Source: Klebsiella pneumoniae
Lineage (GTDB): Bacteria; Pseudomonadota; Gammaproteobacteria; Eutrophobiales; Eutrophobiaceae
Direction: 5' to 3'
Assembly (NCBI GenBank): GCA_945878555.1
Contig: CAMDWI010000002.1
Location: 124,001 to 188,000 of the forward strand
DNA: 64,000 bases
Notes under the pieces: model-generated
Database searches by the model: none
What the model saw: the letters and a program-made list of their open reading frames with translations, nothing else
What the model was told of the DNA's origin: nothing
Translations under genes and position numbers: made by a program
Shown: piece after piece, positions 1 to 64,000 of the stretch
How positions within the stretch are numbered: the stretch's first letter is position 1
Layout of the letters: each line of letters starts with the position of its first letter

Positions 1-491
1 AATGAATTCTCCAGCGCCATGATGCCCTGAATCTCATGAGCCTTGATCATGCCCTCAAGTACTGTAGCCATAGTAAGCGGACGTTTGCCGCTGGATACAG
101 CAGTTCGTGACAGCCAGTCTGCTACAGCCAGAATTCCCCCAATATTATCAGAAGGGTGGCCCCACTCGGCTGCAAGCCAGGTGTCGTTAAAGTCGAGCCA
201 ACGCACCATAGTCCCGATATTAAAGGCGGCCTGTACCGGGTCGAGTTGATAATTTGTCCCCGGCACCCTGGAACCATTGGGTACATAAGTACCCGGCACC
301 ACCGGCCCCAGCATTTTTTTACAGGCCGGATACTCCAGCGCCTCCAGACCACAGCCCAGGGTGTCGAGCAGACAATGGCGCGCAGTATCGAGCACCTCGG
401 CGCTTGAAACCCGGGTATCCATCACATAATCGACAATGTTGACCAGAACCTGGTCATAGTCACCGTGCAGACGATTGATATGATTACTCAT
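1..491 (-). CDS. prpD: 2-methylcitrate dehydratase PrpD (partial, C-terminus off window)
   Basis: The first 163 residues of a MmgE/PrpD-family protein, which dehydrates 2-methylcitrate to 2-methyl-cis-aconitate in propionate catabolism. The frame is open from the ATG at 491 to the window edge. Family-typical stretches are a DTLGCGL segment near residue 45 and a [19 protein letters not shown] segment around residues 100-118, which carries the conserved substrate-region Asp and His. A GGGAG Shine-Dalgarno lies about 9 bases before the ATG. It is the third gene after prpB and prpC on the same strand, which settles the pathway. The remaining two thirds of the protein lie outside the window, so intactness cannot be judged. 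Confidence 0.9.
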
Positions 492-567
492 AAGTGAGTT
501 CTCCCTGAAAATTATTTTTGCTGAAGAAGGTTATTTAAAGATTTTTTGTTTTGGGCTGGATAGAAAT

Positions 568-1725
568 TTATCGTCTTTGTGCGAGCGGGACAAAGTCACG
601 GTGTTCCGGGCCGACATAGTTGGCGCCGGGTCGAATAATCTTGCCGTCGAGCCGTTGTTCAATAACATGGGCGCTCCAGCCGGATATACGCGACATCACA
701 AAAATCGGGGTAAACATGGCTGTCGGGATACCCATCATGTGGTAGCTTACTGCACTGAACCAGTCCAGGTTCGGAAACATTCTTTTGATTTCCCACATTA
801 CCGACTCCAGTCGCACTGCGATATCGAACAATTTCGTATCTGCAGCCTGTCTGGACAGACTGACGGCCACATCCTTGATGACACTGTTACGCGGGTCACT
901 GATGGTATAAACAGGATGGCCAAATCCAATAACCAGTTCCTTGTTTGCCACCCGACGTCTGATATCAACTTCTGCCTCGTCCGGATTGTTATACCGACTC
1001 TGTATTTCAAAGGCCACCTCGTTGGCTCCCCCATGTCTGGGTCCACGCAAGGCACCAATAGCTCCGGTAATGCAGGAATACATGTCTGAGCCTGTACCCG
1101 CAATGACTCTGGCAGTAAATGTAGAAGCGTTAAACTCATGTTCAGCATAGAGGTTCAGCGAAACATGCATGGCTTTGACCCACTCATCCGAAGGTGGTTT
1201 GCCATGCAGTAAATGCAAATAATGGCCTCCAATGGTATCGTCATCAGTCTCTGTTTCGAGATATTTGCCACTATGGCTGTAGTGATACCAGTAAAGCAGC
1301 ATGCTTCCCATATTGGCCAGGAGTTGATCAGCTATGGCACGGGCGCCTGCAATACTCTGGTCCTCCTTTTCAGGGAGTATGCAGCCCAGTGCAGATACGC
1401 CTGTGCGCAATACATCCATTGGATGTGTCGAGGCGGGCAGGGTCTCCAGGATTCGCCTGACTTCAGCAGGTATACCACGCATGGATTTCAACCTGCTTTT
1501 ATATTTGGCAAGTTCGACCCGGTCTGGCAATTCGCCATGGACCAGCAAATAGGCCACTTCTTCAAATTCACATGCCCTGGCCAGATCGAGGATGTCGTAT
1601 CCTCTGTAGGCCAAATCGTTACCCGTGCGACCCACCGAACATAATGCAGTATTACCTGCTGTAACTCCGGACAGGGCTACGGATTTTTTGGGTTTCCTGG
1701 ATTGGTTAGAAGTATCCTGGCTCAT
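568..1725 (-). CDS. prpC: 2-methylcitrate synthase PrpC
   Basis: A 385-residue citrate synthase-family enzyme that condenses propionyl-CoA with oxaloacetate to give 2-methylcitrate. The type II citrate synthase fold is recognisable from the YRGYDI segment near residue 42, the [10 protein letters not shown] segment near residue 98 (substrate His region), GPRHGGANE near residue 230 (catalytic His) and VIGFGHPVY near residue 265. Length fits PrpC rather than the roughly 430-residue GltA, and its position between prpB and prpD supports the methylcitrate role. A side activity as citrate synthase is common in the family. The 76-base gap to prpD and 57-base gap to prpB suggest one operon. Confidence 0.93.
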
Positions 1726-1782
1726 AATCGTAGTGTTTCCGTCCTGATTTAAATGGAGTTTATGATCTATAAATACAGGCTG

Positions 1783-2670
1783 TTATTTTTTAGTAAAAAG
1801 GATATCGAGCTTGCGTTCATAGTCCCAGTATCCAATCGAATCGTATAATTCCTCGCGGGTCTGCATCAAGGGGAGTACATTTTTTTGTGTACCATCCTGA
1901 CGGATGGCCTTGTAGACGGACTCTGCCGCCTTGTTCATGGCACGAAATGCTGACAGGGGATAAAGTACCATTGAAACATTTGCACTGCGTAATTCGTCAA
2001 TTGTAAACAAGGGGGTATTTCCAAACTCGGTAATATTGGCAAGCACCGGAACATTTACAGCAGAGGCGAACGCGCTGTACATTGCAAGTTCAGTTATAGC
2101 TTCCGGAAAAATTGCGGTTGCACCCGCGTCAACACAGGCGCAAGCGCGATCAATTGCCGATTGCAGTCCTTCTACAGCCAAAGCGTCAGTCCTGGCCATA
2201 ATCATGAAACTGGAATCTGTGCGAGCGTCCACTGCAGCCTTGACCCGATCAACCATTTCCGTAGTCGGAACGATGGCTTTGCCCGATCTATGCCCGCAGC
2301 GTTTGGCACTTATCTGATCTTCAATGTGTACACCGGCAGCACCCGCTTTTATCAAGGATCTGATGCTACGGGCTATATTGAAGGCAGAGGGTCCAAAACC
2401 GGTGTCAATGTCGACAAGAAGTGGCAGTGTACATACGTCTGTAATGCGGCGTACATCAATCAGTACATCGTCAAGTCCACTGATACCGAGGTCCGGGAGA
2501 CCCAGTGAACCAGCAGACACTCCACCACCGGAAAGGTAGATGGCCCTATACCCGGTCTGCTGCGCCAGCAAGGCATGGTTTGCGTTTATAGCTCCGATGA
2601 TCTGCAAGGGAGATTCTTCGGCCAAAGCGTTTTGAAGTCGGTCACCAGCGGTGATATTGCTATGAGACAT
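1783..2670 (-). CDS. prpB: 2-methylisocitrate lyase PrpB
   Basis: A 295-residue isocitrate lyase/PEP mutase-superfamily protein that cleaves 2-methylisocitrate to pyruvate and succinate. The signature KRCGH loop with the catalytic Cys lies at about residues 124-128, and the metal-binding DIDTGFG segment at about 85-91. The [10 protein letters not shown] segment near residue 45 is typical of PrpB. It is the first gene of a prpB-prpC-prpD run. No prpR-type regulator, prpE, acnD or prpF is visible next to it. The 250 bases upstream are AT-rich and contain GTTTAC/GTAAAC half-sites around 2740-2758 that could be a regulator site, but this is weak. Confidence 0.94.
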
Positions 2671-2923
2671 ATCGCGATCCTGAAGAAATTAGGGAACGTT
2701 TATACGATCTGGAATGGAATCACTCGTAATTGGCTAGATACAGTTTACGTTCATCAGTAAACAATGTATAGATTACAATCACAGGGATACCGCCACATAA
2801 CCCGTCCATCGTTTATCCAGTTTATTAAAATATTTAAAACATTTGATTGAATTTCGATCACTAAACCGGGTTATTTATTACTTTTCTACATGCACCAGGA
2901 ACTGACAATACTGATCCAGTAAA

Positions 2924-4150
2924 TTATGTGCGCCTTGTATAATGGGTCTCAACATACTCATCTATGATATGACGGAACTCACCGGCAATGTTGTCACCGC
3001 GTAGTGTCATCGCTTTTTTACCGTCGATAAAGACGGGGGCCGCTGGCACTTCACCGGTACCCGGCAGGCTGATCCCGATATTGGCGTGTTTGCTCTCACC
3101 CGGTCCATTCACAATACATCCCATCACCGCAAGATTAAGTTCCTCGACACCTGAATATTGAAGCCGCCACTCCGGCATCCGGTTGCGCACATAAGCCTGG
3201 ATATTCGAGGCCAGTTCCTGGAACACCGTACTGGTGGTTCGACCACAACCAGGACAGGCCGTTACCAGCGGGGTGAACGAACGCAGGCCCATCGTCTGCA
3301 ACAACTCCTGTGCAACTATCACCTCCCGGGTCCTGTCACCGCCGGGTTCGGGGGTCAGCGAAATACGTATGGTGTCACCAATGCCTTCCTGTAATAACAC
3401 ACCCATTGCTGCCGAGCTGGCAACAATTCCCTTCGAACCCATCCCGGCCTCGGTCAGCCCCAGATGCAGCGCATAATCACACCGTGCTGCCAGCTTGCGA
3501 TATACCGTGATCAGCTTTTGCACACCACTGACCTTGCAGGACAACACAATTTGATTGCGGGGCAGTCCAATTTCCTCGGCCCGTGCCGCGCTGTTCAGCG
3601 CCGACAGGATCAATGCCTCGACCATGACCTCATCCGCTGCCACCGGTTTATCCAGTCTGGCGTTCTCGTCCATCATTCCGGTCAACAATTCCTGATCCAG
3701 GCTTCCCCAGTTCACACCGATACGCACAGGCTTGTTATAACGGATTGCCGTTTCGATCAGCGTGCCAAACTGGCTGTCTTTTTTTCGGCCAAAACCGACA
3801 TTGCCAGGATTAATACGGTATTTTGCCAGTGCCATGGCACAATCCGGGTACTGTTCAAGTAACTGATGGCCGTTATAATGGAAATCACCAACCAGTGGGA
3901 CATTACAGCCAGCCGTATCAAGCAGATCCCTGATCCTGGCGACCTGCGCGGCAGCCCCGGCAGTATTGACCGTAATCCTGACCAGTTCAGAACCCGCTGC
4001 CGCCAGTGCCTGCACCTGGTTTGCAGTGGCCTGTGCATCAGCCGTGTCGGTATTTGTCATCGATTGCACCACGACGGGCGCACCGCCACCAATCTGGACC
4101 CCGCCCACCTTGACGCCAACCGAATATCTTCTGGGTAAAAGACCTTCCAT
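2924..4150 (-). CDS. ispG: 4-hydroxy-3-methylbut-2-en-1-yl diphosphate synthase IspG (GcpE)
   Basis: A 408-residue IspG, the [4Fe-4S] enzyme that reductively converts MEcPP to HMBPP in the MEP isoprenoid pathway. The N-terminal TIM barrel opens with [11 protein letters not shown]. The C-terminal cluster domain shows ACPGCGR near residue 301 and the third Cys in the [11 protein letters not shown] segment near residue 345, giving the expected three Cys plus a Glu ligand. Length is close to the roughly 400-residue bacterial norm. It is divergent from fabA, with only about 90 bases between the two starts for both promoters. It is the only MEP gene here apart from ispD and ispF about 36 kb away. 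Confidence 0.95.
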
Positions 4151-4240
4151 AATTACCTAATCGTTTGTATTAATCTGATTTACATCTTACATTATATTGT
4201 TTTGAAGATAACAATACCGGCACAGGAACAGATATTCGAT

Positions 4241-4756
4241 ATGGACAAGAAAAACAGCTTTACCAAAGAAGAGCTACTGGCCTGCGGCCGGGGGGAGTTA
4301 TTCGGACCGGGTAACGCCCAGTTACCGTTACCGAACATGCTGATGTTCGACAGGATTACGGAAATCAATGATCACGGTGGATCAGCCGGCAAGGGAATTA
4401 TCGTGGCCGAGCTTGATATCAATCCGGATCTGTGGTTTTTCGGTTGCCATTTCCAGGGTGACCCGGTCATGCCGGGATGTCTGGGTCTGGATGCCATGTG
4501 GCAGCTGGTCGGATTTTTTCTGGGCTGGACCGGCGCACCGGGCCGCGGACGTGCACTGGGATCGGGCAAGGTCAAGTTTACCGGTCAAACGACACCAAAA
4601 AACAAGCTGGTACGCTACACAATTACGATGAAGCGGGTTATTCTGCGCAGTCTGATTATGGGGGTTGCAGACGGAACGATGGAGGTAGACGGCCGGGTCA
4701 TTTACGAGGCCGAGGATCTTCGGGTAGGTCTGTTCATGCGCACGGATAACTTTTAA
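4241..4756 (+). CDS. fabA: 3-hydroxydecanoyl-ACP dehydratase/isomerase FabA
   Basis: A 171-residue hotdog-fold enzyme that dehydrates 3-hydroxydecanoyl-ACP and isomerises trans-2 to cis-3 decenoyl-ACP, the branch point for unsaturated fatty acids. The active-site His sits in [12 protein letters not shown] and the catalytic Asp in the following LGLDAMWQ segment, as in E. coli FabA. The start is placed at the ATG at 4241 because the protein then begins [13 protein letters not shown], matching the family N-terminus; the frame stays open to a TTG at 4202. fabB follows 21 bases downstream, the usual fabAB operon. Confidence 0.95.
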
Positions 4757-4777
4757 TTTTTAATCTTCGGGGTCACC

Positions 4778-5995
4778 TTGAAACGAGTCGTCATAACCGG
4801 TCTGGGCATCAAATCCAGCATAGGTAATAACAAGCAGCAGGTCATTGAATCATTGCGCGAAAGCATCGGTGGTATCACCTACTGCAGCGAATACGCGGAA
4901 CTGGGTTTTCGTTCCCATGTCCATGCCCCGGTCAATCTCGACCTGCAGGAATTGATCGACAAAAAGGTAAAACGATTCATGGGGGATGCCGCCGCCTATT
5001 GCTATCTTGCAATGCGGGATGCGATCCAGGATGCCGGGCTGGGAGAAGATCAGGTATCAAATGTCCGTACCGGACTGATCGCAGGTAGCGGTGGATCGTC
5101 AACCGAAAACATGGTCGCTGCCGCCGATATTCTGCGCGAGAAAGGCGCGCGCAAGGTACCCCCAACACTGGTTCCGCGCGTGATGTCCAGCACCTGTAGC
5201 GCCGCACTGGCGGTGCCGTTCCAGATCAAGGGTGTCAACTATTCAATCAGTTCAGCCTGCGCAACCAGTGCACATTGTATAGGCAATGCATATGAACTTA
5301 TCCAGAGTGGCAAACAGGACATTATCTTTGCAGGTGGCGGTGAAGAACTGCACTGGTCAGGATCATTATTGTTCGACAGCATGGGTGCCCTCTCCTCGGG
5401 TTATAATGACAATCCGACAGTCGCATCACGACCGTTTGATGCAGAGCGTGACGGATTCATCATCTCCGGTGGTGGCGGTGTACTGGTGGTGGAAGAACTC
5501 GAACACGCCCTGAAGCGCGGCGCAAAAATCTATGCCGAACTGGTCGGCTACGGTGCCACCTCGGACGGTTATGACATGGTGAAACCGTCCGGCGAAGGTG
5601 CAGAACGTTGTATGAAGATGGCGTTGGGCAATATTACCGATGATGTAGATTACATCAACGCCCATGCAACCAGTACTCCGGCCGGTGATGTCGGCGAACT
5701 GGGTGCAATCAGAAACGTGTTCGCCAACAAAAATATCCCGGCGATCAGTTCGACCAAGGCACTGTCCGGTCATAGTCTGGGCGCTGCCGCTGTGAATGAG
5801 GCCATATTCTGTCTGTTGATGATGGAACACAATTTCCTGTGTGCATCTGCCAATATCACCAAGCTGGATGAAATGGCCAATGGTCTGACCATCATTTTGA
5901 AACGCATTGATAATGCAAAGGTCAATCTGGTCATGTCAAACAGCTTCGGCTTCGGCGGGACCAATGCAACCTTATTATTCAGAAGGTACAGCTAG
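4778..5995 (+). CDS. fabB: 3-oxoacyl-ACP synthase I FabB
   Basis: A 405-residue thiolase-fold condensing enzyme that elongates acyl-ACPs, including the cis-3-decenoyl-ACP made by FabA. The Cys-His-His triad is visible: Cys in [10 protein letters not shown] (about residue 164), His in [13 protein letters not shown] (about 298) and His in [13 protein letters not shown] (about 333). The start is a TTG at 4778, because the protein then begins [11 protein letters not shown], exactly the family start, and no ATG is suitably placed. It shares an operon with fabA. FabB rather than FabF is inferred from the pairing with fabA and the [11 protein letters not shown]-terminus. Confidence 0.94.
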
Positions 5996-6005
5996 GCACA
6001 GGCCA

Positions 6006-6023
6006 CTGTGATTCCGGTCACAG
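6006..6023. promoter_or_regulatory. CRP/Vfr-type palindrome, distal site
   Basis: Reads CTGTGATTCCGGTCACAG: a perfect TGTGA-N6-TCACA, the recognition consensus of CRP-family regulators, with the symmetry extending one base further on each side. It lies 49 bases (centre to centre) upstream of a second perfect site. Both flanking genes point toward this gap, so neither coding gene would be served by a promoter here. Confidence 0.6.
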
Positions 6024-6050
6024 TATACAAGCGGTCTTTTCTGAACCTGC

Positions 6051-6076
6051 CATGCTGTGATATGAATCACAGCATG
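6051..6076. promoter_or_regulatory. CRP/Vfr-type palindrome, proximal site
   Basis: A 26-base segment with perfect 11-base inverted arms (CATGCTGTGAT and ATCACAGCATG) around a 4-base centre, containing TGTGA-TATGAA-TCACA. Its centre (6063.5) lies about 41 to 45 bases upstream of the likely start of a candidate small RNA, the placement expected of a class II CRP-dependent promoter. It could also form an RNA hairpin in a fabB read-through transcript, but no U-tract follows it. Confidence 0.6.
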
Positions 6077-6091
6077 CGGACCGGATTCAGC

Positions 6092-6102
6092 TAGTATGTA
6101 AT
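6092..6102 (+). promoter_or_regulatory. Candidate -10 region of the 6105-6183 sRNA
   Basis: The segment TAGTATGTAAT holds two overlapping -10 candidates: TAGTAT (6092-6097, 4 of 6 matches to TATAAT) and TGTAAT (6097-6102, 5 of 6). Either would start transcription at about 6104-6109, just as the first hairpin of the candidate sRNA begins. No good -35 hexamer is seen, as expected if an activator bound at 6051-6076 replaces it. Confidence 0.4.
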
Positions 6103-6104
6103 CA

Positions 6105-6183
6105 GGCTATCGTCCTCCCTTGATAGTCCCGACTGGCCCGGACTCTCCTTCCAACCTCCTCAAATCCGGGCCAATCCTTTTTC
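6105..6183 (+). ncRNA. Candidate small regulatory RNA with C/U-rich (anti-Shine-Dalgarno) loops
   Basis: About 78 bases in the convergent gap between fabB and the DUF3750 gene fold into two stem-loops. Hairpin 1 has a 5-bp stem (CTATC 6107-6111, GATAG 6122-6126) with loop GTCCTCCCTT. Hairpin 2 has a perfect 9-bp stem (TGGCCCGGA 6134-6142, TCCGGGCCA 6165-6173) with a 22-base loop rich in CTCCTT and CCTCCT, followed by a T-run at 6178-6182 that would act as terminator. Loops of this kind, complementary to GGAGG ribosome-binding sites, are known from C-rich-loop sRNAs such as Xanthomonas sX13. Two CRP-type sites and a -10-like element lie just upstream. The simpler alternative is that hairpin 2 is only the fabAB terminator. 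Confidence 0.5.
6134..6182 (+). terminator. Rho-independent terminator (fabAB and/or candidate sRNA)
   Basis: A 9-bp GC-rich perfect stem (6134-6142 with 6165-6173), an unusually long 22-base loop, and five T after a 4-base spacer. It lies 140 bases after the fabB stop. It may terminate the fabAB transcript, a separately transcribed small RNA, or both. Confidence 0.55.
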
Positions 6184-6222
6184 TCCGGATATCGATCCTG
6201 GATCCAGCTCCATACCATACCG

Positions 6223-6996
6223 TTATCGATCTGCCGTTACTGGCTCCTGTCTGCCTACCACACCTACACCCGGAAGTTTTAGTTGTAGCTTGAGCGGATT
6301 GATACCGAAATTCAGTCCCAGCAAGTTCAATTCCAGTCCCTCGTATGTACCCAGACTCACGCCGAGAAGACCATACAGGGACAACTGGTAGCCACTGCCT
6401 CCGGGGGTATTCTCCATCACTGTCTCACCAAGAAAATCCTTGCCTATCGCGGTTGATGGCAGGTCGAGTTGTAACTCCGGGACCTGTCTGCCGACCCAGG
6501 CAGTGAATGTATTGCTGTTCGGACCAGGCCAGATCACATATTTTCCTGCATACGGGTAAGACTGCACGGCGTCTATTACCTTTGGTATCAGTGTCTCGGC
6601 CTCATCACCACGAATGTCCACGAGCAGTACGGGTACGCTGCCATACCAGGCGCGGTCCGGGATATCTGCATCAGAGACCACCACCGGCAGATTGCGGCGC
6701 GCGCGCCAGCCCATTACATGATGCACGGTATAACTTTTGGCATGGACGGGCTTGGTGGCGATCCAGGTATGTACAGCGAGCGCACCACGCCAGCCAAAAG
6801 TACGTGCAGCGTAGACCTGGATAACGGCCGCGCTGTGTTGTGCGGCATCGGGTGCCAGACCGGCACTGGAACGATCAGCCGTGCGCCAGTCATCGCCACT
6901 GGCGGTATAGATGTACATGCCACAGAACGACAGACAAAGCAGCAACAGTATTTTTCTGGTGATGGATTTTCTATCTGAAGGCTTCATCTCAGTCAT
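6223..6996 (-). CDS. DUF3750 domain protein
   Basis: About 257 residues. Start taken at the ATG at 6996 (MTEMKPSDRKS), which has AAGGAG seven bases upstream and overlaps the arfB stop codon; longer readings run into arfB. An N-terminal hydrophobic segment (residues about 15-30) suggests a signal peptide or membrane anchor, so the rest probably lies in the periplasm. The body (HTWIATKP, HHVMGWRARRN, YPYAGKYVIWPGPNSNTF) resembles the DUF3750 family, whose biochemical role is not established. The His, Asn and Trp pattern hints at an enzyme fold, but this is not assignable. Translation is coupled to arfB. Confidence 0.75.
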   Translation of the reverse strand: MTEMKPSDRKSITRKILLLLCLSFCGMYIYTASGDDWRTADRSSAGLAPDAAQHSAAVIQVYAARTFGWRGALAVHTWIATKPVHAKSYTVHHVMGWRARRNLPVVVSDADIPDRAWYGSVPVLLVDIRGDEAETLIPKVIDAVQSYPYAGKYVIWPGPNSNTFTAWVGRQVPELQLDLPSTAIGKDFLGETVMENTPGGSGYQLSLYGLLGVSLGTYEGLELNLLGLNFGINPLKLQLKLPGVGVVGRQEPVTADR

Positions 6997-7405
6997 GTGG
7001 AATCTCCTTGCGCAGCTTCTTGATACTGCCCCGACGGGTCTTTTGATCCATACGTGCCTGCTTTGATCCTGCGGTTGGCCGGGTGGGCTTGCGTTTCTTG
7101 CGTTCCCGTAGCGCGTTGGCAATCAGTATGCGCAAACGATCCCGCGCATCATCCAGATTACGTTCGCGTGTGCGCAGACGCTGCGCCTTGATGACAATCA
7201 CACCTTCACTGGTTATGCGTTCATCATGTAACTGTAATAATTTTTGCTTCGCCGTATCCGGCAGTGAGGATGCGTTGATGTCAAAGCGCAGATGTATGGC
7301 GGAAGATACCTTGTTGACGTTCTGGCCACCCGCACCCTGGGCGCGTATCGCGGTAAACTCGATTTCGGAGTCAGGAATCCGGATATTGTGTGTGATTATC
7401 AGCAT
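6989..7405 (-). CDS. arfB: Alternative ribosome-rescue factor ArfB (YaeJ-type peptidyl-tRNA hydrolase)
   Basis: About 138 residues, codon-independent release factor homologue that hydrolyses peptidyl-tRNA on ribosomes stalled without a stop codon. The catalytic GGQ lies in AQGAGGQNVNK near residue 25, followed by AIHLRFDI, matching E. coli ArfB closely. The basic C-terminal tail (KKRKPTRPTAGSKQAR) is the part that in ArfB enters the empty mRNA channel. The start at 7405 (MLIITHNIRIPDSEIEF) gives the family length of about 140; the frame continues upstream without homology. It overlaps the following DUF3750 gene by 8 bases. Confidence 0.93.
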   Translation of the reverse strand: MLIITHNIRIPDSEIEFTAIRAQGAGGQNVNKVSSAIHLRFDINASSLPDTAKQKLLQLHDERITSEGVIVIKAQRLRTRERNLDDARDRLRILIANALRERKKRKPTRPTAGSKQARMDQKTRRGSIKKLRKEIPHD

Positions 7406-7427
7406 CTCATCCCATCTCCGCTCCGAA

Positions 7428-7460
7428 GCGGTCAGGGCAGGACTGCCCTGACCTGACCGC
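7428..7460. other. Strong inverted repeat in the DUF1993-arfB gap
   Basis: GTCAGGGCAG (7431-7440) and CTGCCCTGAC (7443-7452) form a perfect 10-bp hairpin with a 2-base centre. An alternative pairing between GCGGTCAG (7428-7435) and CTGACCGC (7453-7460) uses the outer edges. It lies between the DUF1993 stop and the arfB start. There is no T-run on the minus strand, so it is not a typical terminator; it may be an mRNA-processing or attenuating structure in the arfB leader. Confidence 0.5.
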
Positions 7461-7473
7461 ATTTCGTTACGTG

Positions 7474-7989
7474 TTATAAAGTCGGCATATTACCCAGATA
7501 ATCGCGTTTACCTATCTCCACACCGTTATGACGCAGGATATTGTACGCCGTGGTTACATGGAACATCATGTTCGGCAAAACAAACGAAAGCAGGTAATTC
7601 ATGCCGGTAAAACGTGCCTCTTCCGGCCCCAGTTTCAACACGATTTCCTTGCCCTCGGTACCATCAATCTGCTCCGGTTTGATCGAGTTCAGGAATTTGA
7701 TGGTCTTGTCGATACGGACATACAATTCATCAAACGTCTTCTCGGTGTCATCAAACTTGGGGTTATCTAAACCAGCCAGTCTGGCACCGGCACCCTTGGC
7801 TGTGTCGGAGACAATCTGGATCTGCTTGGTCAACGGCAACATGTCAGCCGCCAGCCGCAGATTCAGCATCACTTCCTGGCTGATCTTCTTTTTCGCAGCG
7901 TACTGTTCTCCCTTTTTCAGGATCTGATCAAGATTGATTAAAGCCCGGACACAAACCGGTATGGTCGCCTGATACATCGAAATCGTCAT
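7474..7989 (-). CDS. DUF1993 family protein (DinB-like fold)
   Basis: A 171-residue cytoplasmic protein of the DUF1993 family, all-helical and related in fold to the DinB/YfiT group. Visible family features are the N-terminal SMYQATIPVCVRALINLDQIL and the later NYLLSFVLPNMMFHVTTAYNILRHN helix containing the conserved His, plus the terminal GKRDYLG. A GGGAG ribosome-binding site lies six bases before the ATG. The function of the family is unknown; a metal-dependent transferase is only a fold-based guess. It is followed on the same strand by arfB after about 70 bases holding a strong hairpin. Confidence 0.85.
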   Translation of the reverse strand: MTISMYQATIPVCVRALINLDQILKKGEQYAAKKKISQEVMLNLRLAADMLPLTKQIQIVSDTAKGAGARLAGLDNPKFDDTEKTFDELYVRIDKTIKFLNSIKPEQIDGTEGKEIVLKLGPEEARFTGMNYLLSFVLPNMMFHVTTAYNILRHNGVEIGKRDYLGNMPTL

Positions 7990-8120
7990 GCTTCACTCCC
8001 TCAGTTGTTTATTTATTATTCATCCAATATAAATCTGGTTTGCTGCTTTCAGTAAAGCATTGTCCCATATCCGCCATTGATCGAATAGCTACCTGCCATG
8101 GGCGGTCAGGTGCGGAACCT

Positions 8121-8855
8121 TCAATGTGTCATCGAATAGACAACTGCATTGACACCGAGCCGGAATGCATCAGTCGCCGGTTTCAAGGGCATCTCGCCGA
8201 GGTAATACCACTCCCAGAAATTGGCAAGGTCGTTGTTATAACCTGCCGCAATCGCCACATCACCCCTGTCGGTTACAATTCCGTGGTAACTGATATTTTC
8301 GCCAGGCACGTAAGGTGCCATACCATCCAGATTATCCAGCTGGAAATGCACATTAAAAAACGGATGGTCTGTCCCGATTTCGACAAACAGTCGATCCGGA
8401 AAGGCCCGATATACCTGTGATTTCATCGTAGCTATCTGGATTGCACCGTCAAAATCATCCATAAGGATAAAACCGCCACGCTGCACATACTCGCGCAGAT
8501 TATTCACCTCTGCCGCGGTTAATGCCATCTCACCCGGCTCGGAGATGTAGGCAAAGGGATAGTCAAAAAGTTCATCACTGGACATCTCTACAACACGGTA
8601 GGACATCACATCAATATTGATACCTGTCGCACGACGGATAAAATCGTTCAGGTTCTCATCCGAACCGGGATAATTGTGGGCCCAGCCACGGTGTCCAATG
8701 TAGCCGTTGGTACCGAAATGCAGGCGTGCCACAACCAGTTCAGTCGCAGGTGGTTCATTCTGGTAGACCCGGCCCCGGCTGCGGCCCTGGGAATAAACCG
8801 TGGAGGCCAGCAACAGTAATACTGCCAACAGACATGCCGCCCGGTATTGATTCAT
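8121..8855 (-). CDS. Exported DUF4159 domain protein
   Basis: A 244-residue protein with a clear N-terminal signal peptide (YRAACLLAVLLLLASTVYS) and predicted periplasmic location. The rest resembles the DUF4159 family: FHFGTNGY-like LHFGTNGYIGHRGWAHNYPGS, then SDELFDYPFAYISEPG, and LREYVQRGGFILMDDFDG, which recall a class I glutamine-amidotransferase-like fold. Function unknown. It lies 85 bases downstream of the HlyD-family adaptor on the same strand, so it may be the last gene of the exporter operon, though the gap leaves room for its own promoter. Confidence 0.8.
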   Translation of the reverse strand: MNQYRAACLLAVLLLLASTVYSQGRSRGRVYQNEPPATELVVARLHFGTNGYIGHRGWAHNYPGSDENLNDFIRRATGINIDVMSYRVVEMSSDELFDYPFAYISEPGEMALTAAEVNNLREYVQRGGFILMDDFDGAIQIATMKSQVYRAFPDRLFVEIGTDHPFFNVHFQLDNLDGMAPYVPGENISYHGIVTDRGDVAIAAGYNNDLANFWEWYYLGEMPLKPATDAFRLGVNAVVYSMTH

Positions 8856-8940
8856 CGGAATATCCCTGTCATAAGCATACCCGCCTTCTGGTAGACCAGA
8901 CTACAGTATAGGGATGATCCAGCGGTTTCAGCAATAAAGA

Positions 8941-10137
8941 TCAACGCGATCTGACCCGGTTGCCAACCTCAAGATTATCACCTGGATGATTGATTATCTG
9001 ATCGCCTTCTTCCAGACCAGAGAGGACCTGGGTATATATGCCGCCACGCTGTCCAGGTTCAACCTTGCGTCGTTCGGCACGATTTTGATTGACGACGTAC
9101 ACTGCCCAGCCATCTCCATCGCGGAACATCGCGCTGGTCGGGATCTGTAGCACCTCCGGTTCTTCCCAGAGTATGAAGGCAGTCTCGACCCGGTATCCGT
9201 CCCCGAGTCTTTCCCATAATTCAGGTGCGGAGTCGATATCAACGATGACAAGGACACGCTGTTCTTCCACACCAAGTGCGGATATCTTGGTAAACCCGGT
9301 CGGCTCAATCGTACGCACACTGCCTTGCAGGGTTCCATCACCACCCCAGCGTGTGAGTAATACACGCATGCCCTCGGAAATCCTGACCGCATCGCGCGAC
9401 AATACCTCAACAACAATTTCGAGTGTATGCGGATCGCCCAGATCAACCAGCGGTTCACCCTTGTACACCACACCTTCGCTCTGATGATGAAGTTTCAGCA
9501 CACTGCCATCAACCGGCGCGCGCAATATCACTGTCTCTGCCTGTTCATCTTCCGTCCCGACCACGGAATATTTTAATGAGGCCTCGGACGCGATCTTTTC
9601 GTATTGTGCGATCTGGACAGCAAACCGGGCAGATTCCAGTCTCGCCTGTGTTCGCCGTGCATCGGCCTCAGCCTGTTGCAGACGATCCAGTGAGACGGCG
9701 CCCGATTTATGCAACTGGCGGATACGTCCCACCTCATCGGCGGCATAACTGGCGTCTGCATCTGCCGCCCTGACTTCCTGTTCTGCCGCATTCAATGCCG
9801 CTGTTGCAGCGGCAATACGCGCCTCGGCCTCGGCGCGGGCACGCGTGTCCAGCACAGCCGGACGCAAGGGTTCAAGATTGCCTATCTGCTGCCCTCGACT
9901 GACCGGATCACCTACATGCAGATCAATACGGCGCAGATACCCGTCAACAGGCGCTGACAACAGATAATGATCAATTACCCGCGTTTTTCCTTCTTCCTCA
10001 ATGGTGACCCTTAGCGGCGCCCGCTTGACCGTCACCATATCGACCAGTATCGGACGCGGGACAAACCCGATGCCGATCAGAATGAGAATGATCAATGAAC
10101 CAAGGAAGAGGCCAGGATGTTTTCGTACAGGATTCAT
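8941..10137 (-). CDS. HlyD-family periplasmic adaptor of an ABC exporter (MacA-like)
   Basis: A 398-residue membrane-fusion protein. One N-terminal membrane segment (about residues 10-28) is followed by a biotinyl/lipoyl-like half (VDGYLRRIDLHVGDPVSRGQQIG), an Ala-rich alpha-helical hairpin (about residues 100-190, rich in AEAEARIAAATAAL-type heptads), the second lipoyl half (APVDGSVLKLHHQSEGVVYKGEPL) and beta-barrel domains. Such proteins bridge an inner-membrane transporter to an outer-membrane channel. The permease and ATPase genes lie immediately upstream (6-base gap), so the three encode one export complex. No TolC homologue and no clue to substrate is visible. Confidence 0.9.
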   Translation of the reverse strand: MNPVRKHPGLFLGSLIILILIGIGFVPRPILVDMVTVKRAPLRVTIEEEGKTRVIDHYLLSAPVDGYLRRIDLHVGDPVSRGQQIGNLEPLRPAVLDTRARAEAEARIAAATAALNAAEQEVRAADADASYAADEVGRIRQLHKSGAVSLDRLQQAEADARRTQARLESARFAVQIAQYEKIASEASLKYSVVGTEDEQAETVILRAPVDGSVLKLHHQSEGVVYKGEPLVDLGDPHTLEIVVEVLSRDAVRISEGMRVLLTRWGGDGTLQGSVRTIEPTGFTKISALGVEEQRVLVIVDIDSAPELWERLGDGYRVETAFILWEEPEVLQIPTSAMFRDGDGWAVYVVNQNRAERRKVEPGQRGGIYTQVLSGLEEGDQIINHPGDNLEVGNRVRSR

Positions 10138-10143
10138 GCAGAG

Positions 10144-12507
10144 TTATTCCCTTGTTTTCAAAACGGAGACCAGGTCCAGGTGGTCGAGACTGGAACGCAC
10201 CACCAGACTGGATACCAGCGAGGCAATCACGACCACCAGCGCCGCCGTCGCATAAGTAGAATAATCAATTATAAGCGGTACCCGAATCATTTCACGGGGG
10301 ATCTCCTGAATCATGAACCACGCCAGCCCCCTGCCGATCAGCATGCCGGGCGGTATCGAAAGTACAGTCAGCAAGGCCAGTTCGCCGAGCAGAATATAGG
10401 AGATTTCCCCACGGGTAAAACCAAGCACACGCAAACTGGCCAGATCACGACTGCGCTCGGACAGCGCGATGCGTGCCGTGTTGTAGACTACGCCAAATGT
10501 GATAATTCCCGCCAGTAACGAGATGAACCCGACAAAGATATAAACCATCTCCGCCGAGGTCTCGTTAAACGCGGCCACAATATTCCGGTTAGACTCAAAA
10601 TTGGCCACTCCAGGCATGTCTTTCAGAGCGGTGACAATCTGTGATTCATAGGCCGCATCTATTTTAAGATACACCCCGGAGATCGCATCTCCCTCAAACA
10701 TCAGCCTGTTCAGCGTGTGCAGATCCATATACGCACCCAGACCGAAGTACTGGTTCACCAGACCGGTAACACGCACTGTTTGTACAGGACGCCTGCCCGA
10801 CAATACCTCAACAACCAGATCATCCCCGGTCTGCACACCGAGCAGTTCACCCAGATAATCTGTCAACTGGATACCGCCCCCGGTTATTACGACAGGTTTA
10901 TGTTCTGTGTCCAGCGGTCGGTGCAGGTCACGTTGTTGCTGATAGCCGGTTATGGCTGTCAGGTAATCACGCTGACCATTGACCAGTCTGACCGGAACAG
11001 TGCGGAACACTTCACCATAGAGCACGCCATCCATGCGCATCAGATCATAATAGGCATGCATTGATACCGGCTCGGAAAAGCTGACAGTAATGTCTTCCCG
11101 CTGTGACAGGCCAAATTCGATATCGATCAGATAATCAAAGGCATCGCGAAAAAAGGTACCTACCACCAGGATGGCACATGCCAGCGCAATGCCAAGTACC
11201 GACAACGTCGACTTGACCGGTTTGCGGCCAATATGCCGGATGATCATCCTCGCCATGTGGGGCAGGTAACTTCCCAGGCCGGACTTCTCTATCAGGCTCC
11301 TGCGAAACCGTGCCGGTGGTTCCGGATGCATCGCCTGTGCTGGCGGCAGGATGACAGCACGGTAGACCGCAAACAGGGTACCCAGACCCGCCGCCAGAAA
11401 AGTGATGACAAAGGCAACACTTAAAACAGGCAGACGCAGTTCAAACTCCAGATAAGGCAAGCGATAAAATTCCATATACAGGCTACTCAAGCGCTGCCCC
11501 AGCCAGATGCCTGCCCCCGTCCCAATCAACAGTCCGGTGGCGACTATCATCGACACATAACCGAAATAGTGTATCCCGACATCCATGTTGCTGTATCCAA
11601 ACGCCTTCATCGCCGCAATGATCTCGCGCTGGGTACTGATCATCCTGCTGATGACTATATTCAGCAGAAAAGCCGCAACGCCAAGAAATATACCGGAGAA
11701 CATCAATGCCATCTGTCTGAGCTGATCGAGATCATTCTGGAAAATGCGATGAGATGGTTGCCATTCGCGCTGTTGTGCATCACGCCCGCCATAAGGTGCG
11801 AGCAACAGGTCCAGATTGACTATGACGTCCTCTGCATCGGCTCCGGACTGCAGGGTTAACGCCACATCGTTAAACGCATTGTCCATCTCATAGGCCTTGC
11901 CTAAGGCTGCACGCGACATCCACAGCACACCAAAACGCTTGAAGTCAGGCATAATCGAACCGGGTGCCATCTGGAAGATGAATTCCGGTGACAGTGCCAC
12001 ACCCACCACGGTCAAGGTCTGTAGCCGACCCTTCACAATCATCTCCAGCGTATCTCCCGGTTGTAACCGGTGTGCATCAGCAAATACCTGGTTTAGGATC
12101 ACCTCGTCCTCGCGAACCGGGTCGAGTGCTCGCCCCCTGACCATGTGCAGGCGATTGACCAGCGGTTCGCCGTAGTCAGGAACGGATACCACCTGACCTG
12201 TAACAGGTTCGTTAAACCCTGAAACCGTCAGCTTGACCGGTGCGACCACCCGGGTCTGGACCCTGTCCACTCCCGGGATCTGTTCAATCTGATCACGCAG
12301 GGACTCAGGGGCACGATTGACCGATGCGAATACATCTACAAAACGATAATCCCGGTAGTAGGTATCTCGCGTCAGCACGAGTGTGTCGAGTGTGGTCATG
12401 GCCATGATAAAGGTGGAGATGCCGGCGGCAATGACCATCATGATAGCCAGTGCCTGTGCCCAGGTTGTTTTCAAATCCCGAAACAACTTGATATTGATCG
12501 TTTTCAC
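10144..12507 (-). CDS. ABC exporter permease, FtsX/MacB type, two FtsX domains
   Basis: About 787 residues from a GTG at 12507 (reading MKTINIKLFRDLKTTWAQ), four bases after the ATPase gene stops; a longer reading overlaps the ATPase gene. The N-terminal membrane segment is followed by a large periplasmic MacB_PCD-like domain (residues about 40-250), three membrane helices with an FtsX domain (about 270-390), a second periplasmic domain and a final three-helix FtsX domain (about 660-780). This ten-helix layout matches the LolCE-like and 800-residue DevC/YtrF-type permeases rather than the four-helix MacB. It pairs with the adjacent ATPase and HlyD-type adaptor. Confidence 0.88.
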   Translation of the reverse strand: MKTINIKLFRDLKTTWAQALAIMMVIAAGISTFIMAMTTLDTLVLTRDTYYRDYRFVDVFASVNRAPESLRDQIEQIPGVDRVQTRVVAPVKLTVSGFNEPVTGQVVSVPDYGEPLVNRLHMVRGRALDPVREDEVILNQVFADAHRLQPGDTLEMIVKGRLQTLTVVGVALSPEFIFQMAPGSIMPDFKRFGVLWMSRAALGKAYEMDNAFNDVALTLQSGADAEDVIVNLDLLLAPYGGRDAQQREWQPSHRIFQNDLDQLRQMALMFSGIFLGVAAFLLNIVISRMISTQREIIAAMKAFGYSNMDVGIHYFGYVSMIVATGLLIGTGAGIWLGQRLSSLYMEFYRLPYLEFELRLPVLSVAFVITFLAAGLGTLFAVYRAVILPPAQAMHPEPPARFRRSLIEKSGLGSYLPHMARMIIRHIGRKPVKSTLSVLGIALACAILVVGTFFRDAFDYLIDIEFGLSQREDITVSFSEPVSMHAYYDLMRMDGVLYGEVFRTVPVRLVNGQRDYLTAITGYQQQRDLHRPLDTEHKPVVITGGGIQLTDYLGELLGVQTGDDLVVEVLSGRRPVQTVRVTGLVNQYFGLGAYMDLHTLNRLMFEGDAISGVYLKIDAAYESQIVTALKDMPGVANFESNRNIVAAFNETSAEMVYIFVGFISLLAGIITFGVVYNTARIALSERSRDLASLRVLGFTRGEISYILLGELALLTVLSIPPGMLIGRGLAWFMIQEIPREMIRVPLIIDYSTYATAALVVVIASLVSSLVVRSSLDHLDLVSVLKTRE

Positions 12508-12511
12508 ACAC

Positions 12512-13276
12512 CTACCATCGGATTGTCGAGGCCGGAACACGTGTCGAATTCACATCAATCCGGGAGATCATGCCATCGCTTAAATGGATGACACGATCTG
12601 CCATTCCTCCAATAGAGACATTATGGGTAATGACCACCGTGGTTGTATTCAATTCACGGTTAATTTGCTCTATCGCAGACAACACCAGCATGCCGGTCTG
12701 TGAATCCAGCGCACCGGTCGGTTCATCACATAACAATACAGACGGGTTCTTGGCAATCGCCCGGGCAATCGCCACCCGCTGCTGCTCGCCGCCAGACAAC
12801 TCAGATGGAAAATGATGTAACCGATCTTCCAGATTGACCAGTGCGAGCGCGTCTTCCGGTTTCATCGGCTTGTGTGCAATTTCAGTGACAATGGAGACAT
12901 TCTCCAGCGCAGTCAGACTGGGTATCAGATTGTAGAACTGGAACACAAAGCCGACATGATAACGACGATATTCCGTCAATTCGGCCTCGGACGCGTGGGT
13001 CAGGTCCTGCTGGCGATACCAGACCTGCCCTGAGGTTGGTTGATCAAGCCCACCGAGGATATTCATATAAGTGGATTTGCCACTGCCGGAAGCACCGAGT
13101 AACACAACCAGCTCACCACCATACAATTCCGAATCAATACCACGTAATGCCTGTACGCGGACATCACCCATCTCATAGGTCCGGGTCAAACCACGCGTAC
13201 AAAAAACAACATCGTCCTGTTTATTGCTGGCTGGAACACTCGCTGTCATGAAATAACCGGTTCCCTCTGGTGTCAT
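12512..13276 (-). CDS. ABC transporter ATP-binding protein (MacB/LolD-type)
   Basis: A 254-residue nucleotide-binding subunit (245 if the ATG at 13249 is used, a plausible alternative). Walker A is GASGSGKST, the signature is LSGGEQQR, Walker B is [12 protein letters not shown], and the switch His is in VVITHN, all intact. The Q-loop [19 protein letters not shown] is typical of the MacB/LolD/FtsE subfamily that serves FtsX-fold permeases. It is the first gene of the ATPase-permease-adaptor operon and is divergent from the esterase gene at 13437. Confidence 0.93.
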
Positions 13277-13360
13277 CAGGTGTACAAGGTTAAACCTGTT
13301 CCCCCATCATACCCCTCTACACACTATCGTGCCATTATCGGACAAATAGTCTGCGCGATC

Positions 13361-13389
13361 TTGAAACCAGATGTCACACCTGTGACAAT
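13361..13389 (+). promoter_or_regulatory. Promoter of the esterase gene with a palindrome in the spacer
   Basis: TTGAAA (13361-13366) and GACAAT (13384-13389) with a 17-base spacer form a reasonable sigma-70 promoter for the gene at 13437. The spacer and the -10 overlap a perfect inverted repeat, TGTCACA-CC-TGTGACA (13372-13387). A protein bound there would block RNA polymerase, so it reads as a repressor operator. The cognate regulator is unknown. Confidence 0.45.
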
Positions 13390-13436
13390 GTCTGGACACA
13401 AGCACTTTCCACACTCCCTTAACAAGCATAAAGACA

Positions 13437-14099
13437 ATGTCCTATTTACCCTGTGTAGAAATTGAAACGAATCCGGATGTGAATGCCAGTGTCATCTGGT
13501 TGCATGGTCTTGGCGCAAACGGGCATGACTTCGAACCGATCATCCCGGAATTACGCCTGTCGAAACAGGCAAAAATTCGCTTCGTATTCCCGCACGCCCC
13601 GTCTATTCCTGTCACGATCAATGGCGGGATGGTCATGCCCGCCTGGTATGACATCCTTGATGCAAGTATCAACCGCCAGATAGACCATGCGCAGATTTTG
13701 CTCTCAGCAGAACGTATCCAGGCACTGGTCAATCGCGAAATTGAACGAGGTGTTAACAGTAAGCGGATCGTGCTTGCGGGATTTTCGCAGGGTGGCGCTG
13801 TCGCCTACCAGGTGGCACTTTCCAGTACACAACCACTTGCCGGCCTGCTCGCCCTGTCTACGTATTACGCCACTCACGACACATTGATACCGCCGCCGGG
13901 CAATCGCGACATGCCTGTGCTGGTCTGCCATGGGCTATACGACACGATCGTACCGGAGTTACTGGGACAACACGCGATAACGACACTGAAAAAACTGGGA
14001 TACGCTCCGGTATACAAGACCTACCCGATGCAACACAGTGTTTGTGCGGAGGAAGTTGTGGATATTTCTGTCTGGTTGCACAAGGTACTGCAACTCTGA
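13437..14099 (+). CDS. Carboxylesterase/lysophospholipase-family alpha/beta hydrolase
   Basis: A 220-residue serine hydrolase of the carboxylesterase-2/acyl-protein thioesterase family. The oxyanion region WLHGLGANGHDF lies near residue 22, the nucleophile Ser in GFSQGG near residue 118, the catalytic Asp in CHGLYDTIVP near residue 170 and the His in YPMQHSVCAEE near residue 202. Length matches the family (about 220). No signal peptide, so cytoplasmic. Members cleave short-chain acyl esters or lysophospholipids; the natural substrate here is unknown. The gene stands alone with its own promoter and ends close to the convergent acr3. Confidence 0.9.
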   Translation: MSYLPCVEIETNPDVNASVIWLHGLGANGHDFEPIIPELRLSKQAKIRFVFPHAPSIPVTINGGMVMPAWYDILDASINRQIDHAQILLSAERIQALVNREIERGVNSKRIVLAGFSQGGAVAYQVALSSTQPLAGLLALSTYYATHDTLIPPPGNRDMPVLVCHGLYDTIVPELLGQHAITTLKKLGYAPVYKTYPMQHSVCAEEVVDISVWLHKVLQL

Positions 14100-14101
14100 A
14101 A

Positions 14102-15160
14102 TCAGCTGGATTCGGGGAACCATGATCGGGTCCGGTTGGCAAATGCTACCAGTGTCAACATGACAGGCACTTCAACCAGTACACCGACCACGGTCGCCAG
14201 GGCCGCCCCGGAATCCAGACCAAACAATCCGATCGCCACGGCTATGGCCAGTTCAAAAAAGTTGGAGGTGCCTATTAACGCACAGGGTGCAGCGATGTTG
14301 AATGGCACCCGCCATAACCGTGCAGCTGCATAGGCTATTGCAAAAATACCATAGGACTGCACCAGCAAAGGCACTGCTATCAGTCCGATTAACAGCGGTT
14401 GTTCGAGTATGATCTGCCCCTGAAAACCGAATAACAATATCACCGTGGTAAGCAAGCCCAGTATGGACAAGGGTTTCACCCTGGCATTGAATCTGGCGAT
14501 TTCCAGTTCACGCGCTTGTGCGGTAACTGCTTTGGCCCCGAGTTTAACCCGGGTCACCACCCCGGCAACAAGGGGGATCAGGACATATAACACCACCGAG
14601 AGTAACAATGTTGTCCACGGCACGTCCATGTCGGTGATACCCAGCAGGAATGCAACGATCGGGGCAAAGGCAAAAATCATGATCACATCATTCAATGCCA
14701 CCTGGACCAGTGTATAGGCCGCATCACCTCGTGTAAGTTGCGACCAGACAAACACCATCGCCGTACACGGCGCTGCCCCCAGCAATATCAGACCTGCAAT
14801 ATACTGGTCGGCGCTGTCCGGCTCGACCATGTCGGCGAACAGATAATAGAAAAACAATACGCCAAGACCGGCCATCGTGAACGGTTTAATCAACCAGTTC
14901 ACTACCACTGTGATGATCAGTCCCGCAGGTCGCTCATGAATACGCTTCAGACTGGTAAAATCGACCGCAACCATCATTGGGTAGACCATGAACCAGATGA
15001 GTATCGCCACGATGAAATTAACCGAACCATACTCAATACGGGCCAGCATCTGAAACATGCCCGGTAGCAGACTGCCTGCCCCTATACCGACAACTATACA
15101 AAGGGCAACCCAGATGGACAGATAACGCTCGAAATTACCCATCGGCTGTACTGCGCTCAT
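14102..15160 (-). CDS. acr3: Arsenite efflux permease Acr3
   Basis: A 352-residue, ten-helix membrane protein of the ACR3 (bile acid/arsenite) family, which extrudes As(III) as arsenite. The [13 protein letters not shown] segment near residue 127 carries the conserved Cys needed for transport, and [10 protein letters not shown] and the ALNDVIM segment are also typical. It is the third gene of arsR-arsC-acr3. Length and topology are normal. Confidence 0.93.
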
Positions 15161-15173
15161 CGGGATCCTGTAT

Positions 15174-15656
15174 TCAGGTGAAAAGCAGGCCGATCTGATC
15201 CAGCTCGGCTTGCAGACGGTCGGGATCTGCGGCTAGCTTGTCCAGCGGCAGTTTCAACATCGCCTCAATCCGCGCGCGCAGGATACGATAGGCCGTCTGG
15301 AATGCCGCATCAATATGCTCTTCCTTACCGCTTGCATGGGCAGGATCATCCACACCCCAATGCGATCGCAGCACGGAACCCAGATAAGCAGGACAGGTTT
15401 CACCTGCGGCACTGGCACACACTGTAATTACAACATCCGGTATCGTCGGCAAGCGGTCCCAGGATTTACTGAAATAACCCTGCGTCGAAATGCCCTCCCG
15501 TTCCAGCAAGGCGAGTGAACGCGGATGTACGGTACCGTTCGGATGGCTGCCGGCACTCTGTGCCTTCCAGCCTGAAGGGGCAAGATGATTGAAGGTGGCC
15601 TCCGCCAGAATCGAACGGCAGGAATTACCCGTACACAGGAATAATACCTGCATCAA
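15174..15656 (-). CDS. arsC: Arsenate reductase ArsC, low-molecular-weight phosphatase type
   Basis: A 160-residue arsenate reductase of the LMW protein tyrosine phosphatase fold. The P-loop CTGNSCRS (CX5R, residues about 8-15) holds the first catalytic Cys, and [11 protein letters not shown] near residues 79-89 gives the redox pair, the pattern of thioredoxin-dependent ArsC from Gram-positive and many proteobacterial ars operons. It reduces As(V) to As(III) for export by the adjacent Acr3. Its start overlaps the arsR stop by four bases (ATGA), so the two are translationally coupled. Confidence 0.93.
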
Positions 15657-16024
15657 CCGGTTTTCCCGGGAACAGGGATAACAGTGGTATTACAGGCTGA
15701 ATATCTGAAGACCGTATCTGCTTCCATACACTGCTCCGGCTGGCCTTCACAACAGTTCTCCGTCAGATAGGAAATCAGATCCTGTATCTGCGCAATATTG
15801 GCACGATAGCGTTGAAACCGACCTTCCTGCTCAACGTTGAGCAGGCCAGTTCGTGTCAATGCCTTCAGATGAAACGACAGATTCGTCGGTGCAAGCTGCA
15901 GGGTCGTTGCTATCTCCCCCGCTACCATCCCGGTCTTACCTTTTTTGAGCAGCAAGCGGTAAATATCCAGCCGCAAGCTGGATGCCAAAGACTCAAATAT
16001 GGTGGTTGCCTCAAGTTTGTCCAT
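15653..16024 (-). CDS. arsR: ArsR-family As(III)-responsive repressor
   Basis: About 123 residues from the ATG at 16024. A winged helix-turn-helix of ArsR type spans residues about 5-85 (GEIATTLQLAPTNLSFHLKAL is the recognition part). Cys91, Cys92 and Cys99 (NCCEGQPEQC) lie just after the DNA-binding core. This matches the C-terminal CC-X5-C site of Acidithiobacillus ferrooxidans ArsR rather than the CxC of E. coli ArsR. The frame is open to a TTG at 16039, but that codon lies inside the promoter and operator, so the ATG is preferred. Confidence 0.92.
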   Translation of the reverse strand: MDKLEATTIFESLASSLRLDIYRLLLKKGKTGMVAGEIATTLQLAPTNLSFHLKALTRTGLLNVEQEGRFQRYRANIAQIQDLISYLTENCCEGQPEQCMEADTVFRYSACNTTVIPVPGKTG

Positions 16025-16030
16025 ATTTTT

Positions 16031-16060
16031 ACTATACAACTATATTTGAATAGTTGTAAA
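16031..16060 (-). promoter_or_regulatory. arsR promoter with embedded operator
   Basis: On the minus strand, TTTACA (16060-16055) and TATAGT (16036-16031), each 5 of 6 matches to consensus, are 18 bases apart. Between and over them lies a perfect 8-bp inverted repeat, ACAACTAT (16036-16043) and ATAGTTGT (16050-16057), the expected ArsR operator. Transcription would begin at about 16024, that is at or next to the ATG, implying a leaderless arsR message. Confidence 0.7.
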
Positions 16061-16074
16061 GACATAATATATGA

Positions 16075-16707
16075 CTAGCTCAATTTGCCTTCTTGTACAG
16101 ATTTGGTCAGAAGAAACGCCGGGAAGGCGGGACGTTGCCGCATTTTATCCAGATAAGCACGTAATACGGGTAATTCTTCGAGCAGATTCATTGTATTGGC
16201 CCAGAACAGGTCATAGGCAATAACGATGTCCGCTGCACTGAAACTGTCTCCCAGCACAGTGTCCCGATTCGACAGATGGCTCTCCAGTATCATGGCTGCT
16301 TTATGGTACTCCTCACGGCCCATCCTGATGGCCATTGCCGATCGTTGTTCCTTCGGATATATCAGCATGTTCTTGCGTATACTCCACAACTGCGGCTCCA
16401 TTTCGGCAATACAAAAACAGATCCATTGATGGTAGTAGGCACGGGCAGCAGTTGCCGGAGGCGGAATCAGGTTTGCCTCGGGATATTTCTCGGCGATATA
16501 GGTACATATCGCGGCAGATTCAGTGATCACGATCCCGGCGTCCTCCAGTACCGGTAACTTTCCGTACGGGTTAACTGCCAGAAATTCCGGTGATCGCTGC
16601 TCACCTTTGGTCAGATCAATACTGACCGTTTCATATTCCACCCCGGCTTCCCTTAATACCCAGTGCGCCCGGGTCGAGCGACTGACACCGAATTCATACA
16701 ATTTCAT
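16075..16707 (-). CDS. Glutathione S-transferase
   Basis: A 210-residue two-domain GST. The N-terminal thioredoxin-like half contains the catalytic-region VSRSTRAHWVLREAG and the glutathione-binding NPYGKLPVL and ITESAAICTYIA segments; the C-terminal helical half has the conserved SAADIVIAYDLFW N-capping motif. It is cytoplasmic and conjugates or isomerises electrophiles; the substrate is unknown. It lies upstream of arsR on the same strand, but the ars operon has its own promoter, so any functional link to arsenic is speculative. Confidence 0.92.
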   Translation of the reverse strand: MKLYEFGVSRSTRAHWVLREAGVEYETVSIDLTKGEQRSPEFLAVNPYGKLPVLEDAGIVITESAAICTYIAEKYPEANLIPPPATAARAYYHQWICFCIAEMEPQLWSIRKNMLIYPKEQRSAMAIRMGREEYHKAAMILESHLSNRDTVLGDSFSAADIVIAYDLFWANTMNLLEELPVLRAYLDKMRQRPAFPAFLLTKSVQEGKLS

Positions 16708-16765
16708 TTTGCATCCCTCTCGCCATATTGAAAACTAACTTGTACCGGATTCCTGTAAAGATCGG

Positions 16766-16964
16766 CATCAGCGGTCTGGCTATAATTGTGAAAGACCGTT
16801 AGCCGCATGGGCAAACGGCGGGTTAAGGAGCCGTTTGCGCCGTTACACGGATGAAACGGCTGGACTTTCGTGCGGAGCGGGACGCGCAGCAACGAAAGCG
16901 GCGCTCGAGAGTACATGGACGTATTCACAGCGTGTCTTGAACGATTATAGCCAGACCGCTGATG
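16766..16964. mobile_element. MITE-like element bounded by perfect 21-bp inverted repeats
   Basis: CATCAGCGGTCTGGCTATAAT (16766-16786) recurs as its exact reverse complement at 16944-16964, and the similarity continues imperfectly for about a dozen bases inward. The 157 bases between them hold further dyads, GCAAACGGC (16811-16819) with GCCGTTTGC (16830-16838), and CTTTCGT with ACGAAAG around 16865-16898, and no gene. No obvious target-site duplication; GATCGG occurs just outside on both sides but not flush on the right. Each terminus carries an inward-facing TATAAT. It fits a non-autonomous element or structured intergenic repeat. Confidence 0.6.
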
Positions 16965-16986
16965 TAACTGGGATCGGTAATTTTAT

Positions 16987-17742
16987 TTAGTCCAGCTCAA
17001 ACTCCGCATACAGTGGCATATGATCTGACAGGGCATGCCAGGACTGACCTGCCACGCAATGACAACTGACTACATTGATATTGCGATAATAAATCCGGTC
17101 CAACGGCAACACCGGCCAGCCGGCCGGATAGGTCATTGCATGGCGGCCATACAATGTATGGTGCACCTCTTTCATTGCCGGTTCGGCAAACAGGAACCGG
17201 CTGACGTGGTCGCTCCAGTCATTAAAATCACCTGCCACGATTAATGGTGCATCGGCAGGGATGCTTTCCCGGATACGCAACGCCAGACGTTTCATCTGCT
17301 GGTTGCGTAGCAGGCGCACCTGATCCAGATGGACGCAGATCACATGTATCTGCCGGCTTGCACCAGGCACATTAAGTACACCGTGTAACAGGCTGCGACT
17401 GGCACGTTTAAACAGGGACACATTCAGGTTTTCCCAGCTATCAAACGGGAACTTGCTGAGAATCGCATTGCCGTGATGACCGGAAGTATAAATGGCGTTT
17501 TTGCCATAGGCATAATGCGGCCAGAGATGGTCTGCCAGAAATTCGTACTGGGACACGTCCGGCCAGTTTTTTGTAGTCGACTGATGACCGGTGTGCTCGC
17601 CGTGGATCTCCTGCAGAAAGGCCAGATCCACATCGGTTGCCTGTAAGGTCTCCCGGATCTGGTGCAATACAAACTTCCGGTTGGTGATATTGAAACCCTT
17701 GTGGATGTTGTATGTCAGTAATTTGAGATGTGGGCGAGCCAT
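16987..17742 (-). CDS. Endonuclease/exonuclease/phosphatase (EEP) family hydrolase
   Basis: About 251 residues from the ATG at 17742 (MARPHLKLLTYNIHKGF); the frame is open to a TTG at 17793 and the start is uncertain. The EEP-fold motifs are visible in order: LTYNIHKG, DLAFLQEIHG (metal-ligand Glu), the HGNAILSKFPF segment, VAGDFNDW (catalytic Asp and Asn) and the terminal ALSDHMPLYAEFEL (Asp-His). Members cleave phosphodiester or phosphomonoester bonds in nucleic acids or lipids; the substrate is not predictable. No signal peptide on the short form. It resembles the small YafD/YbhP-like proteins. Confidence 0.85.
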   Translation of the reverse strand: MARPHLKLLTYNIHKGFNITNRKFVLHQIRETLQATDVDLAFLQEIHGEHTGHQSTTKNWPDVSQYEFLADHLWPHYAYGKNAIYTSGHHGNAILSKFPFDSWENLNVSLFKRASRSLLHGVLNVPGASRQIHVICVHLDQVRLLRNQQMKRLALRIRESIPADAPLIVAGDFNDWSDHVSRFLFAEPAMKEVHHTLYGRHAMTYPAGWPVLPLDRIYYRNINVVSCHCVAGQSWHALSDHMPLYAEFELD

Positions 17743-17861
17743 AATGACAACTTTATCATGAACTGCAGAGCGATACATTTTTGCCGGTATCAATTCATCG
17801 CTTTAAACCCTAGAATAGCGCCCTGTCCCGGCCGAAGCTTTTCAAGACGCAAGTTACCCGA

Positions 17862-19268
17862 TTGAATATCAAATCCACACACGACTACTACCAGAACAGC
17901 CCATCCGCACGCTGGCTCGCACTGGCCAGTATCAGCATCTCGAATTTTGTCGTCTCGGTGACGATGTCAGCGGTCAATGTGGCCGTTCCGATGATGGCGA
18001 AGGACCTCAGTGCCAATGCAATCCTGGTCAGTTGGGTGCCGGCCGCGTTTATGCTGGCAAATGCAATATTTCTGTTACCTGCGGGCAGGATGGCGGATAT
18101 ACACGGACGCAAGAAGATCTTCCTGACAGGCATGACGCTGTTTTCTGTGGCCTGTGTACTTGCCAATCTGGCCCCGAATATCGAACTACTGCTGGTAACA
18201 CGAGTACTTCAGGGTGTCGGTGGTGCGCTCGCATTTGCCACAGGTCTCGCCATCCTGATGTCTATCTTCTCCTCCAGCAACCGGGGCATGGCACTCGGCA
18301 TCGCGGCGGCCACTCTTTATCTGGGCCTGTCTCTCGGTCCCGTCATCGGTGGCTGGTTCACTGAACATTACGGGTGGCGTAGTGTATTCCTGTTCCCGGT
18401 TGTACTTGGCTTCATCTCGGTAACGATGACCGTGCTCCGCTTGAAAGGTGAATGGAAAAACGAGGGGGCACAAAAGGTTGACTGGTATGGCAGTCTGGTC
18501 TTTGGCGTCTGGAGCAGTGCGCTGTATATCGGAATCTCATTGATACCGGATCCGCTGGCCTTGGTACTCATCGTGACCGGTATGGCGGGGGCTGTCTATT
18601 TTTATTATCAGCAACTGGCCTCACCCAACCCGCTGATAAAATTCAAGGCGATCCTGCAAAACAGGGTGTTTTCACGCTCACTGATGGGCAACCTGTGTAT
18701 CTATTCGAGTAATTACCCGTTCGTGTTTCTGTTCAGTCTGTACCTGCAATATATCCAGGGTATGTCACCGGCGAACGCTGGCCAGATAATGGTGCTTCAA
18801 CCTATGATGATGGCGATCGTGGCACCCATCTCCGGCAGATTATCGGATACGTTTGAACCACGGTTCATCGCAACTACCGGATGTATTGTAATGGCCTGTG
18901 CGTTTGCCATGCTGCAGACAATCGATACCGATACCAGCATTACGCTTATCGCCATTGCCCTGATAACGCTTGGAATTGGATTTGGCCTGTTCACAACTCC
19001 TAACAACAACGCGGCTCTAAGTGCGATGGACAAGGAAAAACTCGGGATCGGCTCAGCCTTGCTGAACCTGGCGCGTGTATCCGGCAACATGATCGGTACG
19101 GCCACGGTGCTGCTACTGGTTACACTGTTTATAGGTCATGTACAGATCGAACCACCACTGTATCCTGCCCTGCTTACGCTGATACACGTGGCATTGGGCA
19201 TGTCGTGTGTATTAACGATATGGGGTGGGTGGTTTTCCTACTCTCGTGGACTGGTCAAGCAGGAATAG
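17862..19268 (+). CDS. MFS drug:H+ antiporter, DHA2 (EmrB/QacA-like)
   Basis: A 468-residue, multi-helix transporter of the 14-helix DHA2 type. It begins with a short cytoplasmic tail, then a first helix with VTMSAVNVAVPMM. The loop LPAGRMADIHGRKKIFLTG near residue 75 is the MFS motif A, and LYLGLSLGPVIGGWF near residue 145 corresponds to the antiporter motif C. The start is a TTG at 17862; no ATG is well placed and no convincing ribosome-binding site is seen, so the start is uncertain. No adaptor (EmrA) gene is nearby. Substrate unknown. Confidence 0.88.
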   Translation: MNIKSTHDYYQNSPSARWLALASISISNFVVSVTMSAVNVAVPMMAKDLSANAILVSWVPAAFMLANAIFLLPAGRMADIHGRKKIFLTGMTLFSVACVLANLAPNIELLLVTRVLQGVGGALAFATGLAILMSIFSSSNRGMALGIAAATLYLGLSLGPVIGGWFTEHYGWRSVFLFPVVLGFISVTMTVLRLKGEWKNEGAQKVDWYGSLVFGVWSSALYIGISLIPDPLALVLIVTGMAGAVYFYYQQLASPNPLIKFKAILQNRVFSRSLMGNLCIYSSNYPFVFLFSLYLQYIQGMSPANAGQIMVLQPMMMAIVAPISGRLSDTFEPRFIATTGCIVMACAFAMLQTIDTDTSITLIAIALITLGIGFGLFTTPNNNAALSAMDKEKLGIGSALLNLARVSGNMIGTATVLLLVTLFIGHVQIEPPLYPALLTLIHVALGMSCVLTIWGGWFSYSRGLVKQE

Positions 19269-19297
19269 TCAGTTACAACTTTCGCAACCTGACTATT
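19264..19297. terminator. Possible bidirectional terminator between MFS gene and rnt
   Basis: Perfect 9-bp inverted repeat AATAGTCAG (19264-19272) and CTGACTATT (19289-19297) in the 27-base convergent gap, overlapping both stop codons. The stem is AT-rich and lacks a good T-run, so its strength as a terminator is doubtful. Confidence 0.35.
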
Positions 19298-19916
19298 ATT
19301 TGCCGTTCCAGCGATTGACGATCATACAAAACAGTTCCGCTGTCTTTTCCGCATCATACATCGCCGAATGTGCCTCGGTACTGTTCCAGCCAAGACCGGC
19401 CGCCTCGGCAGCACGTGACAACACTGTCTGGCCGAAGGCGAGTCCGGCGAGTGTAACCGTATCAAACGTACTGAACGGATGAAACGGATTGCGTTTGATA
19501 CCGGTGCGCTCGACTGCCGCATTCAGAAAACCGAGATCAAACGAGGCATTATGGCCAACCAGTATCGCCCGTTTGCAACCATGATCCTTCATTTTCTGGC
19601 GGACCAGTCTGAACACGTCGTGCAGCGCATCTTTTTCCGATACGGAGATCTGTTTGCGAAACGGGTGTTCAGGATCGATGCCGGTGAAGGCCAGCGCGGC
19701 CTTGTCCAGATTGGCGCCCTCGAACGGATTCACATAACGGGTAATTGTCTCGTCAATAAACCAGTTACCCTGTTCATTCACGCCCACCATCACCGCCGAG
19801 ATCTCAAGCAATGCATCAGTTCTGGAATTAAATCCCCCTGTTTCGACATCGATCACAACCGGCAGATAACCGCGAAACCGGCTGGAAACAGCAGTATGCG
19901 TGGATTTCTCAGTCAT
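19296..19916 (-). CDS. rnt: Ribonuclease T
   Basis: A 206-residue DEDDh 3'-5' exoribonuclease that trims tRNA and other stable RNA 3' ends. The first motif is [10 protein letters not shown] (Asp and Glu), the second is [10 protein letters not shown], and the third is EAHSAMYDA with the DEDDh His and Asp. [16 protein letters not shown] is typical of RNase T. Length matches (about 215). Its start overlaps the pyrC stop by 8 bases, so the pair is likely co-transcribed as pyrC-rnt. Confidence 0.94.
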
Positions 19917-20952
19917 GGGTCGCTACCAGTTTCCAGGGACAGGTCTCTCCGGCACGGAGCGGGATAATTTCACCATCGGCAAAGGGCAGTGAGGAAGGTA
20001 CCTCCCATTGCTGTCTGGCCAGTGTAATTGTCTGTCTGTTTACCGGCAATCCGTAAAAGCGGGCGCCATTGAGGCTCGCAAACGCCTCCAGTCTGTCCAG
20101 ACAGCCTGCGGTGTCGAAGACCTCGGCATACAATTCAATCGCACAGGGCGCAGAATAGATCCCGGCACAACCGCATGCAGTTTCCTTTGTTGACCGCGCA
20201 TGCGGGGCACTGTCAGTGCCTAGAAAGAAACGCGGGTTACCACCGGTCGCCGCCTGCACTATCGCCTGTCGGTGTTGTTCACGCTTGAGCACGGGCAGAC
20301 AATACATATGCGGGCGCAATCCACCCTTAAACAGGCTGTTACGGTTATAAAGCAGATGTTGAGGAGTGATAGTGGCCGCGATATTTGCCGATCCCTGGCC
20401 CACAAACTGGGCTGCTTGTGCTGTGGTGATATGCTCAAATACCAGTTTGAGCGCCATGAATCGCTTCAGCAGCGGGACCAGTACCTTGTCTATAAATACC
20501 TGTTCGCGGTCAAACATATCCACTGCAGGATCGGTCACCTCACCGTGTACCAGCAGCGGCACACCCCGCTGTTCCATGCGTTCCAGTACCTTGTATACCT
20601 TGTTGATCTCGGTGACGCCACGGTCAGAATTCGTCGTTGCACCGGCCGGGTAATACTTCAGGGCATGGACATATTCGCTGTCAGCGACAGCATCTATCTC
20701 TTCCGCACGGGTGTTATCCGTCAGATACAGTGTCATCAACGGTTCAAAGTGACTCTCAGCAGGCAATACCTGCAGGATGCGCTTTCGATAGGCAAGCGCC
20801 TGTTCGACCGTTGTCACTGGCGGGTTCAGGTTCGGCATGACCATCGCACGCGCAAACTGGCGTGCTGTCGGCGCTATCACACTGGCGAGTGCCGCACCAT
20901 CACGCAGATGCAGGTGCAGATCGTCCGGTCGAATGATTGTCAATGTATCCAT
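19909..20952 (-). CDS. pyrC: Dihydroorotase PyrC (class II)
   Basis: A 347-residue amidohydrolase that cyclises carbamoyl-aspartate to dihydroorotate in pyrimidine synthesis. Start at the ATG at 20952 ([22 protein letters not shown]); upstream codons lack homology. The two metal His are in HLHLRDG, the carboxylated Lys in [13 protein letters not shown], further His in LVHGE and VFEHITT, and the Asp in FLGTDSAPH. This is the about 345-residue E. coli-like class, active without association with PyrB. It overlaps rnt. Confidence 0.95.
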
Positions 20953-21079
20953 AATTATCCGGCAGTTTCGGGACTGGTTCAGGACGTGCAAGGTATCATA
21001 TAAGCCCGCATTTGTCTGATACACAAATGTTACTTGAAATAACCCTGTTTCCTTTTATCATAAATCAACCCTCTAATTA

Positions 21080-23556
<2,477 letters not shown>

Positions 23557-23570
23557 CCGGAGATACAGCC

Positions 23571-24083
23571 ATGATCAAATTTGAAGATTGCAGGCTGGGC
23601 GAGACCGACGAGGCGCTGGCTATCGATACCAGCGAGCAAGTGGCTCAGGTATCGCTGGAAATGATCAGGCAAGGGAAACGGACTCTCGACATTATCAGCC
23701 GGGAACTGGATCCGGCCATCTACAACACGGCAGAATTTACCTCAGCCGTCAAACAACTGGTATTACAAAGCCGCAACAGCAGGGTACGGATCCTGGTCCA
23801 CGAACCGTTACGGATTGCCAAACGCGGCCACCGCCTGGTGGATCTGGCAATGCACCTGAGTAGCTTCATCGATATCCGCGTACCTGACCGTGAATACGCC
23901 GACTTTAATGAATCCATACTCGTTGTCGATTCAACCGGTTACATCCACCGAATCAACGGTGATCGTTATGAGACCAAACTGAACTTCAACGATGGCAGAA
24001 CTTCGCGGATCCTGACCCGACAATTTGACGATATGTGGGAAAAGTCGAGAACGGATCAGAACTTCAAACGTACGCATATATGA
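23571..24083 (+). CDS. Conserved hypothetical protein (DUF7931-like, phospholipase D-like fold possible)
   Basis: A 170-residue cytoplasmic protein with no signal peptide. Its pattern (SLEMIRQGKRTLDIISRELDPAIY, then LVLQSRNSRVRILVHEPLRIAKRGHRLVDLA, then ESILVVDSTGYIHR) looks like a short relative of the DUF7931 family often found next to purB in gammaproteobacteria. The alternation resembles one half of a phospholipase D-like fold, but the HKD catalytic motif is absent, so a catalytic role is not claimed. It follows purB by 14 bases and overlaps the next gene by four bases (ATGA), indicating translational coupling. Confidence 0.7.
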   Translation: MIKFEDCRLGETDEALAIDTSEQVAQVSLEMIRQGKRTLDIISRELDPAIYNTAEFTSAVKQLVLQSRNSRVRILVHEPLRIAKRGHRLVDLAMHLSSFIDIRVPDREYADFNESILVVDSTGYIHRINGDRYETKLNFNDGRTSRILTRQFDDMWEKSRTDQNFKRTHI

Positions 24084-24943
24084 TCCGATATGTAATCGTC
24101 CTGCTGTTGTACCTGTTTAGCTTCTCCCTGTCCGCACAACAACTTAAACTTGAAATCATCCCGTTAAATCACAGCACCACGGACACGGTGGTTCCTGTCA
24201 TCAGACCTTTACTTGCCCCGGGTGGTAGTGTCAGTGGCATGAACAACCAGCTGATTGTGAAAACCACACCTGCCAATCTGGTCGAGATTAAACAGTTACT
24301 TGAAACGCTGGATCGACCGCTGCGCAGCCTGATGATTACTGTACAACAGGGCATTGATCGTTCCGAATATCTGCAAGGGGGTGCGGTTAGTGGGACCGTC
24401 GGCTCCGGTAATGTGACACTCAACAACCGGACCGGCCAGCCTTCGCCTGGTGGTGTGGTTTTATCCGGCAGGGACGGCAACGGCAACATCATTCAATACA
24501 ACGGATCAAACTCACAAAAAAATAATGTCAGTAATAACACCTACTCGGTGCAGACACTTGAGGGTGAACCGGCCTATATCCAGACCGGTCAGTCTGTCCC
24601 GGTACCAAACCGCAACACCGTTATCACCCGTAACGGAGTGGTTATCCAGGATGGCACGGAATACCGCGATGCCAGTTCCGGTTTTTATGTACTACCCCGC
24701 ATCAACGGCAACAATGTCACACTGATGGTCGCCCCACGCCAGAGCTCAGTCAATCCTGGTCGGGCCCCGACATTCGATTTACAAAGTGTCCAGACCACCG
24801 TCACTGGCCGACTGGGTGAATGGATACAGATAGGCGGTCTGGATCAGTCCAGCTCCGCTAACCGGCAAATACCCGGCGGATCAAACAGTCGCCAGCTAAA
24901 CGAGCTACGATCAGTACTGATAAAAGTTGAAGAAATTCGGTAA
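24080..24943 (+). CDS. Secretin-like periplasmic protein lacking the pore domain end
   Basis: About 287 residues from the ATG at 24080, which overlaps the previous stop; the frame is open further upstream inside the preceding gene. A signal peptide ([17 protein letters not shown]) leads into an N1-type secretin domain ([56 protein letters not shown]). After a Gly/Asn/Ser-rich linker comes a segment like the start of the secretin beta domain ([34 protein letters not shown]). The usual C-terminal membrane-spanning strands are missing, and no secretion genes are nearby. Its role is unknown. Confidence 0.75.
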
Positions 24944-24996
24944 ACTGTCGACCTGAACAGCCCGACATTCAACTTTTATTGCAGGAATCCAGATTA

Positions 24997-27900
24997 ATGC
25001 TCGTATTCCGCGGCGAACCCGCATTTTCACCGTTTCGCATCGAAAAAAAGCGTGCTACGCTCGGACAGATTTGTGCCGGACTCCGGCAAATCCAGACCGA
25101 ATATATCTATCTGGTCAACAATACGGCGACACTGTCAGCAGCTGACATCAGCAAACTGGAAAACCTGCTACAAGCACAGCATCAGGCCGACGGTGCTTCC
25201 TGGCCGGAACATGCGCTACTGGTAGCTCCTCGACCGGGCACAATTTCACCCTGGTCGAGCAAGGCCAGTGATATTGTCCACCATTGTGGACTATCTCAGG
25301 TCAAACGGGTTGAACGCGGGCTTATCTGGCAGTTCGGTTTTGAAACGGGATACAGTCCGGATGCGCCCACGCTGACGGCGTTAAAAGGACTCATCCATGA
25401 CCGGATGACACAAACCGTATTATCCAGCCTGAGTAGTGCAGATTCGCTGTTCCAGGCCGGTCAGCCCAAACCATTGAAACATATCGACCTGCTCGGTACA
25501 GGCAAGCAGGCCTTGGTTACAGCAAACAAGGTCATGGGCCTCGCGTTGTCAGTAGATGAAATTGATTATCTGGATCAGGCGTTCACCGCGCTGGGACGTA
25601 ATCCTTCGGATGTAGAGCTGATGATGTTTGCGCAGGCCAACTCCGAGCACTGTCGACATAAAATATTCAATGCCGACTGGACGATAGATGATACCACCAT
25701 GCCGGACTCACTGTTCGGCATGATACGAACGACCCACGCACACGCCCCGGGCCGCGTTATGTCTGCGTACAAGGACAATGCGGCAGTCATGCGCGGATAT
25801 TCCGCATCACGATTCTTCCCGGATCCGGCTGACAGTACCTATCGTTATCATGCTGAAGATGTAAACATCCTGATGAAGGTAGAAACCCATAACCATCCAA
25901 CAGCGATTGCGCCCTTCCCCGGTGCGGCGACCGGCTCAGGTGGCGAGATCCGGGATGAGTCGGCAACGGGCACCGGCGCCAAACCAAAGGCCGGTATGAC
26001 CGGGTTTACCGTCTCCAATCTGCAGTTACCCCAGCTGCCACAAGAATGGGAGATCGGCACCGGTAAACCGGGCCGGATAGTCAGTGCGCTCGACATCATG
26101 ATCGATGGACCACTCGGTGCTGCCGCATTTAATAACGAATTTGGTCGCCCGGCACTCTGCGGGTACTTCCGCAGTTATGAACAACCCATACCCGGCACCC
26201 AGGCTGTATTCGGTTATCATAAACCCATCATGCTTGCGGGCGGCTATGGTGCGATTCGCACGATGCATGTTGAAAAGAAACCGATCCTGGCCGGGGCAAA
26301 ACTGGTTGTGCTCGGTGGTCCTGCGATGTTGATTGGACTGGGGGGTGGCGCGGCCTCGTCTGTCGCCTCCGGCCTCGGCGATGCTGATCTGGATTTTGCC
26401 TCGGTGCAGCGGGAGAACCCGGAGATGGAGCGACGCTGTCAGGAAGTGATAGACCGCTGCTGGGCACTCGGTGAGGACAACCCGATAGTCTCGATCCACG
26501 ATGTCGGTGCAGGCGGTCTCTCCAATGCATTGCCCGAACTCATACACCAGGGTAACCGCGGAGCACTGTTTCATATGCGCGCTATCCCGAATGACGACCC
26601 GGGCATGTCGCCGATGGAGCTCTGGTGCAACGAATCGCAGGAACGCTATGTGCTCGCGATCAGGCCGGATGCGATCGAAACATTTACGGCCCTGTGCCAG
26701 CGTGAACGTGCCCCGTTTGCCCTACTGGGAGAGGCCGATGATAGCGGCCAGTTACAGTTGCATGATTCGGTATTTGATAACAAGCCGATCGACATGCCAT
26801 TGAATGTGCTGCTGGGCAAACCACCCCGTATGAGCCGCCAGGTCAAACGTCACCCGTTTGCGGGCAAACCGCTGCAACTGGACAAGGTTTCTATCGCAGA
26901 GGCGATCTCGCGTCTGCTGCAATTGCCGACGATCGCTGACAAACGTTTCCTGATTACAATTGGTGATCGCAGCGTGTCCGGTCTGGTCGCGCGTGATCAG
27001 ATGGTCGGCCCCTGGCAGACCCCCGTGGCCGATTGTGCCGTGACCGCCAGCAGTTACGATGCGCTGGTGGGTGAGGCGATGTCCACCGGTGAACGCTCAC
27101 CGGTCGCGGCGCTGAATGCACCGGCTTCAGGCAGGCTGGCACTGGCAGAGGCGATCACCAATATCTCTGCGGCAAGGATACTGAAGCTGGAGGATATCGC
27201 ACTGTCTGCCAACTGGATGGCCGCCTGCGGCCAGCCTGGCGAGGATGTAAAACTGTATGAAACTGTCGATGCGGTGGCGACCCTTGCCCGTGCACTGAAT
27301 ATTCCTATACCGGTCGGCAAGGATTCGCTGTCGATGAATACGGTGTGGAAAGAAGGTGAACAACAAAAGCAGGTATATTCTCCCCTGTCCGTCAACATTA
27401 CTGCATTCGCCCCGGTCGCCGACATACGCAAGGTCCGGACACCGCAATTGCAGATGCAAGCGGACAGCTGTCTGTTATTGATCGACCTGTCCGCCGGGCG
27501 CAATCGCCTTGGCGGATCCTGTCTGGCCCAGGTTTTTAACCAGTTCGGTGAGCATACCGCCGATCTTGATAACCCCGCCCTGCTCTCCGGGTTTTTCCAG
27601 GCGATACAGTTATTGAATGAGACCGGACATATCCTCGCGTATCACGATCGATCTGACGGTGGGCTGTTTGTCACCGTTTGTGAAATGGCCTTTGCCGGGC
27701 ACCTGGGTGTGGATATCCAGATAAAGTCAGACAACAACGGGGTCTTCGCACAATTGTTTAGTGAAGAGCCAGGTGCAGTCATCCAGATTAACAACGCGCA
27801 TAAAGAGAGTGTGTTGCAGGCATTTTATAACGCTGGTTTGCGCAGTGAACATCTGCACGAGATCGGTCTGCCGAATGCTAACAAGACAATCACAATTTCG

Positions 27901-28875
27901 AATTCGGGCAAGCCGATCTATAGCGAACAGCTGGCCATGCTCCACCGCCTGTGGTCATCCACATCAAACAACATACAGCAGCTGCGTGACAATCCAGACT
28001 GTGCTCGCGAAGAGCTGGAAACGCTGCTCGACATGAACGATCCTGGCCTGTTTATTTCTGTACCGGCATCGGTAATCCGACGAGACGCACCGGCCATCAA
28101 TACCGGCGCTCGCCCGCGTATCGCCATATTGCGCGAACAGGGCGTCAACGGGCAGGTGGAAATGGCGGCGGCATTTACCCGGGCCGGCTTTGATTGCATA
28201 GACGTCCATACCAATGACCTGATCAACAATACCGTCGCCCTGGAATCATTCAAAGGCTTTGTTGCCTGTGGTGGATTTTCCTATGGAGACGTGCTCGGTG
28301 CGGGTGGTGGCTGGGCAAAATCAATATTGTATAACCCTGCCCTGCGCAACAGTTTCCAGCAATTTTTAAATCGCACGGATACCTTTGGTCTGGGTGTGTG
28401 TAATGGCTGCCAGATGTTGTCACAGATACGAGAACTCGTGCCGGGCGCCGATCACTGGCCCGATTTTGTCAGAAACCGTTCCGAGCAGTTCGAGGCACGC
28501 CTGGTCATGGCTGAAGTGATGCAATCACCCTCTATTTTTACCGCAGGTATGGCAGGTGCATATGTGCCGGTAGTCGTGGCCCACGGCGAAGGCAGGGTAC
28601 GTTTCAAACCCGGTCAGGATGCCGGTAAGAGCTTGCCGATTATGCGCTTTACCGATAACGCTCGCCAGCCAACAGAACACTACCCGGCCAACCCGAACGG
28701 CTCACCCGGCGGCATGACCGGCTTTACCACAACAGACGGGCGGTTCTCCATCATGATGCCGCATCCGGAACGCGTCTTTCTGACCCGTCAGCTCTCTTAT
28801 ATCCCGACAGACTGGCCGCATGAAGAAACACCGTGGATGTGGATGTTCCACAATGCCCGGAACTGGGTAAAATAG
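24997..28875 (+). CDS. purL: Phosphoribosylformylglycinamidine synthase PurL (large single-chain type)
   Basis: About 1292 residues, the long proteobacterial PurL that makes FGAM from FGAR, ATP and glutamine. The N-terminal PurS-like domain (to about residue 145) is followed by a linker, two AIRS-like ATP-binding halves ([12 protein letters not shown] near residue 290, then [11 protein letters not shown] near 880) and a C-terminal class I glutaminase with nucleophile Cys in [10 protein letters not shown] near residue 1130 and the His/Glu in MPHPERVF near 1255. Start at the ATG at 24997 with AGGA upstream; a TTG 18 bases earlier is less likely. Confidence 0.95.
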
Positions 28876-28939
28876 GACTGACCGAACTGAATTACTGTTA
28901 TGCTGTCCCACATAAACAGCCCGGACGGAGGATAGTTGA

Positions 28940-29893
28940 ATGCTTATCAGGTACCCGACAGATATCAAACCCTCGGAGATCACCAGCAAGACGGATTATC
29001 TCAATCGGCGCAAATTTATCCAGGGCAGCCTGGGTGCCGGACTGGCACTGGCGAACAGCAGCCTGCTGCTGCACTCACCGAGTGCGCAAGCCGGTACTCC
29101 ATTAGCAGATGTAATTAAAAGTCCGCTGTCTACCACAGGTGAAACACTGACCCCTTTCGAGGCGGTTACCACCTATAATAATTTTTACGAGTTCGGAACT
29201 GCAAAGGAAGATCCGGCGGAAAATTCCGGCAATTTCAAGCCGCGACCATGGTCAGTGTCAGTAGAGGGCGAATGCAACAAGCCTGGCACCTATAATCTGG
29301 AAGATATCGTCAAACCCCACAAGCTGGAAGAACGTATCTATCGGCTGCGCTGTGTCGAGGCCTGGTCAATGGTTATACCCTGGGTAGGGATCCCCCTGGC
29401 AGAGGTTTTAAAACGGTTTGAACCAAATGCTGATGCTAAATATGTCGCATTTACCACCATAATGCGACCGGAAGAAATGCCGGGGCAACGTTATGATGTG
29501 CTCGACTGGCCGTACGTTGAGGGACTCAGGATCGATGAGGCCATGAACCCATTGACCATACTCGCGGTTGGTCTGTACGGAGAAGAACTACCTAACCAGA
29601 ATGGTGCACCACTCAGACTGGTCGTGCCGTGGAAATATGGATTCAAAAGTATCAAGTCGATAGTAAAGATCCGATTTACCAGCAAGGAACCGCCTACCTC
29701 GTGGAATCTTTCTGCACCGCGAGAGTACGGATTTTATTCAAATGTGAATCCCGAGGTTGATCACCCGCGCTGGAGTCAGGCCAAGGAACGTCGTATAGGC
29801 AGTTTCCTTAAACAGGACACATTGATGTTCAACGGTTATGCGGACCAGGTCGCCTCGCTGTATGCGGGCATGAATCTGAAACGGAATTTCTGA
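28940..29893 (+). CDS. msrP: Methionine-sulfoxide reductase catalytic subunit MsrP, copy 1
   Basis: A 317-residue molybdopterin-dependent periplasmic reductase that repairs both diastereomers of Met-sulfoxide in envelope proteins. A twin-arginine signal peptide ([13 protein letters not shown]) leads the protein. The Mo-ligand Cys is in [11 protein letters not shown] near residue 138; the C-terminal half ([35 protein letters not shown]) matches E. coli YedY. GGAGG precedes the ATG. It is followed 24 bases later by a second msrP and then msrQ, so the three form one operon. Confidence 0.94.
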
Positions 29894-29917
29894 GGTTTGC
29901 TACCTGGAAATTGAACG

Positions 29918-30874
29918 ATGCTGATTAAGAAACCAGACCTGATCAAGCCCTCGGAAATCACCAGCCAGTCAGCGTATCTTTCGCGTCGCCAGTTTATCAA
30001 ATCCACCCTACATGCCGGAATGGCGGGTACGGTCGTCAGCAGTGGTCTGTTGCCTGTTACACAGACCGAGGCCGCCATACTGGACAACGTGGTCAAAAGC
30101 CCCCTGTCTGATAACCGGGAACAGCTGACCGACCTTGAGTCCATCCGTACCTACAACAACTTTCTGGAATTCGGCAACGACAAGAAAGATGCCTCGAAAC
30201 ATGCCGGCAAACTGACTATCCACCCGTGGAGCATTTCTGTTGATGGCGAGTGCAACAAACCCGGTGTGTTCAATCTGGAAGATATTATCAGGCCGCACCA
30301 ACTGGAAGAGCGGATCTATCGACTGCGCTGTATTGAGGCCTGGTCTATGGTGATCCCGTGGACAGGGGTTCCGCTCGCGGACGTACTAAAACGCTTTGAA
30401 CCCAACTCCAGTGCAAAATTCGTTACCTTTACCACGCTTCATCGTCCGGAAGAAATGCCCGGCCAGAAAAATAACCGGAATCTTAAGTGGCCCTATCTGG
30501 AAGGGTTGCGTATTGATGAAGCAATGCACCCATTGTCCATACTGGCTGTCGGATTGTATGGCGAGGAACTGATGAACCAGAACGGCGCCCCCATCCGGCT
30601 GGTTGTGCCATGGAAATACGGGATCAAGAGTATCAAATCGATCGTCAGGATCAGTTTTGTACGTGAACTGCCCCCGACTATCTGGACGCAATTTGATCCA
30701 AAGGAGTTCGGTTTCTATTCGAATGTAAATCCAGAGGTCGACCACCCTCGCTGGAGTCAGGCCAAGGAACGACGGATTGGTAATCTGCTCAAACAGGATA
30801 CCCTGATGTTCAACGGCTATGCTGATCAGGTCGCATCCATGTATAGCGGCATGGATTTACAACTCAACTTTTAA
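29918..30874 (+). CDS. msrP: Methionine-sulfoxide reductase catalytic subunit MsrP, copy 2
   Basis: A 318-residue tandem paralogue of the preceding gene: roughly three quarters of the aligned C-terminal residues are the same, including the start ([12 protein letters not shown]). It has its own twin-arginine signal ([13 protein letters not shown]) and the Mo-ligand Cys in [11 protein letters not shown]. The main differences fall in the signal peptide, the segment around residues 185-195, and the stretch after KSIVRISF. Both copies look intact. msrQ begins 6 bases after its stop, so copy 2 is the one directly coupled to the membrane subunit. Confidence 0.94.
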
Positions 30875-30880
30875 TCCGCC

Positions 30881-31477
30881 ATGAAAGTATCCGTTAAACC
30901 GGCAGTATTCATACTGTCACTCGTTCCGGCTGCCCTGCTGACATACTACGGATTTACCGGACAATTAACGGCAAACCCGATTGAATTCATCACCCATTAC
31001 ACCGGCGACTGGGCACTTTACTTCCTGCTCATCACCCTGGCTGTAACCCCACTCCGGGTAATAACAGGCAATATTGCCGTGAATCGATACCGGCGCATGC
31101 TTGGTTTGTTTGCGTTTTTTTATGCCTGTCTGCACGTTATGACCTATTTTGTACTGGACCAGTTTTTTGATGTTGAAGCTATCATCAACGACATTGTGAA
31201 GAGACCGTATATCACCGTCGGCTTCAGCGCATTCGTGTTACTGCTGCCACTGGCCCTGACCTCTACCCGTAACATGGTCATGCGTCTCGGCAAACGCTGG
31301 CGACAACTGCATTCACTGGTTTACCCGCTGACCGGGCTCGCCCTCCTGCACTACTTCTGGCTGGTCAAGGCAGATACGCGTACTCCGATCCTGCTGGGAC
31401 TGATCTTTACCCTGTTGATGCTCCTTCGAACCACCTGGTTTAAACAGGCCAGGAATCGCTTCGCTGCTACACTTTAA
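30881..31477 (+). CDS. msrQ: Heme b quinol-dependent membrane subunit MsrQ
   Basis: A 198-residue inner-membrane protein of the ferric reductase-like/YedZ family that passes electrons from quinones to MsrP. About six hydrophobic helices are visible. The heme-ligand His candidates lie in FYACLHVMTYF near residue 88, QLHSLVYPL near 147 and LALLHYFW near 158. Length matches E. coli MsrQ (about 211). Follows the two msrP copies with a 6-base gap; whether one MsrQ serves both is an open question. Confidence 0.93.
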   Translation: MKVSVKPAVFILSLVPAALLTYYGFTGQLTANPIEFITHYTGDWALYFLLITLAVTPLRVITGNIAVNRYRRMLGLFAFFYACLHVMTYFVLDQFFDVEAIINDIVKRPYITVGFSAFVLLLPLALTSTRNMVMRLGKRWRQLHSLVYPLTGLALLHYFWLVKADTRTPILLGLIFTLLMLLRTTWFKQARNRFAATL

Positions 31478-31520
31478 GTACTTGTGATTCCTGACATTTT
31501 ATAGAAAGTGCGTTAATCTG

Positions 31521-32090
31521 ATGCGCATGAATAAAAAAGGCCTGCCACCGGAAGACATCGAACTGTTCCGTCAACATGCGGGCAAGGTCAAACCGGTTTT
31601 AAGCAACACGATAGAAGTATACCGACCCGAATCACGCAAAAGGGTCAGACATAGAAACACGGATACTGCCAGCCACCCCGTTCCGATGGGTGCCATGCCT
31701 GATCAGCCAACCTACATACCTGCTGAAATTGATATCAGCGACGAGAATTTTATCCAGTTCAAACGACCCGGCATACAGGATCGGATATTCAGGAAATTGT
31801 TACGTGGCCAGATACCGATCGTGGCTGAGCTGGATTTGCACGGGATGACGGTCTATAACGCAAAAATTGTGCTGGACCAGTTCATGGACCATATACGCCA
31901 CCACGAACGCCAGGTGTGTATCAGAATCATCCATGGCAAAGGTTACGGTTCCCGGGACGGACTGCCCGTCATAAAAAGACAGACCCAACTTTGGTTGCAG
32001 TGCAATATAAACATATTGGCCTATTGTTCCTGTACGCCGGCAGACGGGGGAACGGGTGCGATATACGTTCTTGTGAAAAATTGTGCATAA
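31521..32090 (+). CDS. Smr-domain protein (SmrB/YfcN-like)
   Basis: A 189-residue cytoplasmic protein. The N-terminal half is charged and lacks a clear domain; the C-terminal Smr domain shows ELDLHGM (residues about 102-108), IIHGKGYGS near 135 and GGTGAIYVLVK near 174. SmrB in E. coli cleaves mRNA at collided ribosomes to start rescue; the LDLHG and HGKG motifs match that nuclease group. Ends 108 bases before rpfG, and the gap is AT-rich, probably containing the rpfG promoter. Confidence 0.85.
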   Translation: MRMNKKGLPPEDIELFRQHAGKVKPVLSNTIEVYRPESRKRVRHRNTDTASHPVPMGAMPDQPTYIPAEIDISDENFIQFKRPGIQDRIFRKLLRGQIPIVAELDLHGMTVYNAKIVLDQFMDHIRHHERQVCIRIIHGKGYGSRDGLPVIKRQTQLWLQCNINILAYCSCTPADGGTGAIYVLVKNCA

Positions 32091-32198
32091 TTTACTCAAT
32101 TTAATTCAACTTCTGACGATAATATATTAATTTAGAACAGATTTTTTATTTATACTTGACTAATATCTGCTCTGTCCTTTGTTTGCAGGAAATAACTT

Positions 32199-33284
32199 AT
32201 GTCGACAGTACTTTTTAAAGATGCAAAGAACTACCCCCTGATCGCGGAGGTCATGGTCATCGATGATCAGCTGACCAGCCGTATCATCATGGAAAGCATC
32301 GTTAAAAGCATCGGTGACAATATCCGCGTCAGCACATACGATAATGCCGTTTCTGCCCTGCGGGTCGCAGAAGAAAGCCCGCCAGACCTAATTATTGTTG
32401 ATTACAAGATGCCTGAAATGAACGGGGTCATGTTTACCCGCAAGATCAGGGCAATGCCAAAGTGTATGGATGTACCCATCATTATATTCACCATCATTGA
32501 TGACAAATCAGTCATGTATGAGTCTCTGGAAGCTGGCGCCACTGATTTTCTGACCAAACCGATTGATCATTATGAATGCAAGGTACGCTGTCGCAATCTG
32601 TTAACCATGCGCAGACAGCAGATAATTATCCGTGAACGCGCGAGCACACTCGAAACCTTGATACTCAACGCGACCCACTCTGTACACGCCAGGGAAAAGG
32701 AAACACTGGCCCTGTTAACACGTGTATCAGACATCAAGGGTAACTACACCGGTTTCCATCCTGCCAGAATCGGAACAATATCGCGAATTATCGCCAAAGA
32801 ACTTGGTATGGATAACAATTTCTGCGAACTGATAGAAATTGCAGCACCCTTGCATGATATTGGCGAAATGCGCATCCCGGACGAGATCATGATGAAATTT
32901 GGTCTGTTGGACAAGGAAGAAGTTGAAACCATGAAACAACATACCCGCCTCGGACATGATCTATTAATACGCAATACCTCACCTATTCTCAAATTCGCTG
33001 CGTCTATCGCCCTTAACCACCACGAACACTATGACGGCTCCGGATATCCGAATGGTCTGTCTGAAATCAATATTCCTATCGAAGCGCGTATCGTGACCGT
33101 CGCAGATGCATTTGATGCCATGACCAGTTACAGAACGTACCGACCGCTGCACTCGGTTGATGAAGCAGTACAGGACCTGATCAGAAAAAAAGGCAAGGAA
33201 TATGATCCTAATTGTGTTGAAGCATTGATTAAAAATATCAACGTTATAAATACGATTCAAAGCAATAAGATTGTTACGAAATAA
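32199..33284 (+). CDS. rpfG: RpfG-type response regulator with HD-GYP cyclic-di-GMP phosphodiesterase domain
   Basis: A 361-residue two-domain protein. The receiver domain (residues about 17-135) has the acceptor Asp68 in [10 protein letters not shown] and the Lys in FLTKP. The HD-GYP domain (about 165-345) has His-Asp at 219-220 ([12 protein letters not shown]) and [14 protein letters not shown] at 274-287. This arrangement is RpfG, which degrades c-di-GMP when phosphorylated by RpfC in response to DSF fatty-acid signals. Its stop is four bases from the rpfC start. Its base composition is like the surrounding chromosome, unlike rpfC and rpfF. Confidence 0.92.
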
Positions 33285-33288
33285 ATCC

Positions 33289-35799
33289 ATGGAAAGCCAA
33301 AACCCATCACAAAAAAATCTTCGCAAAATTAATAGCGAGTTTGAGCAATCAATCATTAGATTAATAGCATGTTCTGTATTGTTAATTTATACATCGATAT
33401 CTTATTCAAAAGGTGATATTACCCACCATAGCATAGTAACTATGTACATAGCATCTATTCCATTTTGTTTACTATTTATTGCATGGACTTATTTTGATAA
33501 AGCAATTAGTCATAAACGCTTATTTCTGGCCATGTTAGTTGAAATAGGTACTACGACTTATGCATTAGCACTGTCAGGTGAAGGAGCTGCACCACTCATT
33601 GTTGTGTACTTCTGGCTTATTTTTGGAAACGGATTAAGACACGGCAGGAAGTATCTTTTTTATCACACTTTATTGACCATATTTGGCTTTATAATTGTCA
33701 TGAATACAAGTCCATTCTGGTCTAATCACCTATATGTAAGCAGCGGCATTTTATCTGCAATGATAGTGCTCCCACTATATATAGGTGCACTTCTAGGACG
33801 ACTACATAATGCAGTGATTGCGGCTGAAACCGCTAATAATGCGAAAAGCCAGTTTCTCGCAAACATGAGCCATGAAATACGAACGCCGTTGAATGGCGTT
33901 ATAGGCATGAGTGACATGTTATCAACCACAAATCTGGATGCCACCCAAAAGGAATTCACTACAACAATCCAATCATCAGCTAAAACTCTTCTTTCACTAA
34001 TAGAAGATATTCTTGACTTTTCGAAAATAGAATCAGGAAAAATAGAAGTCGATAATATAAATTTCGACTTATACAACACAGTCAGAAACGTAGTATCAAT
34101 ACTTTCACCAATTGCTGACAAAAAAGGTCTCAAGTGTAGATTACACATCACACCTGAAACCCCTTACAATATTATCGGTGATGAAAAACTTATTAAACAA
34201 GTCTTAATCAATCTAATCGGTAACGCAATTAAATTCACAAATGATGGTTCCGTTGAAATTAACATTTCAACTAATTATATCAAAAGTACAATTGCACAAA
34301 TTAGATTTGAAATATCTGACACTGGTATTGGCATATCCCCAGAAGCACACAAAAATATCTTCGAAAAATTCACGCAGGCTGATGCTTCTATATCAAAAGT
34401 CTATGGTGGAACTGGTTTGGGAACCACTATAGCACGTACCTTAGTCGAGTTGATGGGTGGCGAGATAGGATTCGTCAGCAAAATCAATGAAGGAAGCACA
34501 TTTTGGTTTGAAATACCACTATCATTACAACCTAGTGAAATTGCAGAACCACAGGCTGCATTAATTGACCATTCGCGAATTTTACTTGTTGCAACCCAGG
34601 GCTCAAGACATAACGAACTTATCCAATACCTAAAAGATTGGCAACTAAAATGGGATCATGCAGCAACAAGCTTAGATGCTGAGAAAATGATTCTCTCTGC
34701 GAAAAATAATTATAAATACAACATTATACTCGTTGATGACGCTAAACTTGATGTTGACCCAATAACTTTTGCCAATAAAATAAAATCTGAGAAATTTAAT
34801 AAAGACATAGACCTTGTCTTATTTACTGACAATTTTTATAAAAGCCACATACCAATATTAAATGCAGGTTACTTTTGCATACTCAATACACCAATAGATA
34901 AGAGATTGTTATATAACACTCTGCATGCGACCAGCATTGAGTCAAGCGTTAAAGATAATGTTACTAAATTAATAAATCATCAGCCTAAAGGTAAAACAAA
35001 AACAAAATTATCGATTTTAATTGGAGAAGATAATCAGACAAATCAAAAGGTTATTAAGAAGATACTTGAGTATGCTGGCCATAATGCCATTGTCGTATCA
35101 GATGGCGAAGAGGTCTTGGATGCATTAGAGCATAACGATTTTGATTTAATGATTCTTGATATGTTCATGCCAAAAATGGGTGGGCTAGATGCATTAAAAG
35201 TATATCGCTTCACCGTACCCAGTACTAAGGTAATTCCAGTTATTATTCTTACAGCCAATGCTACGCAAAAAGCAATGAAGGAATGTGATGATATTGGTAT
35301 TGATGCGTTTTTAACCAAGCCAGTTGAGTCCGTAAAGCTATTAAATACAATAGATGCGTTAACCTTAAATAAGGTTAAATCGAATCAGAGTAATGAAATA
35401 AATTCTAATCCACGACCACATATTTCTGCCGGAGTATCGCAGGTAATAGACTTATCCACCCTAGACACATTGGCAAAACTTGACAATGACGTCTACTTTA
35501 TGCATGACTTAATTCACGGATTCATCAGCGATTCTTCCAGAATTATCGATAAAATAAAAATTGCAATTGAGAACAGAAACATTGTTGAAATTCAAGATCT
35601 TGTTCATGCATTAAAGGGAAGCGCCAGAAGCATAGGCGCTACCGCATTAGCAGATCATGCATCTGAGATTCATGAAATATCTAAATCTTATCCAAGTTCA
35701 CAAATATCAAATAAATACTTCATTCTCGAAAGCACATTCGACTCCACGCAAAATGCACTAGTAAACTACCTGGAACAGTTGAAATCTGCGGCTCTATAA
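33289..35799 (+). CDS. rpfC: RpfC-type hybrid sensor histidine kinase (DSF receptor)
   Basis: About 836 residues from the ATG at 33289 (a TTG at 33271 is less likely). Five hydrophobic segments (residues about 20-170) form the RpfC-type sensor. HisKA has His195 in [15 protein letters not shown]; the ATPase has its N-box in [20 protein letters not shown] and [11 protein letters not shown] degenerate receiver-like stretch is followed by a full receiver with acceptor Asp in [12 protein letters not shown], then a phosphotransfer domain with His about 773 in [12 protein letters not shown]. It should pass phosphate to RpfG. The gene is much more AT-rich than rpfG. Confidence 0.92.
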
Positions 35800-35808
35800 T
35801 TTTTATAC

Positions 35809-36714
35809 CTACGCTATACTTCTTATATTTTCCTTATTATTGATATCTACAAAAGCCTGTTTTGTCTGAGATCGAATTAATCGATCCATCAACCTAAGAT
35901 CTTTATCATTAATTTGCATTGTTACATCGACCCAATATCTGCAGACATCAAGCAACTCCTGATAAGATATGTTATTTACTTTGTCGACAACATTCTTCAA
36001 TGCAAGTACACCTTTTCGATGTTTATTACACTCTTTTATGTAATTATAAACACCCTCTGTACCTTTGCCTGATTCTTCTAGTTGATCTACTACTCCAATT
36101 TCAAATAGACGTTCAGCAGAATATTTATGTCCATTTAACATCATCTTCTCAACCTGCTTCTGTGGTAGTCTTTGTGATAAAAGATGATATCCACCCATCC
36201 CTGGAAATATATTGAAAAGTATTTCCGGGAACCCCATTCCTACTTGTCTTTCAGCAATAATCACATTACAACTTAACGCCACTTCAAACCCTCCCCCCAT
36301 TGCATCACCTCGAATTAATGAAATTGTAGTGATCGGCTGTCTACAGCCAACAATAAAACCATAAATTGTATCGATACAGAGTTTTGCATATTTTAGTAAA
36401 CCCTCTTTATCTTTATTTTGTACACAATCTTTAAATAAAGAAAGATCGCCTCCCATACTGAAAATTCCATTTATTTTTGAATCTAATACCAAATAGTCAA
36501 TCTTCACATTTTCACCCTTGAAGGGCAATTTCCCATCGTTAACCTCAAGCATTATCTGGAGACTTCTTAGTTCTTCAACAAGCGTTGGGTTATAACAAGG
36601 GCGAGGTGATGGACTTTGATAAATCCATGCAACTCCATATTCCGGGTCAATCTTAACTTCGATTTGGGTATAGTTTCTAAGTTGCGCCTCATTTGTTAGA
36701 TTAACAGTGGTCAT
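35809..36714 (-). CDS. rpfF: DSF synthase RpfF (enoyl-CoA hydratase family)
   Basis: A 301-residue crotonase-fold protein. The two Glu needed for DSF synthesis by Xanthomonas RpfF are conserved with the same spacing: Glu144 in GDAMGGGFEVALS and Glu164 in MGFPEILFNIFPGMGGY. This enzyme dehydrates 3-hydroxyacyl-ACP and releases the cis-2-unsaturated acid by its own thioesterase activity. GGAGG lies about 10 bases before the ATG. It ends 9 bases from the convergent rpfC stop. A hotdog thioesterase gene lies upstream on the same strand. Confidence 0.92.
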   Translation of the reverse strand: MTTVNLTNEAQLRNYTQIEVKIDPEYGVAWIYQSPSPRPCYNPTLVEELRSLQIMLEVNDGKLPFKGENVKIDYLVLDSKINGIFSMGGDLSLFKDCVQNKDKEGLLKYAKLCIDTIYGFIVGCRQPITTISLIRGDAMGGGFEVALSCNVIIAERQVGMGFPEILFNIFPGMGGYHLLSQRLPQKQVEKMMLNGHKYSAERLFEIGVVDQLEESGKGTEGVYNYIKECNKHRKGVLALKNVVDKVNNISYQELLDVCRYWVDVTMQINDKDLRLMDRLIRSQTKQAFVDINNKENIRSIA

Positions 36715-36850
36715 GATTATTTATCCTCCGAAGAAATGTCGACTTATATAATTATTATTTAACCGTTTAGAATTAACACTGAAAATTAATCATTTTTAAC
36801 CACACTAATAAACGTCAGTTTATTCCAATTAAAAATGAACAACCACATTA

Positions 36851-37300
36851 TTACTTTTCAATAATCCAATGTGTTGCTTTAGCACTTGCTAGCTCAAAGG
36901 ATTCAGTATCTACAACTGATGCTGTAAAGTTTAATTGTCTTTTATTTTGATTAATGAATTGAGCGAATACCGTAATAACACTTGAGTCATGTCTTATTAT
37001 TTTTCGAAATTTAATCTCTAAACTCCTGGTATAATTCAAAGGAGCGACTAACATACTAAGTGGACCAAGGGTGTTATCAATCGCAGCAGCAATCATCCCT
37101 CCTTGCATGGAACCAAATGGATTCATATATTCCAGCGAGACTGGATAAGATATTATCATCGTGCCTCTTTCTACGTCATACGAAATTACATTGCCTTTCA
37201 TCATCCGAAATACAGGAGGTGGAATATTAACAATTCCCTCACAACTAATAAATTTCTGCTCTAATTCTGCGATTAGTCTTTTCTGAACATTTTCTGTCAT
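36851..37300 (-). CDS. PaaI-like hotdog-fold acyl thioesterase
   Basis: A 149-residue 4HBT/PaaI-type protein (start at the ATG at 37300 with AAGAG upstream). The NPFGSMQGGMIAAAIDNTLG segment near residue 70 is the conserved PaaI catalytic stretch, with Asn and Gly aligned but Gln in the place often held by His, and Asp in AAIDNT. It would hydrolyse acyl-CoA or acyl-ACP thioesters. Its place between rpfF and a second RpfC-like kinase, with the same AT-rich composition, suggests a role in supplying or clearing DSF-type acids, but this is inference. Confidence 0.75.
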   Translation of the reverse strand: MTENVQKRLIAELEQKFISCEGIVNIPPPVFRMMKGNVISYDVERGTMIISYPVSLEYMNPFGSMQGGMIAAAIDNTLGPLSMLVAPLNYTRSLEIKFRKIIRHDSSVITVFAQFINQNKRQLNFTASVVDTESFELASAKATHWIIEK

Positions 37301-37330
37301 AAACACTCTTTCATAAATTTAATAAATACA

Positions 37331-39679
37331 TCAATTAATCAAGCACTTAGTGGCGTAATCCATAAAAGCATTATGTAAATTTACCAAGTTATCGATTTCA
37401 GATTTGGTGATTATGTCACTTGGCTGGCATTCTTTCTTTGATTTCAGCATCCCCGTTATAGTATTACCCAAATCTGTAGCCCCTAATGACAGGGACACAC
37501 CCTGCATTTTGTGTAAAATTGCAAGGATTTTTGAGTAATCTTCGGATATTTGAGCTGCAGATAACCCTGAGAGTAAGTCATCTATTTCAGCACTATATAG
37601 ATTTAATAGTTCTAATGAATATTTTGGACCAAACCATTTAATAATTTGCATAGATGATTGCAATTGGCTCGTACAATCCCCGATGTGATTTCCATGATTA
37701 TTAGCTATAGCAAGAACTGGCGAATCAAATAATCTATATATGCTTCTTAATAGTTTCTCTGGTTCTATCGGCTTCACTAATTTCAGTATAAAAATATGAT
37801 CATATGGAGACGCTACAGTGTCGACATCTGCTGTTAATAATATTATTTTCTCACTACTGTTTGGTTTTATTTTTCTGTACCTTTGTGCCACTTCAATTCC
37901 AGACATATCTGGCATATGACAATCTAGTATGACTAAATCAAAATTTGATTGAAGCAGCTTGTTTAGTGCTTCTGAACCATCTTTAACCAAAGTCACATTA
38001 TGTCCGCTCAGTCCAAATATAATTTTATGTATTTCACGGAGAGTGGGATCGTCTTCAGCAAGCAATATATTTAGAACCCTATCAATCCTGGGCAGTCTTG
38101 TGCTTAAGAGTTTCGATTGCGGCAACAAAACCTCTCCAATTGCTAATGCATTTAATAATGCCTTGGATGATGTTTTCTTGTTTATTGCTGTGACTGCATT
38201 AAGATAATTAATGCGGCTATCTTCGTCTTCAAGCACTTCTATAAGGCTGACATTATTCACATTATCATAATTGTCGAATAACCCCGTATCATTTCCATGG
38301 CATTTTTTATTTATGAAAACCACTCTACCCGCCTCTATTTTATAGTTTTTGTTTGTGATGCCATGATCAAGATCATGCGTCAGTACGTTGATTCCATTTT
38401 CACGATACAATTCAATACAATTCTTGCTGCCTTCGTCATGGCACATAAACTGAACTATTAAGTCCCCTGAAATAGACGGGCTACTGCTATTCTCAATCTT
38501 GAACTCACATTTAAATTTAATTTTTGTCCCATTATCAGCGCTACTTACTAGCATCAGATGTCCGCCCATTAGTTTTGCTAATTCTGCAGATATCGCTAAC
38601 CCCAAACCTGTTCCGCCATATTTTTTTGTTATTGATGTATCGGCTTGCACAAACGGTTTAAATACTTCTTGCTGTGATTCTTCTGCAATACCTATCCCTG
38701 TATCAATAATCTCAAATATTAATTCTTGTTCTAGCTTGGTAGTCTTCCCAGTAGTAACAGATAGTCTGACATGACCTTTCTCTGTAAACTTAACTGCATT
38801 AGTAACAAGATTGATGAGTATTTGTTTTAATTGACCAACAGCACCTGTTACATAACGTTCACAAGTCGGGTCTATAAAAAGGTAAAAGCTGATACCTTTT
38901 TTTTGCACTTCAGGGAGGAGCAACTGCCTCACATCATGTAAAGTCATGAAAAGATCAAATTTACACAAATCAAGACTGTATTGACCAACTTCGAACTTTG
39001 AAATATCCAATATGCTATTCACAATTTGTAACTGAGATATTACAGATGCTCTTATAATATCTAACATACTATAAATTTTAACCGGGAGATCGTACGTGCG
39101 AATCAACTCTGATAAGTTCAAAATGCTGTTAAGTGGAGTCCTTAACTCGTGATTCATATATGCCAATAGACTTTGTTTTGCACGGCTTGCATTTTTCTCA
39201 GACTCCAATGCTAGCGCTAATTTTGCTATTAAAACATATACATATGCTGGCAATATAATGAATGAAAGCAATATACTTATAGTGATGTATATAAGATCAT
39301 TACTTATCCAGACAGGATCAACCACACTAACAATTATAAAAGAAAGGATATTTAGAACTGCTGAAAAAACAAGATACGCACCCCCGTACCGTATTCCAAT
39401 ACCGAACGTTATCCATAAATATACAACAAATAGAGGAGTTCCTGTTTTTCCCATATGGATAATGGCTACTGCCAATAGTATGTTATCAATCAAATTTGTC
39501 ACTACTCGAAACCATACCCTTTTATTGTTTGACCTTGGATATTGGCTGAGATTATATGCGTACAAATATTCAATAACTGCTATCAAAACAAATACTGTTA
39601 ATAGCAAAAAATGTTCTGATATAAGTAACCCCTTATTGATATATTCATGCACTATCGAATATAAAAATATAGCAGCCAC
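37331..39679 (-). CDS. Second RpfC-like hybrid sensor histidine kinase
   Basis: At least 782 residues. A five-helix N-terminal sensor similar to RpfC (GTPLFVVYLWITFGIGIRYGG, ILLSFIILPAYVYVL) leads into HisKA with His177 in AYMNHELRTPLNS, an ATPase domain (LINLVTNAVKFTEKG, DTGIGIA, GGTGLGLAIS), a receiver with acceptor Asp in VILDCHMPDMSG and a C-terminal phosphotransfer domain with His in LHKMQGVSLSLGA. The listed start is a GTG, but about 18 further in-frame codons upstream resemble the rpfC N-terminus; an ATT at 39733 preceded by AAGG may be the true start. No second RpfG is present. Confidence 0.88.
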   Translation of the reverse strand: MAAIFLYSIVHEYINKGLLISEHFLLLTVFVLIAVIEYLYAYNLSQYPRSNNKRVWFRVVTNLIDNILLAVAIIHMGKTGTPLFVVYLWITFGIGIRYGGAYLVFSAVLNILSFIIVSVVDPVWISNDLIYITISILLSFIILPAYVYVLIAKLALALESEKNASRAKQSLLAYMNHELRTPLNSILNLSELIRTYDLPVKIYSMLDIIRASVISQLQIVNSILDISKFEVGQYSLDLCKFDLFMTLHDVRQLLLPEVQKKGISFYLFIDPTCERYVTGAVGQLKQILINLVTNAVKFTEKGHVRLSVTTGKTTKLEQELIFEIIDTGIGIAEESQQEVFKPFVQADTSITKKYGGTGLGLAISAELAKLMGGHLMLVSSADNGTKIKFKCEFKIENSSSPSISGDLIVQFMCHDEGSKNCIELYRENGINVLTHDLDHGITNKNYKIEAGRVVFINKKCHGNDTGLFDNYDNVNNVSLIEVLEDEDSRINYLNAVTAINKKTSSKALLNALAIGEVLLPQSKLLSTRLPRIDRVLNILLAEDDPTLREIHKIIFGLSGHNVTLVKDGSEALNKLLQSNFDLVILDCHMPDMSGIEVAQRYRKIKPNSSEKIILLTADVDTVASPYDHIFILKLVKPIEPEKLLRSIYRLFDSPVLAIANNHGNHIGDCTSQLQSSMQIIKWFGPKYSLELLNLYSAEIDDLLSGLSAAQISEDYSKILAILHKMQGVSLSLGATDLGNTITGMLKSKKECQPSDIITKSEIDNLVNLHNAFMDYATKCLIN

Positions 39680-39761
39680 TAATCCAAGGCGAATCAGGGA
39701 TTGATTAATTTCGTTGGAGTTTACGTTTTTAATACGATTAAACCTTGAAATTTGACAGAAC

Positions 39762-39777
39762 GTTAGATTTATCTAAC
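39762..39777. other. Short hairpin just after ispF
   Basis: GTTAGAT-TT-ATCTAAC, a perfect 7-bp inverted repeat four bases beyond the ispF stop, at the edge of the AT-rich rpf region. It may weakly terminate the ispF operon or mark the island boundary; there is no T-run. Confidence 0.3.
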
Positions 39778-39781
39778 CCGG

Positions 39782-40267
39782 TTAATTTTCGGTTAAACTT
39801 CGAAATATCATGACTACCGCATAAACCGCCACCCCTTCTTTCCTCCCAACAAAGCCCATGCCTTCTGTTGTAGTTGCCTTGATGCTGACTTGGTCTATTG
39901 ATATATCAAGATCCCCGGCAAGCACCATTCGCATCTCCTCTATATACGGCATCAACTTTGGTGCCTGTGCGAGTATCGAAATGTCGGCATTACCTGGCTT
40001 GTAACCCTTTTCCTTTATCACCCCAATTACTTTTCTGAGTAATATCCGGCTGTCTATATTCCTGAATTCCGGGTCAGTGTCAGGAAAGTATTTACCTATA
40101 TCGCCCAGGGCGGCAGCGCCTAGTAATGCATCACACAAGGCGTGTATAACTGCATCACCATCGGAATGTGCCAGCAGGCCCTTTTCATAAGGGATCGTAA
40201 CCCCACCCAGAATGAGTGGTTTGCCTTCGATAAATTTATGGGCATCATAGCCATGGCCAATTCTCAT
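39782..40267 (-). CDS. ispF: 2-C-methyl-D-erythritol 2,4-cyclodiphosphate synthase IspF
   Basis: A 161-residue trimeric MEP-pathway enzyme that cyclises CDP-ME 2-phosphate to MEcPP with loss of CMP. The zinc site is visible in [11 protein letters not shown] (Asp and His) and [17 protein letters not shown] (His). [15 protein letters not shown] near residue 130 binds the cytidine. Length is standard. Its ATG overlaps the ispD stop by four bases. It is the last gene of pyrG-kdsA-eno-ftsB-ispD-ispF. Confidence 0.96.
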
Positions 40268-40974
40268 AACGGCTTCTCCTGTTGTCTCAGGTAAATCTCG
40301 GCAAGTGTTAAATCTGCAGGGTGGGTAATCTTGATATTGTCAGGGTGCCCCTCGACAAGCAGGGGACTGAGGCCGATCAGCTCGATCGCTTGCGCTTCAT
40401 CCGTAACAGTCGTGTTCTGTTCTACTACCTTTTCCAGGGCTGCTCGCAATGTACCCAACTGAAATATCTGTGGCGTCTGTGCATGCCAGAGCTGGTCTCG
40501 ACTAACTGTTGCAGTAATCCTGTTTCCGGGGTCTGCCCGTTTCATGGTATCGCGCACTGGGACAGCCAATATTGCGCCATCTGCACATAGACTCGTAGCT
40601 CTGATTAATTTTTTTATATCTGCAGCGCGTATACATGGCCTGGCTGCATCATGGACCAGTACCCAATCATCAGTATCTGCCATTTTTTCCAGATACCTTA
40701 ATCCGTTCAGGACTGACTGGTAACGTTCTTCACCACCGATAGTAGTATGGATAAGGGTATTTGAAGTTGTCTGCAAGGATTGCCAGTAATGATCATCTGC
40801 AGCAAGTACAACTACCAGACCCTTGATAGCGTCTATACCAGTAAATCGTTGCAGGGTATATTCCAGTACTGTTTTGCCCGCAAGTGGCAAGTACTGTTTT
40901 GGGATCCCGGCGCCCATTCTGGTTCCGAGACCTGCTGCAGGTATGACTGTCCAACACGTCCGGTGTGTTCCCAT
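40264..40974 (-). CDS. ispD: 2-C-methyl-D-erythritol 4-phosphate cytidylyltransferase IspD
   Basis: A 236-residue nucleotidyltransferase that makes CDP-ME from MEP and CTP. The N-terminal CTP-binding signature is [22 protein letters not shown] with the catalytic Arg and Lys, and the [11 protein letters not shown] segment near residue 105 and the VRDTMKRAD stretch are also conserved. It ends in overlap with ispF, giving tight coupling, and starts 6 bases after ftsB, as in many gammaproteobacteria. Confidence 0.95.
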
Positions 40975-40980
40975 GGGCAG

Positions 40981-41283
40981 TTATTCGCGTGGAGTTGAGC
41001 TTATGCTTTCGGGTTTGTCTACAATAATATAAAAGGTTTCACCGGAACGTACCATGCCCATCTCGCTTCTGGCGCGTTCCTCAATGGCTTCCATGCCCTG
41101 CTTCAGATCCATTACTTCCGCTTCGAGTGACAGGTTACGTTCGGTTAGTTTTTCATTTTCGGCAATCTGGGCAGCCTTGATCTCTTCCAGATTCCAGACG
41201 TCAGGCAGGCTTCCGTTACCCTCCCACAGACGGATTTGTAACAAGACCAGCAATGTCAGTAGTGTCAAATTTACAAATTTCAT
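40981..41283 (-). CDS. ftsB: Cell division protein FtsB
   Basis: A 100-residue bitopic membrane protein of the DivIC/FtsB family. One N-terminal membrane helix (NLTLLTLLVLLQIRLW) is followed by a periplasmic coiled coil (residues about 32-70, IAENEKLTERNLSLEAEVMDLKQG) and the GMVRSGETFYIIVD tail typical of FtsB. It joins FtsL and FtsQ in the divisome. Position between eno and ispD is the classic arrangement. Confidence 0.93.
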   Translation of the reverse strand: MKFVNLTLLTLLVLLQIRLWEGNGSLPDVWNLEEIKAAQIAENEKLTERNLSLEAEVMDLKQGMEAIEERARSEMGMVRSGETFYIIVDKPESISSTPRE

Positions 41284-41333
41284 CCGGTAGTCCTGATAAA
41301 TCCGTAAAACGGTGACAGGCCAGGGTAACAGGG

Positions 41334-42647
<1,314 letters not shown>

Positions 42648-42658
42648 TTAATAATATG

Positions 42659-45233
<2,575 letters not shown>

Positions 45234-45334
45234 CTAACAGAGATTACCCGGATTTGCATCCGGACAGATTGTCGATCAGTCCCTGAAATTGACCCTGATC
45301 TACCTGGTGAGAGGTGAGCACGGTCTTGACGCGT

Positions 45335-45856
45335 CTATGCGGGACCCAGGACCAGCTCCATTTCAAAATCGTCCATTACAAAACCATTACCAATATCGGC
45401 AACAAGCTCACCTGTAATGGCAAATCCGATTTTCTGGTAGGCAGCTATTGAGGCATGATTGTATTTGTTGACAGTCAGATACAGTCTGTCCAGGCCCAGT
45501 CCCCTGGCCATATCAAAAGCCGTAGCCACCACATACCGGGCCAGCCCTCGCCCTCGCCAGTCTGCCAGCAGGTATAGCTTGCTGATTTGCAGGCTGTGTC
45601 TGTCGGGACGAGAGACCAGGGCGGTATAACCTGCAATATTACCTCCGGTCTGAATCAGGTAATAAAGGTAGCCTTGCCGTATCTGTTCCTGTATTACCGG
45701 GAAACTCTGGAACCGGTCCAGCATATAGTCGACCTGGCCCTGGCCAATTATGGCAGGGTAATGCTGGTTCCAGATATGGTATGCGAGGTCGACTGCCTGC
45801 CGGATCTGATGTTCAGACTTGACTTCAACCAAACAGCTGTTTTCGGGCCACTGCAT
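45335..45856 (-). CDS. GNAT-family N-acetyltransferase
   Basis: A 173-residue single-domain GNAT. The acetyl-CoA-binding loop is LYLLADWRGRGLARYVVATA near residue 95 (the Q/RxxGxG/A motif), and the C-terminal NHASIAAYQKIGFAITGE near residue 135 completes the fold. QVDYMLDRFQSFPVIQEQIRQG resembles protein-acting members of the family. The acceptor substrate is unknown. It ends the baeS-baeR transcription unit on the minus strand, with a 26-base gap after baeR, so co-transcription is likely. Confidence 0.85.
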   Translation of the reverse strand: MQWPENSCLVEVKSEHQIRQAVDLAYHIWNQHYPAIIGQGQVDYMLDRFQSFPVIQEQIRQGYLYYLIQTGGNIAGYTALVSRPDRHSLQISKLYLLADWRGRGLARYVVATAFDMARGLGLDRLYLTVNKYNHASIAAYQKIGFAITGELVADIGNGFVMDDFEMELVLGPA

Positions 45857-45882
45857 AATCGCCGAACCCCGGGAACAGGATA

Positions 45883-46569
45883 TTACAGGTCCAGTTGCTC
45901 GAATTTATAACCAATCCCGTACACAGACTGGATAAACTCCTGCCCTGGCAGGGCGTCTGAAATCTTGCGCCTCAGCTTCTTGATATGACTGTCGATGGTA
46001 CGATCACTGACAATCCGATGATCGTGATATATCCGATCGATCAACTGGTTACGGGTAAAGATCCGGCCAGGATCTGAGGCCAGCAGTTTGAGTAACTGGA
46101 ACTCCACCACCGTCAGATCCAGGGACTGACCCTTTAATACGGCTGTATTGCGGGTTTCATCCAGGATCAGCTCCTCGGTCTGCAGGAGACCACCCCGACT
46201 ACGGCGCAGTACCGCCTTGACGCGGGCTACCACCTCTCTCGGACTGAACGGTTTGCAGATATAGTCATCTGCACCCAGCTCCAGTCCCAGCAAGCGGTCG
46301 ATTTCCTCCACCCGGGCGGTCAACATGATGATAGGCACCTCGGAAAAACGCCTTATTTCCTTGCATATCTCCATACCGTCCTTACCCGGCAACATGATGT
46401 CCAGCAATAACAGGGAAGGCATATTCAGCTTCATCGCCGGAATCACCTGCAATCCGTCCATCAGGCTCTCGGTCTGGTACCCGCTGCTTTGCAGATAATC
46501 GTTTAACAGCGAAGCAAGTTTTGGTTCATCCTCTACTATAAGGATGCGGGATTCCTTATCTCTCATCAT
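45883..46569 (-). CDS. baeR: OmpR-family response regulator BaeR
   Basis: A 228-residue regulator with an N-terminal receiver (acceptor Asp in LLLDIMLPGKDG near residue 56, Thr in IIMLTARVEEIDRLLGLELGADDYICKPFSPREVV) and a winged-helix DNA-binding C-terminus (TIDSHIKKLRRKI, FIQSVYGIGYKFE). The receiver is notably close to E. coli BaeR, which answers envelope stress. Its start codon overlaps the baeS stop. No mdtABC-type efflux genes are adjacent, unlike in E. coli. Confidence 0.85.
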   Translation of the reverse strand: MMRDKESRILIVEDEPKLASLLNDYLQSSGYQTESLMDGLQVIPAMKLNMPSLLLLDIMLPGKDGMEICKEIRRFSEVPIIMLTARVEEIDRLLGLELGADDYICKPFSPREVVARVKAVLRRSRGGLLQTEELILDETRNTAVLKGQSLDLTVVEFQLLKLLASDPGRIFTRNQLIDRIYHDHRIVSDRTIDSHIKKLRRKISDALPGQEFIQSVYGIGYKFEQLDL

Positions 46570-48014
46570 GAGCGTACCAGCGGTAACTCAATCGTGATTT
46601 GCAGACCATCATAGGGGGAGCGCCACGCGCTGATATGACCTTGATGGGCCTCGACGATGTTCTTGCAGATGGCAAGGCCCAGTCCAGTACCACCCGTTTC
46701 ACGACTGCGGGAAGACTCCACCCGATACAGCCGATCAAACAACCGGGGAATCTCCACATCGGGAACTGACGGCTCGGTATCGTTGAACTGTATTTCAACC
46801 TGATTTCCCTTCTCTATAACCTTGATCTCAAGTTTGCCACCCGCGTCGGTATATCTGAGCGAATTCGTCAGCAGGTTGGCAAACAACTGGCCAAAGCGGT
46901 CCCGGTCGGCCAGTATCTGGATGGGCCCCGGGGGCAATATCGTCTCGATACGAATATTCTTCTTCTCAAACTCCTCAGTGAAGATGGAGACTGACTGTTG
47001 CAGGATTTCAAGCAGATTCAGTTTATGCTTCTGGTAACTCAATGCACCGATATCGGACATCGACAATTCATACAGATCCTTGACCAACCGATCGAGGTTC
47101 ATCACCTCGCTATGCAGGTTTTCCAGCGTCTCCGGCGTCAGTTTGCGCACCTGATCCTGGATAGCCTCAATTTCACCACGCAGGATGGCAAGCGGTGTGC
47201 GTAACTCATGGGAGATGTCTGCTATCCACTGGCATCTGGCCTTTTCATTCTCTTCCAGCGTCCTGGCCAGTACATTGAAATCCTGGGACAACTTGCCCAA
47301 CTCATCATTGGAGGTATAGGGAATCCGGATACCGTAATTCCCGGAGGCCAGTTCACGGGTTCCGGTTGCCAGTGTATTGATCCGGGTAACCAGATATCTG
47401 GCCAGCGGTATTGAAAGGACAAAGGTCAGTAACGCAATAACCACTGCAATAATATTGAACCCGCGGATCTGCTGTTTGGAAAACTCAATGTCAGGGGTCT
47501 CCAGCACTGTCAGCAATGGTCTTGCAGCAAGGTATCCAACAACGTTCGAATTGACATAAATCGGCTTGAACTCCGTCCCCTCAGGTTGTTCAATCTCGCG
47601 ACCGACGACATGCTGTTTGTTGACGTCCAGCAAAGCCACATTGGAACGATAAAACCGGCGTTCGCGTTTGGAGATATTACGGTTGGGGTCGTCGAGGTTG
47701 AGAATATCTCTCGGGGCCGTATTTTTATTGCTGTTGCTGCTTCCGTGCCGGGTCGTTGCGCGGGCAAAGTTTGATACCACCAGATCATTCCAGCGATCCT
47801 CATCCTCGCGAATGATGTTCCAACTCCCGTGTTTCTGGTATTCCTCGCCCAGATTGGCAATCAGATTGTTCTGGGCCTCCTGTTCGTATTCATTGACGTA
47901 CTGTAGAAAGCTTCGATCAAAACTTTCTTGCAACAGATAGACCATGCCACCAATCGCCGCCAGTAACAGAACTGTTATCGACAGGAATATCTTGTATTTC
48001 AGTTTGAAGATCAT
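46566..48014 (-). CDS. baeS: BaeS-like sensor histidine kinase
   Basis: A 482-residue kinase with a membrane helix at the N-terminus (ILLSITVLLLAAIGGMVYLL region), a periplasmic sensor of about 165 residues, a second helix (IIAVVIALLTFVLSIPLARYL), a HAMP linker, HisKA with His in WIADISHELRTPLAILRGE, and an ATPase with LFANLLTNSLRYTD and GGTGLGLAICKNIVE. It phosphorylates the adjacent BaeR. The periplasmic part holds a low-complexity Ser/Asn stretch (HGSSNSNKN). The signal is unknown here. Confidence 0.87.
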   Translation of the reverse strand: MIFKLKYKIFLSITVLLLAAIGGMVYLLQESFDRSFLQYVNEYEQEAQNNLIANLGEEYQKHGSWNIIREDEDRWNDLVVSNFARATTRHGSSNSNKNTAPRDILNLDDPNRNISKRERRFYRSNVALLDVNKQHVVGREIEQPEGTEFKPIYVNSNVVGYLAARPLLTVLETPDIEFSKQQIRGFNIIAVVIALLTFVLSIPLARYLVTRINTLATGTRELASGNYGIRIPYTSNDELGKLSQDFNVLARTLEENEKARCQWIADISHELRTPLAILRGEIEAIQDQVRKLTPETLENLHSEVMNLDRLVKDLYELSMSDIGALSYQKHKLNLLEILQQSVSIFTEEFEKKNIRIETILPPGPIQILADRDRFGQLFANLLTNSLRYTDAGGKLEIKVIEKGNQVEIQFNDTEPSVPDVEIPRLFDRLYRVESSRSRETGGTGLGLAICKNIVEAHQGHISAWRSPYDGLQITIELPLVRS

Positions 48015-48156
48015 GGACAGGGATTTTTTCCAGATTAATCCGGGATGAAAATTCTACAATTATTGGAACGGTGATCATAAATTTATTTCGCCAGATCACC
48101 GCTTTTACACAATATTTGCTCATTTCCTGCTTGTATGGCAGGGACTGAACAGATGG

Positions 48157-48780
48157 TCAGCTGATGTGGCCCAACCGTTGCAACTGGCGATCATGGAAAT
48201 TACCCATGATCATCAGGGCAAAAATAGCACCCCACATGGCCCAGGCCATATCAGACTGGGTGTCCCAGATATAACCCTGGGTACCCAGAAAATAGTCGCC
48301 AGCCGCACCGGTAAGCCATGCCACCGCCCATTCAAGCAGTTCATAGACGGCACTGATTGCCAGACAGATACAGACGATAAGGAAATTCAGCCATCGCTTG
48401 CCGTTGACTACGTGCAAACGCAGCAACAATTCACGGGCAACCATGGCCGGAACCAGACCTTGCATCAGGTGGCCCAGCTTGTCGTAATTGTTACGCTCGC
48501 CTCCGAACAGCCTGCTGAGATCATCAAACAGCGGTACTTCGGCGTAGGTATAGTGTCCACCGACCATCAACACGATCGAATGTAATAGTATCAATATATA
48601 CACCAGTGTGGTCAGCGGAAATTTTTTGCAGGTCCCCACCAGCAGTATCAGACCGATCACCGCCGGAGTGACCTCAAGCACCCAGGTAAAGAAGTCACGC
48701 GGGTGTATACCCGACCAGATCAGCACACTGAAGTAGATTGCCAGCCAGGTGATAACGCGGGGCTGACCTGCTACCGACAT
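48157..48780 (-). CDS. DUF2238/YjdF-like inner membrane protein
   Basis: A 207-residue membrane protein with about six hydrophobic helices. The GHYTYAEVPLFDDLSRLFG segment and the YDKLGHLMQGLVPAMVARELLLR segment are characteristic of YjdF/DUF2238, as is EWAVAWLTGAAGDYFLGTQGYIWDTQSDM with its conserved Asp residues. The function is unknown; the conserved His and acidic residues at the membrane face could be catalytic. Start taken at the ATG at 48780, five bases after the LapA stop, with AGG upstream. Confidence 0.85.
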   Translation of the reverse strand: MSVAGQPRVITWLAIYFSVLIWSGIHPRDFFTWVLEVTPAVIGLILLVGTCKKFPLTTLVYILILLHSIVLMVGGHYTYAEVPLFDDLSRLFGGERNNYDKLGHLMQGLVPAMVARELLLRLHVVNGKRWLNFLIVCICLAISAVYELLEWAVAWLTGAAGDYFLGTQGYIWDTQSDMAWAMWGAIFALMIMGNFHDRQLQRLGHIS

Positions 48781-48785
48781 AACAC

Positions 48786-49031
48786 TCAACCTTTGTGCCT
48801 GGTCCCGAGCAGGATTTTCCAGTTACAGACGGCCAGTCCGCTCAGGAATCCAACCAGAAAGATAATAAACAGCACCAGCGCACGTGGTAACACAAATTCC
48901 ATCCACAGGAATACTACGACCATCGTTTCGGTATTTTGCAAGGTGAAGATGACGGCGAGTAATAACAGTAACAGCACAATACCCGATTTGATCTGTCTGG
49001 AACGGCTTGCCTCGGTAGATGGCTCTATCAT
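48786..49031 (-). CDS. LapA/DUF1049 small membrane protein
   Basis: An 81-residue protein with two hydrophobic helices (SGIVLLLLLLAVIFTLQNTETMVVVFLW and ALVLFIIFLVGFLSGLAV), the LapA_dom pattern found in lipopolysaccharide assembly protein A and related small proteins. Start at the ATG at 49031 with AAAGGG eight bases upstream; the GTG at 49040 abuts that site and is unlikely. The partner LapB is not adjacent, so a role in envelope assembly is only suggested by family. Confidence 0.8.
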   Translation of the reverse strand: MIEPSTEASRSRQIKSGIVLLLLLLAVIFTLQNTETMVVVFLWMEFVLPRALVLFIIFLVGFLSGLAVCNWKILLGTRHKG

Positions 49032-49078
49032 ATCAATCACCCTTTCGTATTTGTGTTATTCGTATCACCCTGTCGGCG

Positions 49079-49975
49079 TCAACCTTGTCCTTTACTGGTG
49101 AGGACCTTTTTGACCGTTTCACCAAAGGATGAGGGATCTGGTACCACGGTCACTCCACAGTCTTTCAATACTTGCACCTTTTCGACCGCACTTTCACCAT
49201 GCGAGGCGATAATTGCGCCGGCATGCCCCATACGTGTTCCCCGGGGTGCAGACATGCCCACAACGCAGGCAATCAGAGGTTTGCTCATGTGTTCCCGATA
49301 AAACGTCGCCGCCTCAACTTCCTGTATGCCGCCGATTTCGCCGATCAGAATAACGGCACTCGTTTCCGTATCCTGTTCAAAATACTCCAGATGGTCCCGG
49401 AATGAACTTCCGGTAATCGCATCACCGCCTATCCCCACGCTGGTAGAGATACCAGTACCGATGGCCTCCAGCTGTGCCGCAGCCTCAAAGCCCAGCGTGC
49501 CGGAGCGCGCAATTATGCCGACCGGCCCCTGCTTGTACAGGTAACCCGGCATAATGCCGACCAGCGCCTTACCCGGGCTGATAATGCCTGCACTGCCCGG
49601 CCCGATCAGCAACATCTTGCGTGCGCCATTAAAACTGCGCAGATAACGTTTTACCCGAATCATGTCTTGTGCCGGCAATTCCCCGGTCACGCAGACACAC
49701 AGACGGATACCGGCGTCGGCGGCCTCCATAATACTGTCAGCGGCGTAGGCAGCCGGTTCGAAAATGATACTGACATCGGCCCCGGTCTGATCAACAGCGT
49801 CCCTGACCGTATCAAACACAGGACGACCCAGATGATCAGTTCCACCTTTCTCCGGCGTCACACCGCCGACCACAAGGGTTCCGTAATCAATCATACGGCT
49901 GGTATAGAACGTCCCTAACTCACCGGTCATGCCCTGTACAATGACCTTGTTCGATTTATCTATCAATATTGACAT
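49079..49975 (-). CDS. ADP-forming succinate/malate-CoA ligase, alpha subunit (MtkB/SucD-like)
   Basis: A 298-residue alpha subunit. The N-terminal CoA-binding VQGMTGELGTFYTSRMIDYG is followed by VVGGVTPEKGG, and the phosphorylated His is in RMGHAGAIIASHGES near residue 251. It resembles methylotroph MtkB at least as well as E. coli SucD. Position 122-127 reads GPGSAG, where most members read GPNCAG or GPNCPG; the Cys is lost. It follows the beta subunit by 15 bases. The enzyme couples a C4 acid and CoA to ATP hydrolysis or the reverse, in the TCA cycle or a malyl-CoA route. Confidence 0.88.
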   Translation of the reverse strand: MSILIDKSNKVIVQGMTGELGTFYTSRMIDYGTLVVGGVTPEKGGTDHLGRPVFDTVRDAVDQTGADVSIIFEPAAYAADSIMEAADAGIRLCVCVTGELPAQDMIRVKRYLRSFNGARKMLLIGPGSAGIISPGKALVGIMPGYLYKQGPVGIIARSGTLGFEAAAQLEAIGTGISTSVGIGGDAITGSSFRDHLEYFEQDTETSAVILIGEIGGIQEVEAATFYREHMSKPLIACVVGMSAPRGTRMGHAGAIIASHGESAVEKVQVLKDCGVTVVPDPSSFGETVKKVLTSKGQG

Positions 49976-49990
49976 GGGTTTACCCGGATT

Positions 49991-51163
49991 TCAGACGGTG
50001 GCCTGCTTCACGGCAGCAACGGACTTTTCGGCCACCTCGCGCAATGAATCAGCCAGGATGATGGGTACGCCGGATTCCGCTATCAGGCGTTTACCTGTTT
50101 TGGCATTCGTACCGGCCAGACGGGCAATAATGGGTACAGTGTCCCCATGCTTGCGTACAGCCTTGATCAAGCCCTCCGCTACCCAGTCACAACGATTTAT
50201 TCCGGCGAAGATATTTACCAGGATCACGTCGACGTGTTTGTCCTGTAATAGCAGGTTGACGGCCTTGTTGACGCGTTCAGCGGTAGCACCAAGGCCAATG
50301 TCCAGAAAGTTGGCCGGTTTGCCGCCGAGCAGATTTATCATATCCAGTGTCGCCATCGCCAGCCCGGCACCGTTGATTATGCAACCGATATTGCCCTCAA
50401 GCCCGACATAGTTCAGCCCGCGTTCAGAGGCCTTGCGAGCCAGCGGGTCGATACTGTACTTGTCCTTCATATTGGCGATCCGCGGACGACGAAACAGGGC
50501 GTTGTCATCAAAACTCATCTTTGCATCCAGCGCGACCAGCATACCCTCTGCGGTAAATGCGAGTGGATTAATCTCTATCATGGTGGCATCCAGATCACGG
50601 AAGGCACGATAACACCCCAGTATCGTGGATACCGCCTGGGTCAGCATTGACTTGTCGATGCCCATTTTGAATGCAATCTGGCGTGCCTGAAATGCCTGCA
50701 TGCCTACAGCCGGTTCGACGGCTATGCGGATTATCGATTCGGGATGACTAATGGCAGTCTCTTCAATGTCACAACCGCCTGCGCTGGAGGCGACGACCAC
50801 TACTCGTTCAATTTGTCGGTCCAGGGCAAAGGCAAGGTAATACTCACTCCTGACCTCAACCGCCTCTTCCACATACAAACGGTGGACCAGCTGACCCACA
50901 GATCCGGTCTGGTTTGTCACCAGACGTTTGCCCATCAACTCATTCGCAGCAGCGCGGATATCAGTTTCACTGGTGCATATCCTGATACCACCTGCCTTGT
51001 CACGACCACCGGAATGTATCTGTGCCTTGACCAGAAATTTGCTGCCGCCTATCTCACTGGCACGAAACACGGCCTGTTCCGGGCTGTAGGCCAAACCACC
51101 CTTCGGGACATTAACACTGAATTCCGAGAGGATTTCCTTGGCCTGGTATTCATGAATATCCAT
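49991..51163 (-). CDS. ADP-forming succinate/malate-CoA ligase, beta subunit (MtkA/SucC-like)
   Basis: A 390-residue ATP-grasp beta subunit. It begins MDIHEYQAKEIL, with VKAQIHSGGRDKAGG near residue 45. The hinge segment reads NIFAGINRCDWVAEG near residue 315, as in malate-CoA ligase MtkA, whereas E. coli SucC has NIFGGIVRCDLIADG. KMSFDDNALFRR is also MtkA-like. This suggests either a malate-active enzyme or the MtkA-type succinyl-CoA synthetase used by some non-enteric bacteria; no malyl-CoA lyase is in view. It forms an operon with the alpha subunit. Confidence 0.88.
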   Translation of the reverse strand: MDIHEYQAKEILSEFSVNVPKGGLAYSPEQAVFRASEIGGSKFLVKAQIHSGGRDKAGGIRICTSETDIRAAANELMGKRLVTNQTGSVGQLVHRLYVEEAVEVRSEYYLAFALDRQIERVVVVASSAGGCDIEETAISHPESIIRIAVEPAVGMQAFQARQIAFKMGIDKSMLTQAVSTILGCYRAFRDLDATMIEINPLAFTAEGMLVALDAKMSFDDNALFRRPRIANMKDKYSIDPLARKASERGLNYVGLEGNIGCIINGAGLAMATLDMINLLGGKPANFLDIGLGATAERVNKAVNLLLQDKHVDVILVNIFAGINRCDWVAEGLIKAVRKHGDTVPIIARLAGTNAKTGKRLIAESGVPIILADSLREVAEKSVAAVKQATV

Positions 51164-51269
51164 ACTGCACCTTCTGCTTAATCAACCATGAATTCAGTGT
51201 ACAACTTCGCCCGAATCGATACCAGAACTGCCGTTCGCTGCGTCCAGCCCGTCCAGTTGTACAGGCGAG

Positions 51270-52466
51270 TTATTTTCTGGCTGCCGTCAGCGCGATATCC
51301 AGATCGCGCAACAGGTCATCTATCGCCTCATGGCCTACGGACAGACGGATCAGGCTGTCGGTAATCCCGACCGCTGCCCGCTCTTCCGGTGTAACACGAT
51401 GATGTGTCGTTGTCGCCGGATGGGTAACAGTGCTCTTCACATCACCCAGATTCGCGGTAATGGAAAAGATACTGGTCGCGTCTATGAACTTCCAGGCCAT
51501 TTCGCGGCCGCCGTCAATATCAAAACTGACCATACCGCCAGCACCACTTTGCTGACGCAGTGCCAATTCATACTGGGGATGTGACGGCAACCCCGGATAA
51601 TGGACCTTTTTGACCCCCTTCCGGGTCGACAGCCATTCGGCCACCTTCTGCGCGTTCTGGCAATGCGCCTGCATGCGGATATTCAGCGTCTCCAGACCCT
51701 TAAGGAACACCCAGGCGTTGAATGCGCTCATGGTCGGTCCGGCAGTACGCAGGAACATCAGGATGTCTTCCTCCATCTGTTTGGCCGGGCCCACAATCGC
51801 CCCACCAATACAACGACCCTGTCCATCCAGATATTTCGTCGCTGAATGGATCACATAATCTGCGCCAAGCCGCAGTGGCTGTTGCAGTGCCGGTGTACAG
51901 AAACAATTATCCACCACCAGCAGGCAATTGTTCTCATGCGCCAGTGTGGCCAGTCGACGGATATCGGCAATTTCCGTCATCGGGTTTGATGGCGTCTCCA
52001 GAAACAGGATTTTTGTCTCCGGGCGTATGGCCGCGGCCCAGGCATCATAATCAGACAAGGGGACATATGTGGTCGAGATATTGAACTTGCCCAGGATCTT
52101 GCTGAACAGCGCAACCGTCGTACCAAAGATATTTTTTGCCGACACAATATGATCACCGGACTTCAGCAGGGCCATACAGGTGGTCAATATCGCACTCATA
52201 CCGGAGGACGTGGCAATACAACGATCACCACCTTCCATTGCTGCCAGGCGCTCCTCGAACGTCCGCACCGTCGGGTTGGTAAACCGCGAATAGATATTGC
52301 CCGGCTCCTCACCGGAGAACCGGGCGGCCGCCTCGGCTGCATTATCAAAGACAAAACTGGACGTCAGGAAAATGGGTTCGCTGTTCTCATTTTCCTGTGT
52401 ACGTGACTGGCCGACCCGGATTGAACGCGTCTGTATGTCATATTTCGACGGATCAAATTTACTCAT
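51270..52466 (-). CDS. metZ: O-succinylhomoserine sulfhydrylase MetZ
   Basis: A 398-residue Cys/Met-metabolism PLP enzyme that makes homocysteine from O-succinylhomoserine and sulfide. Start at the ATG at 52466 (MSKFDPSKYDIQTRSIRVGQ) with GGAG upstream. The N-terminal EPIFLTSSFVFDNAAEA, IYSRFTNPTVRTFEERLAAMEGG and the PLP Lys in HSATKYLDGQGRCIGG near residue 205 are typical; TANLGDVKSTVTHPATTTH closes the active site. A SAM-II-like riboswitch and terminator lie directly upstream, giving control by S-adenosylmethionine. Confidence 0.9.
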   Translation of the reverse strand: MSKFDPSKYDIQTRSIRVGQSRTQENENSEPIFLTSSFVFDNAAEAAARFSGEEPGNIYSRFTNPTVRTFEERLAAMEGGDRCIATSSGMSAILTTCMALLKSGDHIVSAKNIFGTTVALFSKILGKFNISTTYVPLSDYDAWAAAIRPETKILFLETPSNPMTEIADIRRLATLAHENNCLLVVDNCFCTPALQQPLRLGADYVIHSATKYLDGQGRCIGGAIVGPAKQMEEDILMFLRTAGPTMSAFNAWVFLKGLETLNIRMQAHCQNAQKVAEWLSTRKGVKKVHYPGLPSHPQYELALRQQSGAGGMVSFDIDGGREMAWKFIDATSIFSITANLGDVKSTVTHPATTTHHRVTPEERAAVGITDSLIRLSVGHEAIDDLLRDLDIALTAARK

Positions 52467-52488
52467 AATTTTACTGTTCTCCAGAAAC

Positions 52489-52523
52489 AAAAAAACCCGC
52501 ATAAGCTGTCGCTAAAGCAGGCT
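52489..52523 (-). terminator. Attenuator terminator of the metZ leader
   Basis: On the minus strand a hairpin pairs AGCCTGC (52523-52517) with GCGGGTT (52500-52494), allowing G-U pairs, and inside it TTTAGC with GCTTAT around a GACA loop, with two U-U mismatches. The T-tract runs to 52489. Its 5' arm shares CTTTAGC with an alternative 8-bp helix that uses CGCTAAAG (52537-52530), the conserved core of the aptamer. Confidence 0.6.
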
Positions 52524-52579
52524 GGTTCTCTTTAGCGGTATTTTTTAAGCGCCCGCAAGCTGATGTCAAATCGGCGCTG
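52524..52579 (-). promoter_or_regulatory. SAM-II (SAM-alpha)-like riboswitch aptamer upstream of metZ
   Basis: Reading the minus strand, a 6-bp stem P1 (AGCGCC 52578-52573 with GGCGCT 52553-52548) encloses a 19-base loop with GATTTG and GCTTGC. After P1 comes TTAAA and then GCTAAAG (52536-52530), the conserved 3' element. GATTTG, GCTTGC, TTAAA and GCTAAAG in that order and spacing match the SAM-II class as recalled, which binds S-adenosylmethionine and usually controls metX, metZ or metA. The transcript would start at P1 itself. The class is best known from alphaproteobacteria. Confidence 0.75.
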
Positions 52580-52585
52580 GCGTTT

Positions 52586-52614
52586 ACAGTAGATAAACAG
52601 GGTCAGACTGTCAA
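52586..52614 (-). promoter_or_regulatory. metZ promoter
   Basis: On the minus strand TTGACA (52614-52609), a perfect -35, lies 17 bases from TACTGT (52591-52586), a weaker -10. Transcription would start at about 52579, exactly one base before stem P1 of the riboswitch, which supports both calls. Confidence 0.65.
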
Positions 52615-52741
52615 CCGTTTTCAGCTTGATTTCGTGCACAAGCAGGGGCATGCTTCAGGGAATTATTCCGTGCAAATTTTACCGGAAGACTGACGACAAC
52701 CTCCTGCACTGAATCACTCAACCTGAAGGAACCCGAGATAA

Positions 52742-53749
52742 ATGAAAACCGGAAATACCGCTGCTATCACAGCCGCCTTGATTACCCTGCTGGCAAATAC
52801 CACCCTGGCCCAGGATTTTGCCGCAGAGGGTTCAACCGCCACACTGACGGTTGAATACAGTTATGAATCTTCAGGTAGCCACAGCAGTGAAGGGATGTAC
52901 GACCCTTATGACTGGGAAGTCAAACGCAACGTAAATATCGTTGCGAACCTCTCGGCTCAACAGCCCACAGCCTTGCCCAGCCTGCAGGCGATGGATGCCT
53001 CACAGATGGCTGAACTTGAGGACAAGACCAGACAGGCTGAGGCCCTGGCAGCCGACATGCAACCGATGGTGGCAAATGCCGAAAGTATCATGGCGAAGTG
53101 TGGAGAGGATGAGGCCTGTCTGATGCGCGAAGCGATGGCCATGGGTGCTGCGATGCAGGGTACTGCCGAGATGGAAACGGCCATGCAGGCGGGTGAGCAG
53201 TTTCACCAACTGGCCGACCAGGGAACACCACGCTACCAGCGTTGGCAAGCAACACTGCAAAAAGGGACTTATCTGATTGATGAAAAGGTCCATATCTCGG
53301 TAACCGATCCTATCTGCATGGAACTGCCGACCTCTCGCTGTACCCGGGATGAAGTACGTCAGGGCTCGGGAGACCTGCCACTCCCACCGGAGATGGGAGA
53401 TAACCCGGATGCAATAGCCGGTTACTCGGCGGTAGAACTGGACACGGACAAAAACACCCTTAGCGTGATGTTGCCAATACCGCTGGCACTGCTGCCATAT
53501 ATCGAAACCATTACCACAGACGAACCGGAAGGCACGCACGAGACCCCGACACCGATAGGCCCGCAACCACAACTACTTTCATTCCAGGTCAGCCCGGGTA
53601 GCTCCACCCAGGAGACCGCCATCACGCTGGACGTCAAAGGTGACTGGCGCAAGCAGTCCGGTCAGCAGGTCCTTGCCATGGGTGGTCATCTGGGTGAGTC
53701 AGGTAATCTGACCATAAGCTGGAAATTCGAGGTTACCGGGGGGCAATAG
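52742..53749 (+). CDS. Exported protein of unknown function, Met/Ala-rich helical centre
   Basis: A 335-residue protein not recognised. A signal peptide (TAAITAALITLLANTTLAQ) indicates export. A beta-rich N-terminal part (ATLTVEYSYESSG) leads to a helical stretch at residues about 80-160 that is rich in Ala and Met (MDASQMAELEDKTRQAEALA and EAMAMGAAMQGTAEMETAMQ). The Cys pairs (AKCGEDEACL and DPICMELPTSRC) suggest disulfides. The C-terminal half has several beta strands. It has its own ribosome-binding site (AAGGAA) and is divergent from metZ. A four-base gap to the next gene suggests co-transcription, but that partner is DNA-repair related and gives no clue. Confidence 0.6.
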   Translation: MKTGNTAAITAALITLLANTTLAQDFAAEGSTATLTVEYSYESSGSHSSEGMYDPYDWEVKRNVNIVANLSAQQPTALPSLQAMDASQMAELEDKTRQAEALAADMQPMVANAESIMAKCGEDEACLMREAMAMGAAMQGTAEMETAMQAGEQFHQLADQGTPRYQRWQATLQKGTYLIDEKVHISVTDPICMELPTSRCTRDEVRQGSGDLPLPPEMGDNPDAIAGYSAVELDTDKNTLSVMLPIPLALLPYIETITTDEPEGTHETPTPIGPQPQLLSFQVSPGSSTQETAITLDVKGDWRKQSGQQVLAMGGHLGESGNLTISWKFEVTGGQ

Positions 53750-53753
53750 TATT

Positions 53754-54095
53754 GTGTCATTTAATCAGGGGGCGGAAACCACTTTCTCGATAATCCATAC
53801 TGTCGTAAAGCGGATTCCTCGCGGGTACGTTGCCACGTATGGACAGATTGCCAGACTGGCCGGATTACCCGGCCATGCAAGGCAGGTGGGGTATGCGCTC
53901 CATGCCATCCCGGAAGACCAGGACATCCCCTGGCACCGTGTAATCAATGCAATGGGTGAGATAAGCAAACGGGCGGAACCGGTGTACGAGGAGATACAGC
54001 GGGAACTGTTGGAACAGGAAGGTATAGAATTTGACGAACAAGGCCGCATCTCACTGCCAATGTATCAGTGGCAAAACGGTGCGGTCCGGAGATAA
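53754..54095 (+). CDS. Alkyltransferase-like protein (ATL, MGMT family)
   Basis: A 113-residue protein beginning with GTG, like E. coli YbaZ. The DNA-binding region GYVATYGQIARLAGLPGHARQVGYAL is intact. The active-site motif PCHRV of true alkyltransferases reads PWHRV (IPWHRVINAMGEIS near residue 60): Trp replaces the methyl-accepting Cys. Such ATL proteins bind O6-alkylguanine and hand it to nucleotide excision repair rather than repairing it themselves. A strong terminator follows. Confidence 0.93.
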   Translation: MSFNQGAETTFSIIHTVVKRIPRGYVATYGQIARLAGLPGHARQVGYALHAIPEDQDIPWHRVINAMGEISKRAEPVYEEIQRELLEQEGIEFDEQGRISLPMYQWQNGAVRR

Positions 54096-54139
54096 AAAAA
54101 GGCCGGGGTAATTTCTCGCCCCGGCCTGCTGTTTTTTTA
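54094..54139. terminator. Bidirectional rho-independent terminator
   Basis: Perfect 9-bp stem AGGCCGGGG (54100-54108) with CCCCGGCCT (54119-54127). A seven-A run precedes it and a T-run follows (54132-54138), so it can stop transcripts from the ATL gene on the plus strand and from the FadL gene on the minus strand. Confidence 0.9.
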
Positions 54140-54156
54140 CAGCTTGTGCAGGCAGG

Positions 54157-55440
54157 TCAGAATTTCCAGCCGTAGGCTATTCCGAGTGAATCCTGATGCA
54201 TTTTCAAGGCAACATCACCACCCCCAAACGGCAGTGGGATCACATCGACACCACTGACGCTGTTTTCGAACGCATGTGTGTATGCCACTGATAATTCTGC
54301 GCTGTTCGCCAGCGTCCAGGTTGCGCCCAGACTCAGATGATCCTGTACGACACCGGGCGCCAGGATATTAAACAAGGTCTCGCTTTCCTGTACGGGTTGT
54401 TCGGTATGATCATATCCGCCGCGTAGCGTCAGGGCATCATTCACGGCATAGTTGAAACCGATCTTCAGTACTGTTACATCATCCCATCCGAACCCGGGAC
54501 CGGTGCCTGTCCCGAGATTACCCGGACCGCCACTGACAAACGGCTGACCGTTCCAGAGTGACAAGGGATTACCTATCGCGGCCACATCGCTGTACAAGAT
54601 ACGCTGCACATCCGCCGCAATTGTCAGCTGCGGACTGGCTTCAATCGAGATGCCGATACCGTAGCTGGCAGGGGCATCCATCTCACCTTCATTTGCAAAC
54701 AGCCCCTTGTAATCATCAAACCGGCTGAAGTTGGTACGCGTCTGGTAGGTCGCACCGAGTGTAATCGCGTCAGTCAGCTCACCCGTCCAGCCCAGATGCA
54801 GTCCTATACCGTAGCCATCATCAACACCCAGACCCGTTACATTGGCAGGGCTCGCCGAGATAAAGGTGAAGTTATCAATGCCGGTTGCCTTGAAACGCTG
54901 GTATCCCAGATTAACCGACACGCCGAGCGTCTGGCCGTCTGTAATTTTCCACGCCACTGTCGGTGCTACAAACAACTGGATGTAATCAATACCGGACGTG
55001 GTGCCACTCGCGCCACTGAGCAGCGCAATCGGCTGCTCATATTCGGTGTTCATGCCACCGTTACCATAGACGCTCACCCCAAGCGTCACATTGTCCTTTA
55101 TAAAACGGTTATACCCGCCTTCCGGTATCAGGAAGTTTTCGCGGCCATTACCATCAAACGTGCCGTCCAGCATACCGCTACCACCTGCCGTACTGGACAG
55201 GGTCGCCTCCCGATCCGGGTTGAACAAGGTCAGACCGACGTCGGCACGATTTCCAATCAGCGCCATACCGGCGGGGTTCGTCGCTGCGGCAAGAGCGTCC
55301 TGCGGCAGGGCAATACCCACACCACCGGTGCCCTGTGCCTTCACACCGTAACCGTGGGCGAAATAACCATTGGTCGCGTGTGCGTTATGGACTGTCACCA
55401 GACCCAGGGCCAAAACCAGAATTTTTTTACGTGAGTTCAC
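54157..55440 (-). CDS. OmpP1/FadL-family outer membrane porin
   Basis: About 427 residues. Start taken at the GTG at 55440 (reading MNSRKKILVLALG), which has AGGAG nine bases upstream; an ATG at 55458 is the alternative. A signal peptide ends near ATNGYFAHGYG, the FadL N-terminal NGYF plug motif. The rest alternates like a beta barrel and ends in aromatic KF, as outer-membrane proteins do. FadL-type channels take up long-chain fatty acids or other hydrophobic compounds; the substrate is not known. DAATNPAG-like AAATNPAGMALIG is conserved. Confidence 0.9.
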   Translation of the reverse strand: MNSRKKILVLALGLVTVHNAHATNGYFAHGYGVKAQGTGGVGIALPQDALAAATNPAGMALIGNRADVGLTLFNPDREATLSSTAGGSGMLDGTFDGNGRENFLIPEGGYNRFIKDNVTLGVSVYGNGGMNTEYEQPIALLSGASGTTSGIDYIQLFVAPTVAWKITDGQTLGVSVNLGYQRFKATGIDNFTFISASPANVTGLGVDDGYGIGLHLGWTGELTDAITLGATYQTRTNFSRFDDYKGLFANEGEMDAPASYGIGISIEASPQLTIAADVQRILYSDVAAIGNPLSLWNGQPFVSGGPGNLGTGTGPGFGWDDVTVLKIGFNYAVNDALTLRGGYDHTEQPVQESETLFNILAPGVVQDHLSLGATWTLANSAELSVAYTHAFENSVSGVDVIPLPFGGGDVALKMHQDSLGIAYGWKF

Positions 55441-55574
55441 GATGTAGCACTCCTGCATAAAAATAGAGAGGCGCGTACTATACAGGGAACGTTTTTATTA
55501 CAAAATAATATAAAACTATATGTTTATGTCATTAATTAAAAACTGATGTCTGTCAGTCCTGTGCTTTTAAACAG

Positions 55575-56411
55575 TCAGGACGTATATCCTGTGTCGTGCT
55601 CTCCAGTGTATTCAAACGCAAGTATGGTCAAATCATCACCACAGCTGTTACCCTCTGCATGCTCGACAAGCCGGTTCAGGCAGATATTGATCAAGTCCTG
55701 AATGTTTTGATAACGGTGATGATCCAGTACACCGAGCAACTTTTCCATACCAAATACCTCGCCTGCCATGTTCTCCCACTCAAGCACCGCATCGGTACAG
55801 GCAAACAGTTTATCACCTGCCTGTAATTGATACTGCTCCTCTTCATAGGGTACGGGCTCGTCATCAAAAATACCGAGCGGACAACCACCCTTTTCGAAAC
55901 ATACAATTTCAGCACCATTGACCGGTATCAATAGCAGGGGCGGATGACCGGCGTGTGTCACTGTCAGTTTTCCCCGTGGTGACACCCGAAAGAAGATTCC
56001 GGTTACAGATACCCCTGTTTTCCTGGCCGCGAGTAACCCGTTGAGTCGACGCATGGAGTCGTCGGTCGACAGGTTACGGCGTATACCGTCCAGCCCGAGC
56101 ATGACCATCATTGTCATCAATGCAGCAGTCACACCGTGACCGGTGGCATCACCAATAAATATGCCGAGTTCACCTTCCCGGTTAAGCAGAAAATGATATA
56201 CATCGCCGGAAACCTCACTGTGAGGAAGATAGCTGATTGCTGTTTGCAGATATCGAAGCGGCACAGGTTCAGGCAGGACCGCACGCTGGAATTCCGCCGC
56301 TGTCTGCAGCTCGCGCCGTATGTAATCCTCATTGTAGATTTGTATCTGGTTCATCTGTCTGCTGTGCGCGTAAGCCATCAATGACAGGCTGGCTAACCGG
56401 TTTACAAACAA
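55575..56411 (-). CDS. SpoIIE/RsbU-type PP2C serine phosphatase domain protein
   Basis: Up to 278 residues; a TTG at 56411 gives the longest reading, and the ATGs at 56378 and 56354 are alternatives. A short helical lead (IYNEDYIRRELQTAAEFQRAVLP) joins the PPM fold. Metal-binding Asp residues are in HSEVSGDVYHF, FIGDATGHGVTAALM, FACTDAVLEWEN and GNSCGDDLTILAFE. A sensory or receiver domain usually joined to such phosphatases is absent, so the partner may be encoded elsewhere. No anti-sigma kinase or STAS gene is nearby. Confidence 0.8.
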   Translation of the reverse strand: MFVNRLASLSLMAYAHSRQMNQIQIYNEDYIRRELQTAAEFQRAVLPEPVPLRYLQTAISYLPHSEVSGDVYHFLLNREGELGIFIGDATGHGVTAALMTMMVMLGLDGIRRNLSTDDSMRRLNGLLAARKTGVSVTGIFFRVSPRGKLTVTHAGHPPLLLIPVNGAEIVCFEKGGCPLGIFDDEPVPYEEEQYQLQAGDKLFACTDAVLEWENMAGEVFGMEKLLGVLDHHRYQNIQDLINICLNRLVEHAEGNSCGDDLTILAFEYTGEHDTGYTS

Positions 56412-56589
56412 CAGTAACGGCAGTCAGATACCTGTCTACTGGTTATTATCGGCAGCCTGCGGGATATTTGAAGTAAGTACACTAAAAAATAACCGGGGCA
56501 TGATGAGCGGTAGAGGTCAGGTGGCTTGGTGTCGGCGTGGATAATTTCTGACAGGGACACACCCCCGGATCACCCCTGTACACGATGGT

Positions 56590-57693
56590 TCAGTCACCGT
56601 AGATGTTTGTAACTGCATCGTTGAGTTGCTGTTGCAGACGCGACCTGTCCTGATCGAGCATATTGATATGCCCCACCTTGCGTCCGGGACGAATCGTCTT
56701 GTTATACAAATGCAGGTGGGTGTTATTCTCTCCCTTGAGCGGTACCGGAACGACACGACCAAGCAAATTCACCATTGCGATATGGGATTGTGACCGTGTA
56801 TTGCCCAGCCCCATGCCAGTGATAGCACGCAAATGGTTCTCGAACTGGCTGGTAATCGCACCCTGTTGTGTCCAGTGGCCACTGTTATGAACACGCGGTG
56901 CCATTTCATTTACCAGGATACGGTCCGGGGTGATAAAACATTCAATCGCGAGTACACCCACATAATTCCATCCCGCCATGATCCGGGTCACTACACTGTC
57001 TATTTGCGCCAGCAAGGCGGGAGACAGGTCAGCGGCAGGCGCTATCGAGGTCAACAGTATACCGTTCCGGTGCGTATTCTCTGTCGGTGGATATACCAGC
57101 ATCTGCCCGTTACGCGAGCGGACGATCAGCAAGGAAATCTCGCGCTCAAAGTTGACCCTGGACTCGACCACCGATTCCGGCAAACTGTGTTGTTCATGCA
57201 CAAATGCCGCATGGTCTTGTGCCGTGTTCAGGTGCCACTGGTTCTGGCCATCATATCCCTGTTCACATGACTTTATGATGACCGGCAAGCCCAGCCGCTC
57301 AATGGCCGGTGGCAAATCTTTAATGCCCGCGATCAATTCAAAACGGGCAGTATCCACACCAACGTATTGCAGAAACCTTTTTTCCCGTCCGCGGTGCTGG
57401 CAGGTATGGATGATTTCAGGATCGGGATAAACCGGACAAAAATTATGCAGTTCGCGCAACATGTCTACATCGACATCCTCCTTCTCGACCGTGATCACAC
57501 CCGGCCGACCGAGGGCTTGAAACAGGCTGGCCGCATCACGATACTGATAGCGATAAATGACCTTGCCCAGGCCTTCGACACAGGCTGTATCGTCTCCCTG
57601 TTCCGCGAGGAAACTGAACGTCAAACCCATAGGCCAGCCAGCCAGCGCCAGCATACGAGCCAACTGACCACACCCGACGATGGCTATATGCAT
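56590..57693 (-). CDS. purK: N5-carboxyaminoimidazole ribonucleotide synthase PurK
   Basis: A 367-residue ATP-grasp enzyme that adds bicarbonate to aminoimidazole ribonucleotide. The start at 57693 ([19 protein letters not shown]) matches the family and overlaps the purE stop by one base (TGATG). The ATP-binding region includes PVIIKSCEQGYDGQNQW near residue 140 and the catalytic FEREISLLIVRS; the C-terminal EMAPRVHNSGHWTQQGAITSQFENHLRA is the family signature. It works with PurE in purine synthesis. Confidence 0.95.
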   Translation of the reverse strand: MHIAIVGCGQLARMLALAGWPMGLTFSFLAEQGDDTACVEGLGKVIYRYQYRDAASLFQALGRPGVITVEKEDVDVDMLRELHNFCPVYPDPEIIHTCQHRGREKRFLQYVGVDTARFELIAGIKDLPPAIERLGLPVIIKSCEQGYDGQNQWHLNTAQDHAAFVHEQHSLPESVVESRVNFEREISLLIVRSRNGQMLVYPPTENTHRNGILLTSIAPAADLSPALLAQIDSVVTRIMAGWNYVGVLAIECFITPDRILVNEMAPRVHNSGHWTQQGAITSQFENHLRAITGMGLGNTRSQSHIAMVNLLGRVVPVPLKGENNTHLHLYNKTIRPGRKVGHINMLDQDRSRLQQQLNDAVTNIYGD

Positions 57694-58187
57694 CAGACAG
57701 GCTCCACTGGCACAGCGTCTGTCTGTTTTTTCCGCCACGCCATCAGACGCTGTTCCAGGTAGGAATCGTGGATGGCCAACATCTGTGCAGCAAGCAGACC
57801 AGCGTTATAGGCGCCAGCCTCACCAATCGCCTGGGTTGCAACAGCCACCCCTTTGGGCATCTGGACCATCGACAACAGGCTGTCCAGACCCTGCAAATGC
57901 CGACTCGTCACCGGGACGGCTATGACCGGCAGATGGGTAATTGCGGCGACCATACCTGCCAGATGTGCCGACCCGCCCGCCCCGGCAATGATGACCTTGA
58001 TCCCGTTCAGGTGTGCCTGGGTGGCGAATTCATACAGGCGTTGCGGGGTGCGATGAGCTGAGACAACGCTGGCCTTGTAATCGATACCCAACTCGGCCAG
58101 TGGTGCCGTAGCCTCGCGCATCGTCATCCAGTCTGATGCAGAACCCATCACAATCGCTACTTTCGCTCCCGATACCGTTACAGACAT
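57693..58187 (-). CDS. purE: N5-carboxyaminoimidazole ribonucleotide mutase PurE
   Basis: A 164-residue class I PurE that rearranges N5-CAIR to CAIR. The GSASDWMTM segment near residue 15, [12 protein letters not shown] near 47 and [13 protein letters not shown] near 75 bind the substrate. Start taken at the ATG at 58187, with AGGAG eight bases upstream, rather than the GTG just before it. It is co-transcribed with purK and divergent from a LysR-type regulator. Confidence 0.95.
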
Positions 58188-58307
58188 CACCTGTTCTCCT
58201 GTTTACAACTTGTTTATACGAATTGATGGGACGTAGCATGCACGGCTTGTAATATAGATAAAATTCGATAATATTTATGTTATGCATAGATTTATGTATA
58301 TATATCG

Positions 58308-59264
58308 ATGAGTAACCGGCCCTCTGCCCGTATCGGGACATTACGTCAGCTGGAGATCCTGCTGGCGGTGCACGAATACGGTTCAATAACCGCAGCGTCC
58401 GCGGTATTGCACCTGACCCAACCCACGGTATCAATGCAGTTAAAAAAAATGGCCGAGGCGGTGGGTATGCCGCTGTACGACCAGGTAGGCAGGAGGTTGT
58501 TGTTTACCGACGCTGGTCTTGCTGTGGTGGCGAGTGCGCGTGAAATCAGGGATAACCTGGAGACACTCGATATGAAACTGGCCGATTTGCGTGGCCTGAA
58601 GGCCGGGACCTTGCGGCTGGCCGTGGTTACCACCGCCAAATACTTTATCCCGCATCTACTGGGTGATTTCTGCCAGCGTTATCCGGCCGTTAATATCGAG
58701 TTGAAGGTCGCGAACCGCGAACAGATCATTGAACGTCTGGACGCGGGGCAGGACGACTTTTATGTATTCAGTCATCCGCCGCTGGAAGAACGGCTCGAAC
58801 TAAATGAATTCCTGCCCAATCCGCTGGTGGCCATTGCATCCAGTGACCACCCGTTGGCCAACGAGGTAAACATCAGTCTGCATGAATTCTGCAAATACCC
58901 CTTCCTGATGCGTGAACCGGGATCGGGAACCCGTCATGCAGTGGAAGAACACTTCCGGCAACACCGCGCCAGTCTGAACGTCCGCATGACTATCGAAAGC
59001 AACGAGGCCATCAAACACGCTGTGATGGCCGACCTCGGTATCTCGATTATTTCCCGTCATACACTGGCATTTGGTGGCAGCAGCGGGCTGACAGAGCTGG
59101 ATGTCAAGACTCTGCCTATCGTACCCAACTGGTATCTGGTGAGGCTGAAGGCGAAACGCATGTCGGTTATTGCCAGCGGATTTCTGGATTATGTCGATAC
59201 GATTGGTCGTAATTCCCTGTTGGCCGTATTGCAGAAAAGCCCGAATCTTGAGGGCATGAAGTAA
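58308..59264 (+). CDS. LysR-family transcriptional regulator (CbbR-like)
   Basis: A 318-residue LysR regulator. The N-terminal winged helix has LEILLAVHEYGSITAASAVLHLTQPTVSMQLKKM, and the co-inducer-binding part begins near residue 95 with GTLRLAVVTTAKYFIPHLLGDFCQRYP, a stretch strongly reminiscent of CbbR. YPFLMREPGSGTRHAVEEHF near residue 203 is also shared with that group. No Rubisco genes are in view, so it may govern another target. The AT-rich gap to purE (58191-58307) holds several TTATG and CATAA half-sites that could be its own binding site. Confidence 0.87.
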   Translation: MSNRPSARIGTLRQLEILLAVHEYGSITAASAVLHLTQPTVSMQLKKMAEAVGMPLYDQVGRRLLFTDAGLAVVASAREIRDNLETLDMKLADLRGLKAGTLRLAVVTTAKYFIPHLLGDFCQRYPAVNIELKVANREQIIERLDAGQDDFYVFSHPPLEERLELNEFLPNPLVAIASSDHPLANEVNISLHEFCKYPFLMREPGSGTRHAVEEHFRQHRASLNVRMTIESNEAIKHAVMADLGISIISRHTLAFGGSSGLTELDVKTLPIVPNWYLVRLKAKRMSVIASGFLDYVDTIGRNSLLAVLQKSPNLEGMK

Positions 59265-59344
59265 AAAAAAGCACTCCTTGCCTGACTGCTGGCCCATTTA
59301 ATAGTATAAATACCACTGTAGCCTGATATACGGAGAGAGCAGTC

Positions 59345-59815
59345 ATGATACTTACACTGAAAGTAAACGGCACAACCCATCAGGTTGATGTCGATCCGGA
59401 GATGCCGTTGTTATGGGTATTACGTGAAAAGGTCAAACTGACCGGGACCAAGTTTGGCTGCGGCATTGCTGAATGTGGTGCCTGTTCAGTGCATATCGAC
59501 GGCCAGTTGACCAAGTCCTGCATCGTGAATGCCGCCAGCGCGGTCGGGCGCGAGATTACTACGATCGAGGGTCTGTCTGATGACAACAGCCACCCGGTCC
59601 AGCAGGCGTGGATTGAGACATCAGTAGCACAGTGTGGTTATTGCCAGTCCGGCCAGATCATGGCCGCCGTCGCCCTGCTCAATCGCAATTCCGACCCGAG
59701 TGATGGCGAGATCGATCAGGCGATGGCAGGCAACCTGTGCCGCTGCGGCACCTACTCTGAAATACGCGCCGCCATTCATCGGGCAACTGCCATCGCCGGC
59801 AAGGAGGCAATATGA
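59345..59815 (+). CDS. Molybdenum hydroxylase small subunit, two [2Fe-2S] clusters (IorA-like)
   Basis: A 156-residue electron-transfer subunit. The N-terminal plant-ferredoxin cluster is in [15 protein letters not shown] with a fourth Cys in LTKSC, near residues 38-60. The C-terminal helical cluster has QCGYCQSGQ and [12 protein letters not shown]. This is the arrangement of isoquinoline 1-oxidoreductase alpha and aldehyde oxidoreductases. The next gene starts in its stop codon (ATGA), so the two are coupled. Confidence 0.92.
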
Positions 59816-61992
59816 ACGCCAACAATATCTCCCGACGTACCTTTCTGCGTGCAGGGCTGGCCGCCGGTGGCGGCCTGCTGATCGGCTTTCACCTGCCGGG
59901 CCAGGTACTGGCCTACGCCGTCCCGGCTGACCCCTCTGTCATTCCGTCTACCGGGACCGAGATTAATGCGTGGCTGACGATTGATCCGCAAGGCATCGTG
60001 ACGATACGCGTACCACACTCCGAGCAGGGCCAGGGTGCGCTGACCTCGGTCTCCTCAATGGTCGCCGAGGAACTGGATGTACCCTGGACAGATGTGCGGG
60101 CCGTGTTTGCCGATCCGAACCGCCATGTCAATCACGGCGAGGAATATGTAACGATGGCAACCTCCGGCTCGAATCTGGTACGCAATCGCCACCCACATAT
60201 CATGCAGGCCGGTGCCTCCGCACGTGAACGCCTCAAACAGGCCGCCGCCGATGCCTGGGGCGTAGACCGATCTGCGGTCACGGCACGCCAGGGCAAACTG
60301 AGTTCAGGTACACACCAGGGTAGCTATGGCGAATTTGCAAATGCCGCTGCAGCAGTGCAACTGGATGCGGAGCCGAAGATCAAGGCCTATGGAGACTGGT
60401 GGCTGCTCGGCACCGAAGTGCCGCGACTGGATGTCGCCTTGAAATCAAACGGTAGCGCAAAGTTTTCCATCGACGTGGATCTTGACGGGATGGCGTATGC
60501 CGCCGTAAAGGCCTGTCCGGTACCCTGGGGCCGTGTGCGTAGTTTTGATGCGGCGGCGGTGAACGATCGACCCGGCATAATTGCCGTGATTGAACTGAAA
60601 CCGATCGAAGGCAAGACGGCTATCAATTCCATGCAAAGCGCAGTTGCGGTCGTGGCCGACAGCTATTACCGGGCCCGGACGGCGCTTGATATCCTCCCAA
60701 TCGAATGGGATTTTGGTCCCTACAGTGCAAGCAGCAACGAGAGTCTGCAAGCCCAGGCGCTTACCTTACTCGGACAAAAAGGGGAAATTGCCCATGCCGA
60801 AGGTGAGGATCCGCTGCCGCTGATTGCGGCAGCCACCACTGAGCAGGTCATTCATGCGGAATTTTTCCGCCCGTACGAGGCACATGTGCGTATGGAACCG
60901 ACCAATGCGACGGTCAGCGTGACAGCCGGGCGCGTGGATGTGTGGTCGCCGATGCAGGATCAGTCATTGGCATTAGCGCTGGCGGCGGATCAGGCTGGCG
61001 TCAGCCCGGAACAGGTCTTTGTACATACAATGTTTATCGGTGGCGCGTTTGGTGGAGGCGGCAGTGGAAACACCGCCGTGACCCGGCAGGCAACGGAACT
61101 GTCGAAGCAGCTGGGGCGTCCGGTCAAGGTCATATGGTCACGTGAGGAAGATATCGCCCAGGGTAAACAGCGCCCGATTAACTGGACCCGGTTCAGTGCT
61201 GCACTTGGTGAGGACGGATTACCGGTGTCCTGGTTCTCACGTTCGGTTGGTGAACCTAACCGCCCTGATAATGCAGATCGGGCCATCAGTAATATGCCCT
61301 ACAAGGTACGCAACCGACGTCATGAACGGCTCGTCGTGGACTCACACATCCCGACGGCATCGCATCGTGCCCCGGGTAATAACCAGAACGGTTTCATGAT
61401 TGAACAGTTTGTTGATGAGGTAGCCCTGGCGGGAGACTGGGACCCGCTGGAATGGCGGATACGGATGACCGAAGGCATGGAGCCCTGGCAACGTGTGTTG
61501 CTGAAACTGAAAGAAGTGTCCGGCTTTACCACGGACCTGCCACGAGGCACAGGCATGGGTATCGCTGCGGTCGAGGACCATGAAACCTATTGTGCTGTCT
61601 GCGCGACCGTCAGTGTCAGCCGCCGCGGTCTGCTCCGTATCGAGAAAATGGTCGTCGTCGCCAACAGTGGTTACATCATCAACCCGTTGAACTGTCGTGA
61701 ACAGATCCACGGTTCTGTTTGCTGGGAGTTGAGCCACGCACTGTACGGTGGATTAAACTTGCAGAACGGCCGCTTCGTTAACACGAACTTCGACAGCTAT
61801 GGCCTGATGCGGATTGATGACATGCCCGAGATCGAGACCCACTTTGCGCTCTCCAAAGACGGCTGGTGGGGCGGTATGGGCGAGCCGGCCGGTCCACCCT
61901 CCCCGCCGGCGGTGGCCAATGCCATTTATTTTGCTACCGGCAAGCGCATACGCTCAACACCGATCCTGCAACATGATCTGAGCTGGAGTTGA
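59812..61992 (+). CDS. Molybdenum hydroxylase large subunit (IorB-like, twin-arginine exported)
   Basis: A 726-residue molybdopterin subunit of the xanthine dehydrogenase family. A twin-arginine signal ([19 protein letters not shown]) begins the protein, showing that the complex is periplasmic. The cofactor-binding stretches [18 protein letters not shown] and [18 protein letters not shown] are present, and the catalytic Glu lies in the terminal [19 protein letters not shown]. Isoquinoline, nicotinaldehyde or aldehyde oxidation are options; the substrate is not deducible. A c-type cytochrome subunit seen in some such operons is absent. It forms one operon with the iron-sulfur subunit. Confidence 0.9.
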
Positions 61993-62016
61993 TTGAAGTC
62001 CCCGTGCCGGTCGGGT

Positions 62017-63147
62017 CTATCCCCGTCCGGTGCGGGTCCGGGTCAATACGAATTCACCGAGCGGTAGCGTCTGCCCGTTCAATATCAAATCAACCTTGTG
62101 TCTGCCCGGATAGTGCTTGCGTGTCGTCATTTCCGCGAGTGACACCTTCTTCTTCAGTAACACGGTTTCGCCGGGGGCCATATTCAGTGTTTTCAATTTG
62201 AATACCTTCGCTCCGGTCCGGCCACTGGCCTTGATAAAATGGATACAGAAATCGACCAGCACACGCTGGGCTTGCTTCCGGCCATTGGTCAGGGAAAAGG
62301 CGATGGTCACGGCATCACCTGCCACCACACGTTTTGGAGTGATACTGACATCATTGAGTGCGACCCGGGCCTCTGCACCAAAGCCCAGCACCGCCAGTGC
62401 ACCCGGTTCAGCACGTTTGATGGCGGAACGCAGCGCATGATTGACCAGCCAGCGTCGTTCCGCACTGGCGTTTTTCAACCATTTTGCCGCTGTTGCTACC
62501 AGTACATCCGGGTGGTCCTTGCCTATATCATTCAGATTATTCGCCACCGAACGCCGCACATATAATTCCGGGTCATCCTTCAGGCGTTCCAGCAGTGCCA
62601 GTACCGGTCCGGGATCCTTCTGGAACTCGCGTAACCGCGGTGCCCAGGGCAGCCGCGGTCGTGTACCTTCCGAGACCAGGCGACGTACATGCACACTCGG
62701 GTCGCTCGTCCATTGTTTCAGACGTGCGAGTGTCTCCCGGGGATACCTTTGCAGATACGGGCGGATACTGAACTCGGCCGTAAACCGTTGCGTCAACTCA
62801 TACTGGGCACGCATCGAGGCCTCGAAATGATCCAGTCCGAATTCCGCGACCAGAAACACATGCGGCATGTACAAAAACGGCGCCATACCATTGTCCTGGG
62901 TCTGTTCCAGCGGCGAGTCCAGTGACGCTACGAGTATATCCACCGCCTTTTCGTAATCATCCGGCAGGTATCGGCGCAGTGTCCGGGCGATCTGCCAGCC
63001 ACGTGGCATAAGATCGAGCTGCACATAACCCGAGAGTGCATCACGGACAAACGCATCGTGTTTGAACCGGGGATATACCGGTGTAATCATGTCGGCTATC
63101 TTGCGAGGGATATCAATACCGAATGAATTTTTAAGTGGCTCTGCCAT
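62017..63147 (-). CDS. AlkC/AlkD-like HEAT-repeat DNA alkylation repair protein
   Basis: A 376-residue protein. The first 260 residues are helical repeats with the DNA alkylation repair pattern (SSDPSVHVRRLVSEGTRPRLPWAPRL, DPELYVRRSVANNLNDIGKDHP). A C-terminal beta domain of about 110 residues (VVAGDAVTIAFSLTNGRKQAQRVLVDF) looks like the Ig-like domain that separates AlkC from the single-domain AlkD. Such enzymes excise 3-methyladenine and other alkylated bases. The gene converges on the molybdenum hydroxylase operon. Confidence 0.85.
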   Translation of the reverse strand: MAEPLKNSFGIDIPRKIADMITPVYPRFKHDAFVRDALSGYVQLDLMPRGWQIARTLRRYLPDDYEKAVDILVASLDSPLEQTQDNGMAPFLYMPHVFLVAEFGLDHFEASMRAQYELTQRFTAEFSIRPYLQRYPRETLARLKQWTSDPSVHVRRLVSEGTRPRLPWAPRLREFQKDPGPVLALLERLKDDPELYVRRSVANNLNDIGKDHPDVLVATAAKWLKNASAERRWLVNHALRSAIKRAEPGALAVLGFGAEARVALNDVSITPKRVVAGDAVTIAFSLTNGRKQAQRVLVDFCIHFIKASGRTGAKVFKLKTLNMAPGETVLLKKKVSLAEMTTRKHYPGRHKVDLILNGQTLPLGEFVLTRTRTGRG

Positions 63148-63216
63148 ACCCTGATCCGTGTTTATTTTTTTCTGTCAATGTGCCTGGCAGTATAGGATAA
63201 AAAATCTGCGGCGGGA

Positions 63217-64000
63217 TCACACAACTAACGGGGCCGTTTGATAACCGCCCGTGTGCAGGAACAACAACCTGCTACCGCGGGCGAATCGTCCGGACACGGC
63301 CAGTTGTTCCAGCTGCAACAAGGCCTTGCCGGTATAGACATAGTCCAGTGGGAATGTGAGTTGTCCCTGCAGCGCTTGTAATTGTTGCATTACTGAAGCG
63401 GCCGGTTTGCCATAGCGTCCGAAGGGCGCACTGCCATCAAACTGCAAATGCCTTGCCAGGATCTGTTCCGCCTGTTCTGCCCCCGCCTTGTCACACAGGG
63501 CTGATCGCCCCTGATCAGGCAGTGTGGTGTAACCGCGTACTGCCGACAACGCGAGTACTGTTGGCAGCGATGGTTCTGACTGTTGCGCCAGGCCCCATGC
63601 CAGTCCAGCCGCAGTCGTGCCGGTGCCGACGGCACAAACAATATGTGTATAGGTATCGAGGTCGACAATCTCGTTTATTATCTCAGCGACGCCTTCAATG
63701 GCGAGCGCTGAAGCCCCGCCTTCCGGAATCAGGTATGGTGTGGTAGCAAGACCCAGTCGGGCGCGCAGCGCATCAGGCACCAGTTGTTGCAGGGGGTAAT
63801 ATTCCCCTGTCTCCACTGCAATTATTTGCATCCCCCTGCACCGGCATTCATCCAGCACCGCTGATTCGCCGAGTACACCGGTGCCTCGCACTACACCTGT
63901 GGTAGTGATACCGAGGATCTGTCCGGTCTGTGCCACCGCAAGCAGATGATTGGAAAAACGGCCACCAAAGGTCAATGCCGCGTTGTATCGCTCACGCTGA
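63217..64000 (-). CDS. ACC deaminase/D-cysteine desulfhydrase family protein (partial, N-terminus off window)
   Basis: At least 260 residues of a fold-type II PLP enzyme; the frame is open to the window edge at 64000, so the real start and the PLP-Lys region are outside. The LTFGGRFSNHLLAVA segment at the visible start is the PLP-phosphate/substrate loop, and GTGTTAAGL near the middle binds PLP phosphate. LLFLHTGGYQTAPL is the conserved C-terminus. Family members either deaminate 1-aminocyclopropane-1-carboxylate or desulfurate D-cysteine; the sequence seen does not decide between them. Confidence 0.85.
   Translation of the reverse strand, partial: QRERYNAALTFGGRFSNHLLAVAQTGQILGITTTGVVRGTGVLGESAVLDECRCRGMQIIAVETGEYYPLQQLVPDALRARLGLATTPYLIPEGGASALAIEGVAEIINEIVDLDTYTHIVCAVGTGTTAAGLAWGLAQQSEPSLPTVLALSAVRGYTTLPDQGRSALCDKAGAEQAEQILARHLQFDGSAPFGRYGKPAASVMQQLQALQGQLTFPLDYVYTGKALLQLEQLAVSGRFARGSRLLFLHTGGYQTAPLVV

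Follow-up and report, generated by a model that had tools for sequence, protein, structure and literature searches.

The window analysed in this study, a stretch of 64,000 nucleotides, carries downstream of fabB a two-hairpin RNA element that is conserved and covaries in relatives, maintains the motifs of both loops, is preceded by CRP boxes and a −10 element in a conserved geometry and stands separate from its neighbouring genes. We consider that it is probably the product of a stand-alone gene, a cAMP-CRP-activated, trans-acting anti-Shine-Dalgarno small RNA that would block translation when cAMP is high; its transcription, the binding of CRP, the pairing with ribosome-binding sites (RBS), the sign of the effect and any role of Hfq are what we infer from these features. 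To judge from the DNA, the predicted RNA gene is common to a gammaproteobacterial order, plus a few families outside it, and constitutes a new family without an Rfam entry. The coordinates are provided in Table 1.

Table 1. Positions of the small RNA, its promoter elements and the engB-linked RNA (plain numbers are window positions)
Feature	Position	Strand	Remarks
Upstream CRP-type box	6007–6022		TGTGATTCCGGTCACA; perfect half-sites; centre 6014.5
Palindrome around the near CRP box	6051–6076		11-bp perfect arms
Promoter-proximal (near) CRP-type box	6056–6071		TGTGATATGAATCACA; perfect half-site palindrome; centre 6063.5, about −41.5 from the predicted start (class II)
−10 element	6092–6097	+	TAGTAT; family consensus ACTAGACT (TAGACT-like); no conserved −35
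Small RNA, about 79 nt	6104–6182	+	Predicted 5′ end 6103–6105; 3′ end is the T-run
Hairpin 1	6105–6128	+	Arms 6105–6112/6121–6128; loop UCCUCCCU at 6113–6120, anti-Shine-Dalgarno-like
Hairpin 2/terminator stem	6134–6173	+	Arms 6134–6142/6165–6173; 22-nt loop CUCUCCUUCCAACCUCCUCAAA at 6143–6164
T-run of the intrinsic terminator	6178–6182	+	TTTTT; four bases 3′ of the hairpin 2 stem
engB-linked C-loop RNA	L146:1501–1578		Also L130, L145, L134, L139, L149 and L161–L169, among others

Fold, conservation and distribution

The two hairpins, the C/U loops and the T-run that a preliminary description of this DNA had read at 6105–6183 were confirmed by the sequence and by its folding. The segment 6105–6185 folds at −26.5 kcal/mol versus −13.8 ± 2.5 kcal/mol in dinucleotide-shuffled sequences (z −5.1, 0 of 200), and the copy of the nearest relative gave a z of −5.8. 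The longer first loop given in that description, GTCCTCCCTT, is loop 1 with its innermost pair opened, and both readings refer to the same element. The T-run directly abuts the stem in most relatives, in contrast to the four-base offset of the window, and in relatives the size of the RNA reaches up to about 105 nt. Generic scans for sigma-70 promoters and for terminators returned nothing usable at the window RNA, because its promoter lacks a −35 element and its T-run is offset from the stem. A coding reading was disfavoured, given that there is no ATG on the + strand of the RNA.

A nucleotide search with the raw sequence in 58 relatives recovered the window's own copy as the sole match and, therefore, covariance models were needed. 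In the nearest relative (G003), which belongs to the same genus as the window's genome (G000), the gap downstream of fabB has the same layout as in the window, with the stems changed and the loops kept. The model built from these two sequences (R1) found three further strong copies, in G001, G027 and G028, within the 53-genome family that represents the whole order sampled. A second model (R2), built from five sequences, added many more copies, and a third one (R3), built from 28 rows, gave the final distribution. The three models matched the window RNA at 6103–6181, R3 with 62.3 bits (E 1e-12). According to R3, the RNA is present in 31 of the 53 genomes of the order, a count that leaves out the engB-linked matches described below, and also in five genomes of four families outside it: G215 and G047 (f12), G191 (f140), G264 (f92) and G184 (f133). 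These five copies have the same promoter as those of the order, the weakest matches being those of G264 (E 0.00036) and G184 (E 0.0019). It must be considered that the resulting 36 loci come from related sequences and thus do not represent 36 independent events.

Two other genomes of the window's genus, G002 and G004, have neither a fabB orthologue nor the RNA, and no convincing match (best E 0.56) came from 80 named proteobacterial loci (547 kb) searched up to about 3 kb from fabB. The window element did not match any of the 4227 Rfam families at gathering or permissive thresholds (E up to 5), and 13 homologous loci likewise gave no match to the Rfam bacterial small RNA families at E up to 2. 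Two genomes, G001 and G013, carry a further copy of the RNA in tandem (L115:1721–1801, L148:1736–1823); that of G013 has a similar −10 region, CTATAGTTAA, and that of G001 has loops made up of C alone and lacks a CRP box. Additional R2 matches at G000:C15 and G003:C4 were discarded as ordinary terminator hairpins. Elsewhere in the window, a SAM-alpha riboswitch (RF00521) was identified above the gathering score at 52511–52587 (− strand).

In an alignment of 27 distinct rows, two-sided changes occurred in 11 of the 14 pairs, 90.8% of the helix cells stayed paired versus 76.7% after shuffling, and the covariation score was 0.467 as compared with 0.213 for shuffled alignments and no more than 0.13 when the partners were slid; the fitting of this alignment to the model favours the structure, and these measures also stood out when applied to five sequences. 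Helix 1 showed two-sided changes in all six model pairs, and helix 2, which was paired in 98.6% of the cells, in five of its eight pairs. With regard to the loops, CTCC in loop 1 was kept in 33 of the 36 loci and CCTCC in loop 2 in 34 of them (5.4 and 8.2 expected, respectively, from mononucleotide shuffles), a conservation partly selected for since the loops belonged to the covariance models. The preliminary description had suggested a covariance search in relatives, which located the two-hairpin structure with conserved loops in these 36 loci, and had considered that loops varying freely beside a kept terminator stem would speak against a small RNA. The opposite was observed, the stems being compensated and the loops retaining CTCC and CCTCC.

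CRP-type promoter and genomic neighbourhood

The predicted control by CRP, as deduced from the boxes, was overlooked in the preliminary description. A near CRP box (TGTGAN6TCACA, with at most one mismatch) was present in all 36 primary loci at −30 to −66 from the start of the match, while elsewhere in these loci a single box of this kind appeared in 100,385 positions, a rate of 1e-5 that corresponds to about 0.0004 expected per locus. The distance between the centre of the box and that of the TANNNT −10 element was exactly 32 bp in 31 of the 34 class II loci, the exceptions being the window's genome and G003 (31 bp) and G008 (33 bp), and in both genomes of genus g18 the box lies at −61.5 (class I). 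Boxes at −41.5 and −61.5 occupy the class II and class I positions of E. coli, respectively. The promoter consensus of the family is tTGTGA..t..aTCACAgCa ... ACTAgAcT, with no conserved −35; a TGTGAN6TCACA box centred near −41.5 and a −35 that is weak or absent are the sequence features of class II CRP-dependent promoters, and both are seen here. A second, upstream box was found in 24 of the 36 loci, mostly at 39–43 or 48–52 bp from the near one, distances that correspond to about four and five helical turns. Neither the CRP boxes nor the −10 element took part in any covariance model and, thus, they constitute independent evidence. The 5′ end previously placed at 6104–6109 agrees with the −10 and CRP geometry, which predicts it at about 6104. 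In addition, the palindrome that surrounds the near box could form a hairpin in a read-through transcript, with no U-run after it.

The window's genome encodes both CRP (315 bits, over the NF008732 cut-off) and Hfq. Across the order, 29 genomes had both the RNA and CRP, two had the RNA without detected CRP (these genomes are 76 and 83% complete), 12 had CRP without detected RNA and 10 had neither (Fisher p 0.0017, uncorrected for kinship and mostly due to one clade). The seven genomes of genus g15 (G018, G029, G035, and G058–G061) lack both CRP and the RNA, this genus being the exception in an order in which CRP is otherwise nearly universal. The co-occurrence of Hfq and the RNA across genomes gave no signal, and in G067 and G012 the RNA is present and Hfq was not detected. 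In G003 the near CRP box is degenerate, TGAGACCTGGATCACA, and the crp gene (G003:C1:257640–258248) contains an in-frame TAA, which may reflect gene decay or a sequencing error.

In the window and in G003, the RNA lies on the fabB strand, 110 bp downstream of that gene, and it ends in a terminator stem, as would be expected if it did no more than terminate transcription of the fabAB operon and the additional hairpin were incidental. However, in most relatives a gene for a Na+/H+ antiporter, or an ORF of 136 aa without a Pfam match, lies between fabB and the RNA, and both the RNA and its promoter are kept. Shared neighbours connect the loci: the antiporter is also next to the RNA in G191, as in the window's order, and in G184, which maintains the RNA and the promoter without an adjacent fabB, the RNA adjoins ispG, a gene that in the window adjoins fabA. 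Moreover, hairpin 1, loop 1 and the CRP/−10 module are conserved, and the tandem second copy of G013 has the same kind of −10 element, all of which makes a mere operon terminator very improbable.

A role as 5′ leader or attenuator for the gene that follows would be conceivable in families f12 and f133, given that in G047, G215 and G184 msrB or phhB comes next in the same orientation, 75–175 bp further on; in these two families and in f92, the RNA has msrB or phhB in its surroundings, along with cysG, dcd and mrp. In the order, by contrast, 29 of the 31 loci have a convergent gene downstream, encoding DUF3750 in the window and a PBP-like solute-binding protein, an RF-1-domain protein or others elsewhere, and we regard the leader explanation as improbable in the extreme. 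Because genes intervene upstream and the downstream gene is convergent, the RNA of the order is not just the terminator of fabAB, nor does it serve as a leader. The earlier preference for a promoter-driven small RNA over a fabAB terminator is thus borne out, with intervening genes being common and promoter elements being present at every primary locus.

Proposed mechanism, candidate targets and relation to known RNAs

We propose that cAMP-CRP would bind the box centred about 41.5 bp ahead of the start and would recruit RNA polymerase to the −35-less promoter (class II activation), with a second CRP dimer further upstream possibly helping in many species. The transcript would fold as two hairpins, the second of them acting as intrinsic terminator, and its C/U loops (CCUCCC-type and CCUCCUCCCCC-type) may pair with the G-rich Shine-Dalgarno regions of selected mRNAs, whose translation would be blocked at high cAMP.

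When the pairing between the loops and the RBS was evaluated across the window genes, none stood out. The prp genes, which had been put forward as possible targets, were not favoured: prpC ranked 29th among the 58 window ORFs, and the annotated start of prpB lacks a GGAGG-like site, its best candidate being an internal GTG with rank 12. At the genome level, AGGGAGG was not enriched before start codons (47 versus 51 for the reversed pattern). The start site of sucD, AAGGGAGGAAATTAATCATG, is complementary to loop 1, and sucD and a cupin gene are plausible as the clearest single candidate targets, although nothing marks either of them as real.

The lack of an excess of loop-complementary sites at the start codons of the genome would fit a CRP-activated RNA whose loops mainly bind a protein, sponge another small RNA or target G-rich sites other than the RBS. 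In this line, the 4G motifs enriched in the Xanthomonas mRNAs repressed by sX13 are not conserved in position (PMC3771888). Nevertheless, CCUCC/CUCCC is the anti-Shine-Dalgarno core itself, and ribosome-binding sites are the place of action of well-characterised C-loop RNAs (PMC5362039; PMC9973317); we consider such other uses of the loops unlikely.

With respect to its predicted regulation, the window RNA resembles CyaR (RyeE) of Enterobacteriaceae, a CRP-dependent trans-acting small RNA that lowers ribosome binding on ompX (PMC11795201) and that a paper on the anti-Shine-Dalgarno motif CCUCCUCCC mentions alongside the RNAs with such loops (PMC3927594); in the window RNA, the anti-Shine-Dalgarno CTCC and CCTCC are found in the predicted loops. 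The Rfam model of CyaR (RF00112) matched neither the window (E up to 5) nor the 13 homologous loci (E up to 2) and, unlike CyaR, the window RNA is linked to fabB and carries a C-rich loop on each of its two hairpins. CyaR differs from it in both fold and locus.

Regarding the loops, the likeness is to other RNAs. The small structured RNA sX13 of Xanthomonas requires its C-rich loops for the repression of G-rich mRNAs (PMC3771888), and C-rich loops are common to both; however, sX13 (RF02232) has three stem-loops with 4C motifs and is Hfq-independent, whereas the window RNA has two hairpins. Members of the window family did not match the sX13 model, which was matched only by the engB-linked L130, with E 0.35 and below the gathering score. 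The Neisseria siblings NmsRA/B and NgncR_162/163 obstruct ribosome-binding sites by means of anti-Shine-Dalgarno sequences (PMC5362039, PMC9973317). They form a tandem gene pair with three stem-loops, RelA-linked control and, as targets, the ribosome-binding sites of prpB/prpC and other TCA genes, while here tandem copies appear only in G001 and G013, the window has a single copy with two hairpins and CRP boxes, and the prp sites are poorly complementary to the loops. In the CcsR/cuckoo-type RNAs of Alphaproteobacteria, successive hairpins each expose CCUCCUCCC and the stems diverge (PMC3927594), and an RpoH-type promoter drives the DUF1127 transcript that is processed into the CcsR RNAs (PMC10253847). 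The exposed C/U loops are alike, but the window element is one RNA with its own predicted CRP promoter. Taken at the sequence level, the window RNA is similar to CyaR in its predicted regulation and to sX13, the Neisseria siblings and CcsR in its loops, yet it is a separate family.

A distinct engB-linked RNA and biological meaning

In many gammaproteobacterial families, R2 and R3 also detected a separate C-loop RNA that is convergent with engB and matches the Rfam family anti-hemB (RF02837) below the gathering score. The sequence GAACTT was found upstream in 16 of the 21 engB-linked loci (0.01 expected per locus), followed in each case by TC at a spacing of 14–19, as in a sigma-E-type promoter. 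Two hairpins with C-rich loops are present in both RNAs, but the engB-linked one has engB as its neighbour, a sigma-E-type promoter and no CRP box, whereas the window RNA has fabB as its neighbour and CRP boxes. Several genomes carry both the engB-linked and the window-type RNA. In Pseudomonas, ErsA is under the control of AlgU, a sigma-E homologue (PMC5819304). The engB-linked RNA resembles ErsA in its sigma-E-type promoter and also in its location. Additionally, in other gammaproteobacterial families, L178/L179 (G244, G108, f57) and L158 (G114) contain another short RNA of two hairpins, whose loop 1 is of the CCTCC type and which lacks a CRP box.

The RNA family described here is absent from Rfam, and in our literature search no CRP-controlled small RNA was found for this lineage; the putative regulator of the family, CRP, can be read straight from the DNA. 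It is possible, and we suggest it only tentatively, that in non-enteric Gammaproteobacteria cAMP-CRP has an output arm that acts via a deeply conserved anti-Shine-Dalgarno RNA, a counterpart of CyaR with a separate origin. In several genomes this arm would run parallel to the sigma E-driven engB RNA, with carbon hunger and envelope stress leading to the same G-rich ribosome-binding sites through near-identical loops. The conserved box and loops predict that deletion of crp would abolish the RNA, and that changes in the loops would abolish or retarget its action. If this were true, CRP-activated anti-Shine-Dalgarno RNAs would have arisen more than once or would be far older than CyaR, and it would become testable whether riboregulation has evolved convergently under a single transcription factor.

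Follow-up and report, generated by a model that had tools for sequence, protein, structure and literature searches.

The leader that precedes metZ on the minus strand raises the question of which class of regulatory RNA it encodes, and at which step of expression that RNA would act. An earlier note had taken it for a SAM-II-like riboswitch controlling metZ through a transcription terminator, and had called both the host and the mechanism less usual. The window, as used here, is the whole 64-kb stretch of DNA that was analysed. On the basis of covariance-model matches, predicted folds and conservation among relatives, we consider it very probable (about 0.93) that positions 52587-52489 form a SAM-II riboswitch that switches metZ off at the level of transcription.

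Architecture of the leader and its predicted aptamer

The leader opens with a sigma-70-type promoter, TTGACA-N17-TACTGT (52586-52614, minus strand, as are all features of the window described below), in which the -35 element TTGACA (52614-52609) is separated by a 17-nt spacer from the -10 element TACTGT (52591-52586). Placed from this promoter, the start of transcription is predicted at ~52579-52578, the foot of the first stem of the aptamer (P1). The promoter position is kept in relatives, where the best-scoring site in 28 of 31 matches combines a TTGACA or TTGACT -35 with a TA...T-type -10 at a spacing of 17 nt. The promoter scan itself returned only a TTGACA within the aptamer, at 52569. 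We dismissed it as a chance occurrence: at that place the family consensus reads GATTTGA and then varies, and it is the TTGACA-N17 site further upstream that is conserved.

The Rfam model RF00521 (SAM_alpha, which is SAM-II) matches 52587-52511 with 45.7 bits against a gathering threshold of 36 (E = 4.5e-7 for the 64-kb window), and this is the sole Rfam match above gathering within the window. The match is full length, covering model positions 1-79 with every core residue present and two model positions deleted. Such a score lies far above chance for a predicted SAM-II aptamer, and bears out the SAM-II-like call of the earlier note. Judging from family membership, the RNA of 52587-52511 would bind SAM.

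The P1 stem, AGCGCC/GGCGCU (52578-52573 with 52553-52548), encloses GATTTG (52572-52567) and GCTTGC (52560-52555). Its five inner positions form standard pairs in 100% of 31 distinct sequences from related and class-level loci, and two-sided changes (C-G to U-A, C-G to G-C) occur at three of the five. TTAAA (52548-52544), which lies inside TTAAAAAA, and GCTAAAG (52536-52530) follow, so that the promoter with its start at P1 and every one of the four motifs listed by the earlier note can be located on the minus strand. GATTTG, GCTTGC and GCTAAAG are invariant across 24 aligned sequences, the window included. If the pairing follows that of known SAM-II RNAs, a P2 pseudoknot would span 52527-52563, with an inner pairing (P2b) of UUGC with GC(U)AA (52558-52555 with 52536-52532) and a putative outer helix, P2a, of ~2 bp (UC/GA, 52563-52562 with 52528-52527). 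The inner P2b residues are invariant, hence without covariation.

Alternative pairings ahead of metZ

Fold and conservation point to two further structures. The putative antiterminator pairs 52537-52530 with 52517-52510 (-10.8 kcal/mol, z = -3.3), an 8-bp complementarity that is exact, as the earlier note had it, between CGCTAAAG and CTTTAGCG. The predicted intrinsic terminator hairpin occupies 52523-52494 (-13.8 kcal/mol, z = -2.7) and is followed by a U7 (T7 in the DNA) tract at 52495-52489. It lies ahead of the GGAG ribosome-binding site of metZ (52482-52479), where it had been reported, and the metZ ATG (52466) begins 23 nt past the U-tract. Strand 52517-52511 is used by both antiterminator and terminator, which makes the two mutually exclusive. 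Folded as a whole, the leader is no better than its shuffles (z = -0.26), a result that a pseudoknot-containing switch should give; the sub-domains fold better. A simple terminator scan of the window returned nothing at the leader, probably due to a 3x3 internal loop that interrupts the stem.

In the proposed mechanism, transcription would begin at the foot of P1. When SAM is scarce, CGCUAAAG, the 3′ portion of the core, would pair with the downstream CUUUAGCG, blocking the rising arm of the terminator and letting the polymerase continue into metZ. Once SAM is bound, the P1/P2 pseudoknot would hold the core and leave CUUUAGCG to the terminator, whose formation would stop transcription in the U-tract, ahead of the ribosome-binding site of metZ. 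SAM-dependent termination ahead of metZ is what membership in the SAM-II family would predict.

By itself, the 8-bp complementarity is only moderately improbable: when the 50 nt downstream were shuffled, 8 nt of complementarity was reached in 79 of 5000 dinucleotide shuffles, and conservation is therefore the stronger argument for the antiterminator. Its seven-pair core, GCUAAAG/CUUUAGC, is paired in 24/24 aligned relatives and never broken, in an alignment drawn from loci with an intact element and leaving out most of L015, L021, L030, L003, L007 and L012. Two members of this alignment carry a U-A to U-G change in the core that keeps the pairing, while the eighth pair (C-G in the window) is mostly absent from relatives. 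In the terminator, 99.6% of the alignment cells are paired, and both elements are too invariant for two-sided covariation to appear. The exclusive pairings of aptamer, antiterminator and terminator that the earlier note had set out as alternatives are thus kept among relatives. The terminator is not universal, since it is absent from three metZ-linked relatives (L015, L021, L030) and three others, also metZ-linked (L003, L007, L012), have no five-T run after it.

The three metZ-linked leaders without a terminator would fit a switch that is chiefly translational, with the terminator incidental. Some SAM-II riboswitches do act on the ribosome-binding site, as at Sinorhizobium meliloti metA (PMC9373788), and in one relative (L046) the second of two tandem SAM-II elements directly overlaps its Shine-Dalgarno. 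In the window, however, the Shine-Dalgarno (52482-52479) lies beyond the U-tract, ~45 nt from where the aptamer core ends, and none of the predicted folds pairs it with the aptamer; terminator and antiterminator are together retained in all 24 aligned relatives. We therefore regard translational control as very unlikely to be the principal mode.

Still less credible is that the aptamer belongs to another SAM class, SAM-V, or is a SAM-II-like variant that recognises a different ligand, SAH for example. Its short P2a would suit such an identity, a missing final 3′ pairing element being a SAM-V feature (PMC2704228). In a permissive covariance-model scan of 52300-52800, however, SAM-V (RF01826) gave zero matches even at E ≤ 10 and was rejected, whereas RF00521 covered positions 1-79 with all core residues and, in the window-wide scan, scored above gathering; the comparison of the two models that the earlier note had proposed as a check thus came out for SAM-II. 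The SAM-II long-loop model RF01726, which reached only 15.7 bits in the same scan, was likewise rejected. The SAM-II family consensus has a longer outer P2 than the ~2 bp predicted here, where two model positions are deleted, and as regards affinity the short P2a is a point against the main reading. It seems unlikely that SAM-II RNAs of the host lineage work with a reduced outer pseudoknot helix (~2 bp), part-way to SAM-V, for which the terminator compensates kinetically.

We give next to no credence to a constitutive attenuator whose main product is a short trans-acting RNA: S. meliloti SAM-II sRNAs do accumulate, with trans action proposed (PMC9373788), and the same-genus second copy is kept in one species without the gene that follows it elsewhere, but the metZ copy adjoins metZ in nearly all relatives with its antiterminator intact.

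The metZ unit in relatives and in known systems

The gene under the predicted control of this SAM-II switch (51270-52466) encodes an O-succinylhomoserine sulfhydrylase of 398 aa. Its identification as metZ in the earlier note is confirmed by the MetZ profiles NF006003 (673.8 bits, cut-off 522) and TIGR01325 (571.9 bits, cut-off 510.05). The nearest named MetZ, from a metagenome-assembled Gammaproteobacteria genome (CANKCB010000008.1), is 85% identical. The MetZ of CAMBTO010000014.1 is 96% identical; that contig is labelled Klebsiella pneumoniae, a label that is probably wrong. The host is an unclassified gammaproteobacterium.

A succinate/malate--CoA ligase pair (49079-51163) begins ~107 nt past metZ on the same strand. 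Succinate is the product released by MetZ, and a metZ-ligase link through succinate is conceivable, but conservation does not back it. G001 and G002 have a homologue of the first ligase gene near metZ, and the G003 and G004 loci do not; a succinate-recycling operon of metZ and the ligase pair was rejected, the pair being absent near metZ in these last two close relatives.

Among genomes of the host's order, RF00521 matches (E ≤ 0.001) were found in 45 of 53, and in 31 of the 33 of good quality; 14 control genomes gave 0 matches. Of the SAM-II matches examined (the 31 fetched first), 28 have metZ directly downstream. The other three are L002, which is the second copy in the host genome, L014, a tandem copy in G005, and L025, truncated by the end of its contig. 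The unit of SAM-II, terminator and metZ is thus a regular trait across an entire gammaproteobacterial order rather than the result of sporadic transfer, and the window adds to it a well-supported predicted SAM-II member.

That the host is unusual is not borne out. Alpha-, beta- and gammaproteobacteria are named as the groups in which SAM-II is commonest (PMC2704228, 2009), its presence in gammaproteobacteria was recorded in a 2007 survey (PMC2258182), and Coxiella and Bordetella sequences are among those listed in the paper defining the class (PMC1273637, 2005). In our sample, 118 of 369 genomes of the host's class match RF00521, 31 of the 369 above gathering. A regulon survey of ~200 proteobacteria found SAM_alpha in Rhizobiales and Rhodobacterales only (PMC4239095), and the extent of SAM-II in the host's class and order is therefore under-documented, though not new in kind. 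Nor does the mechanism stand apart. In alpha- and betaproteobacteria, SAM-II is singled out as the class linked most frequently to terminators, which are its commonest platform (PMC2258182), and terminators between P2 and the gene were already noted in 2005 (PMC1273637).

The closest parallel is S. meliloti metZ, where a SAM-II aptamer and a predicted SAM-dependent intrinsic terminator precede the same gene, as in the window, and where a terminated sRNA of ~100 nt is higher in high-SAM medium (PMC9373788, 2022). The difference lies in the host, alphaproteobacterial there and gammaproteobacterial here. The Agrobacterium tumefaciens metA element (PMC1273637, RF00521) shares P1, the pseudoknot P2 and the conserved core, along with a promoter a few nucleotides before P1 and a terminator before the gene, but regulates metA, whereas the element of the window precedes metZ. 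Tandem SAM-II/SAM-V bi-mechanism riboswitches (PMC9481103, PMC2704228) likewise start with a SAM-II element with a terminator; their second aptamer is missing from the window and occurs only in relatives (L045, L046). The SAM-II/terminator/metZ arrangement is thus already known, and common in the host's group.

Other SAM-II elements in the host genome and relatives

A divergent second SAM-II-like copy (26.6 bits) is present in the same genome (L041, G000:C23:19266-19342, minus strand). This copy and its counterparts L042 (G003) and L044 (G004) have their own promoter and terminator, with the terminator loop CTAGTATATTACGAGG identical in the three species, and the CUUUAGC antiterminator is absent from them. 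A PspE-like rhodanese gene follows the second element in G000 and G003; G004 has kept the element, with no rhodanese ORF found downstream of it. The copy before the rhodanese gene is mildly curious, and the divergent element may act as an sRNA.

Two relatives carry tandem leaders on the minus strand, and mixed tandem SAM-II leaders are already known (PMC9481103). At L046 (G005:C22), the first SAM-II has a terminator and the second directly overlaps the Shine-Dalgarno of a small protein with no NCBIfam match. At L045 (G024:C21), a SAM-II with terminator precedes a SAM-V aptamer (38.7 bits, slightly below the gathering threshold of 41) that covers the beginning of a short ORF, again with no NCBIfam match.

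SAM-II elements also stand ahead of other genes. At L057 (TIGR01034, 621.4 bits), L069 and L075 the gene is metK, which encodes SAM synthetase. These three leaders lack the CUUUAGC antiterminator, and a SAH riboswitch also occurs at L069. L043 (G036:C11) and L077 (G407) have a SAM-II of the same terminator design before a sulfite/nitrite-reductase-like gene, and the regulon may therefore extend towards sulfur assimilation. Five RF00521 matches occur in a single genome, G281, where at locus L058 a second aptamer-like start (GCCGATTTGA...CAGCTTGC) comes immediately past the first terminator.
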